Shown here: piece by piece, positions 1 through 64,000 of the stretch
Position numbering within the stretch: the stretch's first letter is position 1
Layout of the letters: the number at the start of each line of letters is the position of its first letter
Source of the DNA: Gemmatimonadota bacterium
GTDB taxonomy: Bacteria; Gemmatimonadota; Gemmatimonadetes; Gemmatimonadales; GWC2-71-9
Direction of reading: 5' to 3'
Length of the DNA: 64,000 nucleotides
Assembly (NCBI GenBank): GCA_040388535.1
Contig: JAZKBR010000002.1
Location: forward strand, 1,210,838 to 1,274,837
Notes under the pieces: model-generated
What the model was told of the DNA's origin: nothing
The model's input: the letters and a program-made list of their open reading frames with translations, nothing else
Database searches by the model: none
Made by a program: the position numbers and the translations under genes

Positions 1-11
1 CCGGACCCACG

Positions 12-2312
12 ATGCGTCCACCGCTGGCCATCGCTCTCCTCTTCATCACCTCCGCCGCGAGCGCGCAGTCGCCGGCGCAGCGGGCGTGGCTCGACTCCGC
101 CACCACCAGCGCCCAGCCGTGTACCACTGGCACCGGCTCGCTCAAGCGACTGTGTTCCGGGCTCGTCGCCGTGCAGCGCGCCGCAGCTACTGGCAATTCC
201 GGCGACGCCTCGAAGGCGATGGCCATCTTCGAGCGTGCCGTCCTGGATGACCCCACCTGGCCGCTCGCATGGTACGGCCTCGGCCTCGCCCGGGTGCAGG
301 CGGCGCGCGCGAAGCTCATCGCGCACGAAGGCGCCTTGCAGCCGCTCGGCGTCAGTTTCGAGGCCGGGGCGGGGTACGCCCTCGTCCGCGCGCTGACCCT
401 CGACATCAACTATCTCCCTGCTGCCGAGGCACTCGCGCTGATCTCGATTCCGCGGGAAGGCGCGTCGCGACTGGCCGAGCGGGTGGCGATGCTGCGACGG
501 GTACGTCCGAAGTTGTCGGGAACGGGTGCGTATGGTGCCGCGCAAGTTGAGCTCACCGGTGGCGATCCCGACTCGGCCACGGCGTTCCTGCGCGACGCAT
601 TGCGGCGCAGTGATATCGACAGCGGGCTGGTGCTCCTCTCGCTTGCGCGGGCACGCTATGCCGCAAAGGATCCCACCGAGGGGCGACAGCTCCTGATTCG
701 TGGCACGCGCGACAGCGCGAGTGCGTCGCGCGCGGCCTACCGCCAGGAACTCAAATGGGTCGCCACGCCGGCGGAGATGGTGGAGTGGGATTCGCTTCTG
801 GCGAGCGCGCGTCCGGAATGGCTCACGGGGTTCTGGGGCACTCGCGATGTGAGCGATGGACAGCAGGATGGGGCGAGGCTGGTGGAGCACTACCGGCGGT
901 TTGAGTATGCCATGAAGAGCTACACCCTCGAACTGCCACGCACGGGCAAGCACAGGATCTCGCGGAGCTCGATGGCGGGCGACTACATCGATCTCGATGC
1001 CGAAGTCCGTAGCACCGAATTCGCGACGGGTGACGATCCCGCGGCGGCGGCGATTGCTGATGCCCAGCAGCTCAAACGGATGTACGGCGGCGCAGGCAAC
1101 CTGCGGCAGTTCAAGAGCAGCACGATCGTCTTCGATGACCGCGGTTTCGTGTATATCCGACAGGGTCCACCGGATCATTTCGCTCGGACGGTGGGCGGGC
1201 AAGCCATTGAAGGGTGGAGCTATGAGCGTGACGGCGGCACGCCGCTGGTGCTTTACTTCAAGGAGGAGGACTTCGACGGTCAGGCCGGCGCGAGCGCACT
1301 GACACCGCAGATCCTCACGAGCTACCCCCAGGAGCGTGGGCAACTCTGTCAGCTCGACCCAGCTACTTGCCCGTTTTCGGCGGACCCGCGCGTCACGACG
1401 CTTGCGACCTATGGAGGTAGGACGCCGTCGCCTCAGCGCAGGATGCTGGCGGGCGCCGCGGGCACGACCAGCAATATCAGCGTTGTCGCCGCTGCGACGC
1501 GTGGCAAGGCGAGCATCGACACGGCGACTTCGACCGATCGCTTCGCGCGGCGGTTCACGCGGGCCGTGACGCCGACGGTGCAGATCCTCTCGGTTCGACA
1601 GGCCGTCGACGGTACCCCACGGATGCTCCTGGTCTTTGCCCTGCCGGGGGAGCAATTATCGAGCGTGGCCCTCGCCGAGGCAGGTGGTCGCACCGGGTAT
1701 GCGGTGCATCTCGTGGCCAGTGCCGCGCGCCACGGCGATGGCCGGCGGTTCGTGATGGATACGATCCGCAACTTCGCGACGCCACACCCGCTCAAGGAGG
1801 GAGAGTTTCTCAGCGGGATGCTCGAATTGACGATCGAGCCCGGCGACTACACCGGCTCGCTGCTGATCTCGCAGGAGGATGGCCGTGGCGCCGTCGCGCG
1901 ACTCGGTAGGGTCGTGGTGAAGGGGAGTAAGGGAGGGCTCGCGATCAGCGATGTTGTGCTGGGGGTCGCCGGTAGCAGAACGCAGTGGAACTCGGGGAGC
2001 AGTCTGGTGCCACTCAATCCGATGAATGCGTTCCGCAACGGCGGCGAGGCCGAACTCTACGGCCAGCTCAGCGGCATGAAGCCGGGCCAGGACTACGTGC
2101 TCACCTTCGAGGTCTTCCGCGCCGACGATGCGGTTGGGAAGAAGCCGCGGCTCGCGATTTCCTTTCCGCAGACGGCGCGCGACGGGCTGGTCGAGATCCA
2201 GCGGAGCGTGGGGTTGAAGAGCCTTGATCCAGGGCGCTATCGCGTGAAGGTCGCGATCGCGGGCGCCGGTGAAAGTGCCTTTGCGATGACGGTGTTGGCG
2301 GTGGTGAAGTAG
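12..2312 (+). CDS. GWxTD domain-containing secreted protein
   Basis: A 766-residue protein with an N-terminal signal peptide (hydrophobic residues about 4-18, cleavage near ASA-QS). Residues about 50-250 look like helical TPR-type repeats. The middle carries the GWxTD-family signature: WLTGFWGTRD near residue 270, then VYIRQGPPD near 380 followed by a WSY/VLYFKEEDF beta region. The C-terminal 125 residues form a separate beta-sandwich-like domain starting ISDVVLGVAG. GWxTD proteins are common in Gemmatimonadota and Acidobacteriota; their function is not established. The next gene starts inside its stop codon, so the two are probably co-transcribed. The start is 12 bases from the window edge, so the upstream signals are not visible. 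Confidence 0.85.
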   Translation: MRPPLAIALLFITSAASAQSPAQRAWLDSATTSAQPCTTGTGSLKRLCSGLVAVQRAAATGNSGDASKAMAIFERAVLDDPTWPLAWYGLGLARVQAARAKLIAHEGALQPLGVSFEAGAGYALVRALTLDINYLPAAEALALISIPREGASRLAERVAMLRRVRPKLSGTGAYGAAQVELTGGDPDSATAFLRDALRRSDIDSGLVLLSLARARYAAKDPTEGRQLLIRGTRDSASASRAAYRQELKWVATPAEMVEWDSLLASARPEWLTGFWGTRDVSDGQQDGARLVEHYRRFEYAMKSYTLELPRTGKHRISRSSMAGDYIDLDAEVRSTEFATGDDPAAAAIADAQQLKRMYGGAGNLRQFKSSTIVFDDRGFVYIRQGPPDHFARTVGGQAIEGWSYERDGGTPLVLYFKEEDFDGQAGASALTPQILTSYPQERGQLCQLDPATCPFSADPRVTTLATYGGRTPSPQRRMLAGAAGTTSNISVVAAATRGKASIDTATSTDRFARRFTRAVTPTVQILSVRQAVDGTPRMLLVFALPGEQLSSVALAEAGGRTGYAVHLVASAARHGDGRRFVMDTIRNFATPHPLKEGEFLSGMLELTIEPGDYTGSLLISQEDGRGAVARLGRVVVKGSKGGLAISDVVLGVAGSRTQWNSGSSLVPLNPMNAFRNGGEAELYGQLSGMKPGQDYVLTFEVFRADDAVGKKPRLAISFPQTARDGLVEIQRSVGLKSLDPGRYRVKVAIAGAGESAFAMTVLAVVK

Positions 2313-3382
2313 TGGTCGCTGCGCCCCTTCGCATCGCCGCAGCGCTCTGCGTTCTGGGCACCATCGAACTCGGCGCGCAATCGCTGCCACGCCTCGAGCC
2401 ACTTCCCGTCACGCCGATGCTTCAGGCCCTGGACTACCGCGCCGATGGCGGGCTCGCGATTGATCGTGCTGGCTGCCTCATCCTCTACAACTCCGACGCT
2501 CACTCACTTACCTGCATCGACCCGCGCAACGGCGCGTTCCGCTCCGTGGGGCGCGAAGGCTCTGGGCCCTCAGAATTCCGGCTGGTGACGTCGATGGTCG
2601 CGGCGTCTGATGGTGGGGCAATCGTGTACGACGCGGGCAACGCCCGCTTCGCGCTGCTCTCGTCTGGATGGCGCGTGACGGCCACCGTTCCGCACACTCC
2701 CGTCCTCGCCCTACTCGGCACGCCACGCGATTCGGTCCTCGCACTCACCCTGCCGGCAGCCACGGCCTCGGATCTCGTCGCCATCTCGCTGCGCACCAAG
2801 GTGGTGACTCGTCGCTTTTCGCCGAGTGACGTCGATTCGCTCAAGCGCTTCGTCGACCCGGCGGTCCAGAACGGGCCGTGGGCCAAGTCCATCGTGCCGC
2901 GACGCGCCGGTGGCTGGTTCATTCCGGCGCAGCGCGAGTACGTGGTATTCGTCGCCGATGCCAAGGGAGTCAAGCAGCGCCAGTTCGGCCGACCGGAACT
3001 GCCACCGGAGTTGCCGAACGCGCAGGAGAAGGAGGCGATCGAGGCGCAGTTCACGCGCAATACGGCGAATGTCACCCCGGAAGTGAAGAAGAGTGTCCGG
3101 CAGATCTTCGACCAGATGCTCAGGCGCCCCAAGGCCGCGATGGTGGTGGGTGCCATGGCAGAGGATGCGCAATCGCGCGTGTGGGTTGGCACCACGCGCA
3201 TCCGTAACGACAGTAGCGAGGTCGACGTCTTCAACGCCGCCGGGAAATATCTCAGCACGGTGCGTCTGCCAGGCAAGATCCAGCGGCTGTTGATCCAGGG
3301 CGACGAACTCTTCGCGCTCTACGAGTGGCTCGGCAGCGCACGCGAGGGGATGCAGGGTGTGGGGCGGTATCGTGTACGGTAG
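2312..3382 (+). CDS. secreted six-bladed beta-propeller protein
   Basis: A 356-residue protein starting with GTG that overlaps the preceding stop by one base, so it is likely translationally coupled. Hydrophobic residues 4-21 ending in GAQS form a signal peptide. The family signature of six-bladed (NHL/BF-type) propellers is visible as GREGSGPSEF near residue 80, followed by repeated blade patterns (LVAISLRTK, VVFVADAKG, VDVFNAAGKYL). I see no catalytic residues. Such proteins are exported and thought to act in binding or scaffolding. At least four other genes in this window carry the same G-x-G-P-x-E-F blade motif or a variant of it. Confidence 0.8.
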   Translation: MVAAPLRIAAALCVLGTIELGAQSLPRLEPLPVTPMLQALDYRADGGLAIDRAGCLILYNSDAHSLTCIDPRNGAFRSVGREGSGPSEFRLVTSMVAASDGGAIVYDAGNARFALLSSGWRVTATVPHTPVLALLGTPRDSVLALTLPAATASDLVAISLRTKVVTRRFSPSDVDSLKRFVDPAVQNGPWAKSIVPRRAGGWFIPAQREYVVFVADAKGVKQRQFGRPELPPELPNAQEKEAIEAQFTRNTANVTPEVKKSVRQIFDQMLRRPKAAMVVGAMAEDAQSRVWVGTTRIRNDSSEVDVFNAAGKYLSTVRLPGKIQRLLIQGDELFALYEWLGSAREGMQGVGRYRVR

Positions 3383-3393
3383 GCCCCGGAAGC

Positions 3394-3418
3394 CGAGGTT
3401 CGAATCCTCTATCGCTTA
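3394..3418 (+). other. tRNA 3'-end-like fragment (T-arm)
   Basis: The T-loop TTCGAAT (3399-3405) is flanked by CGAGG and CCTCT, giving 4 of 5 T-stem pairs, and is followed by seven bases that could be an acceptor strand. No D-arm, anticodon arm or matching 5' acceptor strand lies upstream, where the sequence is coding. It fits a remnant or attachment-site copy of a tRNA 3' end, but chance is possible. Confidence 0.25.
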
Positions 3419-4453
3419 GTGCTTCAGTCGCACAATCACCGGCACCTGCCTCCCCAGCGCATCCTCCCGAATGCCGATCAGTCGATCGTCGCCGAGGTAG
3501 CCCATGATCGGGAAGTCGCGTTCCTCGACGCTGCCGAGCAGTGCGCCAGTGCCGGGATCGAGGATCTCGATGGTCTCAGAGATGTATTTCATTCCGTCGG
3601 CAGGAGCCATCAACTTGCGGTCGGGTGCTGGATTGGGCTTCCAGTCGACCCTGGCCCGCCGCATGATGACCAGCAAATGCCCGTGCGGGTCGCGGTGGAT
3701 CGCGAGAATCGTCGTCGCCGGGCGCTCGCGGTCGATGCTCTCGGGATCGTGATCAAGGGGTGGAAACCACACACGCTGCAGTGCAAAACGGCGTAGAAGC
3801 GCGCCGCTGGTCGATCGCAGTTCGATCTCGTAACGGTCGCTCCGCGCGACCCAGAAGCTGGTATCACTCTCGCGCGCCAGTTCCCGAAAGAATGACGCAA
3901 AGTGGTTGGGCGCCTCGGATGCCGGGGCCTCCCCGAACGAGCGGACGATGCGGCCATCTGGGGCAATCAGGTGGAGCGGTTTTCCCTGCTGCGTCGGGTC
4001 GCCAATCCGCTGCGTCACGACCAGGGTATCGCCCCGAAGGAGAATCGCGTTGCGCACGCCAGAGATGGTGCTGGGGATATCGCGCAGGAAGCGACCGGTC
4101 GAGTCGAAGGTATGCCACTTTCCGAATCGGTCTGTGATGAAGAGACGACCGCTCTCGGCAATCAGCCCTCCAGGCTCCCGCATCTCGCCCGGTCCATCGC
4201 CAATGCGGCCGATCACCCGGACGAAGCGACCGAGCGAGTCGAGCTGCTCTACCAGCCCCGAGAGGGCCTGTGCGCTGAGGTAAAAGCCACGATTCGGCGC
4301 TGGAGCAACCAGAAATGGCTGGCTGCCATCGACCGAGTCCCCCACGGCGGTCGCAATGATTTCGAGCGACACTTCCTTGGCCGCGGGTTGCGGTGCAGGA
4401 ATGCCAGCACACGCCGCAGCAGCAATGATCAGGAAAGGAAGGCAACGGGGCAC
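3416..4453 (-). CDS. six-bladed beta-propeller lipoprotein
   Basis: About 345 residues. The GTG start at 4453 is chosen because GGAG sits five bases upstream; an in-frame TTG at 4474 lacks this. The N-terminus VPRCLPFLIIAAAAC is a lipoprotein signal with the modified Cys in AAAC-AG. The blade motif GRIGDGPGEMREPGG near residue 85 matches the six-bladed propeller family. It faces the 2312-3382 propeller gene tail to tail. Likely exported and membrane-anchored, with a binding role inferred only from the fold. Confidence 0.8.
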   Translation of the reverse strand: MPRCLPFLIIAAAACAGIPAPQPAAKEVSLEIIATAVGDSVDGSQPFLVAPAPNRGFYLSAQALSGLVEQLDSLGRFVRVIGRIGDGPGEMREPGGLIAESGRLFITDRFGKWHTFDSTGRFLRDIPSTISGVRNAILLRGDTLVVTQRIGDPTQQGKPLHLIAPDGRIVRSFGEAPASEAPNHFASFFRELARESDTSFWVARSDRYEIELRSTSGALLRRFALQRVWFPPLDHDPESIDRERPATTILAIHRDPHGHLLVIMRRARVDWKPNPAPDRKLMAPADGMKYISETIEILDPGTGALLGSVEERDFPIMGYLGDDRLIGIREDALGRQVPVIVRLKH

Positions 4454-4549
4454 GCAGGCTCCGGGGGTGAGCAAGGATGCCGGAATCTACCGCCCAGCTA
4501 CCTTTCTCAAGAGCCGGACCACCCCCCACGGAGACCCGAGCGTGACGTC

Positions 4550-4951
4550 GTGAAAGACGAGCAGCCCAAAGGACCATTCCCGATCCTCGTCTTCGTCTAC
4601 GTCGTGATCTTCTGGATCGTGAACGCCGCGATGACCAGTCTGCTCGATGCCGACAACGACCAACTCACCGGCCTCCCCCTCTTCGCCGTCTCCTTCTTCG
4701 TCGGCAGCGCCTCGGCCCTCTTCGATGTCTGGAAGTCCGCCCCCGACCGCCGCCGCGACCGCATCCTCTTCGTCTGCGCGAGCGCCGTCCTCTGGCTCGG
4801 CGTCGGGGTCATCGACTACACCGGCCCGCGCCACTCCGACAACGTGCTCAGCACCGGCCTCGCCGAATCGGTCGGCTGGATCGGCTTCGAGTTCCTCTCC
4901 GGCCGGGCCCGCGCCATTCGCGCCCGCCGCCGCGCCAAACGAGACGAATAG
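4550..4951 (+). CDS. small integral membrane protein
   Basis: A 133-residue protein from a GTG start. The charged N-terminus (VKDEQPKG) is followed by about three hydrophobic helices: residues 9-27, 42-58 and 73-90. The C-terminus is strongly basic (RARAIRARRRAKRDE), which suggests it stays in the cytoplasm. I do not recognise the family. The reading frame stays open far upstream, but that part is antisense to the lipoprotein gene at 3416-4453, so the start is placed where membrane-like sequence begins. No strong ribosome-binding site is visible, so the exact start is uncertain. Confidence 0.6.
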   Translation: MKDEQPKGPFPILVFVYVVIFWIVNAAMTSLLDADNDQLTGLPLFAVSFFVGSASALFDVWKSAPDRRRDRILFVCASAVLWLGVGVIDYTGPRHSDNVLSTGLAESVGWIGFEFLSGRARAIRARRRAKRDE

Positions 4952-5033
4952 CGCCTGATTTGTGCGCGAAATTGCCTTGCCCCGCTCCAAAGTCGTTCTA
5001 GACCCGGGTTGCCGCGCCGGGGCAATTTTCGGG

Positions 5034-6584
5034 ATGACAACTCTCCGCTTCCTCGCGCGCGCCGCTCTCCCGCTGCTGCTTATCGCCACGGCAGCCCACG
5101 CCGCGCCCGCACCGGCCAGGCTCCGCTTCACCGTGAACCTCAACGATCGCGCCGACACCCTCTTCAAGGTGTCTCTGCGCGTCGACAAGCTCACGGCGGC
5201 GAACGACGTCTTCCAGTTCGCTGCCACCGCGCCCGGCACCTATCAGGTGATGGACATCGGGCGCTTCGTCCACGAGTTCCACGCTTACGATGCCGCGGGC
5301 CGCGAGCTCTCGACGAGTCATATCTCGACCAACCAATGGAAGCTCTCGTCGCCCGAGCGCGTCCGCGAAGTGCGCTACACCATCGAACCGACCTGGACCA
5401 CCCACATCGCCGAACACCGCGTCTACCGGATGTGCGGCTCGTCGCTGAGCGCCGATCACTCGTTGATGAATGGCCAGGCGCTCTTCGTGATGCCACACGG
5501 AATGCAGGCGGTGCCGATCTCGGTGAAGCTGCTCGCGCCGCGCGACTGGAAGGTGAGCACCTCGCTCCGCCTTTCTGCCGGGCAATACCTCGCCGATGAC
5601 TACGACCAGCTGGTCGACTCGCCGATTCTCGCCGGTCGACTCTCGACTGCGCGGATGCTGGTCACGGGCGTACCGGTCGACATCGCAGTCTATTCCACGC
5701 ACGACAAGATCACCGCGACTCAATTGAGCCAGGCAATGCGGACCATGCTCAATGCCGCCGGCGCCTTTCTCGGCAAGCTCCCGGTCGATCGCTACACCTT
5801 CCTCTACACCTTCGAAGAGCGCGGTGAGGGCGCTTGGGAGCACTCCTACGGCTCCGAGTACGCCTTGCAGGAGGCGGACTACACGCCTGCCTACGGCAAG
5901 CGGATCTCCGACATCGCGGCACACGAGTTCTTCCACGTCGTGACGCCACTCAATCTCCACTCGGAGATCATCGAGCACTTCAACTTCGAGACCCCGGTGC
6001 CATCGCAGCATCTCTGGCTCTATGAGGGGTCGACCGAGTGGGCCGCGCAGAAGATGCATCTCGAGTCGGGGCTCAAGACGGCCGATGAATATCTCGCGAC
6101 CGTGGTGGGAAAGATGAAGAACGACCGCGCCGCCTACGACTCGACCTGGTCGCTCACGGAACTCGCAGTCACGTCTTACTCTGACTCCGGTCAGCGGCAG
6201 TATGGCAACATCTATATGCGGGGGGCTGTCGTCGCGGGCCTGCTCGACATCAAGCTGCTGCAGCTCTCGCACGGCGAGCACGGGCTGCGCGACCTGATCC
6301 AGGATCTGTCGAAAATCTATGGCAAGAAGCGGGCGTTTACCGACGACTCACTCTTCGACGTGATCGCCCAGCACGCCGGCCCCGAAGTCGCCGACTTCCT
6401 TCAGCGCTATGTGCGCAGCGCGCAGCACCTGCCGGTCAAGGAGTACTACGATCTGCTCGGCATCACCCTCGTCGAGGACGAGAAGGGAGCACCGCTGCGC
6501 TTCGAAATGAACCCCAACCCTACGCCGGACCAGGCGAAGCTGCGCGCCGCCTGGCTCGGCAAGGGAGGGAAGCTCGCGGCCTAG
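5034..6584 (+). CDS. M61 family metallopeptidase (glycyl aminopeptidase-like)
   Basis: A 516-residue secreted protein; the ATG at 5034 is chosen because MTTLRFLARAALPLLLIATAAHA is a good signal peptide. The zinc motif H-E-F-F-H lies at about residues 297-301, with the downstream Glu in LYEGSTEW about 35 residues later, as in family M61. The N-terminal half is the usual beta-rich M61 domain (YTIEPTW, GQALFVMP). M61 enzymes release N-terminal residues, preferring Gly or Ala; many also have a PDZ domain, which is not evident here. Its stop overlaps the stop of the convergent M48 gene in a shared CTAG. Confidence 0.88.
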   Translation: MTTLRFLARAALPLLLIATAAHAAPAPARLRFTVNLNDRADTLFKVSLRVDKLTAANDVFQFAATAPGTYQVMDIGRFVHEFHAYDAAGRELSTSHISTNQWKLSSPERVREVRYTIEPTWTTHIAEHRVYRMCGSSLSADHSLMNGQALFVMPHGMQAVPISVKLLAPRDWKVSTSLRLSAGQYLADDYDQLVDSPILAGRLSTARMLVTGVPVDIAVYSTHDKITATQLSQAMRTMLNAAGAFLGKLPVDRYTFLYTFEERGEGAWEHSYGSEYALQEADYTPAYGKRISDIAAHEFFHVVTPLNLHSEIIEHFNFETPVPSQHLWLYEGSTEWAAQKMHLESGLKTADEYLATVVGKMKNDRAAYDSTWSLTELAVTSYSDSGQRQYGNIYMRGAVVAGLLDIKLLQLSHGEHGLRDLIQDLSKIYGKKRAFTDDSLFDVIAQHAGPEVADFLQRYVRSAQHLPVKEYYDLLGITLVEDEKGAPLRFEMNPNPTPDQAKLRAAWLGKGGKLAA

Positions 6585-8137
6585 GGCCGCTTGCGCGCGC
6601 CGAGGCGCAGGCCACGAAGGTTGGTCTGCGCCGCATCGGCACGATGGCCGGCGGCGTCGCTCACGACGAGACTCCGCATCAGCCGAATCATCGCGGGATC
6701 CATTTCATTGGCTCGCGAGGCCGGCACGATCGACAGCCCGTAGACCACGTGCCCATCGGGGAGGCCGCGCGTGAAGAGCGTGGCCTGCTCCAGTTCGCCC
6801 GTGATCGGCGAGGTCCCGCTCAACATCACCGAATATCCTGCCGCTCCCGAGATCGTTTCGGCGCGTGCCGAATTCGGCTCGGCGTGCAGGTAGCTGTTGG
6901 CGCGGATGATGGTGTTGACGAGGTCGTCGGTCGCGTCGGCCAGGGTGCGCCCGGCGCCGGTGCTCCCCTCGAAGGGCGCGTAGCGATTCACCGTTGCGGA
7001 GGTCCCTGCAAACGGCGCATAGTGATTGAGGATCACGCCGTAGACGATGTGCTGCACGCCATCGTTCGTCGCGACGATGCCGCCGGCAGGCCCGGCAACC
7101 ACGGCGGTGCCGCTGCTCTGCGCGACTTGCCAGTTGGACGGCATGTTGATCTGGATGAAGCCACTCGGCTGGCGATAGCGCACGAGGCGCGTCGATGGGG
7201 CCGCCACCGAGACGGCAGTCGGCGAGCCATAGTTGCCGGGTTCGTCCACCGGTGGATTGAGGCGACCGGGATAGCCCGACGCCGTCGAGGTGGTGAGCCC
7301 CTGCGCGGCCCGCGAGCGGATGGTCGCGAAGCCACCGACATCGGCCACGTTGCGCACCGTGGCACCCTGTGCGAGCGCGCGGATCTTCGTCGACCGTTCT
7401 GCTGCGCCCGGGTGATCGGAGAAGAACTGTTCCAGCTTGCTCGGATCGCGCCCCTGTTCGGCCCGCAAGACGTCAAAGAAGTCTGCCATCGCCACCGGAT
7501 TGTACCCGGCGCGCGCCATCATGTCGGCGCCAGTCGCGTCGGCCTGACTCTCCGCGCTGCGGCTGAAGGAGAGGAAGGCGGTGTTGAGGCCGAGGCCGCC
7601 AATGGTGTTCACGATGGCGGAGGTATTGCCGGAGCTCTTGCCGAGGAGGCCACCGAGGATGCTCACCCCGCCCTTGGCGAGATAGGCGGTCGAGGCCTGG
7701 TTGGTGCCGTGGCGAAGTGCCACATGCGCCATCTCGTGGGCCAGCACTCCGGCGAGCTCGGATTCATTCCGTGCGGCCGCGAGGAGGCCGGTGTTCACGT
7801 ACATCGGCCCGCCCGGGAGCGAAAAGGCGTTGATCTCGGGGGCCACCACGAGCTTGACGGTGTAGGGGAACTTGGCGCCAGGAGCGACCGCGGCGAGGCG
7901 CTGCACGATGGCGGTGAGGTAACGGTTTGCGGCCGGATCATTGGCGAGTTTGAGCTGCTTTTCGGCCTCGATGGCCGAGGTGCGCCCCATCTCGACATCC
8001 TGATTCACCGAAAAGAGGTTGAAGCCGGGTGAGGCCTGGCGGGCGTTGACTTGCGCGGAAAGCGATTGCGCAGGCACGGCGGCGAAGAGTGCCGCAGCGG
8101 CAAGCGCCATCGGCAGGGTGACGAGTGAGCGGGACAT
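6581..8137 (-). CDS. M48 family zinc metalloprotease (BepA/YfgC-like)
   Basis: A 518-residue exported protein: signal peptide over residues 1-29, peptidase M48 domain over about 45-270 with H134-E135-x-x-H138 (HEMAHVALRHG) and a downstream ESQAD that supplies the third ligand. The C-terminal 220 residues are a separate beta-rich region with a transmembrane-free profile. M48 periplasmic proteases of this type take part in outer-membrane protein quality control. A strong AGGAGG lies upstream of the ATG. It is convergent with the M61 peptidase and divergent from the gene at 8339. Confidence 0.88.
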   Translation of the reverse strand: MSRSLVTLPMALAAAALFAAVPAQSLSAQVNARQASPGFNLFSVNQDVEMGRTSAIEAEKQLKLANDPAANRYLTAIVQRLAAVAPGAKFPYTVKLVVAPEINAFSLPGGPMYVNTGLLAAARNESELAGVLAHEMAHVALRHGTNQASTAYLAKGGVSILGGLLGKSSGNTSAIVNTIGGLGLNTAFLSFSRSAESQADATGADMMARAGYNPVAMADFFDVLRAEQGRDPSKLEQFFSDHPGAAERSTKIRALAQGATVRNVADVGGFATIRSRAAQGLTTSTASGYPGRLNPPVDEPGNYGSPTAVSVAAPSTRLVRYRQPSGFIQINMPSNWQVAQSSGTAVVAGPAGGIVATNDGVQHIVYGVILNHYAPFAGTSATVNRYAPFEGSTGAGRTLADATDDLVNTIIRANSYLHAEPNSARAETISGAAGYSVMLSGTSPITGELEQATLFTRGLPDGHVVYGLSIVPASRANEMDPAMIRLMRSLVVSDAAGHRADAAQTNLRGLRLGARKRP

Positions 8138-8338
8138 CGAGACCTCCTCCTATGTATGGACTTCACGGTGGCCGGATGGGCCACCGGTTGGTGCGCACGG
8201 AGCGCGCGGGTCTGCAACGTTCGGGAGACGATCCGCGGCGGGGGGCTGGTACAGTGGCGGTTGCGCGTTTCAAGGAGCGTTGTACTCTCAGGGAGCGCGG
8301 TACCAATCTTCTGGTCTACGACTTCCCCTGGAGTCGAG

Positions 8339-9133
8339 ATGATCGTGCTGCTATTGCTGGCCCAGATCCTGAAGGAACAGCCGATCGTGCCCGCACGCTC
8401 CTACCCGCACGAGGCCCGGGTGATGGCGCGAGTTCACCGGATCTGGGACCCCGGCACGGGAGAGCAGCTCGCCGTGGCGCCGTTCCAGGTCAACGTCGGC
8501 ACCTACAGCACGCGCGACACCGCTCGCCTCGAGGTCGAACTCCGCCCCGAGAGCAATGCGCGGCCGGCACGCGAGACACCGGCACACCTGGAACTCGCGG
8601 TCAGCGGTCGGCCCGGGATCGCCACGGGGGTGGTGGCCGGACCGATTCCGGCCGAGCCCGATTTCTGGCGGGTCGTGGCGCGAGAGAACCGGCCCTTTCG
8701 CGAGAGTCTGGCGACCTTCCGGCTCGCCCGACTGGGCGAGGGTGCGTTCGCGCTATCGGACCTGATCGTGGGCGTCGCGGGGCAGGGGCCGCGCTGGATG
8801 GTGGGGCCGGACACGATCGCGATGGCGCCGCAGGCGATGATCGTTGCGACCGAACGGATCCAGCTCTTCTATCAGATGCGGAGTGCCCAGCCGTTGCGCG
8901 ACCTGCGGACCCGACTCACCGTGACGCGCGTGGTGGAGAATGAATCGCAGGACGATCAGCTGATCACCTTCACCTTCAGCACGCCGAATGTGGCGCAGGG
9001 AATTACCGCCGTGCAACGCGACATCGACGTCTCGCGCTTCACTGGGTCACGTTACCGCGTCGATATCACCGTGAGCACGGCATCAGGCCGCTACCTCGGC
9101 GCGGCGCGCGGGATGCTCGAGCTGGTGCGTTAG
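8339..9133 (+). CDS. stand-alone GWxTD-C-terminal-like beta protein
   Basis: A 264-residue protein; ATG at 8339 chosen because MIVLLLLAQ begins a short hydrophobic leader. I do not recognise a named family, but residues about 135-264 resemble the C-terminal domain of the GWxTD protein at 12-2312: LSDLIVGVAG against ISDVVLGVAG, then a shared order ending SRYRVDITV against GRYRVKVAI. It probably shares an exported partner or role with that protein (inference). The stop codon overlaps that of the convergent gene in TTAG. The 200 bases upstream, shared with the divergent M48 gene, show no clear element. Confidence 0.65.
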   Translation: MIVLLLLAQILKEQPIVPARSYPHEARVMARVHRIWDPGTGEQLAVAPFQVNVGTYSTRDTARLEVELRPESNARPARETPAHLELAVSGRPGIATGVVAGPIPAEPDFWRVVARENRPFRESLATFRLARLGEGAFALSDLIVGVAGQGPRWMVGPDTIAMAPQAMIVATERIQLFYQMRSAQPLRDLRTRLTVTRVVENESQDDQLITFTFSTPNVAQGITAVQRDIDVSRFTGSRYRVDITVSTASGRYLGAARGMLELVR

Positions 9134-9738
9134 TCACAGCCGCGATTGCTGCAGACAGCGACGAAGAGCGCCAGGGTAGAGGCCAGCGCCACGGCGTCGG
9201 CAAGGATGCCGTAGCGGCCGGGTTTCCCGCCCATGCGGAAGCCGGCGAAGACGCCCTCCTTCTGGAATTGCTGGTAGTCGATCTCGCCACCCGGGGTCGG
9301 GCCATAACGGTACTGACTGAAGGTTCCCATCTGCACGGCGAAGCCGATCTGATCCCGGTACATCACCGCGGCATCGAGCAGCGCGTGCCCGGAGCCGGGG
9401 TTGCTGCGGGTCAGGATGTACTGCGGCGTCACGTCGACCGCCACTTTTGGCGAGGCGTGGAAACGCATCCGTGGCCCGGCGGCGAGATAGAAATCATCCC
9501 AGACGCCAACGGTCAGGATGGGACCGAAATCGAACCGCGGCGTGATGTGGCCGAGCGATCCGATCGCGGCCGAGACATTGAAGCGGGCAGGGCCATCGTA
9601 ACTGTTGATGTTGTCGGGGCCGCCGCTCATCCGGGTACCGTAGGTCGCCTCGGTGATCAGCGTTGCCTTCTGCTGCGCGCAGAGCGTGGGCGCTCCAACC
9701 ACAGCCAGCAGCAATGTGCAGCAGAGTGCCCGGTTCAT
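9130..9738 (-). CDS. secreted protein of unknown function, possible beta-barrel
   Basis: A 202-residue protein starting MNRALCCTLLLAVVGAPTLCAQQ, a clear signal peptide. The mature part alternates polar and aromatic strands with many Gly (FDFGPILTVGVWDDFYLAAGPRMRFHA), typical of small outer-membrane barrels, but the C-terminus SNRGCD lacks the usual terminal Phe. The ATG overlaps the stop of the upstream YVTN gene (ATGA), so it is the last gene of the minus-strand run that begins at 18454. Function unknown. Confidence 0.6.
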   Translation of the reverse strand: MNRALCCTLLLAVVGAPTLCAQQKATLITEATYGTRMSGGPDNINSYDGPARFNVSAAIGSLGHITPRFDFGPILTVGVWDDFYLAAGPRMRFHASPKVAVDVTPQYILTRSNPGSGHALLDAAVMYRDQIGFAVQMGTFSQYRYGPTPGGEIDYQQFQKEGVFAGFRMGGKPGRYGILADAVALASTLALFVAVCSNRGCD

Positions 9739-10721
9739 GGCCGGGCCTGCTGTGAAGACCACGCGATGCCATCGGGGCCGGCCGCCACATCCCACTGCCG
9801 CACGCTGCGCAGTTCCGGCACCAGGTATTCGGCAACGTAATTGGCGGTGCCCATCGTGATCCAGGCGCGGCTGCCGTCGGGTGAGATGATGATTCCCTGT
9901 GGCCCCACCGGTTTGCCATCGGGAGAGGTGATTTTCACTTTGGCGCGTTCCGCGTGCGAGGCAACATCATAGAGGTGAATCTCGTCCTGCTCGGGGTTGG
10001 TCACGATCGCCAGCTTGCCATCGGGGGTGAACGCGATCCGGTACGGCGTGCCCGAGGTCTGCACCGAGTCGACGACCTTTCGCAGCACGGCATCGACGAT
10101 GTAAACCTTGCCGGTGTTGTTGCTTCCCATCCAGACGGAGCGACCATCCGGCGAAACACCGATGCCTTCGGTTTGCGTGCCGACCTTGATCACCACGGGG
10201 TCGGCAGTTCCCGCGAGGTCGACAATCGAGAGCGTGCCGGCGGTGATGTTGGCGACATAGGCCGTGCGCTGGTCGCGCGGAATCGCCACCATATGGCCCA
10301 CCCGCTGACCGGTGCGCCTGGTCGCGATGATCTTGCCGGCTTCGACATCCATCAGCACCAGCAGCGAGTCGCGCTCGGCCGTGAGCACCAGCGTCTTGTT
10401 GTCGTTGAGGAAGACGGCGCCGTGCGGTCGCTGATACGGTGCGAAGGAGATCGTCTTCGCGACCTTCGCCGTGGCAACATCGATGAGGGTGACCGTACTC
10501 CCCGGTTGTTGCGCGCCGTAGTCGGTGACCACGGCCCACTTGCCGTTGGGCGACACGGCGACCTCGTGCGGCACCGACGTGGTGGGCAGCGTTGCAACGA
10601 CGGCACCGCGCGCGATGTCGATCAGCTGTGCCGTGGTGTTGTTCATGTTCGAAATGACCAGCGTCTGCGCGCCCAGCGGGAGGGTGACGATGAGCCCCAG
10701 GGCGGCGAGTCGGAATCGCAC
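9735..10721 (-). CDS. YVTN-family beta-propeller protein
   Basis: A 328-residue exported protein with a GTG start preceded by AGGAG. After the signal peptide (ending LPLGAQ) come seven or so YVTN-type blades, each with a pattern like VAVSPNGKWAVVTDYG, IDVATAKVAKTI and ISPDGSRAWITMG. This fold is shared with cytochrome cd1 and surface-layer propellers, but no heme motif is present. It lies in an operon with a metallo-beta-lactamase-fold hydrolase upstream and a small secreted protein downstream. Probably an extracytoplasmic binding protein (inference). Confidence 0.82.
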   Translation of the reverse strand: MRFRLAALGLIVTLPLGAQTLVISNMNNTTAQLIDIARGAVVATLPTTSVPHEVAVSPNGKWAVVTDYGAQQPGSTVTLIDVATAKVAKTISFAPYQRPHGAVFLNDNKTLVLTAERDSLLVLMDVEAGKIIATRRTGQRVGHMVAIPRDQRTAYVANITAGTLSIVDLAGTADPVVIKVGTQTEGIGVSPDGRSVWMGSNNTGKVYIVDAVLRKVVDSVQTSGTPYRIAFTPDGKLAIVTNPEQDEIHLYDVASHAERAKVKITSPDGKPVGPQGIIISPDGSRAWITMGTANYVAEYLVPELRSVRQWDVAAGPDGIAWSSQQARP

Positions 10722-10750
10722 GTGTGCTCCTGCTGTGTTGGTGATGAGCG

Positions 10751-11845
10751 TCAGGCGCCCGGGTCGGGCTTCTTCTTCGCTTCGTCGTAGGCGGCCTTGA
10801 TCCCGGATTCGACGATCGATTCCGCCCAGGTCTCCTCGCGCTCCGGCTTGCCGGCCACCAGCGCCTCGTGGAACGACGTGAGGTCGAACCCCTTGCGGGT
10901 ATCCTCGAGTGAGAGGCCGCGGGCGACAGCAGCGGTCGCCTGCGTGCTCATGGCCTTGAGCAATGCGGCGACCTGATCAACATAGCTGAACTCCCGCATC
11001 ACCGGGCCGTGCCCGGGGACCACGACGGCGGGGTTGAGGGCGCGCACCGCCTGCAACACCCGGCCCCACGAATCGGGGAAGCCGCCATAGATGTACGGCA
11101 CCGGCCAGACCACGAGATCTCCCACCGCCGCGATCTTCTCCTTGGGCAGCCAGATCACTGCGTCGCCAAGAGTGTTCCCCTTGCCGAAGGAGTGGACCTC
11201 GACCTCGCGATTGCCGAGGTGGAGGGTGATCTCATCCACGAAGGTGATCGTGGGGAGGACGATCTGGACCGACTTGAAGTCGACGAGATACTGTCGGTAG
11301 AGTGATTGGGCGGCGAGGTGTCGGTTACGGTCGGCAGGGGTCATTGGCTCCCCCTTGCCGTTGATCCCCTTCGCGAGCCGCGTGGTCACGGTCTCGAGTG
11401 CCTTCCCATAGCTCGTGACCAGCTCCTGCTGATGTTCCTTCGCCTTCGCGATCATCGAGTTGCGAACGTTGACCTGCGCCACGAACTCGACGCCGGGAAA
11501 GGCGTCGCGATAGACTTGGTTCCCGAAGATGTGATCGTCATGCCAGTGGGTCGTGATCACATAGCGCACCGGCAGTTTCGTGAGCTTCCGGATCTCTGCG
11601 ACCGTCCCGCGCGCCGCCGACGGGGTGTAATCGGCATCGACCACCGCCACCCCGGTTTCGCCGATGATGATCAGCGAGTTGGCCTGTACCGGATCCTTCT
11701 TCATCTCCGACCAGATGGCGCCGTAGACGCCGTCGGTGATCTTCTCGATGGACCTGGTCTGCAACTGGGCACCGGCGGAGGCGGCGCGCAGGCAGGCGAT
11801 GGCGAGCAGTATCGCCGCTCCGTGATGCCGCTTCAGGGAATCCAT
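10751..11845 (-). CDS. MBL-fold metallo-hydrolase, secreted
   Basis: About 364 residues; ATG at 11845 chosen because it gives MDSLKRHHGAAILLAIACLRAASAGAQ, a signal peptide, with GAGG upstream. The zinc-binding motif TTHWHDDH (H-x-H-x-D-H) is intact, followed by GKGNTLGDAVIWLP and VVPGHGPV, which supply the remaining metal ligands. The layout resembles class-B-lactamase-like and quorum-lactonase-like hydrolases; the substrate cannot be read from sequence. It overlaps the end of the amidohydrolase gene by 13 bases. A paralogue sits at 19264-20367 with the same GKG/GRGDT and VPGHG features. Confidence 0.85.
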   Translation of the reverse strand: MDSLKRHHGAAILLAIACLRAASAGAQLQTRSIEKITDGVYGAIWSEMKKDPVQANSLIIIGETGVAVVDADYTPSAARGTVAEIRKLTKLPVRYVITTHWHDDHIFGNQVYRDAFPGVEFVAQVNVRNSMIAKAKEHQQELVTSYGKALETVTTRLAKGINGKGEPMTPADRNRHLAAQSLYRQYLVDFKSVQIVLPTITFVDEITLHLGNREVEVHSFGKGNTLGDAVIWLPKEKIAAVGDLVVWPVPYIYGGFPDSWGRVLQAVRALNPAVVVPGHGPVMREFSYVDQVAALLKAMSTQATAAVARGLSLEDTRKGFDLTSFHEALVAGKPEREETWAESIVESGIKAAYDEAKKKPDPGA

Positions 11846-13929
11846 GTTGGCCTCGTCCAGGTGGTAGTGTTCCAGATGGTGGGGTCGAGCACGGGATTGA
11901 GCTTGATGTTGCTGTAGTACTCGCCCTGGATCTCGACGCCGTCGCGATAGCCGTGGATCTCGCGTTCGATCCATCCCTGACCCGCCGGCGTATGACCGCT
12001 GATCCGGCTATCGACTGGAGACTCGCCCGGGAACTTCTCGATCAGTCGCACCGTGTAGAGCCGCTCCTGATCGACCCAGAACTGCGGCGTTGTGCTGTCG
12101 CCGGCTGCCGCGCCAACGATCCAGACTGGCCGCCCTTGCCAGCTGCCGCTCGCGAGCCGTGACAAGTCATATCCGGCGCCGCGGACGCGGCGGACGCTTT
12201 CATCGGCGGCCAGCCCGTAGACATCGGCCAGGAGAATGCCCAGGACATTCTCTTCGGCCCGCGCGCCCACGCGCTGGCCACGGCGGAAGCGGATGGTCGA
12301 ATCGCCGACGAAGAGAATGGTGTTGCCGCTGTCGGCTGGAGCAATGTCGATGCGGAGCTTGCCAGGCATCTCGGCGGTCTCGTACCAGGTCTGATCGGGG
12401 CGGCCGGGGAAGGTCGTGCGCTGCACGAAGGTCATCGTCTTGTACCACTTCCCCTCGTAGCGATCGTGCATCTGGCGGAGCAGGGCCGCGCCGTCGGCGG
12501 GCTGCGGGTTGAGGCGCACGCCGGCCTCACGGATCATCGAGTCGAGCGCGGGCTTCTCGAACCAGCGTCCGCCTACCGCCACCGCGCTGATGTGCGTGGT
12601 GTTGCGGATGTCGGCGAGCGGGTCAGCATCAAGGAGCACCAGGTCGGCGCGCTGCCCCGGTGCAACCTGGCCCCATTCCCGTTCCGCGTGCAGGTAAGTC
12701 GCCGGGACGGTGGTCGCTGCCTGCAATGCCTGCCAGGGCGAGAGTCCGGCGTCGACCAGCTGCTCGAGTTCGCGATGCAGCGTCCAGCCATATCCCATCA
12801 GCCCGCCCGGACCGTCTGATCCGGCCATGATATGGCCACCCGAGTCGATGATGGCGCGGACCATCCGGTTGCGGACCGCGATGTAGTGCGCGCGGCGGGC
12901 CTCGGTCGGTGGATTGCGCCAGAGCGCGTTGTGACTCCTGATGTAGAGGTCACGCATCGCCGGCGGGATCTGGGTGTAGTCGGGGCGGGCGCGGAACTCT
13001 TCATCGGTGGTGGGCGTCGCAAACCAGAGCCGGAAGAAGGCGAGCGTCGGTGTGACGTAGCCGCTGGCACGCGCCGTGGCACCGGCGATCGCCTCGACCT
13101 TGCGATTGTCGACATAGTCGAGCGTGGTCCAGTTGCCCACGCGATAGGCGCCGACATCCGAGACCGAGTTGCGCGACGGGGCCGAATCGGCGAGTACCGA
13201 TTCCATGTAATTGTCGAGATGTTCGATCTGCTGCCCCGACTGCAACGCGTGCGCGACGCCGACGCGCGGGTCGACGTGCCCGACCACCCGAATGTGCCGC
13301 AGCGCCGCCTCGCTCACGATGGCATCGTAGACGGGCAGGGTGATGTCGGTGGTCACCTTGATGAAATCGAAGCCGGAGTCGGCCACCTCGCGCACCGCGC
13401 GGCGAGCCTCGTCGGGCGTGGTCACGAGGCGGCCGTGCACCTGCTTCTGTCCAGAGAACTCGGGCGAGGCGATCCACATCTGCGGGCCCGCGAGGGTACC
13501 GGCCTCGATCGCCTTGCGCAGCCTCTGGTGGAGCGGGGTACCGATCATCATCCGGGCGGTGGTGACGCCGTTGGCGAGATAGACGCCAAGTTCGTAGCGA
13601 CCAACGGAATCGGGGACCCACTCATCGGCATAGAGATGCGAGTGCATATCGGTGAGGCCAGGAATCACGTACTTGCCGCGGCCGTCGATGCGCCGTGTCC
13701 CGCGCGGGATCGCCACGGCGGCCGCCGCTCCCACCCGGAGAATGCGGCCGTCGCGCACCAGCACGGTGGCGTCGCGGAGCACCGAGTCGCGCGCCATCGT
13801 GATCACGGTCGCACCTTCGACGGCCCAGCTGCCACTGCTGAGGTGTCCGCGCGAGGACTGGGCTTCCAGCACTCCGGCCGCGGAGGCGGCGACAAGGGCG
13901 GCGGCGAAGCAGCGGGCAGGATTCGTCAC
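11833..13929 (-). CDS. amidohydrolase with fused C-terminal lipoprotein-carrier-like domain
   Basis: A 698-residue secreted enzyme with GTG start and signal peptide. Residues 30-450 are a metal-dependent amidohydrolase of the imidazolonepropionase/prolidase type: H-x-H in DMHSHLY, the carboxylated-Lys position in DFIKVTTD, His in VVGHVDPR and IEHLDNY, and the Asp in AGSDGPGG. Residues about 470-698 (from LLRQMHDRYEGKWYKTMTF) form a second domain rich in beta strands that resembles the LolA/outer-membrane lipoprotein-sorting fold (KLRIDIAPADSGNTILFVGD). The family is usually about 430 residues, so this is a fusion. Known relatives hydrolyse N-acyl or dipeptide bonds; substrate here unknown. 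Confidence 0.82.
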   Translation of the reverse strand: MTNPARCFAAALVAASAAGVLEAQSSRGHLSSGSWAVEGATVITMARDSVLRDATVLVRDGRILRVGAAAAVAIPRGTRRIDGRGKYVIPGLTDMHSHLYADEWVPDSVGRYELGVYLANGVTTARMMIGTPLHQRLRKAIEAGTLAGPQMWIASPEFSGQKQVHGRLVTTPDEARRAVREVADSGFDFIKVTTDITLPVYDAIVSEAALRHIRVVGHVDPRVGVAHALQSGQQIEHLDNYMESVLADSAPSRNSVSDVGAYRVGNWTTLDYVDNRKVEAIAGATARASGYVTPTLAFFRLWFATPTTDEEFRARPDYTQIPPAMRDLYIRSHNALWRNPPTEARRAHYIAVRNRMVRAIIDSGGHIMAGSDGPGGLMGYGWTLHRELEQLVDAGLSPWQALQAATTVPATYLHAEREWGQVAPGQRADLVLLDADPLADIRNTTHISAVAVGGRWFEKPALDSMIREAGVRLNPQPADGAALLRQMHDRYEGKWYKTMTFVQRTTFPGRPDQTWYETAEMPGKLRIDIAPADSGNTILFVGDSTIRFRRGQRVGARAEENVLGILLADVYGLAADESVRRVRGAGYDLSRLASGSWQGRPVWIVGAAAGDSTTPQFWVDQERLYTVRLIEKFPGESPVDSRISGHTPAGQGWIEREIHGYRDGVEIQGEYYSNIKLNPVLDPTIWNTTTWTRPTWIP

Positions 13930-13959
13930 ACGACAATCCGGGAAAGAGTCAGGAGTTGC

Positions 13960-15414
13960 CTACGGAACCAGCACTGTCGCAGGGAATGCGAGTGGTACGC
14001 GTTTCCCGGCGCGAGTCAGTTCAATGGTGAACTGACTGGCTGCATTGAGTGTTCGGGTGATCTCATCGGCCGATATCGTGGCGGCACTGCGCCCTTGCAG
14101 CGTACCCACGGTGTCGCCGACCCTGAGTCCGGCTCGTGCTGCGGCCGTGGCCGGAATCACGTCATCGATCACGGGAGTGCCGGCGTGGCTCGCGATCCGG
14201 AACCCGGCGAGGGTGACGGCGGGAGCCGTGACTGCCGCAGGACCACTCCGCGCGAGGCGAACGCGGCGGTGCCGCTGGTCGAGCGTGAGGGCGAAAAGGT
14301 TGAGCAGCGGTTCGCCGAGGAGGATCTCGTCGTGGAGCCCCGGCACCGCCTCGACGATCGGACCCCTGACGGTGAGGGTGCCGATCGTGGCATCGAAGCT
14401 CAAGCGGCCCACTCGTCCACGGCCGTCGGCAATTTGCGGACCCGAACGCCGCTTCCCGGCCACCGGCTCGCGCAGCCACTTGAAGCCCGCCACCTGCGAG
14501 TCGGGCACCGCGATCGGCATGGTTGATCCCACGTCGAGGACCGCACTGACCTCCACGCCGCCGAGCGAGATCGGAATCGTGGGCGAGCCGGGACGCGGCA
14601 GGGTGCAGTTCAGGATCTCGTGGCCATCGGCGCTCGGCAGCGAGTCCCGGCTCAGGCGTACCTCATTGCCGGGGTAGTCGAGTGTCAATAGCAGTGCGGC
14701 GAAGTGATCGAGTCCGAGCAAGCCATCGAGTTCACCGCCCAGGTCATCCACGAGCAACCGCCCGGAGCGGAAACGGATCGCGCCGAGCTGGAGCGAGTCG
14801 TAGATGAAGCGACCATCGCCGCTGGGCGCCGAGCCGGTCACCAGTTGCTGCGTCGCCGGAGTGATCAGCGAGACATTGGTGCCGATATCGATCACGAAGC
14901 GGAGTGGTGCCGAGCCGTTGACGCGGACCATCACGATCGGTCGCCCCGATGCGGTGCGCACGAGCGGAATCCGGTCGGTGGCGGCTGTCATCTCCGGAAG
15001 CGGCTGGGCCGGGCTCACCGCGATGGTGACGCGCTCGGTTCCGGGTTGCCGTGCCGGTTTGAACTCGGCGAGCCACACCCCCGCCTTGCTGGAGGAAACG
15101 AGGAGCGCGTACGAGGTATCCGATGAATGGACGAGTGCGGATGCAGTGAGTGAACCGAGAATGTTGTTGAACTGGAGGAAGTCGTCGACGACGCTGTCGA
15201 CCTGGGTCGCGGTGTAACGAATATCACCCGGATGTTCCGATACAAACCTGCGCGCCACGGCGGAGTCTCGTGCATTGTGGGTCGCGAGCCATCCGGTGGC
15301 GAAGGTTGCGAGCGGCGTTTCGCGAGGCGCGGGGCTGCAGCCTGAAAGGGCACCGCCGACTGCCATCGCGGTGAGGAACCGGAGGCAGTCGGCGGCATTG
15401 AAGAAAGATGACAT
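13960..15414 (-). CDS. tandem aspartyl-protease-like and PDZ domain lipoprotein
   Basis: A 484-residue protein with a lipobox-like N-terminus (AVGGALSGC). Two retropepsin-like halves are visible. The first has VIDIGTNVSLIT and ends DGLLGLDHFAALLLTLDY. The second has VLDVGSTMPIAV and ends ILLGEPLLNLFALTLD. A PDZ domain follows (IDDVIPATAAARAGLRVGDTV). In active family members the catalytic triad is D-T/S-G; here both are D-I-G and D-V-G, so both Asp residues remain but the hydroxyl residue is missing. It may be a binding protein instead of a protease. It is 30 bases from the amidohydrolase gene and 38 from the ABC permease gene. Confidence 0.8.
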   Translation of the reverse strand: MSSFFNAADCLRFLTAMAVGGALSGCSPAPRETPLATFATGWLATHNARDSAVARRFVSEHPGDIRYTATQVDSVVDDFLQFNNILGSLTASALVHSSDTSYALLVSSSKAGVWLAEFKPARQPGTERVTIAVSPAQPLPEMTAATDRIPLVRTASGRPIVMVRVNGSAPLRFVIDIGTNVSLITPATQQLVTGSAPSGDGRFIYDSLQLGAIRFRSGRLLVDDLGGELDGLLGLDHFAALLLTLDYPGNEVRLSRDSLPSADGHEILNCTLPRPGSPTIPISLGGVEVSAVLDVGSTMPIAVPDSQVAGFKWLREPVAGKRRSGPQIADGRGRVGRLSFDATIGTLTVRGPIVEAVPGLHDEILLGEPLLNLFALTLDQRHRRVRLARSGPAAVTAPAVTLAGFRIASHAGTPVIDDVIPATAAARAGLRVGDTVGTLQGRSAATISADEITRTLNAASQFTIELTRAGKRVPLAFPATVLVP

Positions 15415-15452
15415 ATCGGGGTGTACGACCCGTATGTCAAAATGGTGTCAGG

Positions 15453-18107
15453 CTACTCGCTCCGGATCGCGGTGATCGGATCGACCCGCGTGCTGCGCCG
15501 CGCCGGGCCCCAGCTCGCGATAAAGCCGACCAGCCCAAGCGCGATGATCGCGAGCAGGTATGTCGTCGGATCGCCGGGCTCCACGTCGTAGAGGAGTGAT
15601 CGCATCAGCCTGGTCGCGAGAATCGCCCCCACGGTACCGATGGCGATGCCGAGACCGACGACGGCCATCGCGCCGCCCTGCACCAGGCGCTGCATGGCCG
15701 AGGGACGGGCTCCGAGCGCGATGCGGATGCCGATCTCGCGGGTGCGCTGTGCCACGGTGTACGACACTACACCGTAGATCCCCACCCCTGCGAGCAGGAG
15801 GGCGACCACTGCAAACGCGAAGAGCACCAGCATCGTGAAGCGGCGATCGCTGATCGATGACGTCATCCGCTCTGCCATGGTGCGGAACTCGAGCGGAATG
15901 GTCGGGTCGATGGCGTGAACGAGCTTGGTCACCATCGGTGCGAACGACGCAGGCGAGGCGGCGGTCCGCACCACCAGTGACATCGAACGGGTGCGCTTGG
16001 GCATCTGCTGGTACGGGTACCAGTATGCCTCGTTCCGTTTGCCGACGATCGGCCCGTGCGGAATGTCGGCGACCACGCCGACGATGCTGGCATACGGGCG
16101 CACCAGCCCATCGTCCATTCCCATCACCCGCATCTGTTTGCCGAGCGGATCTTCCCCGGGCCATTCCCGATCGGCAAACGATTTGGTGATCACGACGACA
16201 GGCGGTGCCGTGGCGTTGTCGCTGGGCAGCAGGTCGCGGCCGCGGATCAGCCGCATTCCCATCGCGGCGAAATACCCAGGACTCGCCGTGCGGTAGATGG
16301 CGTAACCGGTGATCGGGTATGCCTTGAGCAGCGGCTTCCCTTCGACCTGGATTGCCCCGCTGGGGTTGTCGCCTTCGAGTGGCAACCGGTTGGTGATCCC
16401 GGCGGCCACCACTCCGGGCACATTGCGGAGGTCGGCGAGCAGGCGATCGTGGAAGGCCACCGCCTGCTGCACATCCGGGTAGCTGACTTCGGGAAGATCG
16501 ATGAGGGTCGTGAGCACTCCTTCGGGCTTGAATCCAGGGTCGATCGCGGTGATGGCGGCAAACGACCGCAACAAGAGTCCGGAGCCGCAGAGCAACACGA
16601 CGGCGAGCGCGACCTCCACCGTCACCAGCGTCGACCAGAGCTGCCGGCTGCGACGCGAGCCGCTGTGCCGACTCCCTTCGCGCATCGCGAGCGCGGGTTT
16701 CACACTCGACATCCGCAGGGCAGGGAGGAGGCCGAAGAGTGCCGCAGTGAGGAAGGTCGCGATCATCGAGAAGCTCAGCACCCGGGCGTCGAGGTGTGCG
16801 CCACTCACCGGGATCATCTCGACCGGCGCGAGCGTCAGCAGGCTCTGCATCAGCACCCACGCGAGGGCGAGACCACCGACGCATCCGAACGCGGCAATGA
16901 CGAGCGATTCGGTGAAGATCTGGCGGACCAGGCGCGCGCGCCCGGCGCCGATCGCCGCGCGAACAGCAAGTTCGTGGGCCCGCGCCGTCCCGCGCGCAAG
17001 CATGCTGCTCGCGAGGTTCGTGCAGGCAGCGAGGAGGAGGAGGGTCGAGGCCGCGAGCAGGATCATCAGTGGCTGCTTGAGCGAACCAGTCTGGACCTCT
17101 TGCAGCGGCGATACCGTAACCCCGACCGCGTCGAAGTCGGGGAGGAGGGTCGGCCTCATCTCCTGGGTAATGGCGTCGAGCTCACGATCGGCATCTGCCG
17201 CGGCGAGGCCATCCTTGAGGCGCCCGATCACCGACCAGTTGTGGCTCGTGCGACTGATGTCGTACCCGTTGAGTTCGAGCGGGAACCAGACGTCGCTCTC
17301 GCTCGGGAAATTGAAGCGAGGTGGCAGCACGCCGATCACCTGAAAATCCAGCTCGGTGCGCAGCCGTCGTGACGCAATGTCCCGGGTGCCGCCGAGACGA
17401 TCCTTCCAGAAGCGATAGCTGACCACCGCCACGGGCGGTGCACCGGGCCGGTGATCATCGGGCCCGGGGAGTCGACCGAGTACCGGCTGCACCCGCATCA
17501 CCCGGAAGAAGTCTTCCGATATGGCGGCCGTCCGTACCCGCGACGGAATGTCGGCACCGAGCAGGGTGTTGACACTGCTGCGATAGGCCGCGAGTCCCTG
17601 GAATGAACGGGACCTGTCGCGCCAGTCCATGAGGTTGGGCCAGGGGACGTCGGACTCGCCCCCTTTCTCGTGCTTCTCTCGCAGATCGATGAGTTGTGCC
17701 GGATGATCGTAGGGGAGTGGCCGGAGGATTATCCCATTGACGACCGAGAAGATCGCGGTATTCGCGCCGATCCCTAATGCCAGCGTGAGCACGGCACCGA
17801 GGGTGAAGCCCGGGCTGCGACGAAGGATCCGCAACGCGAAGGTGAGGTCGAGTTTGAGCGCGCCGAAGCGTTCGGCCCGCCGCTTTCCTTTCCGCGCCCG
17901 GGTGGTGATCTCGCGGCACTCGCGCGAGACCTCGTCCACACTGCCGAACGACCGTAACGCTTCGGCCCGTGCGGCTTCCGGTGGCATCCCTTCGGAGATC
18001 AGCTCCTCGGTGCGCAACTCGATGTGCTGCGCGATCTCGAGCCGGATGTCTTCATCGATCGGCTTCTGGTTCGAGAGCGGCAACGGGTCGTGCGCGTCGG
18101 ACTTCAC
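15453..18107 (-). CDS. ADOP-type ABC transporter permease (MacB/FtsX family)
   Basis: An 884-residue permease. The N-terminal 60 residues (DIRLEIAQHIELRTEELI, AEALRSFGSVDEV) match the permease prefix domain of 'acidobacterial duplicated orphan permeases'. Then follow TM1 near 103-125, a MacB-type periplasmic core, an FtsX block with three helices (about 355-470), a second periplasmic domain and a second FtsX block (about 760-880). No ATPase gene is adjacent, which is typical of this group. The GTG start overlaps the PadR stop (GTGA), so regulator and permease form one unit. Likely exports a small molecule or peptide, or works mechanically like MacB (family knowledge). Confidence 0.9.
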   Translation of the reverse strand: MKSDAHDPLPLSNQKPIDEDIRLEIAQHIELRTEELISEGMPPEAARAEALRSFGSVDEVSRECREITTRARKGKRRAERFGALKLDLTFALRILRRSPGFTLGAVLTLALGIGANTAIFSVVNGIILRPLPYDHPAQLIDLREKHEKGGESDVPWPNLMDWRDRSRSFQGLAAYRSSVNTLLGADIPSRVRTAAISEDFFRVMRVQPVLGRLPGPDDHRPGAPPVAVVSYRFWKDRLGGTRDIASRRLRTELDFQVIGVLPPRFNFPSESDVWFPLELNGYDISRTSHNWSVIGRLKDGLAAADADRELDAITQEMRPTLLPDFDAVGVTVSPLQEVQTGSLKQPLMILLAASTLLLLAACTNLASSMLARGTARAHELAVRAAIGAGRARLVRQIFTESLVIAAFGCVGGLALAWVLMQSLLTLAPVEMIPVSGAHLDARVLSFSMIATFLTAALFGLLPALRMSSVKPALAMREGSRHSGSRRSRQLWSTLVTVEVALAVVLLCGSGLLLRSFAAITAIDPGFKPEGVLTTLIDLPEVSYPDVQQAVAFHDRLLADLRNVPGVVAAGITNRLPLEGDNPSGAIQVEGKPLLKAYPITGYAIYRTASPGYFAAMGMRLIRGRDLLPSDNATAPPVVVITKSFADREWPGEDPLGKQMRVMGMDDGLVRPYASIVGVVADIPHGPIVGKRNEAYWYPYQQMPKRTRSMSLVVRTAASPASFAPMVTKLVHAIDPTIPLEFRTMAERMTSSISDRRFTMLVLFAFAVVALLLAGVGIYGVVSYTVAQRTREIGIRIALGARPSAMQRLVQGGAMAVVGLGIAIGTVGAILATRLMRSLLYDVEPGDPTTYLLAIIALGLVGFIASWGPARRSTRVDPITAIRSE

Positions 18108-18454
18108 GAGATCACTCCGCTCGGGCGCGCCTCGAGCGCCCGGCTCATTGCGGTCACATAACGACTCCAGGCGCCGACCTCGACCTGCAGCTGTTCACGG
18201 CCGGCTGCCGTGAGACGATAAACCTTCGCCTCGCGGCCCGTGGCCGTGGTCTTCCACTTCGCGTCGATGAGTTCTTTCTCCTCGAGCCGCCGGAGGGCAG
18301 GGTAAAGCGCCCCCTCCTCGATCTTCAGCTCATCACCAGTCACCTGCTGAATCCAGCGCGAGATGGCGTAGCCGTGGGTCGGGCCCCAGCCGAGCGTCTT
18401 GAGGATCAGGACATCGAGGGTCCCCTTGAGCAGCATCATCGGCGGGCGAGTCAT
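18104..18454 (-). CDS. PadR family transcriptional repressor
   Basis: A 116-residue winged-helix protein. The PadR N-terminus is clear: LLKGTLDVLILKTLGWGPTHGYAISRWIQ, then IEEGALYPALRRLEEKELI and RLTAAGREQL. In many bacteria a PadR gene precedes an ADOP permease gene and represses it. Here it could govern the whole minus-strand run down to 9130, because no terminator is seen between genes. M6 and M7 are alternative starts. It has weak Shine-Dalgarno sequence. Confidence 0.9.
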   Translation of the reverse strand: MTRPPMMLLKGTLDVLILKTLGWGPTHGYAISRWIQQVTGDELKIEEGALYPALRRLEEKELIDAKWKTTATGREAKVYRLTAAGREQLQVEVGAWSRYVTAMSRALEARPSGVIS

Positions 18455-18493
18455 CGAGGCGTCCGGGCACGGGAAGGGATGAGTGGCTAAGGC

Positions 18494-18506
18494 ATAAGAT
18501 AGTTAT
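18494..18506 (-). promoter_or_regulatory. putative PadR operator
   Basis: The sequence ATAAGATAGTTAT has inverted arms ATAA/TTAT and lies about 40 bases upstream of the padR start, in an otherwise GC-rich spacer. Autoregulation by PadR at such AT-rich dyads is usual, but one site alone is weak evidence. Confidence 0.3.
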
Positions 18507-18562
18507 GGGTGTGCCGCGCGGGAAGCGCGGAATACGGGAAGGGGGATGGGGGATGGGATCGC

Positions 18563-19171
18563 CTACTTCGCGAAGCGCTTCGCCGACATCGTCCAGTAGT
18601 CGAGCTGCCAGCTCTTGCCCCGATCGTTCGAGATGTCGGCCCGCCAGAGGAAGGAGTCGGCGGTGATATTGAAATAGCGGATCCGGACGATACTGCTGCC
18701 GTACCACTGAATCACGTAGCGATTGCCGGCGTCCGACCAGCAGAGCCCCGGCGCCCACTGGCCCGATTCCGAGCCGACGCCTTGCATCTCCCAGAGTTTC
18801 CGACGCGGGTTGAAGACCCGGTAGGTCCACGTCCCTGCCGCGATCGTGGTATTGCTGTTGTCACCGCGGAAATGGTCTTCGAGGAACCCGTTGGCGGTGC
18901 GCTTCTTCTCGGCGAACCAGTGGCCAGTGAAGGCCGGCGAAAAGGTGCCGTCGGGGCGACGCTGCTGGAAAGTGAACTCCCAGGTGCCTTGCAGGAAATC
19001 GAAATCGCTGATGGTGGCCGACGCCGTCGCCGAATCGGCCACGATGAAGTTTGCGCCGAGGGTATCGCCGAAGCTCACGGCCCGCGGCGCATTCGTTGGG
19101 GTCTGGGCTGCGACTTGCGCGAGGGGTACCAGCGCGATCGCGCTGAGCAGCAGGGCGGAAATCCTGGACAT
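18563..19171 (-). CDS. secreted lipocalin/nitrobindin-like protein of unknown function
   Basis: A 202-residue protein; ATG at 19171 chosen because MSRISALLLSAIALVPLAQVAAQ is a signal peptide. The mature part starts with FDFLQGTWEFTF, the D-F-L-x-G-x-W pattern seen in lipocalin-like and DUF1579-like beta-barrels, followed by regular strands (GTWTYRVFNPRRKLWEM, NRYVIQWYG, DSFLWRADIS). A ligand-binding role is inferred from fold only. The coding sequence is isolated between the padR promoter and the convergent-free minus-strand MBL gene. Confidence 0.65.
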   Translation of the reverse strand: MSRISALLLSAIALVPLAQVAAQTPTNAPRAVSFGDTLGANFIVADSATASATISDFDFLQGTWEFTFQQRRPDGTFSPAFTGHWFAEKKRTANGFLEDHFRGDNSNTTIAAGTWTYRVFNPRRKLWEMQGVGSESGQWAPGLCWSDAGNRYVIQWYGSSIVRIRYFNITADSFLWRADISNDRGKSWQLDYWTMSAKRFAK

Positions 19172-19263
19172 CGGGGCTCCTCCGGAAGCGGGACGGGAAA
19201 TCCTACGCCTCCGGATTGCGCCCGGTTCCACCGTTCCTTGATCCTGCCTCCGGTCAGTCCTGA

Positions 19264-20367
19264 CTATGTCGCTGGTTTGGCCGTTCCCTCGGCATAGGCA
19301 CCATCAATCAATCCATCGATGAAGTCGAGCCAGCGGTCATCGACGAGCGGTTCGCCGTGGGTGAAGCGTTGCCGGAACTCCGCCATCGTCACCTGCCGCT
19401 TCGTCTGCTCAAGTGTCTGCCCAGCCGCGATCGATCGCTTCACTTCGCGAATCGCCGAATCGGTGACGGCGATGACGAGATCGAGGTAGCGGGTGTCGTG
19501 CTGCACTTCGCCGTGACCGGGCACAATGTGGAGCGGGTTGAGCGCACGCACCCGACGAAGCGCGCGCAGCCATTCGCTGGGCCATTGGGCGCCCGAGTAC
19601 GGCACCGGCTCTACCAGCAGGTCCCCGGTGGCGACCACGCGCTGCCGCGGAAGCCAGAGGATGCCGTCACCGCGGGTATCGCCGCGGCCGAAGGAGAGGA
19701 GCTGCAATTCGCGCCGGCCCGAATGCATGGTCAGCGCGTCGCTGAAGGTGGTGTCCGGCATCACGATGCGGATGCCGGGGGCCTCGACGCTGTAGTAGTC
19801 GCGGAAGGCGTGGCGCGTCATCGCCCACTGCGCTTTCCGGGCCGGCGTCAGTGGTCGGCCGGCCAGATCGACCCCGGCAGTGGCCATCGAGTCGTACCGG
19901 TTGTTGGTGGCAGCGTAATAGGCCGCATCACGCTTCCTCGCCTTCGGACCGAAGGTGGCGAGCATATCGAGGCGAGTGCTATCGGTCGTGATGACGCGAA
20001 GGCCCGGCCACGCCTCGGCGAACGCCTGCGTCCCCAGGAGGTGGTCGCCATGGAAATGACTGATCATCAGGTAGCGAACTGGCTTGCTGGTAACGGCGCG
20101 TAACTGCGCGATCGTCGCGCGGGCGGCCGACGGCGTGCGGTTCGCGTCGAACGCAAAGACGTCGCTGTCATTGACCACAAACATCGAATTGCCGTGCACG
20201 AACGGGGAAAGCGCATTGGCGCGCGGTTCCACGGTGGCGTAGACTCCTGGCACCACCGTGACGAATCGGAAGGGCGGTGGGCCGACGGGGCTCTGGGCCG
20301 GGAGTACCGGAGTGATTGTCAGTGCCAGCGTCGCGTACGCGAACAGGCTGGTCCATTGCTGCGGCAT
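19264..20367 (-). CDS. MBL-fold metallo-hydrolase, secreted (paralogue of 10751)
   Basis: A 367-residue protein; ATG at 20367 chosen for its GGAG six bases upstream and for the signal peptide ending TPVLPAQ. Zinc ligands: HFHGDH (H-x-H-x-D-H), RGDTRGDGILWLP and VPGHGEVQ. The overall order matches the MBL gene at 10751-11845, including the DLLVEPVPY segment after the GDG motif (DLVVWPVPY in the paralogue). Substrate unknown. It is divergent from the DUF1080 gene; the shared 158-base spacer holds one short dyad (CGAGCA-TG-TGCTCG at 20391-20404). Confidence 0.85.
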   Translation of the reverse strand: MPQQWTSLFAYATLALTITPVLPAQSPVGPPPFRFVTVVPGVYATVEPRANALSPFVHGNSMFVVNDSDVFAFDANRTPSAARATIAQLRAVTSKPVRYLMISHFHGDHLLGTQAFAEAWPGLRVITTDSTRLDMLATFGPKARKRDAAYYAATNNRYDSMATAGVDLAGRPLTPARKAQWAMTRHAFRDYYSVEAPGIRIVMPDTTFSDALTMHSGRRELQLLSFGRGDTRGDGILWLPRQRVVATGDLLVEPVPYSGAQWPSEWLRALRRVRALNPLHIVPGHGEVQHDTRYLDLVIAVTDSAIREVKRSIAAGQTLEQTKRQVTMAEFRQRFTHGEPLVDDRWLDFIDGLIDGAYAEGTAKPAT

Positions 20368-20525
20368 AGGGCGCTCCGTAAGAGTTCCAACGAGCATGTG
20401 CTCGGAGGAGCGCGAATGGATGCCATGGGCGAAGCGCCCCCCATTGAACTTTCCTGTCATTTACCGGGTCCGTACATTACTCATCCTCCACTCCCGACCT
20501 TTCCCCTAGCACGAGTCGGCCTGCC

Positions 20526-21212
20526 ATGAAGCCCTTCGCTCTGCTCGCCGCTGCTGCCGCCGCCCTCGGCCTCGCTCCTGCGGCCAAGCCGCGCCCGCTC
20601 TTCAACGGCCACGATCTCACCGGCTGGCACGTCGATGTCCCGGCCCGGGACGGCAACGACACCACTCGCAACCCGTTCATCGTGCGCGATGGTCACCTGG
20701 TCACGCTCGGCACGCCGGGTGGCCACCTGATCACCGACTCGATCTTTCGCAATTACCGACTCGAGGTGGAGTACCGCTTTACCGGGAAGCCCGGCAACGC
20801 GGGCGTGCTGATTCACGCGTCGACGCCGCGCGCGCTCTACGGGATGTTTCCGCGCTCGCTCGAAGTACAGATGGAATCGGGCAACGCCGGCGACTTCTGG
20901 TGCATCCTCGAGGACATCACCGTGCCCGACATGGTGGCGCGACGTGGCCCGCGCGAGAAGTGGGGCGCCACCGAAGGGAAGGAGCGGCGCATCCGCAATC
21001 TCACCGATGATTCCGAGAAGCCCCTCGGCGAATGGAACCGGCTGGTGGTAGAGGCGGTCGGGCGATCGGTGAAGGTATGGGTCAATGGAACCCTGGTGAA
21101 TTCTGGTACGAATGCCACCGCCGACCACGGCCAGATTGCGATTCAGTCGGAAGGGTCCGAGGTGGAATTCCGCAAGCTGGACCTGACCCCGATTGTGCGC
21201 CTCACGCCCTGA
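20526..21212 (+). CDS. DUF1080 (3-keto-disaccharide hydrolase) family protein
   Basis: A 228-residue secreted protein. Family landmarks are clear: FNGHDLTGWHVD near residue 25, FRNYRLEVEYRF, NAGVLIHA, SLEVQMESGNAGDFW, EWNRLVVEA and DHGQIAIQSEGSEVEFR. The domain has the concanavalin-like jelly-roll fold and some members hydrolyse 3-keto-glycosides. The N-terminal 20 residues are hydrophobic (LLAAAAAALGLAPAA), consistent with export. No Shine-Dalgarno sequence is obvious before the ATG. Confidence 0.88.
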   Translation: MKPFALLAAAAAALGLAPAAKPRPLFNGHDLTGWHVDVPARDGNDTTRNPFIVRDGHLVTLGTPGGHLITDSIFRNYRLEVEYRFTGKPGNAGVLIHASTPRALYGMFPRSLEVQMESGNAGDFWCILEDITVPDMVARRGPREKWGATEGKERRIRNLTDDSEKPLGEWNRLVVEAVGRSVKVWVNGTLVNSGTNATADHGQIAIQSEGSEVEFRKLDLTPIVRLTP

Positions 21213-21309
21213 GCGCGTCGGGACGCAACGCTTTTACTGGTCGGTGCATCTATAGCTACAGGCCGGACGATTTGCCTCCGCACCGGTCACCGCAGGAACT
21301 CCCCCCGCA

Positions 21310-21347
21310 GGACTCCCGGTTCGCCACAGTGGCGAGCCGCGGAGTCC
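21310..21347 (+). terminator. long GC-rich hairpin downstream of the DUF1080 gene
   Basis: GGACTCC at 21310-21316 pairs with GGAGTCC at 21341-21347, and the pairing continues inward (CGG/CCG, TCGCCAC/GTGGCGA) with one bulge, giving a stem of about 17 pairs. There is no T-tract, so it may slow polymerase or act in RNA processing instead of being a classic intrinsic terminator. Confidence 0.4.
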
Positions 21348-21399
21348 GTTCGCATTTCGGGGTGGTTAGCTTCGATGCACCTTCCGCCTAACGGACCCG

Positions 21400-22779
21400 A
21401 TGCGCGCTCTCCGCCTTGCCACCATCCTGCTGCTCGCTGCCCCGGCACTGCTCACGGCCCAGGGGATTCCCGATCGCACACGCGGCGCTGCCGATCAGCT
21501 GATCACCGCAGCGCTCGCCGACACCACGGGCTACAGTCGGCTCGCCGAACTGACCGACACGTTCGGTCATCGTCTCAGCGGCTCGGCCTCCCTCGAAGCC
21601 GCAATCGACTGGATCATTGCCCGGATGAAGGCCGATGGCTTCGACGCCGTCCGCGGCGAACCGGTGATGGTGCCGCACTGGATTCGCGGGGCCGAGTCGG
21701 CAGTGCTGATTGCGCCGCGTCGTGCGCCGTTGCATATCCTCGGGCTCGGTGGGTCCGTTGGAACTCCCGCAGCCGGGATCACCGCACCGGTGCTGGTGGT
21801 GAGCTCCTTCGACGACCTGACGGCGCACGCCGCCGAAGCGAAGGGAAAGATCGTGCTCTTCGACGTTCCCTTCGCCGCCGACGTGGCGCCGATGGTCGCC
21901 TATCGCACGGTGCAGGCGTACCGCAGTACTGGGGCAGTCGCTGCAGCGCGCGTGGGTGCCGTTGCTGCACTGGTGCGTTCGCTCACGCCGCAGTCGCTCT
22001 CGACGCCGCACACCGGCGGCATGCGCTATGACCCGGCGGTGCCGTCGATTCCGTATGCCGCCGTCAGCGTGGAAGACGCCGAGCTGCTGCATCGGCTCCA
22101 GTGGCGCGGCGTGGTGCCGCAGATCACGCTGAAGATGGAGGCCCGCACCGAGGCGGACGCGCCGTCGCGCAATGTCGTCGCCGAAATCCGTGGCAGTGAG
22201 CACCCCGAGGAGGTTGTGGTGCTCGGCGGCCACGTCGATTCGTGGGACGTAGGGCAGGGCGCGATGGATGACGGCGGCGGGTCAGTCGCTGCGTGGCAGG
22301 CGCTCAAGCTGATCAAGCAACTCGGCCTCAAGCCGAAGCGCACCATTCGCGTGGTGCTCTGGACCAACGAGGAAAATGGCACTCGCGGCGGCACGGCGTA
22401 CCGCGACACGCACAAGGCCGAACTCGCGCAGCACGTCGCGGCGATCGAATCCGACAACGGCGTCTTCCGCCCCTACGGCTTCCGCTTCCAGGGAAGCGCT
22501 GCGGGACTCGCGATGGCGAAACAGGTCGGCGCGCTGCTCGAACGGATCGGTGCTGGGCGAGTGGAGATGGGGGATGGCGAGGCCGACGTCGGCCCGATCC
22601 TGCGCGAGGGTGTGCCGGGCTTCGCGCTTGACGTCGACGACTCGAAGTATTTCTGGTATCACCACACCGAGGCCGACATGATGACGGTCATCGATCGCGA
22701 CGAGCTGCGGAAGTGCATCGCGACGATGGCGGTGATGGCGTATGTGCTGGCGGATCTGCCGGGGGTGGTGCCGAGGTAG
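21400..22779 (+). CDS. M28 family zinc aminopeptidase, secreted
   Basis: A 459-residue exported peptidase: signal peptide 1-20 (LLLAAPALLTAQ), a PA-like insert around 100-235 (APVLVVSSFDDL, KGKIVLFDV), then the M28 catalytic domain. Co-catalytic zinc and acid residues are visible in order: VVLGGHVDSWD, GAMDDGGG, TNEENG, ESDNGVF and WYHHTEADM. The architecture is that of plasma-glutamate-carboxypeptidase-like M28 enzymes that release N-terminal residues or cleave dipeptides. A repeat-rich segment follows the stop. Confidence 0.9.
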   Translation: MRALRLATILLLAAPALLTAQGIPDRTRGAADQLITAALADTTGYSRLAELTDTFGHRLSGSASLEAAIDWIIARMKADGFDAVRGEPVMVPHWIRGAESAVLIAPRRAPLHILGLGGSVGTPAAGITAPVLVVSSFDDLTAHAAEAKGKIVLFDVPFAADVAPMVAYRTVQAYRSTGAVAAARVGAVAALVRSLTPQSLSTPHTGGMRYDPAVPSIPYAAVSVEDAELLHRLQWRGVVPQITLKMEARTEADAPSRNVVAEIRGSEHPEEVVVLGGHVDSWDVGQGAMDDGGGSVAAWQALKLIKQLGLKPKRTIRVVLWTNEENGTRGGTAYRDTHKAELAQHVAAIESDNGVFRPYGFRFQGSAAGLAMAKQVGALLERIGAGRVEMGDGEADVGPILREGVPGFALDVDDSKYFWYHHTEADMMTVIDRDELRKCIATMAVMAYVLADLPGVVPR

Positions 22780-22918
22780 ATGAAGGGGGAAGGGATCACT
22801 GGGAGCGTTGTCACCCTGAACGAAGTGAGGGGGCGGAGTTCCGGCCCACAACGGCGCTTCGCACCCTCGCTACGCTCAGGGCGACAAACCCTTCCCCCTT
22901 CTCCCTTCCCCTTCTGTC
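22780..22918. repeat. composite repeat: TGTCACCCTGA palindrome inside an inverted purine array
   Basis: An imperfect palindrome runs from TTGTCACCCTGA (22808) to CTCAGGGCGACAA (ends 22887). It is bracketed by GAAGGGGGAAGGG just after the peptidase stop and by the inverse CCCTTCCCCCTTCTCCC next to the regulator stop. The palindrome is the same family as those at 28342, 48586 and 51640. Confidence 0.7.
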
Positions 22919-23573
22919 ACGTCCCATCCGCCGGTGTCTTGAGCAGTTTCGCGTGATCATTGGCCCAGCGGATCAGCTGGCCGCGGGTGCGGAGGCCGGT
23001 TCGCGCATACAGCTCGCTGATCCGTGATTCGACCGTCTTGACGGCGCGGGAGATGGTCCCGGCGATCTCGGGGTTGGATCGGCCGTCGCGGATGAGGCGA
23101 AGCACTTCGAGATGCCCGTGATTCAGGGTGATCCCGCCGATCGTGACTGAGGCCTTGAGGTCGGGGCGACGCCCCGGCCGCGGCCCGGGTGGTCGATAGC
23201 TATCGGTCACCAGTTGCAGCGCCACCACCGCGATATCGACGCCGGCGCGACTCTTGGCGACGTAGGCCGCCCCCGTTTCGCGGACTCGCTCGACAATGAC
23301 TCCCTCTTCCGACGCGCTGATGACCAGGATCGGTATCGGGTGCCGCTCCATTCGGAGTGCCCGCAGCAGTGGCATTGCGCTCTGTTCTCCGAAGGCGAGG
23401 TCGAGCACTAGCAGGTCGGGCCGGGCCGACTCGATTGTCGGGCGGATCTGGTCGAGTTCCGTGACAATGAAGGTGTGACACCCTTCGTCGCGGAGAATGG
23501 TTGCGACCCCTTCAGCGAAGAGGCGGTGATCGTCGGCGATCACGACGGTGCGACCAGCGAGCGGGCCGGTCAT
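22917..23573 (-). CDS. LuxR/NarL-family response regulator
   Basis: A 218-residue regulator. The receiver domain has the acidic pair in VVIADDHRLF (about 13-15), the phospho-acceptor Asp in LLVLDLAF (about 57), ISAS and the conserved Lys in YVAKS. The DNA-binding domain lies at about 150-212: LEVLRLIRDGRSNPEIAGTISRAVKTVESRISELYARTG, shown here as a standard four-helix LuxR HTH. It overlaps the kinase gene by ATGA, so it is the output of the four-gene operon starting at 25244. The receiver-to-HTH linker is Pro/Arg-rich. Confidence 0.9.
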   Translation of the reverse strand: MTGPLAGRTVVIADDHRLFAEGVATILRDEGCHTFIVTELDQIRPTIESARPDLLVLDLAFGEQSAMPLLRALRMERHPIPILVISASEEGVIVERVRETGAAYVAKSRAGVDIAVVALQLVTDSYRPPGPRPGRRPDLKASVTIGGITLNHGHLEVLRLIRDGRSNPEIAGTISRAVKTVESRISELYARTGLRTRGQLIRWANDHAKLLKTPADGT

Positions 23574-24313
23574 CTGGTGGTGGCGAGCGGAAAGTGCGCG
23601 TGGACGCTGGTCCCCTTCCCCGGCTGACTGCTGATGTGCAGCGTGCCGCCGAGCGCACTCGCGCGTTCGCGCATGCTGCGCAGGCCAAGGGAGGCGAGCT
23701 TGCCATCGGCCGGGACGACGAAGCCGTGGCCATTGTCGTGAATCTTGATGTCGATGCCGAACGGCGTAGCGTCGAGGCTCACGTTGACCTGGGTCGCGGC
23801 CGCGTGACGGCGCGCGTTGTTGACGGCCTCCTGGACGATGCGGTAACCGGCGAGTCGATGCGCGAAGTCGAGGTCAGGGAGTTCGCCGGCATCGAGGGTC
23901 ATCTCAAACGCATCGGTCGACTCGGTCGCGAAGAGCTGCTGGAGCGCGTCGGCGAGCGGGAGATGATCGAGCGTTGCGGGATGCAGCCCGCGACTCAGGG
24001 TCCGCAGCTGCATCGCGAGCGCCGACGCACGCTCGGCGCCGTCAGCGCTACCAGCGCGACGGAGTTCCATTCCCATCGATTCGAGCAGCGGCACGACGCC
24101 GTCGTGGAGTTCACGGGCGATCCCGCGACGCTCCTCCTCCTGGCCGTCGAGCAGCCGGCGGCCCCATGCCACGGCCGCGCGGGTGCGGTCGCGCTGGACG
24201 GAGTTGATCGCCCAGTAGAGCACCGCGGCCATCGCGAGACCGAGGCCGACGGTGAGGGTGAAAACCCAGATCAGCGGCCCCAGGTTACGCTCCGTTTCCA
24301 GTATGGGATGCAC
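23570..24313 (-). CDS. HisKA_3-type sensor histidine kinase with one membrane helix
   Basis: About 247 residues. A single helix (LIWVFTLTVGLGLAMAAVLYWAI) is followed directly by the phospho-acceptor box ARELHDGVVPLLESMG, typical of NarX/DesK-like kinases, and a HATPase domain (EAVNNARRHA, IHDNGHGF, SLGLRSMRERASALGG, GKGTSVHAHFP). It has no sensor domain of its own, so the upstream membrane protein probably senses the signal. GTG at 24313 overlaps that gene by 43 bases; the start has no good Shine-Dalgarno sequence and a nearby codon cannot be excluded. Confidence 0.82.
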   Translation of the reverse strand: MHPILETERNLGPLIWVFTLTVGLGLAMAAVLYWAINSVQRDRTRAAVAWGRRLLDGQEEERRGIARELHDGVVPLLESMGMELRRAGSADGAERASALAMQLRTLSRGLHPATLDHLPLADALQQLFATESTDAFEMTLDAGELPDLDFAHRLAGYRIVQEAVNNARRHAAATQVNVSLDATPFGIDIKIHDNGHGFVVPADGKLASLGLRSMRERASALGGTLHISSQPGKGTSVHAHFPLATTR

Positions 24314-24939
24314 CAGAGGATGAGCGCCACATAACTGAAAGTCTGCGAGACGCGGTATACCATCATTGCGGCGGACCGTGACGTTTGTGCGAGCGCATTG
24401 ACTATTGGAGAGGTGCCTAGAGCTGGCGCGCTGGCGAGCACCAGCCCAAAGCCAAGCCATGCCTCGGGTTTCGACCATGGTGAGTCGTCGCTTGAGCGGA
24501 TAGCCTCGGCCACCAGGAGTATGCCGATGCTCAGGCCAACGAAAGATTCACCTGGAGAAGTGTATTTGGAATAGAACTCGAGACCGTCGCCCCCGGCGGT
24601 TAGCAGGGCCCAGAAGATGGCAAATACCATCATACCCACCAGAATGGCGCGCCGCTGACGTTGGTCCGACAGCAAGAGATAGCCTGTGAGTCCGAGCAGC
24701 ATCGCGGAAAACAGGTCGTACCAGTGAAAGAGATCATGATTATTGATGCTGTGCATTCCCATGAGGAACGCGAGAACGTTGGACGCCGCTCCGAGGACCA
24801 ACCACCATGCGAAACTCCGGGCGCCCGGAGAGGGGGGGACGCGCACCCATACGGCGATGGCTACCACCACGCTCAATGTTATTCCGATGTTGGGGAGCAA
24901 CCGAGTGGCGGAGAAGACGAAATCCCAATTCCAGGTCAT
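24271..24939 (-). CDS. seven-helix membrane protein, putative sensor partner
   Basis: A 222-residue protein with about seven hydrophobic helices: residues 15-32, 42-61, 73-91, 97-115, 131-146, 161-178 and 190-212. I do not recognise the family. The ATG overlaps the stop of the small Cys-motif gene (ATGA) and its end overlaps the kinase start, so the three are translated together. Base composition is visibly less GC-rich than in flanking genes, which hints at transfer. Role as signal receiver for the kinase is inferred from the operon only. Confidence 0.75.
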   Translation of the reverse strand: MTWNWDFVFSATRLLPNIGITLSVVVAIAVWVRVPPSPGARSFAWWLVLGAASNVLAFLMGMHSINNHDLFHWYDLFSAMLLGLTGYLLLSDQRQRRAILVGMMVFAIFWALLTAGGDGLEFYSKYTSPGESFVGLSIGILLVAEAIRSSDDSPWSKPEAWLGFGLVLASAPALGTSPIVNALAQTSRSAAMMVYRVSQTFSYVALILWCIPYWKRSVTWGR

Positions 24940-25244
24940 GCGACCGGGGACATCAATGGTGAGCCCTCGTCGCAGTCAAAGGGACATGGGCCACATTTTT
25001 CCGCGATGGTGCCAGTAATGAGATCCTTGCCAGTCGCGTCCGTGCCGATCCACACAAGTCGCTCATCGCCCGAAACATTTCCAGCATAGACCCGAATGCT
25101 AGCGCACTCTGGGTTCTTGAGGATCTCCTCAATAATCTCGCGCGGAAGCTTCCACGCCCTGCGCTCACCAGGGTGCTCCTTCTGCCACGTGTGCGTGTAC
25201 TCGATCGCCTGCGCGAGCGTGATGCGATGGTCGTCGGCCGACAT
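24936..25244 (-). CDS. small cytoplasmic Cys-motif protein, first gene of a sensor operon
   Basis: A 102-residue protein; ATG at 25244 chosen for GGAG eight bases upstream. No signal peptide. Order of features: a helical N-terminus (ITLAQAIEYTHTWQKEH), LPREIIEEILKNPECASIRVYAGN, a strand pair (RLVWIGTDATGKDLI), then a C-terminal cluster EKCGPCPFDCD with three Cys as C-x-x-C-x-x-x-C. From memory, small proteins of this outline with a terminal CPPxC-like motif are frequent in Bacteroidota and lack a known function; I could not verify this. The Cys cluster may bind metal or be redox-active (inference). Confidence 0.7.
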   Translation of the reverse strand: MSADDHRITLAQAIEYTHTWQKEHPGERRAWKLPREIIEEILKNPECASIRVYAGNVSGDERLVWIGTDATGKDLITGTIAEKCGPCPFDCDEGSPLMSPVA

Positions 25245-25609
25245 GGGGTACTCCGGGGAGTAGGCGTTCAGGGGTCGCCAAAAGAGTAGGTTGCCGATGT
25301 CCAAAAGGAAACAAGGGAAAACCCTGAATATTCGGAATTAAACGGGCGAGCGTGGAATCGCTCTAACCCAATGTCAGTGCGGCTTTTTAGGCAATTATTG
25401 ACCGAAAAAAGCGTCAAAAAGTCAGGGTTTTCCCTTGCTTGACTCGCTCAGCGGGAGACGCATCTTGATATCGTCTGCAGCGAGTCCCCCCAGGGGTTGG
25501 CCCCTTGACCCTGGGTGGGACGTGCAGCCTGAACAGCAGGATGATGGATGACAGATGACAGATCTTGGATCCGTGATTCGACCATCCGTCAACTGTCATC
25601 CGTCAACTG
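25245..25609. other. AT-richer intergenic region with inverted repeats
   Basis: No gene is seen. It contains the 16-bp inverted repeat pair at 25312-25437, a CCCAGGG/CCCTGGG dyad (25489-25515) and the heptamer arrays next to the MoxR stop. The promoter of the minus-strand sensor operon must lie here, probably between 25250 and 25440, but I cannot pick -10/-35 boxes with confidence. Confidence 0.6.
25312..25437. repeat. 126-bp element with perfect 16-bp terminal inverted repeats
   Basis: CAAGGGAAAACCCTGA at 25312-25327 is the exact reverse complement of TCAGGGTTTTCCCTTG at 25422-25437. Each arm is itself a partial dyad (AGGG-AAAA-CCCT). The 94 bases between are AT-rich and non-coding. No target-site duplication is visible. 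It could be a MITE-like remnant or a pair of regulator-binding sites. Confidence 0.6.
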
Positions 25610-25615
25610 TCATCC
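25541..25615. repeat. inverted heptamer array (GATGACR) at the MoxR 3' end
   Basis: ATGATGGATGACAGATGACA at 25541-25560 is mirrored by GTCATCCGTCAACTGTCATC-type units at 25588-25615. The inverted copy runs into the stop codon of the MoxR gene (25610-25612). Confidence 0.7.
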
Positions 25616-26620
25616 CTTCAGCCAACTCTCCGACCCAATCAGCTCCATCACCACATCCTCGCTGCTGCGATCCGCCGCTTCGGCCGAGAAGTTCGTCATC
25701 ACGCGGTGACGCAACACGGCGGGAGCGATCGCGCGGACATCCTCGAGATCTGCCTGCGGCCGGCCATCCATCGCCGCGCGCGCCTTGGCACCGAGCACCA
25801 GATACTGCGACGCGCGCGGACCAGCACCCCACTCGACATACTCGCGCACCAGTGCCGGCGCTTCGGCTTCGTTCGGTCGCGTCATCCGCGCGAGCAGCAC
25901 CGCAGCCGCAATGAGTGACTGCGATACCGGAATCCGGCGCACGAGCGATTGCATCTCCACCAGCGCCGCGGCATCGACGACCTGACTCACGCTCACCTTG
26001 TGGGTGCCGGTGGTCTGCGTCACGATCGCTTCTTCCTCGCTGCGCGACGGATAGCCAACGCGCAATTCAAGCATGAAGCGGTCGAGCTGCGCCTCGGGAA
26101 GGGGATAGGTCCCTTCCTGCTCGATCGGGTTCTGCGTCGCGAGCACGAAGAAGGGATTCGGAAGCGGATAGGTCTGCCCGGCGACGGTCACGGTCCGCTC
26201 CTGCATCGCCTGCAGCAACGCCGCCTGGGTCTTGGGAGGGGTCCGGTTGATTTCGTCGGCCAGGACCACCGAGGCGAAGATCGGCCCGGGGACGAACCGG
26301 AAGTGCCGCTTCCCAGTCGCCGGATCCTCTTCGACCAGTTCGGTACCGGTGATGTCACCCGGCATCAGGTCGGGGGTGAACTGCACCCGGTTGAACGACA
26401 GCGCCAGCGCCTCCGCGACGGTCGAGACCATCAGCGTCTTGGCCAGGCCGGGGACCCCGACCAGGAGGGCGTGCCCTCCCCCCAGGATGGCGGTCACGAT
26501 CCCGTCGACGGCCTCGTGCTGGCCTACCACCCGGGCCGAGACCTGGGTCCGGAGTGCGGCAATGGCCTCGGCGAGGCGGCGGAGCTGCTGGACGTCGTCG
26601 AGAGGAGGAGCAGAGGTCAT
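25610..26620 (-). CDS. MoxR-family AAA+ ATPase
   Basis: A 336-residue ATPase of the MoxR/RavA group. Walker A is GVPGLAKT near residue 57, Walker B is VVLADEINRTPPKTQAALLQAMQE near 112, sensor 1 is FVLATQNPIEQEGTYPLPEAQLDRF, and an AAA lid follows. MoxR ATPases act as chaperones that insert metal or mature partner proteins, usually encoded next to DUF58 and von Willebrand factor A genes. None of those partners is present here, so the gene is an orphan. Both ends are bracketed by inverted heptamer arrays. Confidence 0.9.
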   Translation of the reverse strand: MTSAPPLDDVQQLRRLAEAIAALRTQVSARVVGQHEAVDGIVTAILGGGHALLVGVPGLAKTLMVSTVAEALALSFNRVQFTPDLMPGDITGTELVEEDPATGKRHFRFVPGPIFASVVLADEINRTPPKTQAALLQAMQERTVTVAGQTYPLPNPFFVLATQNPIEQEGTYPLPEAQLDRFMLELRVGYPSRSEEEAIVTQTTGTHKVSVSQVVDAAALVEMQSLVRRIPVSQSLIAAAVLLARMTRPNEAEAPALVREYVEWGAGPRASQYLVLGAKARAAMDGRPQADLEDVRAIAPAVLRHRVMTNFSAEAADRSSEDVVMELIGSESWLKG

Positions 26621-26644
26621 CGAGGTCGGTGAGTTCGAGGAAGG

Positions 26645-26762
26645 AATGATGGATGACAGATGACAGATGACGGATAACGGAAAAGGGTCCCGAGCCCGGT
26701 ACGGTCAATAAGGTATACGGGACGGTCGCATCGACCATCTGTCATCCGTCATCTGTCATCCG
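26645..26762. repeat. inverted heptamer arrays upstream of the MoxR gene
   Basis: GATGGATGACAGATGACAG-type units at 26645-26679 are mirrored by CATCTGTCATCCGTCATCTG-type units at 26735-26762. About 55 bases lie between, including a repeated ACGGTC. Together with 25541-25615 they flank the MoxR gene on both sides. Confidence 0.7.
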
Positions 26763-26840
26763 CTGGGTCCGGGTACGCCCGACCTCCTGCAAAGGTTTCC
26801 CGGAAGGGCGGAAATCCCCCGCGAAGGGCGCTGGAATCGC

Positions 26841-26869
26841 TTGCGAAAGTTTTCACAAGCCCGTACTTT
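26841..26869 (+). promoter_or_regulatory. putative promoter of the ATP synthase cluster
   Basis: TTGCGA (26841-26846) and TACTTT (26864-26869) are separated by 17 bases. Transcription would start about seven bases later, at or next to the GTG of the first gene, implying a leaderless mRNA; no ribosome-binding site precedes that GTG, which fits. Confidence 0.45.
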
Positions 26870-26876
26870 CCGCCCC

Positions 26877-27101
26877 GTGAAGCACCCCGACGATGGCTCG
26901 AATCGAGAGATCGGCGAGGGGTACGCCCTGGTTTCGGTGGGGATCACGTTTGCCCTCACCCTGGCGGGGTTCACCCTGGGGGGATTCTGGCTCGACGGCC
27001 GGTTCCACACCACGCCGTTGCTGACGATCCTCGGGATGGTCGTGGGAATGGCCCTGGGCGGTTTCTGGCTCTGGCAGCGGCTTGGCAAGCGCCCGAAGTG
27101 A
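26877..27101 (+). CDS. atpZ: AtpZ/AtpI-type ATP synthase accessory protein
   Basis: A 74-residue protein with two helices (YALVSVGITFALTLAGFTLGGFWLDG and LLTILGMVVGMALGGFWLW), the AtpZ pattern. AtpZ works with AtpI in magnesium or calcium handling and in assembling the c-ring (family knowledge). GTG at 26877 is preferred because the promoter -10 box sits seven bases upstream; an in-frame TTG at 26841 is the alternative and would overlap that promoter. First gene of the ATP synthase cluster. Confidence 0.75.
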   Translation: MKHPDDGSNREIGEGYALVSVGITFALTLAGFTLGGFWLDGRFHTTPLLTILGMVVGMALGGFWLWQRLGKRPK

Positions 27102-27447
27102 CCAGGCGCGCCGGCTCCTCTGGGGGGCGGCCGGCACCGCCGGGGTGACGCTGCTGTCGGGTGCGCTTTGGAGTGGGTCGGGCGCGAAGGCGGCACTCCT
27201 CTTCGGAGCGCTCGCCACGCTGATTCAGCTGGTTGCCGACCGGTTGGCCCGGCAGGTCGGGGTGCCGGCGACGGTGGACCGGCTCAAGGTCTATGGCATT
27301 GGAGTGGTGCTCCGCTTCGGCGGGGTAGCGCTCATCGCGGTGGCGGCGCTCGCCGGGGGAGAGGGGTTCTCCTACCAGGGAGCGGCAACGGGATACCTGG
27401 GAGTCATTCTCCCTCTGCTGTATCTGGAGACACGACTGGACCGATGA
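27082..27447 (+). CDS. atpI: AtpI-like ATP synthase assembly protein
   Basis: A 121-residue membrane protein with four helices (about 11-30, 34-50, 72-90 and 98-116) and a basic N-terminus (SARSDQARR), the outline of ATP synthase protein I. It starts at TTG, overlapping the previous gene by 20 bases; no ATG or GTG is available before the first helix. It ends in ATGA with atpB. Sequence in this family is poorly conserved, so assignment leans on position between atpZ and atpB. Confidence 0.7.
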   Translation: MASARSDQARRLLWGAAGTAGVTLLSGALWSGSGAKAALLFGALATLIQLVADRLARQVGVPATVDRLKVYGIGVVLRFGGVALIAVAALAGGEGFSYQGAATGYLGVILPLLYLETRLDR

Positions 27448-28310
27448 CCGACGGACAAGAGCCCTTCAGCATCGCCGAGATGGTGTTCCACCACACGGGC
27501 GACGCGCACGAACTCGATTTCTCCCCGTTCGGGGTCATCCACCTCCCGGAGTGGGAGCCGATCCGGATCGGGGCGTACTCGATCGATCTCTCCCCGACCC
27601 GCCACGTCGTCTTCATGGTGCTCGCGGCGTCGCTGACGCTGCTGCTCCTCTGGATTGCCGCGCGCGGCATTGCGAAGGCGCGAGCGCAGGGGAAGGCACC
27701 GAAGGGTTACGCCGGGATGATGGAAGCATTCGTGGTCTTCGTGCGCAACGAGATCGCCATCGCCAACATCGGTCACGAGATGGGGCCGCGGTACGCGCCG
27801 CTGATCATCGCCTTCTTCTTCTTCATCCTGATGATGAACCTCCTCGGCCTGCTGCCCTGGGGTGCGTCGCCTACCGGCAACCTCGCCGTAACCGCGGCGC
27901 TCGCCGTGATCTCGTTCCTGGTGATCGAGATCGGCGGGATGGTCAAGCTCGGCTTCAAGGGCTACATGGGCACCATCTTCCCGCACATCGAAGGGCTCGA
28001 TGGCGCGGGCGGTGCGGTGATGACCATTGCCATGGCGCCGATCGAAATCCTCTCCAAGATGGTCAAGCCGATCGCCCTGGCGATCCGCTTGTTCGGCAAC
28101 ATGCTCGCCGGCCACTTCGTGATCTTGTCGCTCTTCGGCATCGTGTTCCTGTTCGGTTCACTTGGCATGTGGAGCTATGGCATCGGGAGCGTCACGGCCC
28201 TGGTTGTTCTCGGCGTGATGTTCCTTGAATTGATCGTCGCGTTCCTGCAGGCGTACGTGTTTGCGCTGCTGAGCGCGGTGTTTATTGGGTTGATGCAGCA
28301 CGAGCATTAA
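27444..28310 (+). CDS. atpB: ATP synthase Fo subunit a
   Basis: A 288-residue membrane protein. The essential Arg lies in ALAIRLFGNMLAGH, the hallmark of subunit a, which forms the proton half-channels against the c-ring. Other conserved parts are APLIIAFFFFILMMNLLGLLP and VAFLQAYVFALLSAVFIGLM. The N-terminal 70 residues (MTDGQEPFSIAEMVFHH) are extracytoplasmic. It overlaps atpI by four bases. Unusually, 303 repeat-rich bases separate it from atpE. Confidence 0.95.
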   Translation: MTDGQEPFSIAEMVFHHTGDAHELDFSPFGVIHLPEWEPIRIGAYSIDLSPTRHVVFMVLAASLTLLLLWIAARGIAKARAQGKAPKGYAGMMEAFVVFVRNEIAIANIGHEMGPRYAPLIIAFFFFILMMNLLGLLPWGASPTGNLAVTAALAVISFLVIEIGGMVKLGFKGYMGTIFPHIEGLDGAGGAVMTIAMAPIEILSKMVKPIALAIRLFGNMLAGHFVILSLFGIVFLFGSLGMWSYGIGSVTALVVLGVMFLELIVAFLQAYVFALLSAVFIGLMQHEH

Positions 28311-28613
28311 TAGCTGGATGATGGATGACAGATGACGGATCTGTCACCCTGAGCGAAGCCCGCGAAGCGGGCGCAGTCGAAGGGGCGGAGCTTCGCTCCC
28401 TCGCTTCGCTCAGGATGACAAGCAGAGGTAGGACACCGCACCGCCCGATGCATCCAACGGCGACTGCGTTTCCAATCGGCGATCGTCGCTGATTGCGGGA
28501 GCTGGACCTCCGGGTCCGCCGGCTCCCATCGACTGGCCACCGTTCCTGGGGAGACGGTGCACTGGCCGAGGATGCAAATGACAATTGATCCTCACTGAAA
28601 CGACGAGTTGAAA
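28311..28613. other. repeat-rich gap inside the ATP synthase cluster
   Basis: No gene. Contents in order: a heptamer array (28316-28337), a TGTCACCCTGA palindrome (28342-28420), and a hairpin GGGAGC...GCTCCC (28497-28527) with an inner GGACC/GGTCC stem. The hairpin could set differential expression of atpE or be a processing site. No promoter stands out before atpE. Confidence 0.6.
28342..28420. repeat. TGTCACCCTGA-type imperfect palindrome
   Basis: Starts TGTCACCCTGAGCGAAGC and ends CGCTTCGCTCAGGATGACA; inner parts also pair (CCCGCGAAGCGGG, GGAGCTTCGCTCC). Same family as 22808, 48586 and 51640. Preceded directly by heptamer units GATGGATGACAGATGACGGA. Confidence 0.75.
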
Positions 28614-28880
28614 ATGTTGCTCCCGATTCTCATGCAGACTGAAGCCGCCGCGCAGATCCCGAACTACGGCGCCCTGGGTGCCGGTATCGGCCTCGGCCTC
28701 GCCGTTCTCGGCGCCGGCATCGGCCTCGGCCGCATCGGTGGCCAGGTCGCTGAAGGCATCGCACGTCAGCCGGAAGCGGCAGGCGAGATCCGCGGCGCTG
28801 GCCTGCTCTTCGGCGTGCTGCTCGAAGGCGCCACGATCATCGCGCTCGTGTTCGCCCTGCTGTTCAAGCTGATCAAGTAA
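28614..28880 (+). CDS. atpE: ATP synthase Fo subunit c
   Basis: An 88-residue two-helix proteolipid. Helix 1 is Gly-rich (GAGIGLGLAVLGAGIGLGRIGG), the polar loop is ARQPEA, and helix 2 carries the ion-binding Glu in GVLLEGATIIAL. The residue pattern of sodium-type rings (Gln in helix 1, Ser/Thr after the Glu) is absent: Leu and Gly occupy those places, so a proton ring is expected. ATG at 28614 follows an in-frame TTG at 28608. The N-terminus has a short extra leader (MLLPILMQTEAAAQ). Confidence 0.95.
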   Translation: MLLPILMQTEAAAQIPNYGALGAGIGLGLAVLGAGIGLGRIGGQVAEGIARQPEAAGEIRGAGLLFGVLLEGATIIALVFALLFKLIK

Positions 28881-28893
28881 CCAGGCGGTTCGC

Positions 28894-29433
28894 GTGACGA
28901 TGCTACCGTTGTTGATGATGGCGGAAGAGGGGGGCTTGCCGAAGCCCTTCTCGCCGACGTTTGGTCTCTTCCTCTGGACCTTCATCGTTTTCATTCCGTT
29001 CCTGATCATCCTGGCGAAGTTCGTCCTTCCGGTGATCGTGAAGGCGACGGCCGATCGTGAAGCGGCGATCACCAAGCAGCTCGCCGATGCCGAGCGGATG
29101 CACAGCGAGGCGAAGGCGGCACTGGAAGAGCAGAAGCAGTTGCTGGCCGGTGCACGCGGCGAGGCGCAGGCGTTGATGGCCGAGGCGCGTGGCGCGTCGG
29201 AGCGTGAGCGCGCGGCGTCGGTCGAGAAGACCAAGACGGAACAGGCCGAGATGCTCGATCGCGCCCGTCGCGAGATCGTGGCCGAGAAGGAGCGGGCCGT
29301 GGCCGACCTTCGTCGCGAGGCGGTCGACATCGCGATTGCAGCGGCCGGCAAGGTGGTGGGTCAGCGGCTTGATTCGAGCGCCGACCGCAAGCTGGTGGAA
29401 GACTACCTCGCGCAGATCGGGAACAAGCCGTGA
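28894..29433 (+). CDS. atpF: ATP synthase Fo subunit b
   Basis: A 179-residue protein: one membrane helix (about 24-48, FGLFLWTFIVFIPFLIILAKFV) followed by a long charged coiled coil (ADREAAITKQLADAERMHSE ... EKERAVADLRREAVDIAIAA) that forms the peripheral stalk and ends with GKVVGQRLDSSADRKLVEDYL, the delta-binding part. GTG at 28894 has AGGCGG upstream; ATG at 28900 is possible. Only 13 bases from atpE. Confidence 0.93.
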   Translation: MTMLPLLMMAEEGGLPKPFSPTFGLFLWTFIVFIPFLIILAKFVLPVIVKATADREAAITKQLADAERMHSEAKAALEEQKQLLAGARGEAQALMAEARGASERERAASVEKTKTEQAEMLDRARREIVAEKERAVADLRREAVDIAIAAAGKVVGQRLDSSADRKLVEDYLAQIGNKP

Positions 29434-29963
29434 GGGAAGTGACCATCGCCCGGAACTACGCTGAGGCGTTGTTCGCGCTCGCCAACAAGGCGAACGCGGT
29501 CGAGGCGTGGGGTGACCTGATGGACGCGACGGCGGGGGCGATGAGCACCCCGTCGATCGAGGCGGTATTGATGTCGCCGCGAGTGCCGAAGGAGCGGAAG
29601 GTCGCGATCGTGCTCGACGCGATGAAGGATGCGCCGAAGCCGTTCACGCTTTTCCTGGCCGCGGTGATCCGTCGCGGCCGGCAGTTGATGCTCGGGTCCA
29701 TTGCCGATGAGTATCGTGGCCTGGTTGATGTGAAGCTTTCCCGCGTTCGGGCGGGCGTCACGGTGGCGCGCGAGATGGATGCGCTGGCGCGTTCGGTGAT
29801 TGTCGAGCGGCTGTCGAAGGCGATCGGCAAGGATGTCATTGCCGGGTTCAGCACCGATCCCGCGCTGCTGGGTGGCGTGGTGGTGCGGATCGGCGACCGG
29901 GTCTACGACGGCTCGGTGCGCAAGCGCCTCGCGGTGCTCAGGAACAAGTTGCTGGCGCGGTAG
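29430..29963 (+). CDS. atpH: ATP synthase F1 subunit delta
   Basis: A 177-residue protein with the delta/OSCP pattern: ARNYAEALFALANKAN at the N-terminus and the C-terminal DPALLGGVVVRIGDRVYDGSVRKRL. It links the peripheral stalk to the alpha subunits. GTG start, four-base overlap with atpF. In most bacteria atpA follows at once; here a terminator follows 26 bases after the stop, and no alpha, gamma, beta or epsilon gene exists in the window. Confidence 0.94.
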   Translation: MREVTIARNYAEALFALANKANAVEAWGDLMDATAGAMSTPSIEAVLMSPRVPKERKVAIVLDAMKDAPKPFTLFLAAVIRRGRQLMLGSIADEYRGLVDVKLSRVRAGVTVAREMDALARSVIVERLSKAIGKDVIAGFSTDPALLGGVVVRIGDRVYDGSVRKRLAVLRNKLLAR

Positions 29964-29989
29964 GTTGCGCGCTGGTTGAGATGTGAGAG

Positions 29990-30015
29990 CGCCGCCTGAA
30001 GAGGGCGGCGTTTTT
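29990..30015 (+). terminator. intrinsic terminator of the ATP synthase cluster
   Basis: CGCCGCC (29990-29996) and GGCGGCG (30004-30010) form a perfect 7-bp stem with loop TGAAGAG, followed directly by TTTTT. Confidence 0.85.
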
Positions 30016-30020
30016 CATGT

Positions 30021-30068
30021 TAGGAGAAGGGAGAAGGGAGAAGGGAGAAGGGGGAAGAGGGAAGGGGG
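30021..30068. repeat. heptamer tandem array (GGGAGAA)
   Basis: At least four units of GGAGAAG/GGGAGAA follow each other from 30021, degrading to GGGGGAAGAGGGAAGGGGG. It lies between the atp terminator and the lipoprotein gene at 30134. Confidence 0.75.
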
Positions 30069-30133
30069 AATGGAGATGGGGGATTTGTTCCAGTCGATGG
30101 TGACGAACCGACGGCCCGCCGGGTCAGTTAGTC

Positions 30134-31495
30134 ATGCGTCTCCCTCGCGCACTCTTGCTCACGGTGGCACTCCTCGCTGGATGTGCCGGATCGGAACCGA
30201 CCACGCCGCCCAGCGTCGTGATCCGGCTGGAGCGCGGCGATGATCAGGCCGGCGAGGTGGGGACGCTGCTCGATCCGATTGTCGTGATGCTGATCGGTGC
30301 CGATGGCGCGCCGCTCCCCGGCGTGGCGGTCACAGTGCGTACTCCCGCCGGCGGAAGCGCAGCACTCGACTCGCCGCGTTCGGCGCCCGACGGCAGTGTC
30401 ACCATTCGCTGGCGCCTCGCCGAGCAACTCGGTGATCAGGCCCTCGAAGTCTCGGCCGATGGTGCGCGCACGCTCGTCCTCAAGGCGCACGCGTTCACTG
30501 CGCCGCCCGAGCGCCTCCCGCTCGATCGCGTCCTGCTGATCGGGCTCCCCACCTACGAAGGCTCCGGAGAGGCAGTGCATCCGGATGTCGCGGTCGATCC
30601 GCTCTGGTCGCAGCGACTGCTGATGGCATTCACGCCCTATCCGGGTGGCGATTCCCGTTACGAGAATCCTTCGATCGTCACGACCATCACACCGCGCAGC
30701 TGGACGGTGCCGCACGGCGTGAGCAACCCGATCGCGGCGATCAGCGACGGTTATCTCTCCGATCCGGATCTCGTGGCACCGCAGGGTGATCGCTGGTCGC
30801 TCTACTATCGCGCTGTGGTGGATGGCACCAACCGGATCCTGATGCGGCAGAGTGACGACGCGGTGCAGTGGGGAGCACCGGTGGAGGTGTTGCGCACACC
30901 CAATCACGACGTGGTCTCACCGGCGATTGTGCGCGGCGGACACTCCGGGTCGTGGAAGATGTGGTCGGTCAACAGTGGCGTGGCCGGATGTCGCGCCGCG
31001 CAAACCACTGTTGAGTTTCGCGAGGCTTCTGATGGCCGGCGCTGGGGCGCACCGGTCGTCAGCGATCTGGTATGGCCCGGACGGGTCGCGTGGCATCTCG
31101 ATGTGATCTGGGTCGCGGCGCGACAGGAATACTGGGCCCTCGTCGCGACCTATCCGGCAGGGAGCACCTGCGTCACCGATCAGTTGCAGTTCGCGCGCAG
31201 CACTGATGGCGTGCGCTGGACGCGGCATCCAGAACCGATTCTCACGGCGGGGATCCTGCCGGAATTCAGTGATGTGATTTATCGCTCGTCACTGCAGGTG
31301 GAGCCGGAGCAGGGGACGGTGGTCTTCTGGCTCTCGGGCGCCCGCTTCAATGGCTCGGTCTATACGTGGCGAACGGGGGCCCTGCGCGTTGGCATCCCGA
31401 CGCTGCTCGATGGGACACGGCCGCTGGTGCCCGCGCTATTCGCCGGCGCTCTGGCTGACCGCGCGCTGTTGCCGATGCCGGAGCGGGATTACTGA
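30134..31495 (+). CDS. lipoprotein with Ig-like domain and glycosidase-type propeller
   Basis: A 453-residue lipoprotein: signal with lipobox LLAGC-AG at residues 13-17, an Ig-like (Big_1-type) domain about 25-125 (VVMLIGADGAPLPGVAVTVRT ... DGSVTIRWRL), and a C-terminal region about 135-450 with repeated five-bladed-propeller motifs (SDPDLVAPQGDRWSLYYRA, ILMRQSDDAVQWGAPVEV, FARSTDGVRWTRH), as in GH43/sialidase-like folds. The DPD and YY motifs suggest carbohydrate binding; catalytic acids cannot be assigned. Followed by a GGGTGAT array. Confidence 0.78.
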   Translation: MRLPRALLLTVALLAGCAGSEPTTPPSVVIRLERGDDQAGEVGTLLDPIVVMLIGADGAPLPGVAVTVRTPAGGSAALDSPRSAPDGSVTIRWRLAEQLGDQALEVSADGARTLVLKAHAFTAPPERLPLDRVLLIGLPTYEGSGEAVHPDVAVDPLWSQRLLMAFTPYPGGDSRYENPSIVTTITPRSWTVPHGVSNPIAAISDGYLSDPDLVAPQGDRWSLYYRAVVDGTNRILMRQSDDAVQWGAPVEVLRTPNHDVVSPAIVRGGHSGSWKMWSVNSGVAGCRAAQTTVEFREASDGRRWGAPVVSDLVWPGRVAWHLDVIWVAARQEYWALVATYPAGSTCVTDQLQFARSTDGVRWTRHPEPILTAGILPEFSDVIYRSSLQVEPEQGTVVFWLSGARFNGSVYTWRTGALRVGIPTLLDGTRPLVPALFAGALADRALLPMPERDY

Positions 31496-31496
31496 A

Positions 31497-31527
31497 GTGA
31501 TGGGTGATGGGTGATGGGTGATGGGTA
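31497..31527. repeat. heptamer tandem array (GGGTGAT)
   Basis: About four units of GTGATGG directly after the stop of the lipoprotein gene. The inverse array (CATCACC) at 32731-32795 sits on the other side of the next gene. Confidence 0.8.
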
Positions 31528-31636
31528 TGCGTGCGGGATGACAACTTCCCCTCAATCACATTGCACTCGATGTAACCCGGTTGCGGGGCCGCCAATCCCC
31601 CGGTACACTCACGGCCACCCCCTCCGTGGAGTCACC

Positions 31637-32725
31637 GTGCGCCGTCATCACCGCTGCTTCCTGACGCTGCTTGCCGTGGTAGCCTGTCGGGCGACTCCCG
31701 ACTCCCTTCACCGCGCGGCAGCGGCCAACACCGTGCAGATCGACTCCGTGCCGTTTGTCGATCTTGTCCCGACCGACTCCACTGGCGCGGTCCGCTTCGG
31801 CAATGCTACGGACGCGACGCGACTGAGCAGTGGCGTCCTCGTCATTCCTGATCGCACCAGCGAATCGCTCCGGTTCATCTCCCACGATGGCCGCGTGCTC
31901 CGCGAAGTGGGGCGGAAGGGCGCTGGTCCTGGGGAGTTCGCGATGATCGACGAGATCGCGCAATGCGGCCCGGATTCGATCTTTGTATGGGACCCGCGGC
32001 AGCAGCGCGCCTCCGTCTTCGATTCGGTGGGGCACTTCGTTCGCCAGTTTGCGCTCCCCAGTAGTCCCCGGTTATTGGTGTGCAACGAGGCCGGCGAGCT
32101 GGCGACCATTGGGTCGGTCCAGGGCGGCGGGATGCCGTCGCTCGCGGCACCACCGCGGACCGGCGTAGTCACCACATTCACGCGGGACGGGACGCCGAGG
32201 CATGCATTCGAACGGCGTGTGATCGCCGAGAACCGGCCCTTGGCCGCCACCGCGACCATCGCGATCGCTGGAGGGAAGCTCTATTTCGGTCGCGGTGATT
32301 CGGCCGTGGTGACCGCCACCACGATGGACGGAGTTCCTGTCGCAACGCGAGCGCTCGGCATCGCCGGGCGACCAGTCTCTCCGGCCCAATATGCGGCGAG
32401 CATCGAGCATCTGCTTCTCGCGTTGATCCTGCCTGCCGACCGAGAGATGCCTCGTACCATCCTGATGAAAATCCCGGCCCCGACGCAACTGCCGGCATTC
32501 CGGGCGCTGCTCGCCGATCCCACGGGCGCCGTGTGGGCGGTGACCTCATCGTATGGTGACGGGGAGACGGTGCTGCACGGCGTCGACTCCGCCGGCGTGC
32601 CCATTGGCACCCTGCGGATTCCGCGCGATGTCGATGTGCGGGAGATCGGCCGCGACTACCTGCTCGGCATCGTCGAGGATGCCGAGGGGGAACAGCACCT
32701 ACTGGTGTATCGGGTCAGGCGGTGA
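31637..32725 (+). CDS. six-bladed beta-propeller lipoprotein
   Basis: A 362-residue protein. GTG at 31637 is chosen because GGAG lies five bases upstream and the N-terminus VRRHHRCFLTLLAVVAC is a lipoprotein signal. The propeller motif GRKGAGPGEFAMIDE is at about residue 90, with IFVWDPRQQRASVFDSVG and similar blades after. It is bracketed by inverted heptamer arrays (31497 and 32731). Confidence 0.8.
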   Translation: MRRHHRCFLTLLAVVACRATPDSLHRAAAANTVQIDSVPFVDLVPTDSTGAVRFGNATDATRLSSGVLVIPDRTSESLRFISHDGRVLREVGRKGAGPGEFAMIDEIAQCGPDSIFVWDPRQQRASVFDSVGHFVRQFALPSSPRLLVCNEAGELATIGSVQGGGMPSLAAPPRTGVVTTFTRDGTPRHAFERRVIAENRPLAATATIAIAGGKLYFGRGDSAVVTATTMDGVPVATRALGIAGRPVSPAQYAASIEHLLLALILPADREMPRTILMKIPAPTQLPAFRALLADPTGAVWAVTSSYGDGETVLHGVDSAGVPIGTLRIPRDVDVREIGRDYLLGIVEDAEGEQHLLVYRVRR

Positions 32726-32730
32726 AAGTC

Positions 32731-32795
32731 CGTCACCCATCACCCATCACCCATCACCCATCACCCATCTCCCATCTCCCATCTCCCATCTCCCT
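32731..32795. repeat. heptamer tandem array (CATCACC, then CATCTCC)
   Basis: Five units of CATCACC pass into four units of CATCTCC, ending next to the SGNH gene stop. It is the reverse orientation of the array at 31497-31527, so the gene between them has inverted flanks. Confidence 0.82.
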
Positions 32796-32796
32796 C

Positions 32797-33630
32797 TCAG
32801 CAATGCCCCGCACCACTCCAGTTCCCCATCGGTGGCACCGCGAGCCCAGGACTCGCCGGGAAATTGGTGTTGGCGTCATGCGCCGCACGTTGCAACAGCC
32901 GAATCTGTGCTTCGGGAATGCCGAGCGGCGAATTACCGCTGAATGCCGCCGGCGCGAGTGTGCGCACGTCGACGCCACTGATCCGTTCGTAGATCTCGAG
33001 CGCGGCGAGGTAGGTACCGAGTGGTGACGGGTGATAGCCATCGAGCCCATAGAACTTGAGCGACGGGTCTTCACGCCATGCTGCGCGCCACGCCTCTCCT
33101 GCGGGGAGGAAGGTGCCATTCACGGCCGAGGTGGCGAGCTGGAAGGTGAGCCGCACGCCGTCGAAGTCCCAATCCTGACCGCTGCCGGGCGCACCCGACC
33201 ACGACATCATCACGGCCGTGCGTGCGCCAGCGGCCTTGATCCGTTCGTCGAACATCCGGGTCCAGAGCACCAGCGAGTCGCGACACATCCCGGCAGGCGT
33301 CGGCCCTTGCTGCAGCACCACGACATCGATGCCGCCCTGACCGAGGAGCGAGAGGGCGTTCGAGCCGCCATTGATATGGTCAATGAGCGCGAGGTCAGCA
33401 CCAGCCGCCATCAGCGTCTCGATCGGATTGCCGGCGGCCCTCGCGATCGAGGCCACGGTATTCGGCAGCGAATTCGTGTACGTCAGCGAATTGCCCACGA
33501 AGAGCACTCGCTGGGCGCCGCTCGGCGGTGGAGGGGGTGGCGGAGCCGGTGGGGGTGGTTCGACCACGGCGATGGTACCGCAGCCCAGCAGTACCAGGAG
33601 TGATGATGCCAGCGTGCGCGCGAGTGTCAT
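32797..33630 (-). CDS. SGNH/GDSL-type hydrolase lipoprotein
   Basis: A 277-residue lipoprotein; ATG at 33630 has AGGAGG upstream. Signal and lipobox (LLVLLGC), then a Pro-rich linker of about 14 residues. The nucleophile block is VLFVGNSLTYTNSLP (G-N-S replaces G-D-S, as in several SGNH subfamilies), the C-terminal Asp/His pair is in GLDGYHPSPLG. Likely a surface esterase or carbohydrate deacetylase; substrate unknown. It is divergent from the Ig-like lipoprotein gene at 33802. A 5'-part copy lies at 35530-35671. Confidence 0.82.
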   Translation of the reverse strand: MTLARTLASSLLVLLGCGTIAVVEPPPPAPPPPPPPSGAQRVLFVGNSLTYTNSLPNTVASIARAAGNPIETLMAAGADLALIDHINGGSNALSLLGQGGIDVVVLQQGPTPAGMCRDSLVLWTRMFDERIKAAGARTAVMMSWSGAPGSGQDWDFDGVRLTFQLATSAVNGTFLPAGEAWRAAWREDPSLKFYGLDGYHPSPLGTYLAALEIYERISGVDVRTLAPAAFSGNSPLGIPEAQIRLLQRAAHDANTNFPASPGLAVPPMGNWSGAGHC

Positions 33631-33729
33631 GCAGCCTCCTCCTTGCCCTGAAGTCTGGCCCGATCCCGGGGTGATTGGACCCCTCCGGTGGCGCGCCTGA
33701 CCACCCCCTGACACTCGATGTCCGGCCAA

Positions 33730-33759
33730 CTCACGGTCAACTCACGGCTACCAGACACC
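33730..33759 (+). promoter_or_regulatory. putative SARP-type operator/promoter
   Basis: CTCACGG (33730-33736) repeats at 33741-33747, an 11-bp pitch of 7-bp repeats with 4-bp spacers. Six bases later is GACACC (33754-33759) as a -10-like box. The same arrangement occurs at 35679-35708. It lies 43 bases before the lipoprotein start at 33802. The regulator at 37367 is a plausible binder (inference). Confidence 0.5.
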
Positions 33760-33801
33760 CTCGTGCGATGATGGTCACGTCCCCTTGCTGAGGTTGTCCT
33801 G

Positions 33802-35448
33802 ATGAAGTCGCCACTCCCCCTGATCCTCCTGTTGCTGGCCGGCTGCGCCGCCACCCCCACCGATTCGTCCGATACACCACAGAACGTCGTCCTCACCCTC
33901 CCGGTGGCGGAGATCAAGGTGGGCGACGAGATCCAGCTCACCGCCGTCGCGCGCAACGGCCTCGACTTCCCGCTGCCGGCGACCCCGATCGATTGGAGCA
34001 CTGATCTTCCCGCGGTCGCCACGGTGACGGCGGCCGGTCGTCTGCGCGGGGTGGCGGCTGGTACGGTGATGGTGACCGCGCGTTCGGGCAGTGCGAGCGC
34101 GACCCGCTCAGTGATTGTCCGCCCGATCGAGCCCAACTCGATCACCCTCTCGCCGCTCCCCGCCACGCTGACCGCGGGGGGGCATCTGCAATTCGTTGCG
34201 GACGTGCGCGCTGACGGTGGCTACCAGCTCCAGAATGCCTCGGTGACCTGGAGTGTCACCGGGACGGCGCTCGCGAGCATTTCAGTCACCGGGGACCTGA
34301 CCCCACTTACCGCCGGAGTCATCACTGTGACGGCGGTGAGTGGCACGGCGACCGCGAGTCACACCCTCACCGTGTTGCCGGCGCCGCCGGCGAGTGTTCA
34401 GATCTCGGGTGGCGCGAGGACCATCCGTCTCGGAGAGACCACAACACTCACCGCGTCGGTGATCGCCACGACCGGCACCACCATCGCCGATGCCCAGGTC
34501 GTGTGGAGTTCGAGTGACCCGACTGTCGTGACGGTGACATCCTCGGGCGAAGTCACTGGTGTCGGCGTGGGGCAGGCGAGTATCAACGCGAGCTTCGGGG
34601 CCCTCTCTCGCTCGGTGCCGATGCTGGTGAGCGGCACGATCACCCCGACGCACCGGATCGCCTACATCCGGGAGTACGTCGGCGGCGAACGACGGCTCGA
34701 GGTCATCGCAGAAAGTGGCGAACTCATCCTCAGTGTTCGCCCGTCGATCGATTTTCGGGTCGCAACCTTTGCCTCGCAACCCACCGTGACCCTCTCACCC
34801 GATGGCAAGACCATTGCCTACGATTGCCTTGGCGGAGTCTGCCTGTTGCAACTCGCTACCGGCAGTGCGACCCTCCTGCTCTATGGAGGGTACTCCGAGC
34901 CGACCTGGAGCGCGGATGGCTCCACCCTGGTCCTGCGCGGCGACTACAGCAGCGTCGTGCAATACAACCTGGTGACCGACGAGATCACGACCCTGCGCGC
35001 GCCGTTCTACGTCGAGCGACCGCGCCTCTCTCCCGATGGTCAGATGGTGATTTACGAATGCGATTTTTCCCGGCTCTACGAGGCGCAGTTCAGTCTTTGC
35101 CGGATGAATGCCAGCGGCAACGTGACCCTCTACAGGACCTACGGCAACGCCGTGAGCTTCGCCGCTGATGGGCGTATGGCGTACATCCGAAGTGTGGACG
35201 AGGTGGGCAGCTTCCGATTCCTGGTGGTTGAACCCCCGCAGAGTAGCCCCGCCCCGAGCGGCCCCGGCGTCGCCGAGTTCGTCGGCTTCGCGGACGTCAC
35301 CGAGATGACGTGGAGCCCGGATGGGCAGAGACTCCTGCTGGTCCGGAACGGCGAGCTCTGGGTGGTCTCCATCCCAGGGGCCGGCGACCAGCGACCATTC
35401 GGCACCCTCGTGCCCGGGAGCCGGATCTCCAGTATCAGTTGGAGATAG
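33802..35448 (+). CDS. Ig-like (Big_2) and TolB-type propeller lipoprotein
   Basis: A 548-residue lipoprotein: lipobox LLLLAGC, three Big_2-type Ig repeats at about 28-105, 110-195 and 197-280 (each with the VATVTAAGRLRGVAAGTVMVTA-like ending: ATVTAAG, ASISVTG, VTVTSSG), then a WD40-like/TolB propeller at about 285-548 (LSPDGKTIAYDC, WSADGSTLVLRGD, SPDGQMVIYEC, WSPDGQRLLLV). Probably surface-exposed adhesion or binding protein. It belongs to the duplicated SGNH/lipoprotein/SARP unit. Confidence 0.82.
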   Translation: MKSPLPLILLLLAGCAATPTDSSDTPQNVVLTLPVAEIKVGDEIQLTAVARNGLDFPLPATPIDWSTDLPAVATVTAAGRLRGVAAGTVMVTARSGSASATRSVIVRPIEPNSITLSPLPATLTAGGHLQFVADVRADGGYQLQNASVTWSVTGTALASISVTGDLTPLTAGVITVTAVSGTATASHTLTVLPAPPASVQISGGARTIRLGETTTLTASVIATTGTTIADAQVVWSSSDPTVVTVTSSGEVTGVGVGQASINASFGALSRSVPMLVSGTITPTHRIAYIREYVGGERRLEVIAESGELILSVRPSIDFRVATFASQPTVTLSPDGKTIAYDCLGGVCLLQLATGSATLLLYGGYSEPTWSADGSTLVLRGDYSSVVQYNLVTDEITTLRAPFYVERPRLSPDGQMVIYECDFSRLYEAQFSLCRMNASGNVTLYRTYGNAVSFAADGRMAYIRSVDEVGSFRFLVVEPPQSSPAPSGPGVAEFVGFADVTEMTWSPDGQRLLLVRNGELWVVSIPGAGDQRPFGTLVPGSRISSISWR

Positions 35449-35468
35449 CGCCAGACGACAAAAGACCT

Positions 35469-42438: not shown

Positions 42439-44048
42439 TCGCTTCGTGGATGGTATATGCCGTCTGTTTCGGTCTCCTCGCCATCGCCGGCGCCACCCTG
42501 CTCGAGCGCCCCCTGCGCGAGCGGGTCGGCGCCACCAGGAGACTCTGGATCGCGCTGATCTTTGTCGCGTTGATCTGGCCAATGGCAGTGGTGATGGTGA
42601 CTCGGCAGGCGGCGTCCGCGGTCGCTCCGGAGCTCTCGTCTAGGTCGGGTGGGCCGATTCGGCAAGACGATCTGTCAGGGGCCTTCGCGTCCGTGCGACC
42701 CGCAGTTACGCTCCCAGTCGTTGTGCCGGCATCGATGCGGATTGATCGCATCGCTTTGCAAGTCGCGATCGGCGGGCCCATGCTGCTGTTCGCACTCCTG
42801 CTGCTCGAGGGCGTTCGACTGCTTCGTGCTCGCCGACGCTGGCGTCGTGCTGACGTCGATGGTACCGCTGTGCTGGTCTCGCAGGACTTTGGCCCCGCTA
42901 TTGTTGGCATCTTCCGACCGGCGATCGTGATCCCGGAATGGGCGCTTGAGCTGCCGGCAGGACAACGGCAGCTGATGCTTACCCACGAGTCGGAACATCT
43001 CGCGGCGCGTGATTCATCCTGGCTGGGCATCGGTTTCCTTGGGGTGGCGCTCGCACCATGGAATCCGGGGCTCTGGTATCTGCTGCGCCGTTTCCGCTTT
43101 GCGATGGAGGCGGATTGCGACCAGCGCGTTCTCCAGCGGGGCTACGACGTCGAAACGTACGCCACGTTGTTGATCGAGATCGGGCGGCGGAGCTCGGGGC
43201 GGTCACTGCTCGCGGCGGGATTTGCCGAGCGGCATTCGATGCTGCGCACGCGAATCGAGTCCCTCTTCGCGGCGACTGCACCCGCTACGATGGCTTCCCG
43301 CTGGCGGCTCGTCAGTGGGGCCGCGATCGTGGCCGCCGCCTGCGCGGTAGGCCCAGCCCGGAGCGGGGCGGGCACAGGGACTCAATACACGCTGACTGCA
43401 CTAGGGCCTCAGGTGGCTGACTCTGTGGTCTCGGCTGATGACCCAACAGCAACGGTGCGGCTGGCGCGCAACCTTCCGAAGCAGTTCCGGGTGAGCGAAT
43501 CCGGAAGTATGCCAGACAGCCATCCAGGGTCCGCGTGCGCGAACGTGCTTTTCGATGAGAGTGATGGGACGCGACTCCAGTTGCAGGCGGTCATTGCCGG
43601 GCCGCTGCATCCGACACCGGGAAGCCCGGCTAGGGCGCATGGCTTCTACGCCGTCGCGCCGGCTGGCCGGTATGGTCTGAAGGAAGACGAGTGGCTGCGT
43701 GTCGGGTGCTCCACTGCGTCGCGGATTGCTGACCGCGATGGTGAAATCCCGGTTCGTGTCCTCGATGCGTCGCTCAAGACCGAGTTCGGTATCACGCTCG
43801 ACTCGTTGACCCGCGATGGCGGTCAGCTCCACGTGGCCTACGCCGGAATCCTCGCGGACACTCTGAGAGGCAGGGCGCTCCAGATCGCGCGACTGCTCAT
43901 GGATCGGCTCGGGAGCAGCGTCAGCGAAGTCGACACGGTCACGGTACGGGTCAAGTTGCCCGAAGCGTGGCGGCCGGCCGCGGCGCCGGAGCTGAGCGTG
44001 AGTTCATTCAAGTGGTACTTCTACCGGGATCAGTTGACCGCGAAGTAG
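42435..44048 (+). CDS. M56 family (BlaR1-like) membrane metallopeptidase with novel sensor tail
   Basis: A 537-residue protein overlapping the repressor gene by ATGA. Membrane helices at about 3-21, 36-56, 108-128 and near 300-320 surround a gluzincin motif H184-E-S-E-H188 (LTHESEHLAARDS). The C-terminal extracytoplasmic part of about 215 residues carries no penicillin-binding motif (no SxxK/SxN/KTG order seen) and instead looks beta-rich with two Cys (GSACANVLF, RVGCSTASR). In BlaR1/MecR1 the tail senses beta-lactams; here the signal is unknown. Confidence 0.85.
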   Translation: MIASWMVYAVCFGLLAIAGATLLERPLRERVGATRRLWIALIFVALIWPMAVVMVTRQAASAVAPELSSRSGGPIRQDDLSGAFASVRPAVTLPVVVPASMRIDRIALQVAIGGPMLLFALLLLEGVRLLRARRRWRRADVDGTAVLVSQDFGPAIVGIFRPAIVIPEWALELPAGQRQLMLTHESEHLAARDSSWLGIGFLGVALAPWNPGLWYLLRRFRFAMEADCDQRVLQRGYDVETYATLLIEIGRRSSGRSLLAAGFAERHSMLRTRIESLFAATAPATMASRWRLVSGAAIVAAACAVGPARSGAGTGTQYTLTALGPQVADSVVSADDPTATVRLARNLPKQFRVSESGSMPDSHPGSACANVLFDESDGTRLQLQAVIAGPLHPTPGSPARAHGFYAVAPAGRYGLKEDEWLRVGCSTASRIADRDGEIPVRVLDASLKTEFGITLDSLTRDGGQLHVAYAGILADTLRGRALQIARLLMDRLGSSVSEVDTVTVRVKLPEAWRPAAAPELSVSSFKWYFYRDQLTAK

Positions 44049-44123
44049 CCTGGTGCGGTCACTGTGACAGCAGGCTGACACCCATCGTCCCCAAGGCGCA
44101 GGCACCCTTCGCGTTGAGGACCG

Positions 44124-45464
44124 ATGACCGACCGCACTCGCACCACCGGCGCGCTATCGCGCGCCCGCCTCGCTCTGCTGATGGCGACACTTGCGGCCTG
44201 CGGCGACACCGCCCGGCTCGCTCCGGGGGCGGGGATGGGCCCTTCGCCCACGCTGCCGGCCCCACATCACACGCTGATTCCCACGGTACACGTCGCCACG
44301 GCCGTCGGCTGGCCCGCCAGCACCACGCCTGCGGCTGCCACTGGCCTCGCGGTCAACGCGTTCGCCAGTGGACTCGATCATCCGCGCTGGGTCTACCCCC
44401 TGCCCAACGGCGACGTCCTCGTGGCCGAATCGAATGCGCCGGTCCGTCCCGATGATGGCAAGGGGATCAAGGGGTGGTTCATGCGCAAGTTCATGCGTCG
44501 CGCGGGCGCGGCGGTGCCGAGCCCGAACCGGATCATCCTGCTGCGCGATGCCGACGGTGATGGTGTTGCCGAGCAGCGCACGCTCTTCATCGCTGGACTC
44601 AACTCGCCATTTGGAATGGCGCTGGTCGACAGCGTGCTCTACATCGCCGATACCGACGCTCTCCTCGCGTTCAGCTACCGGGCCGGCGATACCATGCTCA
44701 CCGGCGTGATCGGCAAGGTGATCGATCTGCCGGCGGGAACCATCAATCATCACTGGACCAAGAATGTGATTGCGAGCCCCGACGGCAAGCACCTTTACGT
44801 CACCGTCGGGTCCAATAGCAACGTGGCCGAGAACGGCATTGCAGCGGAACAGGGTCGGGCTGCGATTCTCGAAGTGGACCGGACCACGGGCCGACAGCGC
44901 ACTTTCGCCACGGGGCTCCGCAATCCCAATGGACTCGGCTGGGAACCGGTGAGTGGCGCGCTCTGGGCCGTCGTCAATGAACGCGACGAAATCGGCAGCG
45001 ACCTCGTGCCGGACTACATGACGTCGGTGCAGGATGGCGCCTTCTACGGCTGGCCCTACAGCTATTACGGTCAGCACGTCGACAACCGCGTCGACCCTCA
45101 GCGCCCCGATCTCGTGGCACGTGCCACGGTGCCCGACTATGCGCTCGGCACGCACACGGCCTCGCTCGGCCTCGCCTTCAACACCGGGACGCTCTTTCCG
45201 GCACACTTCCAGGGCGGAGTGTTCATCGGCCAGCACGGTTCGTGGAACCGGCGGCCATTCAACGGCTATCGCGTCGTCTTCGTCCCCTTCAATGCGGGCA
45301 AGCCGTCCGGCGAGGCCGAGGTCGTGCTCGACGGATTTCTCAATGCTGAGGGTGAGGCGCGAGGTCGGCCAGTGGGTGTGGCCATCGACCGGCGAGGTGC
45401 GCTGCTGGTCGCCGATGATGTGGGGAACGCGATCTGGCGAGTCACACCCGCTGTTCCTCGATAG
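44124..45464 (+). CDS. sorbosone dehydrogenase-family (PQQ-type propeller) lipoprotein
   Basis: A 446-residue exported protein with lipobox ATLAAC near residue 25. The propeller carries family landmarks: [81 protein letters not shown] and [21 protein letters not shown]. Members bind PQQ and oxidise sugars such as L-sorbosone or glucose in the periplasm (family knowledge). Direct repeats TGACAGC/TGACACC at 11-bp pitch lie 42 bases upstream. Confidence 0.88.
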
Positions 45465-45484
45465 GACGGCGCGCCGACCTAAGG

Positions 45485-45518
45485 CAAACGGCGGGCATCT
45501 CACGATGCCCGCCGTTTG
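45485..45518. terminator. bidirectional terminator hairpin
   Basis: A perfect 15-bp stem: CAAACGGCGGGCATC (45485-45499), loop TCAC, and its exact complement (45504-45518). It lies between the convergent genes ending at 45464 and 45546; TTTG/CAAA ends serve both strands. Confidence 0.85.
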
Positions 45519-45545
45519 TGTGTTCATCCTGCAACGGCTGCGGGA

Positions 45546-45986
45546 CTACTGTTGACCGCCACCCACTGCCGTCCCGGTCAACGTGAAGGTCGCTGGGGTC
45601 GTGACACCGGCCACCGTGGCGGTCACCGTCTGTGCGCCGGCCGTGGGGCCGAGAACGAAGGTGCTCTGCGCCTGACCTTGCGAGTTGGTGGTCGAGGTCG
45701 GGGTGCCGATGGTGCCACCCGCCGTGGATGCAAAGGTGACGGTGACGCCGCTGACGGGATTGCCGTCTTCGTTGGTGACCTTCACGATCAACGGATTGGT
45801 CACCATGGTGCCGACGACACCGGTCTGGGTGTTGCCGCTGACCACGGCGATGGATGCCGCGACGTTGGAATTGGTGGTGTCATCGTCGCAGGCTGTGACG
45901 CCGAGAGCGACGAGGCCGAGTGCGGCCGCGACAAGTCGGAAGTGCCGGAACGCATGCTGGCGTGCGGCTGGGGGATTCGAACGCAT
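45546..45986 (-). CDS. small Ig-like (Big_1-type) lipoprotein
   Basis: A 146-residue lipoprotein; ATG at 45986 has AGGAG upstream. The signal ends in LGVTAC-DDD. The mature part is one Ig-like domain: IAVVSGNTQTGVVGTMVTNPLIVKVTNEDG and a TAGAQTVTATVAGVTTPATFTLT ending (given as two separated pieces). A paralogue lies at 46799-47236 with the same VVSG/VSGDGQ(S)G..GT... start and TVTATVAGV end. Surface or periplasmic; function unknown. Confidence 0.75.
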   Translation of the reverse strand: MRSNPPAARQHAFRHFRLVAAALGLVALGVTACDDDTTNSNVAASIAVVSGNTQTGVVGTMVTNPLIVKVTNEDGNPVSGVTVTFASTAGGTIGTPTSTTNSQGQAQSTFVLGPTAGAQTVTATVAGVTTPATFTLTGTAVGGGQQ

Positions 45987-46247
45987 GAGTTGCTCCTGTC
46001 TTGAATTCCTGGTGATGAAGCCGCGACCTCTGATCCACACGCAGTGTCGTGCTGTCGATCGCGATTCGGTGACGCACAACTCGCGCGGCCTGACACGCGC
46101 GTGACACCTGCGCGCCGCCTGCGTTTGCGACTGCAACGCGACCATTGGCGAGGTCAGGCGTTGCTGTGTCACGCAACGCAACAGCTCACGTCTCCCCGTA
46201 GTGATGCGGGTTTGATGACTGTTCACTTTGCGACGACGAGGTACGCC

Positions 46248-46790
46248 ATGCCGGGGACCATGCGAATGCGGCGACGGATGAGCGCTGCACTGGCTTCGCT
46301 GCTGATCGGTGCAGTGATCACAGTCAGCGCACAGGAGGGCTCACGCGCTGGACTGACGCCGGCAGAGAAGGACTTCGTGGCGTCGGCTGCGATGGGCGCG
46401 AACTATCAAGTGGCGGCAGCGAAGGTCGCTCTCGCGAAGAGCAAGAGCGATGTCGTGCGACGATATGCCGAGGGGATGATCACCGATCACACGGCGATGC
46501 TCGACCGACTCACCACCACGGTGCGGGCGGCCGACCCGACCGTGCAACTGCCGACCACGCTGGATGTCACGGGGCAGGAGCGATTGCGAGCCCTCACAGC
46601 CGCGGTTGACGGCTTCGACCTCACCTACCGGGGCCAGATGATGTCGAGTCACACGGAGGAGGAGGCAGCGTACCGCGCGTTCCTCGAGAACTCCACCAGC
46701 AATGCCGGAGTCCGTGCCCTCATCGCGAGCGGTCTCCCGATGGTGCAGGCGCATCTCGGCGCGGCGAAGGAACTGCCTCGGCGGATCTGA
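46248..46790 (+). CDS. DUF4142 family exported protein
   Basis: A 180-residue protein; ATG at 46248 has GAGG seven bases upstream and yields a signal peptide (MSAALASLLIGAVITVSAQ). The DUF4142 four-helix, ferritin-like pattern is present: EKDFVASAAMGANYQVAAAKVALAKSKSDVV, RYAEGMITDHTAMLDRL and SHTEEEAAYRAFLENSTSN (each a separate helix). The conserved DH pair is in TDHTAM. Function of the family is unknown. It lies between two oppositely oriented Ig-like lipoprotein genes. Confidence 0.85.
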   Translation: MPGTMRMRRRMSAALASLLIGAVITVSAQEGSRAGLTPAEKDFVASAAMGANYQVAAAKVALAKSKSDVVRRYAEGMITDHTAMLDRLTTTVRAADPTVQLPTTLDVTGQERLRALTAAVDGFDLTYRGQMMSSHTEEEAAYRAFLENSTSNAGVRALIASGLPMVQAHLGAAKELPRRI

Positions 46791-46798
46791 CGAGGCCG

Positions 46799-47236
46799 TC
46801 AGTTCGCCGTGTGCGGGGTCGCGAGGAGGGTGAAGGTGGCCGGTCGGCCCACACCTGCTACGGTCGCGGTCACGATCTGGGTCCCGACATTCCGGCCCAG
46901 GACATATCGCGCGGTCGCCTTGCCGTCGGTGTCGGTGGTTTCAACGGAACTGTTGACGACAGGTGGTGATCCCACCGAGTAGGTCACCCCGATATCGGCC
47001 ACCGGGCGGCCCAGCAGGTCGGTCACCTTCACGACCAGCGGCGCCTCCAGCACGGTCCCTGCCAGGCCGCTTTGTCCGTCACCGCTCACGATGCTGACCG
47101 TGGCGGGGAGGTCGCTGACACCCACCGCGCTCTCACTGCCACAGCCGCTTGCCACGACGCCACCAACCAACAGCAGCAAGGTTCCGAGGCGGCCCCCGAC
47201 TTGTCGTACGTGTGCGCCCGCGTTGATCGTTGCCAT
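46799..47236 (-). CDS. small Ig-like (Big_1-type) lipoprotein
   Basis: A 145-residue lipoprotein; ATG at 47236 is six bases from AGGAG (a GTG at 47242 would be too close). Lipobox GGVVASGC-GS. One Ig-like domain: SIVSGDGQSGLAGTVLEAPL, DLLGRPVADIGVTYSVG, DGKATARYVLG, and TQIVTATVAGVGRPATFTL. Close relative of the protein at 45546-45986. The stop lies nine bases from the convergent DUF4142 stop. Confidence 0.75.
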   Translation of the reverse strand: MATINAGAHVRQVGGRLGTLLLLVGGVVASGCGSESAVGVSDLPATVSIVSGDGQSGLAGTVLEAPLVVKVTDLLGRPVADIGVTYSVGSPPVVNSSVETTDTDGKATARYVLGRNVGTQIVTATVAGVGRPATFTLLATPHTAN

Positions 47237-47314
47237 CGCCACTCCTGAAGAGGATGGCGGAACGAATCCCGCCAGCCGGGCGGTGGCGATAGATGATTCT
47301 TGATTTGCGGCGCT

Positions 47315-47659
47315 TCAGACCCCGACGCGACGATAGGCCAGCATCACGAGGAACTTGTGAATCGCCAGATGGAGCAGGGCATACGCCACGATTGCGATCA
47401 GGATCGGCACGGCGACCACGGAGGTGGTCCCCTCCACGGTAGGCGAGGCCACGATTCCCTTGAACGGGGCATAGAAGGGATCAGTCACCGTGTTGATGAA
47501 CCGGACGAAGCCGACCCACGTCCGCGCATCCATGAAGACCAGCAGGAGACGGATCAGCAACAGGGTGTAGATCAACCAGAAGATGTAGTCGATGAACTGG
47601 TAACCGCGGGCCGCCGGGCGAGAGCGACCGGGGATGGCAACTACGACTTCGTCATCCAT
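47315..47659 (-). CDS. YggT family membrane protein
   Basis: A 114-residue protein with two main helices (about 24-43 and 83-103). The YggT signature region reads [18 protein letters not shown], then [17 protein letters not shown] and [15 protein letters not shown]. YggT proteins are integral membrane proteins linked to cell division sites or osmotic tolerance in various bacteria. AGGAG is ten bases before the ATG. It is divergent from the LysM gene. Confidence 0.87.
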
Positions 47660-47812
47660 GAGGAACTCCTGTGGGGGAACGCCGATGGAGACGCCTCAGA
47701 AGGGTGGAGCGGCACGGGCAGCGCTGGCCGTGTACACGCCCCCTTGTGCGACGTCACCACGGTACTTCCCGATGTTGCAGTTCCGTACCACTCTCAGTTG
47801 CAGGAGGACCGG

Positions 47813-48070
47813 ATGGATACCAAGGCCACACCGAATGACGAGTTCCTGGATGTCACCTCAGGACATTCGTCCACTGCCCCGGTCCCTGAATCACAGGCCG
47901 ACGGCATTCCGGAGAAGACCCACACTGTTGTCGCCGGCGACACGCTCTCGAAGATTGCCAAGCAGACCTATGGCGATGCCAATCGCTGGCGTGAAATCTT
48001 CGAGGCCAACAAGGACCAGATCACCGATCCGGACAAGATCTTTCCGGGTCAGACTCTGCGTCTCCCCTGA
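47813..48070 (+). CDS. LysM domain protein (Kbp/YgaU-like, no BON domain)
   Basis: An 85-residue protein with strong AGGAGG upstream of ATG. Residues 1-35 are acidic and disordered; residues 36-85 are one LysM domain with the YgaU/XkdP spacing: [31 protein letters not shown] and [12 protein letters not shown]. No signal peptide, so it is probably cytoplasmic. E. coli Kbp has BON plus LysM and binds potassium; this protein has only LysM. Co-transcribed with the lipoprotein gene 20 bases on. Confidence 0.85.
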
Positions 48071-48090
48071 ACTTACAACCTGGAGTCACC

Positions 48091-48552
48091 ATGTCATTGT
48101 CATTCCGTTCCCTCTCGCGTGTCGCCCTCGCTGCCGCCCTCGTGGCCTGCGGCACCGCCAAGAAAGCCCCCGACGCGGATAGCATGGCCGCGGCCAATGC
48201 CCCGCCGCCGGTCGCGCCACCCGTGGTTTCGGTAAAGAATGTCGACCTCGGCAAGTCGCTGAATGCCGACAAGAGCATCAACGACAACACTGGCACCTTC
48301 GGCCAGCGTGACACGATGTACGTCGCGGTGAAGACCGATGGCGTCGGCACGGCGCTGATCGGTGTGCGCTGGTCCACCGAAGCCGGCAAGCTCGTGGATT
48401 CGACGTCGCAGTCGATGAACTCCACCGGCGAAGCGTGGACCGAGTTCCACGTGATGAAGAAGACCCCCTGGCCGGCCGGGAACTATCAGGTCGACGTGAC
48501 CCTGAACGGCGTGGCGGCGGGAACCAAGAAGTTCGAAGTCAAGCGCCCGTAG
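48091..48552 (+). CDS. small lipoprotein with beta-sandwich domain
   Basis: A 153-residue lipoprotein: lipobox AALVAC-GT, a Pro/Ala-rich linker (ANAPPPVAPPVV), then a beta domain with FGQRDTMYVAVKTDGVG, TALIGVRWS and a terminal PWPAGNYQVDVTLNGVAAG ending in KKFEVKRP. The order is like C-terminal Ig-type domains that close with an 'xxGxYxVxVxLNG' strand. GGAG seven bases before the ATG. Function unknown. Confidence 0.75.
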   Translation: MSLSFRSLSRVALAAALVACGTAKKAPDADSMAAANAPPPVAPPVVSVKNVDLGKSLNADKSINDNTGTFGQRDTMYVAVKTDGVGTALIGVRWSTEAGKLVDSTSQSMNSTGEAWTEFHVMKKTPWPAGNYQVDVTLNGVAAGTKKFEVKRP

Positions 48553-48585
48553 ACAGCATGGAAGGCGGGAAGCGGGCGAAATAGG

Positions 48586-48664
48586 TTGTCACCCTGAACG
48601 AAGTGAGGGGGCGGAGCACCGGTCCGAACGGCGCTCCGCCCCCTCGCTGCGCTCAGGGCGACAA
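48586..48664. repeat. TGTCACCCTGA-type imperfect palindrome
   Basis: Runs from TTGTCACCCTGAACGAAG to CTGCGCTCAGGGCGACAA, with the inner arms GGGGGCGGAGC / GCTCCGCCCCC pairing. It lies between convergent genes and may end transcription from both sides. Confidence 0.75.
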
Positions 48665-48690
48665 TTCCCAATCACCCGTCACCCTTCTGC

Positions 48691-49842
48691 TCAGGGCAGC
48701 TTGAAGCGTTGCAGGTGCAAGAGATCGTCGTCGTCCTTCCGCACGGTGTAGAGCGAGCGCGCATCGAAGCCGACGAGGCGAGTAGCTGCCGGAAATGCGA
48801 CGCGATCCACCACCACTCCCCGTCGGTCCAACACGTCATAGGTGCGCTCGGTTGCGTCGGCTGCGGCGCTGCGCCCGACCCAGATCCGTCCCCGTGGGTC
48901 GGGAGCAAGGCGCTGCGGCGGGAAGGGTGGCCTGACATCGCGAAGTGGTGGCTCGATCACCGGCATCGCCAGGTTCCGCGACTCGCCATTGGTGGTGACC
49001 CTCGGCGGTGCGGCCGCTCGCAGCTGGGCTCGCGCGGCGTCGTGGTCGGCGTTCGTCACCGGCAAGGCGGCGTAGGGAATCACCTGCCCCCGGATGCGTG
49101 CGCTCGTGGGCGAGAACCAGTCGACCCGGTATGGCTCGGCCCGCACGACCGCGACCCAGCCGTCGGGCGCCACTGCCCAGGCGTCCTGCGGCGAAAAACC
49201 CACCAGAAGGCCAAGACTCATCCGCGGGTCCGGTCCCGCGACCGACCGGAATTCCTGCTGCAGCAGATACGCGATGGTGTCGGTGACCACGCCGTGCCGA
49301 TCGACGCGCAGCAGCGGCAATGAATCGCGACCCGTGCGCGGATGCCCCAGCGATCCCATCGTATACAGGTTTCCCAACGAATCCGGCACGAACTGGTCCG
49401 GCTCCTCGGGATTGATCGTGAAGCCGCCAGGTTTCAGCGGAAGCGGAATAATATCGAGCACGCTTCCCGAAGAGGTGATCGGAAGAAAGCGTTGTTGACG
49501 CTGGTCATACACCAGCAGGCCGCCACCTCGAGCGCGATAGCCACTCCCCGGGTCCCGGAATTCTCGTGGTCCGGCGCCGCTTCGCGCGAGGGAGACCGCA
49601 GTGCCCCTCGACCAGTCGAGCAGCTGAATTTCCTTGTCGCGCGGGTCCGTGAGCACGAGTCGCCCATCGGGCAACGCGGTGACCGACCGTACCGACGAGA
49701 ACGGCAACGGAAATTCCGTCGGTGTGCCGCTGAGCCGCCGTGGTGGCGGCTCGACGGCGGTGCGCTGGGCGGAGCTGGAGTTCGCACGGGCGAGCAGCAG
49801 GGCCGCCGTGATCAACGTGGCACGGGTTACGGACAGTGGCAT
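48691..49842 (-). CDS. six-bladed beta-propeller protein, tandem copy 2
   Basis: A 383-residue secreted protein; ATG at 49842 yields a signal peptide (VTRATLITAALLLARANSSSAQ). Propeller landmarks: SVRSVTALPDGRLVLTD, GAGPREFRDPG and DSLGNLYTMGS. The last 25 residues (GFDARSLYTVRKDDDDLLHL and QRFKLP) are identical to those of the upstream gene except for one residue. It begins 14 bases after the upstream stop, in one operon. Function as exported binding protein is inferred. Confidence 0.8.
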   Translation of the reverse strand: MPLSVTRATLITAALLLARANSSSAQRTAVEPPPRRLSGTPTEFPLPFSSVRSVTALPDGRLVLTDPRDKEIQLLDWSRGTAVSLARSGAGPREFRDPGSGYRARGGGLLVYDQRQQRFLPITSSGSVLDIIPLPLKPGGFTINPEEPDQFVPDSLGNLYTMGSLGHPRTGRDSLPLLRVDRHGVVTDTIAYLLQQEFRSVAGPDPRMSLGLLVGFSPQDAWAVAPDGWVAVVRAEPYRVDWFSPTSARIRGQVIPYAALPVTNADHDAARAQLRAAAPPRVTTNGESRNLAMPVIEPPLRDVRPPFPPQRLAPDPRGRIWVGRSAAADATERTYDVLDRRGVVVDRVAFPAATRLVGFDARSLYTVRKDDDDLLHLQRFKLP

Positions 49843-49856
49843 CAGGAGCCGGTCTC

Positions 49857-50990
49857 CTAGGGGAGTTTGAAGCGCTGCAAGTGCAGCAGGTCGTCGTCGT
49901 CCTTCCGCACCGTGTAGAGCGAATGGGCATCGAAGCCAACAAGCCGGGCACCGGCCGGGAGTTCGAGTCGATCGACCAGCGCGCCGCGCCGGTCGAATAC
50001 GTCGTAGGTACGCGTTGTGGCATCGGCAGTGCGGCTGCGCTCGACCCAAAGGCGCCCCATCTCGTCGATGCGCGGAACCTGGGCCGGGAACGGCGGCTTG
50101 ACCTCGGCCGTGATCGGCTCGGCAGTAGGCGTCTGCACCCGGCTGCTCTGCCCGTTCCGACTCACCGATGCGCTGCTGCCCGCGCTGCGCGCCTTGATCG
50201 AATCGCGATCGGCACCGGTGACGCGAAGCGGCGTGAAGGGAATCGATGCACCAACCACCCGCGGCTTTCCTGGCGTGACCCAATCCACGCGATAGGGGGC
50301 CGCCTTGACCACGGCGACGGCGCCATCGGGGGCGACCGCCCAGACATCCTGCGGCGAGAACATCACGCTCCGGCCCATCGTGACTCCCGGTTGGGACGAC
50401 GGCAGGGGGCGCGACTCCTGTTGCTTCAGAAAGCCGAGGGTGTCGCTGGTCACGCCGCGGCGGTCGATGTGAATCAAGGGAATGGAATCCTGCGGGCCTG
50501 CCCGGGTAAACCGCGAGCCCAGGGTGTAGAGATTGCCCAGTGAGTCGGGCACGAAGGTGTCGGGGCCCTCATCCGATGCTCCCCACGAGCTCGGTGTCAT
50601 CGGCAGGGCCACGACATCGCCCACCTGGCCCGAAATCGCAATCGGCAGGAAGCGCTTCTGCCGCTGGTCGTAGACGATCACCCCTCCCCGCGCCGCGCGG
50701 TAGGTCCCGCCAGGATCCTGAAATTCTCGCGGACCGGTGCCCGGACGCGCCAGTGGGGTGGCCGATTTCTTTGCGAAATCGACGAGCAGCAGCTTCTTCT
50801 CGGCGGCATCGGAGAGAACGAGGCGGCCGTCTGGGAGGGCGGTAAGTGACCGCACCGATGTGAACGGCTGGGGGAACTCCTCGGCGCGCGTGACAAGCCG
50901 TCGCACCGGTGGCAGTGCGGGCTGTTGTGCGGCCAACGATGGCGTGACAGCGGTTGCGCAGAGCGCGAAGAGTGCAACGGCACGAGTCAT
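49857..50990 (-). CDS. six-bladed beta-propeller protein, tandem copy 1
   Basis: A 377-residue secreted protein, first of a tandem pair; ATG at 50990 gives signal MTRAVALFALCATAVTPSLAAQ. Shares with copy 2 the blocks SVRSLTALPDGRLVLSD, GTGPREFQDPGG, VYDQRQKRFLPI, DSLGNLYTLGS, SPQDVWAVAPDG, PYRVDW and the near-identical C-terminus. The pair is a clear tandem duplication. Divergent from the NTF2-like gene at 51115. Confidence 0.82.
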   Translation of the reverse strand: MTRAVALFALCATAVTPSLAAQQPALPPVRRLVTRAEEFPQPFTSVRSLTALPDGRLVLSDAAEKKLLLVDFAKKSATPLARPGTGPREFQDPGGTYRAARGGVIVYDQRQKRFLPIAISGQVGDVVALPMTPSSWGASDEGPDTFVPDSLGNLYTLGSRFTRAGPQDSIPLIHIDRRGVTSDTLGFLKQQESRPLPSSQPGVTMGRSVMFSPQDVWAVAPDGAVAVVKAAPYRVDWVTPGKPRVVGASIPFTPLRVTGADRDSIKARSAGSSASVSRNGQSSRVQTPTAEPITAEVKPPFPAQVPRIDEMGRLWVERSRTADATTRTYDVFDRRGALVDRLELPAGARLVGFDAHSLYTVRKDDDDLLHLQRFKLP

Positions 50991-51114
50991 CAGCAGCTCG
51001 ATGTGAGGGGTCGCACCTTGGATGCGCGGGGTAGCCCGCGGGTCGCGGGATTGAATGTCAGAGCGCGGCAAGAAGCTTCAATCGCCGGCGCCAGTCCAAG
51101 GTCAAACTCCCCCC

Positions 51115-51600
51115 ATGACGATATCTCGCCGCTTTCTCGCTGCCATCGCACTCCTCCTCGCCACGGTGGCCCCCCTCAGCGCCCAGGGCAATGGCGAGCG
51201 GGAGCAGGTGCTCGCCGTCATCCAGACCTTCTTCGACGCCATGCGCGCCAAGGATACCGCTGCGGTACGTGCGACCTTCGAGCCTGGCGCACGCCTGGTC
51301 GGCATTCGCCCCAACGCAAAGGGCGAGACTGTGGTGCAGTCACTCTCTCTGGACGTATGGGTGGCATTCATCGGGCGAGACAAGCGCCCTGACTGGACCG
51401 AGCGGGCCTGGAACCCGGAGGTGAGGATCACCGGCACCCTCGCCACCGTCTGGGCCGAATACGATTTTCATTTCGGGAGCACGTTCAGCCATTGTGGCTT
51501 CGACGCGGTGCAGTTGCTGCGCACGGTTGCCGGGTGGAAGATCGTCTCGATCGCTGACACCTACCAGCCGGCAGATTGTGTCCGGCATCCGCCTCCCTGA
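51115..51600 (+). CDS. secreted NTF2/SnoaL-like (DUF4440) protein
   Basis: A 161-residue protein; ATG at 51115 gives signal MTISRRFLAAIALLLATVAPLSAQ. The mature part has the NTF2-like order: REQVLAVIQTFFDAMRAKDTAAVRATFEPGARLVG, then DVWVAFIG and the strands ATVWAEYDFHFGST and DAVQLLRTVAGWKIVSIADTYQP, here named in pieces. These cone-shaped folds bind small molecules or act as enzymes; no active residue can be named. Followed by a composite repeat. Confidence 0.82.
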   Translation: MTISRRFLAAIALLLATVAPLSAQGNGEREQVLAVIQTFFDAMRAKDTAAVRATFEPGARLVGIRPNAKGETVVQSLSLDVWVAFIGRDKRPDWTERAWNPEVRITGTLATVWAEYDFHFGSTFSHCGFDAVQLLRTVAGWKIVSIADTYQPADCVRHPPP

Positions 51601-51602
51601 AT

Positions 51603-51794
51603 AGCGGGTGATGGGTGATGGGTGATGGCGAACGCGAGCTGTCATCCTGAGCGAAGCCCGCGAAGCGGGCGAAGTCGAGGGAGCATCCTCTCACCGTCGA
51701 GACCAGCTCCTTCGACTGCGCTCGCCTCCGGCTCGCTACGCTCAGGATGACAACTTCCCATCACCCATTACCCATCACCCGTCACCCGTCACTC
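51603..51794. repeat. composite repeat: palindrome bracketed by inverted heptamer arrays
   Basis: GGGTGATGGGTGATGG units (51605-51628), a long TGTCATCCTGA palindrome (51640-51752) with inner pairing (CCCGCGAAGCGGG; a GCGAAGTCGAGGGAGC-type segment against GCTCCTTCGACTGCGC), then CATCACCCATTACCCATCAC units and degenerate CACCCGT units to 51794. Confidence 0.78.
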
Positions 51795-51808
51795 GTAGCT
51801 CTTCTCGC

Positions 51809-52651
51809 CTACGCCGCCGCGACCTGATACGCCCCCGGCGTCACGCCGAAGATCCGCTTGAAGGTGCGCGTGAAGTGGCTTTGGTCAGCGAAGCCGCAAC
51901 GATAGGCAATGGTGCTTAGGGATTCTCCCTGCCGCAGCAGTTCACGCGCGTGATCGGCGCGTAACTGGGTGAGGTAGGCGTGAGGCGGCAAGCCGGTCGC
52001 ATTCCGGAAGATTCGCAGCAGGTGGAAGGGGCTCATCCCGCATTCGGCCGAAAGCTGCTGCAGCATCACCGGTTCGGTGAAGTGCGCATGGAGATAGTCC
52101 CGGGCGATCGCGACCGCATGCAACGAGCCACGCGCGTCGGCTGGCACTGCACGTGATGCGCCGTGACGCTCCATCAACCGCCGCAGCATCCCGAGCAGTG
52201 CCTCCTCGGTGGCGAGGAGTTCGGATCCTTCGCGGAGGCCGCGATGCACGGCACGCACTTCTTCCGCGAGTCTCGCGTCATCGAAGATCGGCCGCTCGAG
52301 AAAGGGGACCCCCTGCTCGCGATCGAGGCCGAGGGCCAGTGCCACCATCGCGCGTGAGGGATAGAGCGCGTCGTAGCACCACCCCTCGCCGGCCACCGGT
52401 TCGGCCTCGTGCACCTCATCGGGCGGAACGGCAATCACGCTGCCGCAGTTTGCCTGCCAGCGAGCGCCGCGGTAACCCAAGGTGCCGTTTCCCGACCCGA
52501 ACACACCGAGTGTGAAGTAGTCATGGGCGTGTCGCGGGAAGTCGTGGTCGAAGTGCACGAACCGGATCAGATCGATGGCACCGATGGAGAGCTCGACCCG
52601 GGTGAGGAATGCCCCGGTGCGGGGAGCTGCTGGAGTGTGGCTTTCGACCAT
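51809..52651 (-). CDS. AraC-family transcriptional regulator
   Basis: A 280-residue regulator; ATG at 52651 is chosen because upstream codons overlap the divergent ferredoxin promoter. N-terminal cupin sensor of about 140 residues (FDHDFPRHAHDYFTLGVF, SVIAVPPDEVHEAEP), C-terminal double HTH about 185-278 (MLQQLSAECGMSPFHLLRIFR, STIAYRCGFADQSHFTRTFKRIFGVTPGAY, named in pieces). The H-x-H in RHAHDY is typical of cupin ligand pockets. Divergent from the ferredoxin gene, which may be its target. Confidence 0.88.
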   Translation of the reverse strand: MVESHTPAAPRTGAFLTRVELSIGAIDLIRFVHFDHDFPRHAHDYFTLGVFGSGNGTLGYRGARWQANCGSVIAVPPDEVHEAEPVAGEGWCYDALYPSRAMVALALGLDREQGVPFLERPIFDDARLAEEVRAVHRGLREGSELLATEEALLGMLRRLMERHGASRAVPADARGSLHAVAIARDYLHAHFTEPVMLQQLSAECGMSPFHLLRIFRNATGLPPHAYLTQLRADHARELLRQGESLSTIAYRCGFADQSHFTRTFKRIFGVTPGAYQVAAA

Positions 52652-52784
52652 GGGGTCCGACCGTGAGAGAGGGCGTTTCAGGACTCGCAGCGCCGTACGT
52701 CCAATCCGGTCAGGAGTTGCGAAGCCGGGGCCGCTCCGGGGTCGGAGAGCAAGATCATTCAACCCGGCGAAGGGGCCGCTATCT

Positions 52785-53390
52785 TTGGCCCGTGTCCCAC
52801 TCGTATACCGCTTCGTGCTGAACGACACCCCAGGCGACCGTCGCTCCTTCTTCCGTCAGGCCTTTGGCGACGCCATGCAGCGCTTCGGCAAGGCGACCGA
52901 GGAGCGCCTGGTGCAGCGGAGCTACGTCCGCCCGCCGGGCTCACTTCCCGAACTCGAGTTCCTCGCGGCCTGCACCCGCTGCGGTGCCTGCGCGACGGCC
53001 TGCCCAGCAGGCGCCATTCTTCACGTCCCCACCAGTGGTGGCCTCGCGGCGGGAACGCCATTCCTCGAGCCGGCGCGGATTCCCTGCATCGCCTGCCCTG
53101 AAATGCCCTGTGCCGCCGAATGCCCGACCGACGCGCTCATCGTCCCCGAAACGGGATGGAGTGGCACCCGGCTCGGCACCATCGAGTTCCTCCCGGAACG
53201 ATGCGTGACGTTCGATGGCCAGGAGTGCGGCGTCTGCGTGCGCGCCTGCCCCGTGGGAGAGAAGGCGCTGAGTCTCGACGCCGAGGGACGACCGGTGCTC
53301 AAGGCCGAAGGCTGCGTTGCCTGCGGCGTCTGCGTGCGTGACTGTATCACCGTGCCATCATCGTTCGTCTTTCGCGCGCGCACCAGCTGA
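52785..53390 (+). CDS. NapF-like ferredoxin with four [4Fe-4S] motifs
   Basis: About 201 residues (TTG at 52785, or GTG at 52815 giving 191). Four Cys clusters are visible: CTRCGACATACP, CIACPEMPCAAECP, CGVCVRACP (with an upstream C in RCVTF) and CVACGVCVRDC. The N-terminus (RRSFFRQAFGDA) resembles NapF/twin-cluster proteins. It likely passes electrons or helps mature a molybdenum or other redox enzyme in the cytoplasm; no such enzyme is encoded nearby. Start uncertain because no ribosome-binding site is clear. Confidence 0.82.
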   Translation: MARVPLVYRFVLNDTPGDRRSFFRQAFGDAMQRFGKATEERLVQRSYVRPPGSLPELEFLAACTRCGACATACPAGAILHVPTSGGLAAGTPFLEPARIPCIACPEMPCAAECPTDALIVPETGWSGTRLGTIEFLPERCVTFDGQECGVCVRACPVGEKALSLDAEGRPVLKAEGCVACGVCVRDCITVPSSFVFRARTS

Positions 53391-53411
53391 TCCACTGCAG
53401 GTAACGAAGAA

Positions 53412-53436
53412 CGCCCCGGAAAGGATCTCCGGGGCG
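53412..53436. terminator. bidirectional terminator hairpin
   Basis: CGCCCCGGA (53412-53420) pairs with TCCGGGGCG (53428-53436), loop AAGGATC, followed by CTCTGTTGTTCCTT. Sits between the convergent ferredoxin and lipoprotein genes. Confidence 0.78.
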
Positions 53437-53463
53437 CTCTGTTGTTCCTTGAGCAGCAGGTGT

Positions 53464-54192
53464 CTACTGGAAGGAGACGACCGGCTTCTCGATCCCGCAC
53501 TGCACGCCATCGGTGGCCACGGCGTGCGAGGCGTCCATCCGGAAGGTGCTCTGACCGGGGACGACGAGGGAGCTCTGCAGTTCCACGAGCTGATTCTCGC
53601 TGATCCCGCGCGCCTGCGCGGCGGCGACATTGCGGGTGAAGAAGATCGTGACGTGGCTGTCGACCGGGACCTCGTCGGTGCCAGTGCCGGTGATGCTGTT
53701 GCCGTTCACGTCGACCCAGTCGTTCTCGCCTTCACGGTAGATGTCACCAGCGTACTCGGTTCCCGCCACGCAGCCGCCGAACGACGTGCCCGGCTTCATC
53801 TTGAGCACATCCGACATCGTGAACATCACGCACTGATAGGTGCCGCTTGCAGGCGTCGCGGTGAAGAGCACCGGATTCGTCATGAAGTCCTTGTCGACGC
53901 CAGCGGCGCCGAGGTCCTGGACGAGCACCGGGTTGGAGCAATCAGCGTTGGCGCTGATATGCAACGCATAGAGCTTCATCGTGAGCGAGCTGGCCGGCCC
54001 GAACGTCAGATTCTGGCCGGGATCATTCAGCAGCGACGCGGCAGCCGCCGAACCCGCACCGTAGACGACGAGTGCTGGCGCCGGCGGCGGGGGCGGGTTG
54101 CCGATCGGGAGGGTGGTCGTTTCGCTGCCGCACGCGGCGAGCGCGAAAGCAACAACGAGAGAGATGCGGGTCGAAGTGGACGAGGCAAACAC
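53464..54192 (-). CDS. lipoprotein of unknown function
   Basis: A 242-residue lipoprotein. GTG at 54192 is chosen because GGAG lies eight bases upstream; the GTG at 54201 would overlap it. Lipobox VVAFALAAC-GS, Pro-rich linker, then a beta-rich domain (LTMKLYALHISANADC, YQCVMFTMSDVLKMKPG, VDSHVTIFFTRN) with five Cys in the mature part. I do not recognise the family. Divergent from the outer-membrane-barrel gene at 54547. Confidence 0.68.
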   Translation of the reverse strand: MFASSTSTRISLVVAFALAACGSETTTLPIGNPPPPPAPALVVYGAGSAAAASLLNDPGQNLTFGPASSLTMKLYALHISANADCSNPVLVQDLGAAGVDKDFMTNPVLFTATPASGTYQCVMFTMSDVLKMKPGTSFGGCVAGTEYAGDIYREGENDWVDVNGNSITGTGTDEVPVDSHVTIFFTRNVAAAQARGISENQLVELQSSLVVPGQSTFRMDASHAVATDGVQCGIEKPVVSFQ

Positions 54193-54546
54193 GAAATACA
54201 CTCCTTCAGGTTAGAGGCCGGAAGAAGCGGAATCCAGGAGCGAATCGCGCGTTCCTTCGGTAGCCGGGCTGTCTCGGGGAGACCCTTGGCTTTGCGACCC
54301 CGGATCGCTCCGGGTGTGCCTGTTCGGTGAACGCGCCGAATGCGCGCCTGTTGATTGAGAAGGCAATCGCTGTGCCGCCCGAACCGCATGGCTATCTGCT
54401 GTCCCCATAACGACTTGAGGAACGGCGGCCGGCTCGCTCCTGGCGGTGCACCGGCATTCTGGGGGTGTCGCAGGTTGCTTTCTGAACCCGATGTCAAGTT
54501 TTTAGGCGGTTCCGGCCCTGTTTTCATTCTTGTTTGCGGAGGTTCC
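54193..54546. other. intergenic region between divergent genes
   Basis: 354 bases with no gene. It must hold the promoters of the lipoprotein gene at 53464 and of the barrel gene at 54547, but I cannot choose boxes with confidence. No repeat family of this window is present. Confidence 0.5.
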
Positions 54547-55074
54547 ATGAGGCGACCATTTCCGGCACTGCTGCTCTTCGTCGTTCTGGTCGGCTCGGTT
54601 CACCCGATGCAGGCGCAGGCGAAGTCGGCATACTTCTTTGGTAGTGCCGGGGTGACGCTGCCGATGGGCGACTACGGTGATTATGCCAAGGGGGGATGGA
54701 TTGGAAACGCCGGCGTCGGCTACAACATCAGCGACCGGGCGAACTTCGGCGCCGAGGTGATGTACGGCTCCAACAAGCACAAGTCCTCCGACGATCGGAC
54801 CGACCTGCTGGGTGTCGGCGGCTTCCTCGATTACACGGTGGGCAATCCCAAGGGGAAGATTGTGCCGTACCTCCTTGGCGGTCTTGGCGTCCTCAACCAG
54901 AAATTCAAGCCGGCCACAGGCAATAGCGAGTCGGAGTCGAAGCTGATGATTTCGGGGGGCGGCGGACTCTACTTCCCGATGGGCACCGCTGGGCTTTACC
55001 TCGAGTCACGGTACATCAAGCGTGGTGACACCGGCTTTCTCGGCATTGCCGGGGGCTTCACCGTCGGGCTCTGA
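54547..55074 (+). CDS. outer-membrane beta-barrel protein
   Basis: A 175-residue protein with GGAGG upstream of ATG and signal peptide 1-23 (FPALLLFVVLVGSVHPMQAQ). The mature part has eight or so amphipathic strands separated by Gly turns (AYFFGSAGVTLPMGDYGDY, ANFGAEVMYGS, GVGGFLDYTVG, YLLGGLGVLNQKF, GLYFPMGTAGLYLESRY), ending GFTVGL. It resembles small OmpA/OprF-like or opacity-type barrels. A strong terminator follows. Confidence 0.8.
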   Translation: MRRPFPALLLFVVLVGSVHPMQAQAKSAYFFGSAGVTLPMGDYGDYAKGGWIGNAGVGYNISDRANFGAEVMYGSNKHKSSDDRTDLLGVGGFLDYTVGNPKGKIVPYLLGGLGVLNQKFKPATGNSESESKLMISGGGGLYFPMGTAGLYLESRYIKRGDTGFLGIAGGFTVGL

Positions 55075-55092
55075 CCTACGGGTCCGTCGGGG

Positions 55093-55124
55093 CGCGGGAG
55101 CCGCACAACAGTGCGGCTCCCGCG
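55093..55124 (+). terminator. hairpin terminator after the barrel gene
   Basis: A perfect 14-bp stem: CGCGGGAGCCGCAC (55093-55106), loop AACA, complement to 55124, then TTACGTTT. Confidence 0.75.
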
Positions 55125-55164
55125 TTACGTTTCACCCCCACTCACCAACCCGCGAGGAGGCGGA

Positions 55165-55521
55165 ATGGCGACGGTACCGCGAAAGATCGACAAGCCGTGG
55201 GGCTACGAACTGATCTGGGCCCATACCGACCGTTATGTCGGCAAGGTCCTGCATGTAAATGCCGGCCAGATCCTGTCGTGCCAGTATCACAACTTCAAGG
55301 ACGAGACGATGCACGTGCTCGCCGGTCAGCTGATCCTCCGGATCTGGCCGGCCGAGGGCGCGGCCCCCGACGAGCGCGCCTTCCTGGCGGGTGACTCGGT
55401 ACATATTCCGGCACTCACCATTCATCAGATTGAAGCCGTCGTCGACAGCGATGTCCTCGAGGCTTCCACGCCCGAGCTCGACGATCTGGTCCGGCTCAAC
55501 GACCGTTACGGGAGATCGTGA
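55165..55521 (+). CDS. cupin, phosphomannose isomerase type II-like
   Basis: A 118-residue single-domain cupin with GAGGAGG upstream. Motif 1 is SCQYHNFKDETMHVLAGQLILRI, motif 2 is LAGDSVHIPALTIHQIEAV; the metal ligands are His in QYHNFKDE and HIPALTIHQ. It begins KPWGYELIW, as in the isomerase half of mannose-1-phosphate guanylyltransferases. With the nucleotidyltransferase encoded four bases on, it suggests sugar-nucleotide metabolism (inference). The long isomerase/transferase fusion is split here into separate proteins. Confidence 0.85.
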   Translation: MATVPRKIDKPWGYELIWAHTDRYVGKVLHVNAGQILSCQYHNFKDETMHVLAGQLILRIWPAEGAAPDERAFLAGDSVHIPALTIHQIEAVVDSDVLEASTPELDDLVRLNDRYGRS

Positions 55522-55525
55522 CCAC

Positions 55526-56509
55526 ATGCAGGTGATCATTCCGCTCGCAGGCAAGGGAACCCGACTCCGCCCACATACTCATCTCACACCCAAGCCGATG
55601 CTCAAGGTCGCCGGCAAGCCGGTGATGGACTGGGTGATGGACCGCCTCAAGGGGTTGCAGGTCGATGAACTGATCTTCATCACCGGCCATCTCAAGGAGC
55701 AGGTCGAGGCGTATGCGCGCTCGCACTATCACACGCCATCGCGCTTCATCGAGCAGAAGGTGCAGGACGGCACAGCGGGCGCCGTGAATCTCGCGCGACC
55801 GCATGTGACCGGGCCGGTGATGATCATCTTTGTCGACACCGTATTCGAGGCGGATCTCTCGCTCGCCGCCACCACCACGGCCGACGGAATCATCTGGGCC
55901 AAGGAAGTCGAGGACTATCAGCGCTTCGGCGTGGTCGTCACCGATGCCGACGGTTACATGACGAAGATCGTGGAGAAGCCGACGACGCCGATCTCCAAGC
56001 TCGCCAACATCGGGCTCTACTACATCAAGGATGTCGACGCCCTCTGGCGCGGCATCGATCACGTGCTCCAGTCGCCCGCCAACAAGGGCGAGTATTACCT
56101 CACCGATGCCTTCCAGCACATGATCGAGGCCGGCGGGAAGATTCTGACGGCCGAGGTCGGTGGCTGGTACGACTGTGGCCAGCTGGGCACGACGCTCGAG
56201 ACCAACGGCATCCTGCTCGCGCACGGGGCCGCATCGCACGAACCGGTGGGCGACGACGTCACCATCATCGAGCCGGTGCTGATCGAGGCCGGGTGCACGC
56301 TCGAGCGCTGCACCATCGGCCCGAATGTGACGATCGAGACCGGCACCACCGTGCGCGATTCGACAATCGCGGACTCGATCATCGCGGCGCGCTGCACCAT
56401 CGAGCGCTGTCACCTCAGCAAGACGATGCTTGGCGAGGCCGTGCTGATCAGCGACTTCACCGGTTCCGGCTCGTTCGGTGCCCATTCCGAAGTGTCGGGG
56501 GCGATGTGA
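55526..56509 (+). CDS. sugar-phosphate nucleotidyltransferase with left-handed beta-helix
   Basis: A 327-residue enzyme. The nucleotide-binding loop PLAGKGTRLRPHT and TPKPMLKVAGKPV begin it; the metal-binding Asp is in IIFVDTVFEAD. Residues about 245-327 are hexapeptide repeats (VTIIEPVLIEAGCTLERC, TIGPNVTIETG), a left-handed helix as in GlmU or RmlA-type fusions. It forms NDP-sugars from sugar-1-phosphates; the exact sugar cannot be read. It overlaps the DUF885-like gene by four bases (ATGTGA). Confidence 0.88.
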   Translation: MQVIIPLAGKGTRLRPHTHLTPKPMLKVAGKPVMDWVMDRLKGLQVDELIFITGHLKEQVEAYARSHYHTPSRFIEQKVQDGTAGAVNLARPHVTGPVMIIFVDTVFEADLSLAATTTADGIIWAKEVEDYQRFGVVVTDADGYMTKIVEKPTTPISKLANIGLYYIKDVDALWRGIDHVLQSPANKGEYYLTDAFQHMIEAGGKILTAEVGGWYDCGQLGTTLETNGILLAHGAASHEPVGDDVTIIEPVLIEAGCTLERCTIGPNVTIETGTTVRDSTIADSIIAARCTIERCHLSKTMLGEAVLISDFTGSGSFGAHSEVSGAM

Positions 56510-57918
56510 CGCCACTCGAAGAGCTGCTGGCCTCCTATCTCGACCTCGCACGCCACCTCGATCCGCTGCGTCACCAGATCGATGCGCCTGCTGCGCTGCG
56601 CCATCGGCTAGGCCGCTTCGACGCGCCGTGGCTGGTGGCGCAGGTCGCCGCACTCAAGAGCATCGCCAACGCCATCGAAGATCTCGAGGATGTCGAATCG
56701 CTCGACGATGAAGTCGACCGGACGATGCTCATCAACACCATCCGCACCGACATCGTCGATCTCGAGGCACAGGCCGGCGGCGATACCTTCGACGGCATTC
56801 GCCCGCTCGAGCACGCCCAGCAGGCACTCTACGAGTTGATGGACGAGGCATTCGATGCCGAGTCCGAGGCGGCACTGCGCGACCGGATCCTGGCACTGCC
56901 CGAGTTTCTGGCATCGCTCCGCAGTGACCGGCGCAAGCTCCCGGCGGAACTCGCCGACGCCACCGTGGGAAAGGCCGCGCAACTCCTCGAGGCCCTCGAC
57001 GAGGCCTCCGAATATCTCGACGACTCCACGGTGCAGCCCGCGCTCGTGGCGGTGGCCGAGCATCGTGCGTGGCTCGACGACCTCAAGCGGATCGGCGGTG
57101 AGGCACGCCTGGGGGAGGATATCGTCGAGCGCCATCTCGCGACGCTCAGCTCCGAACCGGTCGGCATCAAGGGAACGTTGCGACTGCTCGAACTCCGTCG
57201 GGTTGGTGTCGAGAAGTCGCTCCTCGCAGCCGCGCAGGAACTCGGCTCCGATGATCCGCTCGCACTGGTGCGCTCGATGATCGATGATGAGTCGATCGGC
57301 TTCGAAGCGCTCAGCGACGAATGGCCCAGTGAATGGGAGCGCGTCCGGCGCGAACTGGTGATCCTCGGCGTGCCGGTGAGTGCGGCGCCACCGATTGAAG
57401 ATCCGTTCGAGGCCGAAGATCGCTGGACGCTGACCGCAGCGGCCATTCGCGAGCAGGCGGCGCTCTCGCTCGATCTGTCGCGTGAGCAGCAGACTTCTGC
57501 TGTGCGTCGCTTGCTGGTCGCGCCCGGGCTGATGGATGGCTGGGGTCGCACGGTAGCGGCGTTGCTGCGGAGCACAGAGGTCACCGGCTTGCCCGAGCGC
57601 CAGCTGATGCTCTCGTATCTGGCCCTGCTCGATTCGGTTGCCGCCGAGACCGACCTGCTGTTGCAGTCGCGGCGCGCGTCGCTCGAAGGGCTGCTCGAGC
57701 GCACGATGCAACTCACCGGGATGAACGAGCCGTCGGCACGCTCACTGGTCTGGCGGGTGGCCGAAGAGCCGCTCGATTCGCTGGCGGCGGCGCTCGCGCA
57801 CGAAGCGTGGCAGAGCTGGTACGCGGAAGAGGGCGGCGATCCGGTCGCCTTCATCAAGCGCGCGCTTGCCGGGGGCGGCCTCTCCGTGCCGCTGGCCAGG
57901 TGGGCGCTGTCGAGCTGA
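56506..57918 (+). CDS. DUF885-like protein lacking the metal-binding motif
   Basis: A 470-residue, mainly helical protein with GTG start. The N-terminal half resembles DUF885 proteins: HRLGRFDAPWLVAQVAALKSIA, EDLEDVESLDDEVDRTMLINTIR and ALPEFLASLRSDRRKLP. DUF885 enzymes have an H-E-x-x-G-H-H zinc site in the C-terminal half; I find no such motif here (the region reads GLPERQLMLSYL). It may be an inactive relative with a binding role. No signal peptide. Lies between the sugar nucleotidyltransferase and MFS genes with overlaps on both sides. Confidence 0.62.
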   Translation: MTPLEELLASYLDLARHLDPLRHQIDAPAALRHRLGRFDAPWLVAQVAALKSIANAIEDLEDVESLDDEVDRTMLINTIRTDIVDLEAQAGGDTFDGIRPLEHAQQALYELMDEAFDAESEAALRDRILALPEFLASLRSDRRKLPAELADATVGKAAQLLEALDEASEYLDDSTVQPALVAVAEHRAWLDDLKRIGGEARLGEDIVERHLATLSSEPVGIKGTLRLLELRRVGVEKSLLAAAQELGSDDPLALVRSMIDDESIGFEALSDEWPSEWERVRRELVILGVPVSAAPPIEDPFEAEDRWTLTAAAIREQAALSLDLSREQQTSAVRRLLVAPGLMDGWGRTVAALLRSTEVTGLPERQLMLSYLALLDSVAAETDLLLQSRRASLEGLLERTMQLTGMNEPSARSLVWRVAEEPLDSLAAALAHEAWQSWYAEEGGDPVAFIKRALAGGGLSVPLARWALSS

Positions 57919-59132
57919 AGAAGCTCCCCCCGGTCGTTTGCGGCCTCTCGCTCGTCAGCGGATTGAATGATGCGGCGAGCGAGATGGTCTATCCGCTGCT
58001 TCCTGCCTTCATGGTCGGCGCGCTCGGTGCGCCGGCCGCTGCACTCGGCGCCCTCGACGGCGCAGCCGACCTCACTGCCTCACTCGTCCGCCTCGTCTCG
58101 GGGCGTCTCGCCGACAAGAGCACCAAGCGCGGGCCACTCGTGCTGGGTGGCTACCTGCTCGCCGGTGCGATCCGGCCGCTGATCTCGCTGGCTCAGTCGG
58201 CGGGTGTGGTGATCGGGCTGCGCGTGGCCGATCGTGTCGGGAAAGGTCTCCGTTCGCCGGCACGCGACGCGATGATCGCCGAGGCGGTGCCGCTCGAGAT
58301 GCGTGGGCGCGCGTTCGGATTTCATCGGGCGTTTGATCACGGTGGGGCGGTGGTGGGCGGCTTGCTGGGGTGGGTGCTGATTAGGCAGGGGTTGAGTGTC
58401 CGGGACGTGATCGCATGGAGTGTGGTGCCGGGATTACTGGTGGTGATCGTGCTCGCGCTCACGCTGAGGAATGCAGGGCGAGCCGCGACTTCAGTCGCGG
58501 CGCGCGCTGCGCGGCACGATCTCGACGGTGAGACTGACGCGGTGACGGAGACCCGGGCGCCGCACGCGGCGCCCCTACGGGTGCGTTCGGGGGGATCGCG
58601 GTTCTATCTCCGGGTGGGGGCCCTCTCCGCAATCCTCGTGACCCGCATGCCCGAGACGCTGCTGATCCTGCATCTGTTGCGGGGCGGGGTGGCGCTGGCG
58701 ATGGTGCCGCTCGCGTGGGCGGGGCTGCACGTGGTGCGCAGTGCGTCGGCGTATCCGGCGGGCAAGCTAGTCGACCGGATCGGCGAGCGCGGCGTGGTGG
58801 CGATCTCGGGTACACTCGGCGCGATCGGCGCGTGGGCATTCAGCATCGCGGCGTCGCCAGCGGCACTCATCGGCGTCTTTCTCGCACTCGGGCTGGTGAC
58901 GGGGATCGGCGAGCCGGCGGAGAAGTCATTAGTGGCACGGCTCGCGCCGAAAGGCGCCGGGCGGGCGTTCGGTGAGGCGCAGGCGCTGCTCGGCTTCGGC
59001 GCGCTCGCAGCGGGATTGGCGTTCGGTTTTCTCGTAGATGCGCGCGGGAGTGCGGTAGCGCTGCTGGCCTCGGCCGTCGCCGGGGTGATCGCGACGGCTG
59101 CGTGGCTGGGGGTGAGTCAGGGGGAGGGGTGA
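57900..59132 (+). CDS. MFS transporter
   Basis: A 410-residue transporter with twelve predicted helices; GTG at 57900 overlaps the previous gene by 19 bases. The MFS loop motif after helix 2 reads SGRLADKSTKRGP; another conserved part is RVADRVGKGLRSPARDAMIAEAV, common in MFS proteins of the fosmidomycin-resistance/YcaD-like kind. The central loop between helices 6 and 7 (about residues 190-228) is encoded by two palindromic repeats. Substrate unknown. Confidence 0.87.
   Translation: MGAVELKKLPPVVCGLSLVSGLNDAASEMVYPLLPAFMVGALGAPAAALGALDGAADLTASLVRLVSGRLADKSTKRGPLVLGGYLLAGAIRPLISLAQSAGVVIGLRVADRVGKGLRSPARDAMIAEAVPLEMRGRAFGFHRAFDHGGAVVGGLLGWVLIRQGLSVRDVIAWSVVPGLLVVIVLALTLRNAGRAATSVAARAARHDLDGETDAVTETRAPHAAPLRVRSGGSRFYLRVGALSAILVTRMPETLLILHLLRGGVALAMVPLAWAGLHVVRSASAYPAGKLVDRIGERGVVAISGTLGAIGAWAFSIAASPAALIGVFLALGLVTGIGEPAEKSLVARLAPKGAGRAFGEAQALLGFGALAAGLAFGFLVDARGSAVALLASAVAGVIATAAWLGVSQGEG
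58482..58574. repeat. two palindromes inside the MFS coding sequence
   Basis: GCCGCGACT-TC-AGTCGCGGC (58482-58501) and GGGCGCCGC-AC-GCGGCGCCC (58555-58574), each a perfect 9-bp dyad, lie 53 bases apart. Together they fall in the loop between helices 6 and 7 and keep the frame open. Confidence 0.75.
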
Positions 59133-59135
59133 GGG

Positions 59136-60335
59136 TTACTCCTCGGAGAGGAGAAGCGTCCTGGCCATCACATCGTTCCGAGTTCCGTAGGATTCCCCGA
59201 CAAACAAGCCGTCCGATTTGCGATACCATTGCAGGCGTTCGTAGTTGTCGGTTCGAAGCAGCGCCTCCCAGCAGTCAAAAACTCCCGCAGGCGTGACGAT
59301 CTGCCGTGTCCCGGTAATCCTTATGGTACGCTTGCCGTAGGTCGAAGCCTTTTTCCGACCTACGCTGACATACGCGAATGCACCTTGCCACCCAACTGCG
59401 AGCGGCGATGCCATCATTGCAACGATGAGATGCGCCTGGTTGAGGAGGATGGTAGGATGGGGCTCCGCCAGCGAGTAGGTAGTGTCGCTACTACCCCACG
59501 TTCGCGCGAGGCTGTCTGCCCGCGCACGAGTCATCACCACACCGGTGGGAAGCTTGAATCGGCGATCCACTGCGATCTCATTGCCATGCATGCGGTAGGT
59601 CGAGACCGAGCCGCCCCGCTTGTAGAACTCCTTTTCCCGCCATTGCGCGGGCTCCAGGGTTTCGCCATTGATCCAGATAGAGTCCGGACCACCTTCGCGC
59701 GTATCCATGGTAGTAATCGCAATCCAGTCGCTGCCGGGTGTGCCACTACGAACAAAACGAAGTGCGCTCGACTGCACCGACTCGAGCGGGCCGGATGCAC
59801 TGTACCTAACCTGGCCATAGCGAAGTTGAACTGGGCGAAGTCGTGCCGCGGCAAATGGTCCAGCACTGGGCACTTTGGGATCCAGCTTCAGTCTGGGGGC
59901 CCTCGCTGCAAAGCTGGCGGCGCTCCCCCCCATCCGCGCGACCAACGACTTCTCGTAGCGGTCAGATCCGACAACTGCCACCGCCGCCACTGCAACACCC
60001 GTCAAGACCAGCCAGAAGGCGGGCCGGATCGTTGGCTGACCGACCCTGGTGTTTGGCGCCGCAAACCCCGGCTGCAGCACCGGCGCCTCCACTGGCAGGA
60101 TCACCCGCTCGCCCTGCACCCGCGACTGCAGGATCCTCTGCAGCAGCGGATCGGGAGCACCAACGGCGCCGCCACTCGCGAGCGTCGCTCGCAACTCACG
60201 AGTGGATTGCACCGTGCCGCGGCAGCGATCACAATCGGCGAGGTGGCTCGCGACCTGACGGCGCGCCGTCTCCTTGGCGGAGCCGGCAGCGTAGCGGAGC
60301 AGGGTGGCCTCCCGCGGGTGCAGCAGGAGCATCAT
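59136..60335 (-). CDS. anti-sigma factor with zinc finger and DUF3108-like domain
   Basis: A 399-residue membrane protein; ATG at 60335 has AAGGAGG upstream. The N-terminus is a zf-HC2 anti-sigma domain with H-x3-C-x2-C in SHLADCDRC. One membrane helix lies at about 106-124 (AFWLVLTGVAVAAVAVVG). The extracytoplasmic part of about 270 residues ends with IVTPAGVFDCWEALLRTD and QWYRKSDGLFVGESYG, similar to DUF3108/TapB-like beta domains. It overlaps the ECF sigma gene by ATGA and should hold that factor at the membrane. Confidence 0.82.
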   Translation of the reverse strand: MMLLLHPREATLLRYAAGSAKETARRQVASHLADCDRCRGTVQSTRELRATLASGGAVGAPDPLLQRILQSRVQGERVILPVEAPVLQPGFAAPNTRVGQPTIRPAFWLVLTGVAVAAVAVVGSDRYEKSLVARMGGSAASFAARAPRLKLDPKVPSAGPFAAARLRPVQLRYGQVRYSASGPLESVQSSALRFVRSGTPGSDWIAITTMDTREGGPDSIWINGETLEPAQWREKEFYKRGGSVSTYRMHGNEIAVDRRFKLPTGVVMTRARADSLARTWGSSDTTYSLAEPHPTILLNQAHLIVAMMASPLAVGWQGAFAYVSVGRKKASTYGKRTIRITGTRQIVTPAGVFDCWEALLRTDNYERLQWYRKSDGLFVGESYGTRNDVMARTLLLSEE

Positions 60336-60877
60336 CGGTCCTCCTTGAGTGCGTTGCGCAGCTTCTGCAGCGCACGACAATGGCGCGTCATCACCGCGCC
60401 TTCACTGATGCCGAGGTGCGCCGCGATTTCGCGATGCGGCCACCCTTCGTATTCCCGGAGCACCACCACGGTGCGCAACGATTCGGGGAGCGCTGCGAGC
60501 GCGGCGGTCACGGTGATGCTTGTGGCTACCGAGTCGCCGGTCGCACGACTTCCCACCCCGTCGGCCGCCTCGATCGCGACCTCGCCCCGCCGACCTCGGC
60601 GCCTGAGCTTCGAAATCGCCATCCGCACCGCGATCCGGTGCAACCAGCCGCCGAACTGCCCTCGCTCCTGATAGCGCCCCATCGCCTCCGGCAGCCCGAC
60701 GAACAGGTCATGCACCACATCCTCCGCCTCGCTTCGCTCGCCGAGCATCGCCGTCAGCGTCCGCAGCAGGGCCGGGGCGTGGTCGCGATAGACCGCGGCA
60801 ATCGCCGCCTGGTCGCCCTGCTTCAGGGCCAGCAGCGGCGGCAAGGGGGAGCCGAGGGGGCGAAGGGGGTCGGTCAC
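60332..60877 (-). CDS. ECF-type RNA polymerase sigma factor
   Basis: A 181-residue sigma factor. Region 2 about 25-95: AAIAAVYRDHAPALLRTLTAMLGERSEAEDVVHDLFVGL, with GRYQERGQFGGWLHRIAVRMAI after it. Region 4 about 125-178: LAALPESLRTVVVLREYEGWPHREIAAHLGISEGAVMTR, here named in part. Co-encoded with the anti-sigma factor. The spacer upstream holds heptamer arrays; no promoter similar to an own-target can be picked. Confidence 0.92.
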   Translation of the reverse strand: MTDPLRPLGSPLPPLLALKQGDQAAIAAVYRDHAPALLRTLTAMLGERSEAEDVVHDLFVGLPEAMGRYQERGQFGGWLHRIAVRMAISKLRRRGRRGEVAIEAADGVGSRATGDSVATSITVTAALAALPESLRTVVVLREYEGWPHREIAAHLGISEGAVMTRHCRALQKLRNALKEDR

Positions 60878-61197
60878 AGAAGCCCAACGCCGCGAGGAGG
60901 CGGGATCTTACTGGAAAGGATGACGGATGACAGATGACGGATGACAGATCCTAGATGACAGTTGACGGATGACGGATGATGAATCGACCGGCGGAGGTAT
61001 CTGTGTTCAAGATGTGTTAGCCGTGCAACTAAATCACGCCGCAGGTCAGCGGCAGCCTGAAAGGCCCGTACTGTGGCAGGAAACAGACATTTAGTTAGAC
61101 GCATAACCAAACCTTGCCACGCTGACCTCTCCCCCTAAGTTGTCCCCATCTGCCATCCGTCATCTGTCATCTGTCATCCGTCATCCAAGGACCTCCC
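60878..61197. other. repeat-bearing spacer between the sigma gene and glnN
   Basis: No gene. GATGACR arrays at 60918-60983 and their inverse at 61147-61187 flank about 160 bases of AT-richer DNA. Inside are inverted arms AACTAAAT (61027) and ATTTAGTT (61089) about 62 bases apart, with a GCCTGAAAGGC stem between them; GTTAGAC follows the right arm. The right array ends ten bases before the GTG of the glutamine synthetase gene. Confidence 0.65.
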
Positions 61198-63325
<2,128 letters not shown>

Positions 63326-63327
<2 letters not shown>

Positions 63328-63346
63328 CCTGGGCGAAGCCCAGGTC
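63326..63346 (+). terminator. short hairpin overlapping the glnN stop region
   Basis: GACCTGGGC-GAA-GCCCAGGTC, a perfect 9-bp stem beginning within the TGA stop codon, followed by ATCCCGAGC. No T-tract, so its role is uncertain; it merges into a degenerate TCATCCCGAGCGCAGCGAGG repeat of the palindrome family. Confidence 0.45.
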
Positions 63347-63404
63347 ATCCCGAGCGCAGCGAGGGATCTCACCCTGAGCAGCCTGCGCTGAGCTTGTCGA
63401 AGGG

Positions 63405-63440
63405 AAGCGAGCCCCCCGGTTTCACCCGGGGGGCTTGCTT
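63405..63440. terminator. bidirectional terminator between glnN and the AraC gene
   Basis: AAGCGAGCCCCCCGG (63405-63419) pairs with CCGGGGGGCTTGCTT (63426-63440) over 15 positions with one G-T pair, loop TTTCAC. The A/T-rich ends serve both convergent genes. Confidence 0.8.
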
Positions 63441-63444
63441 GCGT

Positions 63445-64000
63445 CTACCCCGTTCGTCCAGCGTGCTCGGCTCGAAAATCTCGCGGCGAGCGGCCACACT
63501 GCAGCCGGAAGAAGCGCGAGAAATAACTGGCGTCATGAAAGCCGAGTCGAAGCGCGATCTGCTGCGCGGTCAGGTCGCTGTAGCGGAGCAGTCGGCGCGC
63601 TTCGACCATTACCCGGTCAGCGATCACCGCCTTGGCGCCGCGGCCGAGGTGGTTGCGGCACAGGGTGTTGAGGTAGCCGGGGCTCACGCCAAGGTGGCGC
63701 GAGAATTCGGCAACCTGACGGTGCGTCGCGACATCATGGTGCACCATTTCGAGGAAGCGCGTCACCGTGCTGTTGCTGCCGGCGCTGGCAGCAGTGCCAT
63801 CGGGGATGATGTGGCGTGCGAGGGTGACCAGGAGGGCGTAAACCTGGGCGCGGAGAAGGTGCGCACTGTCGCGCCGGAGGCGGCGGAGCTCCTGGCGCAT
63901 CGCGAGCAACTGCTGTTGCCATCGGGTTGCTTCGCTCTTCGAGAGCGCGACCGCGGCGGCGCCGGCCGGTGCGTGGAAGAAGGGGAGCCGATGCAGGAAC
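63445..64000 (-). CDS. AraC-family transcriptional regulator, 5' end outside the window
   Basis: The frame is open from its stop at 63445 to the window edge, giving 184 residues so far; the start lies beyond 64000. The C-terminal double HTH is complete (VAEFSRHLGVSPGYLNTLCR, TAQQIALRLGFHDASYFSRFF, CGRSPRDFR). The visible N-terminal part (LHRLPFFHAP, QQQLLAMRQELRR, AQVYALLVTLARHIIP) is typical of the linker after a cupin sensor. Target unknown; convergent with glnN. Confidence 0.85.
   Translation of the reverse strand, partial: FLHRLPFFHAPAGAAAVALSKSEATRWQQQLLAMRQELRRLRRDSAHLLRAQVYALLVTLARHIIPDGTAASAGSNSTVTRFLEMVHHDVATHRQVAEFSRHLGVSPGYLNTLCRNHLGRGAKAVIADRVMVEARRLLRYSDLTAQQIALRLGFHDASYFSRFFRLQCGRSPRDFRAEHAGRTG

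Follow-up and report, generated by a model that had tools for sequence, protein, structure and literature searches.

Seven-helix receptors of the 7TMR-DISM type, which act in bacterial signaling, are usually fused to an output domain. In the UhpABC system, by which E. coli perceives hexose phosphates, it is a separate MFS-type membrane protein, UhpC, that detects the cue and stimulates the membrane kinase UhpB, for which eight helices are predicted (PMC7607045). In the LiaFSR system, LiaF is an inhibitor, and activation of Lia induces the system's own locus (PMC3543457). In a Gemmatimonadota genome, within a window of 64 kb (the whole stretch of DNA that was analyzed), we found a cassette of four overlapping genes on the minus strand (25244-22917), termed S, M, K, and R, that resembles both systems as far as these sources describe them: as in UhpABC, a separate membrane protein lies beside a kinase, and as in LiaFSR, an accessory membrane protein is combined with a kinase, a regulator, and, by our prediction, self-induction of the locus. 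The cassette appears to be a bacterial device for sensing that is widespread and yet undescribed; no report naming a cassette of this kind was found in the open-access literature searched with the terms used.

S (24936..25244, minus strand) encodes a protein of 102 amino acids, modeled as two helices and a beta hairpin, and M (24271..24939, minus strand) encodes a seven-helix membrane protein of 222 amino acids. K (23570..24313, minus strand) encodes a kinase of 247 amino acids with HisKA_3 (27.1 bits, Pfam cut-off 24) and HATPase_c (51.3 bits, cut-off 26.4) domains, a single helix at its N-terminus, and no sensor domain. R (22917..23573, minus strand) encodes a response regulator of 218 amino acids, consisting of a receiver (Response_reg, 49 bits, cut-off 30.2) and a LuxR-type DNA-binding domain (GerE, 23.7 bits, just over the cut-off of 23.5). 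The start of K was uncertain: the GTG at 24313 was adopted, and the reading frame was open up to an ATG at 24478. S overlaps M, and K overlaps R, by the four bases ATGA, and the overlap of M with K is 43 bases; these overlaps, the kinase, and the LuxR-type regulator were all as described in an earlier interpretation of this DNA (the sequence-only reading). The same reading proposed a three-part system, whereas the locus encodes a four-protein cassette in which R apparently acts back on its own promoter. Its remark that S, M, and the DNA upstream are low in GC was correct for this genome: across the 64 kb, GC falls under 0.585 in just three 1-kb intervals, which begin at 24251, 24501, and 24751, and third-position GC was 0.70 in S and M, 0.83 in K, and 0.78 in R, compared with 0.82–0.88 in four neighboring genes. 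It did not extend to relatives, as the mean third-position GC in 24 other loci of the phylum was 0.82 for S and 0.84 for M (the value for K in other loci is partly distorted by overlapping frames), and low GC was rejected as a trait of the S and M families.

The S protein of the window has the tail C84-x2-C87-x3-C91 (EKCGPCPFDC) that had been pointed out before, and only C87 and C91 are kept in the family. The first cysteine is not conserved among relatives, and the whole CxxCxxxC was rejected as a family motif because conservation is limited to CPxxC (C87-P-F-D-C91 in the window; codons at 24972..24986, minus strand). This motif, which may resemble the CPxxC copper site of Sco proteins, was almost invariant at the C-terminus of S: it was found in 104 of the 107 unique domains that reach 85 amino acids, shorter fragments being left out. 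The alignment also showed conserved PGC-x-G-x-R-x-Y, VGVD-x2-G, and CPPxC. Three S domains lacked the cysteines of the motif, and all three were encoded in operons with M or an M-like gene. The model of S had a mean pLDDT of 88.7, and fold comparisons of it by Foldseek (best E 0.1) and VIA (best Z 3.0, to the copper protein CopG) were too weak for use. A profile search for solved relatives of S gave a best E of 0.49; three matches below 1 in a single-sequence search, the best to a designed repeat protein (E 0.0025), were not reproduced by the profile and were rejected. Most S proteins begin right at the domain, putatively exported versions with a hydrophobic N-terminal segment were found in at least seven loci, and tandem or fused copies of S in six. 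A search of a plasmid collection gave no match to S.

The AlphaFold2 model of M had exactly seven helices (mean pLDDT 89.3), the number given in the sequence-only reading. Over 39 members of the M family, the mean number of lysines plus arginines was 2.5 in loop 1, 2.3 in loop 3, and 2.7 in the C-terminal tail, compared with about 1.0 in the N-terminal tail and loops 2, 4, and 6, and 1.6 in loop 5, and this charge bias predicted an N-out, C-in topology. A cysteine at the end of helix 7 was considered as part of a site shared with S and rejected, since only 53% of M proteins have it. Whether S and M were searched singly or together with their relatives, neither Pfam nor NCBIfam gave a family, in agreement with the view that both families are unnamed; the sole family matches below E 0.01 were one member each for EamA, TIGR02611, and rmlA. 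The best match of M by sequence to a solved structure in the PDB set had an E of 0.8.

By strong profile matches, S was found in 31, M in 30, and both in 29 of 298 genomes of the phylum, with weak matches (two genomes for S and two for M; raw tallies 33 and 32) left out, whereas single-sequence searches found S in 30 genomes and M in 7. The two genomes with S only by profile do carry M according to an iterated profile, and the single genome with M only has an M-K-R unit without S (L205). Another genome has the order M-K-R-S on one contig, and the window's own genome carries, besides the cassette, an M-M-K-R unit that is again without S (L070). In a further scan, the 47 named loci were from Gemmatimonadota, Bacteroidota, Ignavibacteria, Geothrix/Holophagaceae, Zixibacteria, Edwardsbacteria, and a Hyalangium, and in the Bacteroidota family of Chitinophaga polysaccharea (147 genomes, E ≤ 0.001) 90 genomes had S and 129 had M, individual genomes reaching eight matches for M and six for S.

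The rule was that S directly precedes M, followed by K and then R. M lies beside S in 29 of the 30 S loci of the phylum, and all four genes were detected by profile or phmmer in 24; three of the six incomplete loci are at contig ends, and three had no K/R match. M was found by profile in 40 of the 47 named loci and replaced by a six-helix ORF in four; one of the remaining loci is cut by a contig end, and two (L112 and L115) are without M. In 30 Chitinophagaceae-family loci, M was found by profile in 28, with an unmatched seven-helix ORF in one of the others and none in the last (L226). Ten M loci chosen because no strong S was listed were inspected, and in eight of them a diverged S with CPxxC was directly upstream, which indicated that missed S accounts for at least some of the excess of M; the other two had a 98-amino-acid protein with a CPNPPGC tail and a 185-amino-acid lipoprotein. 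These results bore out the co-occurrence of S and M that had been expected from the window. No general conserved neighbors besides the four genes were found in the survey, from which, as from the divergence comparison, eight loci duplicating other contigs were left out. The four proteins had no PADLOC match that would indicate a defense system.

The kinase type varied while the S-M pair persisted: most loci had a HisKA_3-type kinase and those of Geothrix a different, HisKA-like one, which suggests that S and M are an input module attachable to different kinases. The kinase had been described as sensorless, and in 59 loci its catalytic part was preceded by one helix (51 loci) or two (8 loci); the description does not seem to fit some relatives, as PAS-like input regions were apparent, read by eye, in the kinases of four loci. 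The distances of S and M were correlated in 59 four-gene loci when K and R were held constant (r = 0.31, p = 0.0005), whereas those of S and K (r = 0.07, p = 0.15) and S and R (r = 0.09, p = 0.09) were not clearly so; M also co-varied with K (0.37) and R (0.31). M diverged fastest, with median identities of 0.46 for S, 0.31 for M, 0.55 for K, and 0.62 for R in 74 pairs whose R proteins were 50–95% identical. Because the matrices share phylogeny, the co-variation of S and M is support rather than proof, and the short length of S also weighs against it. Taken with the steady pairing of the two genes, it favors a partner role for S.

From these results, we consider it reasonably probable that the cassette is a split-receptor two-component system, in which S and M are the input, K transmits the signal, and R feeds back. 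M would act as a stand-alone seven-helix receptor of the inner membrane, with S as a small folded partner that binds M or reports to it. K would be a minimal membrane kinase fed by M, because it is without a sensor domain of its own, and would phosphorylate R. We infer that S, M, and K are in physical contact and that the signal flows in this direction. R would bind its own operon promoter at a 16-bp dyad and, in some genomes, sites before a few genes for exported proteins. Several observations count against a split receptor: the M-K-R units without S (L070 and L205), which indicate that S is not always needed, the S-type proteins without M (L112, L115, and L226), and the hydrophobic N-terminal segment of S, which is usually absent and was present in at least seven loci. 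If the split-receptor reading is correct, genomes of the Chitinophaga polysaccharea family would hold several signaling systems lacking an assigned input; a detached seven-helix receptor cassette would make such inputs testable and would show how a sensor can be supplied in trans to a sensorless kinase.

Feedback by R was suggested by the promoter. Two inverted copies of TCAGGGTTTTCCCTTG were found upstream of S, 110 bp apart, where none would be expected in the window: a proximal 16-bp dyad (25312..25327, minus strand) 68 bp upstream of the S start codon and a distal copy (25422..25437, plus strand) 178 bp upstream, both proposed as R sites. In the phylum, a perfect dyad of the form CTnnnn-N4-nnnnAG was present in 13 of 31 upstream regions, compared with 8 of 1101 control segments and an average of 0.15 in shuffles, and all 13 were at −78 to −142 from the start of the S domain, with inner bases that differed between lineages. 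The window's own dyads pair at five of six positions and lack the outer CT/AG, so that they represent a variant outside the 13. In 65 upstream regions from all phyla, a perfect 6-4-6 dyad was present in 24, compared with 7.5 in shuffles (maximum 13 in 20 shuffles). In both dyad counts, the shuffles were made in two-base blocks and were not strict dinucleotide shuffles, and duplicates and upstream regions shorter than 150 bases were left out. Two Chitinophaga operons had the form CGTA-N4-TACG twice, 160 bp apart. This enrichment before the operon indicated that R probably acts on its own operon promoter through the predicted dyad site.

Candidate sites elsewhere were sought with patterns derived from such dyads. 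The only CTRGGGNNNNCCCYAG site in five genomes was the one before S. The CTRGGG-type pattern gave 5, 0, 1, 1, 1, 0, 4, 1, 0, and 1 sites in ten genomes, compared with 2, 3, 1, 1, 3, 4, 4, 3, 1, and 11 for the control, in the order in which the genomes were tabulated; since the reversed control of CTRGGGNNNNCCCYAG gave 1 to 11 sites per genome, the position of a site is informative and not the number. The one-mismatch pattern in the window's genome gave 24 forward and 21 reverse sites, compared with 22 and 21 for the control, and with no excess over the control the site at L166, which precedes a lipoprotein gene, is no more than a candidate. CTRTMANNNNTKAYAG gave 15 sites in five genomes and none for the reversed control. 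Five of these were in the operons' own promoters, and the other ten, assigned by eye, were before exported proteins (four sites), DNA-binding regulators (two), a Tc/SpvB-like ORF (one), and no clear target (three). One of the four exported proteins is a six-bladed propeller lipoprotein (DUF5128). Another is a 92-amino-acid cysteine-rich peptide (L275, in G125), followed in order by a thioredoxin/DSBA-like protein (Pfam E 1.5e-20 and 3.4e-17) and a 395-amino-acid protein.

A narrower form of the split receptor, in which S is a thiol, redox, or metal sensor whose CPxxC changes state so that S then drives M and K, is a tentative possibility; sensing of metal or redox state had been suggested in the sequence-only reading. 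Besides the motif in 104 of the 107 S domains, it draws on the R-type site before the cysteine-rich peptide and DSBA-like protein in G125 and on a MauE-like membrane protein that adjoins the cassette in six Chitinophagaceae-family loci, most of which also hold small exported peptides and thioredoxin-like proteins. The MauE, DUF6520, and AhpC-TSA assignments were each confirmed in one example; another DUF6520 match fell under its cut-off, and a third peptide had no match. In two phyla, these observations connect the cassette with disulfide chemistry and exported cysteine peptides. The examples were picked by eye with no background rate, which counts against this reading, as do the three S domains without the motif cysteines. 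That CPxxC reads a cue based on thiols or metal is possible and is our leading guess, drawn only from the motif and the neighborhood.

It is rather unlikely that S is an output or feedback effector, in a LiaFSR-like manner, with the operon itself strongly induced and S possibly restraining M and K. The dyad in front of S and the five genomes whose only CTRGGGNNNNCCCYAG site is that one would fit such an effector, and so would the behavior of Bacillus, in which activation of LiaR raises liaIH and the whole lia locus (PMC3543457). An effector, however, need not be co-transcribed with the sensors throughout or co-vary with M, as S does, and 10 of the 15 CTRTMANNNNTKAYAG sites lie away from the operon, in five other genomes.

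That S is a protein ligand of M, an autoinducer exported and sensed by neighboring cells that raises its own expression through R, seems improbable to us. The autoregulatory promoter, the co-variation of S with the fast-diverging M, the tandem or fused S copies, and the exported versions of S would all suit a ligand, but most S proteins have no export signal, and S is modeled as a conserved folded domain rather than a variable peptide. We are equally doubtful of a broader proposal, a bacterial GPCR-like class over several phyla with M as the receptor, S as its partner or ligand, K in the role of the G protein, and an autoinducing loop controlling exported cysteine-containing peptides and thiol-disulfide enzymes. 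It is highly improbable that an ordinary kinase-regulator pair lies by chance beside two unrelated genes, since, common as the K and R families are, several phyla and many diverged loci share this order of four genes, and a chance neighborhood was rejected.

The split-receptor reading can be set against the known systems. M resembles GPCRs in its seven helices and predicted N-out, C-in topology, and the 50 matches listed for M by VIA were all GPCRs, GPCR-like proteins, or designs (Z 10.8–13.6, 196–217 of 222 residues, rmsd 3.7–5.6), with a designed GPCR-like fold at the top (Z 13.6). It differs in having no sequence relation to them in the PDB set, and Foldseek gave an E of 0.18 at best; because the PDB is rich in GPCRs and helical bundles reach such Z scores, the GPCR-like arrangement of the modeled helices is only suggestive. 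From the 7TMR-DISM type, M differs in being on its own polypeptide and in that none of 39 M proteins matched a Pfam seven-helix receptor at E ≤ 0.01. We know of no Lia counterpart of S. No LiaF-type Pfam match was found in M and 38 relatives (one weak EamA match only), and K matched Strep_LiaS at 74 bits against a cut-off of 450. UhpB was the second-best NCBIfam match of K, at 93.8 bits, far under its cut-off of 408. K has one helix where the available description of UhpB gives eight, M has seven helices and no MFS or other Pfam match where UhpC is MFS-type, and S is extra in the cassette. Because K is far under both equivalog cut-offs and M matches neither membrane protein, the cassette belongs to neither UhpABC nor LiaFSR, but it would work like both in having an accessory membrane protein.

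The window's own genome (G000) contained another cassette-like unit at L070:5085-7820 (contig C1), in which a tandem pair of genes for the seven-helix membrane protein M was followed by genes for the kinase K and the response regulator R. Upstream of this M-M-K-R unit, there was neither a gene for the small CPxxC protein S nor the dyad, the 16-bp inverted repeat proposed as the R site. At L282, one of 10 M loci chosen because no strong S match was listed, the position of S upstream of M, K, and R was taken by a 185-aa lipoprotein (L282:3072-3626), which may be a far diverged, exported S. Proteins with two S domains were encoded at L226:1366-2244, L251:4649-5527, and L112:5845-6642, with M not adjacent; that of Hyalangium (L112) started with a signal-like segment. 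Two weak S matches in genome G103 (C27:176815-176988 and C27:3239-3421) each had an internal stop codon and are perhaps decayed copies.

Two conserved genes were found beside the cassette. One, encoding approximately 250-310 aa, lay directly 3' of R at six Gemmatimonadota loci (L060, L061, L063, L066, L067, and L206). The other, divergent to S at L101, L102, L104, L111, L116, and L246, encoded a protein of approximately 284-299 aa with the N-terminal start MSYLLIGNISALI.

At L166:4288-8244 (G000, contig C2), a palindromic candidate site, TCAGGGAAAACCCTGA, was located 160 bp upstream of a low-GC lipoprotein gene (486 aa), beyond which were genes for more exported proteins without a Pfam match. 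In G120, a large ORF (L273:4083-8498) started approximately 150 bp downstream of an R-type site, a match to the dyad-derived pattern; by eye, its product resembles Tc/SpvB-type proteins.

Two types of intergenic repeat were present in the window. The CCTGAGCGTAGCGAGGG type (22815-22880, 28398-28414, 48593-48657, 51730-51746, and 63349-63365) gave seven matches against 0.34 expected, and formed facing pairs at two places. Arrays of the GGATGACA type were located at 25539-25615, 26651-26761, 28316-28336, and 60918-61186, and their arms were often inverted, facing each other; the pattern GGATGACAGWTGAC, with up to two mismatches, was matched 19 times, with 0.75 expected. The GGATGACA-type arrays look like REP-like or small mobile elements.
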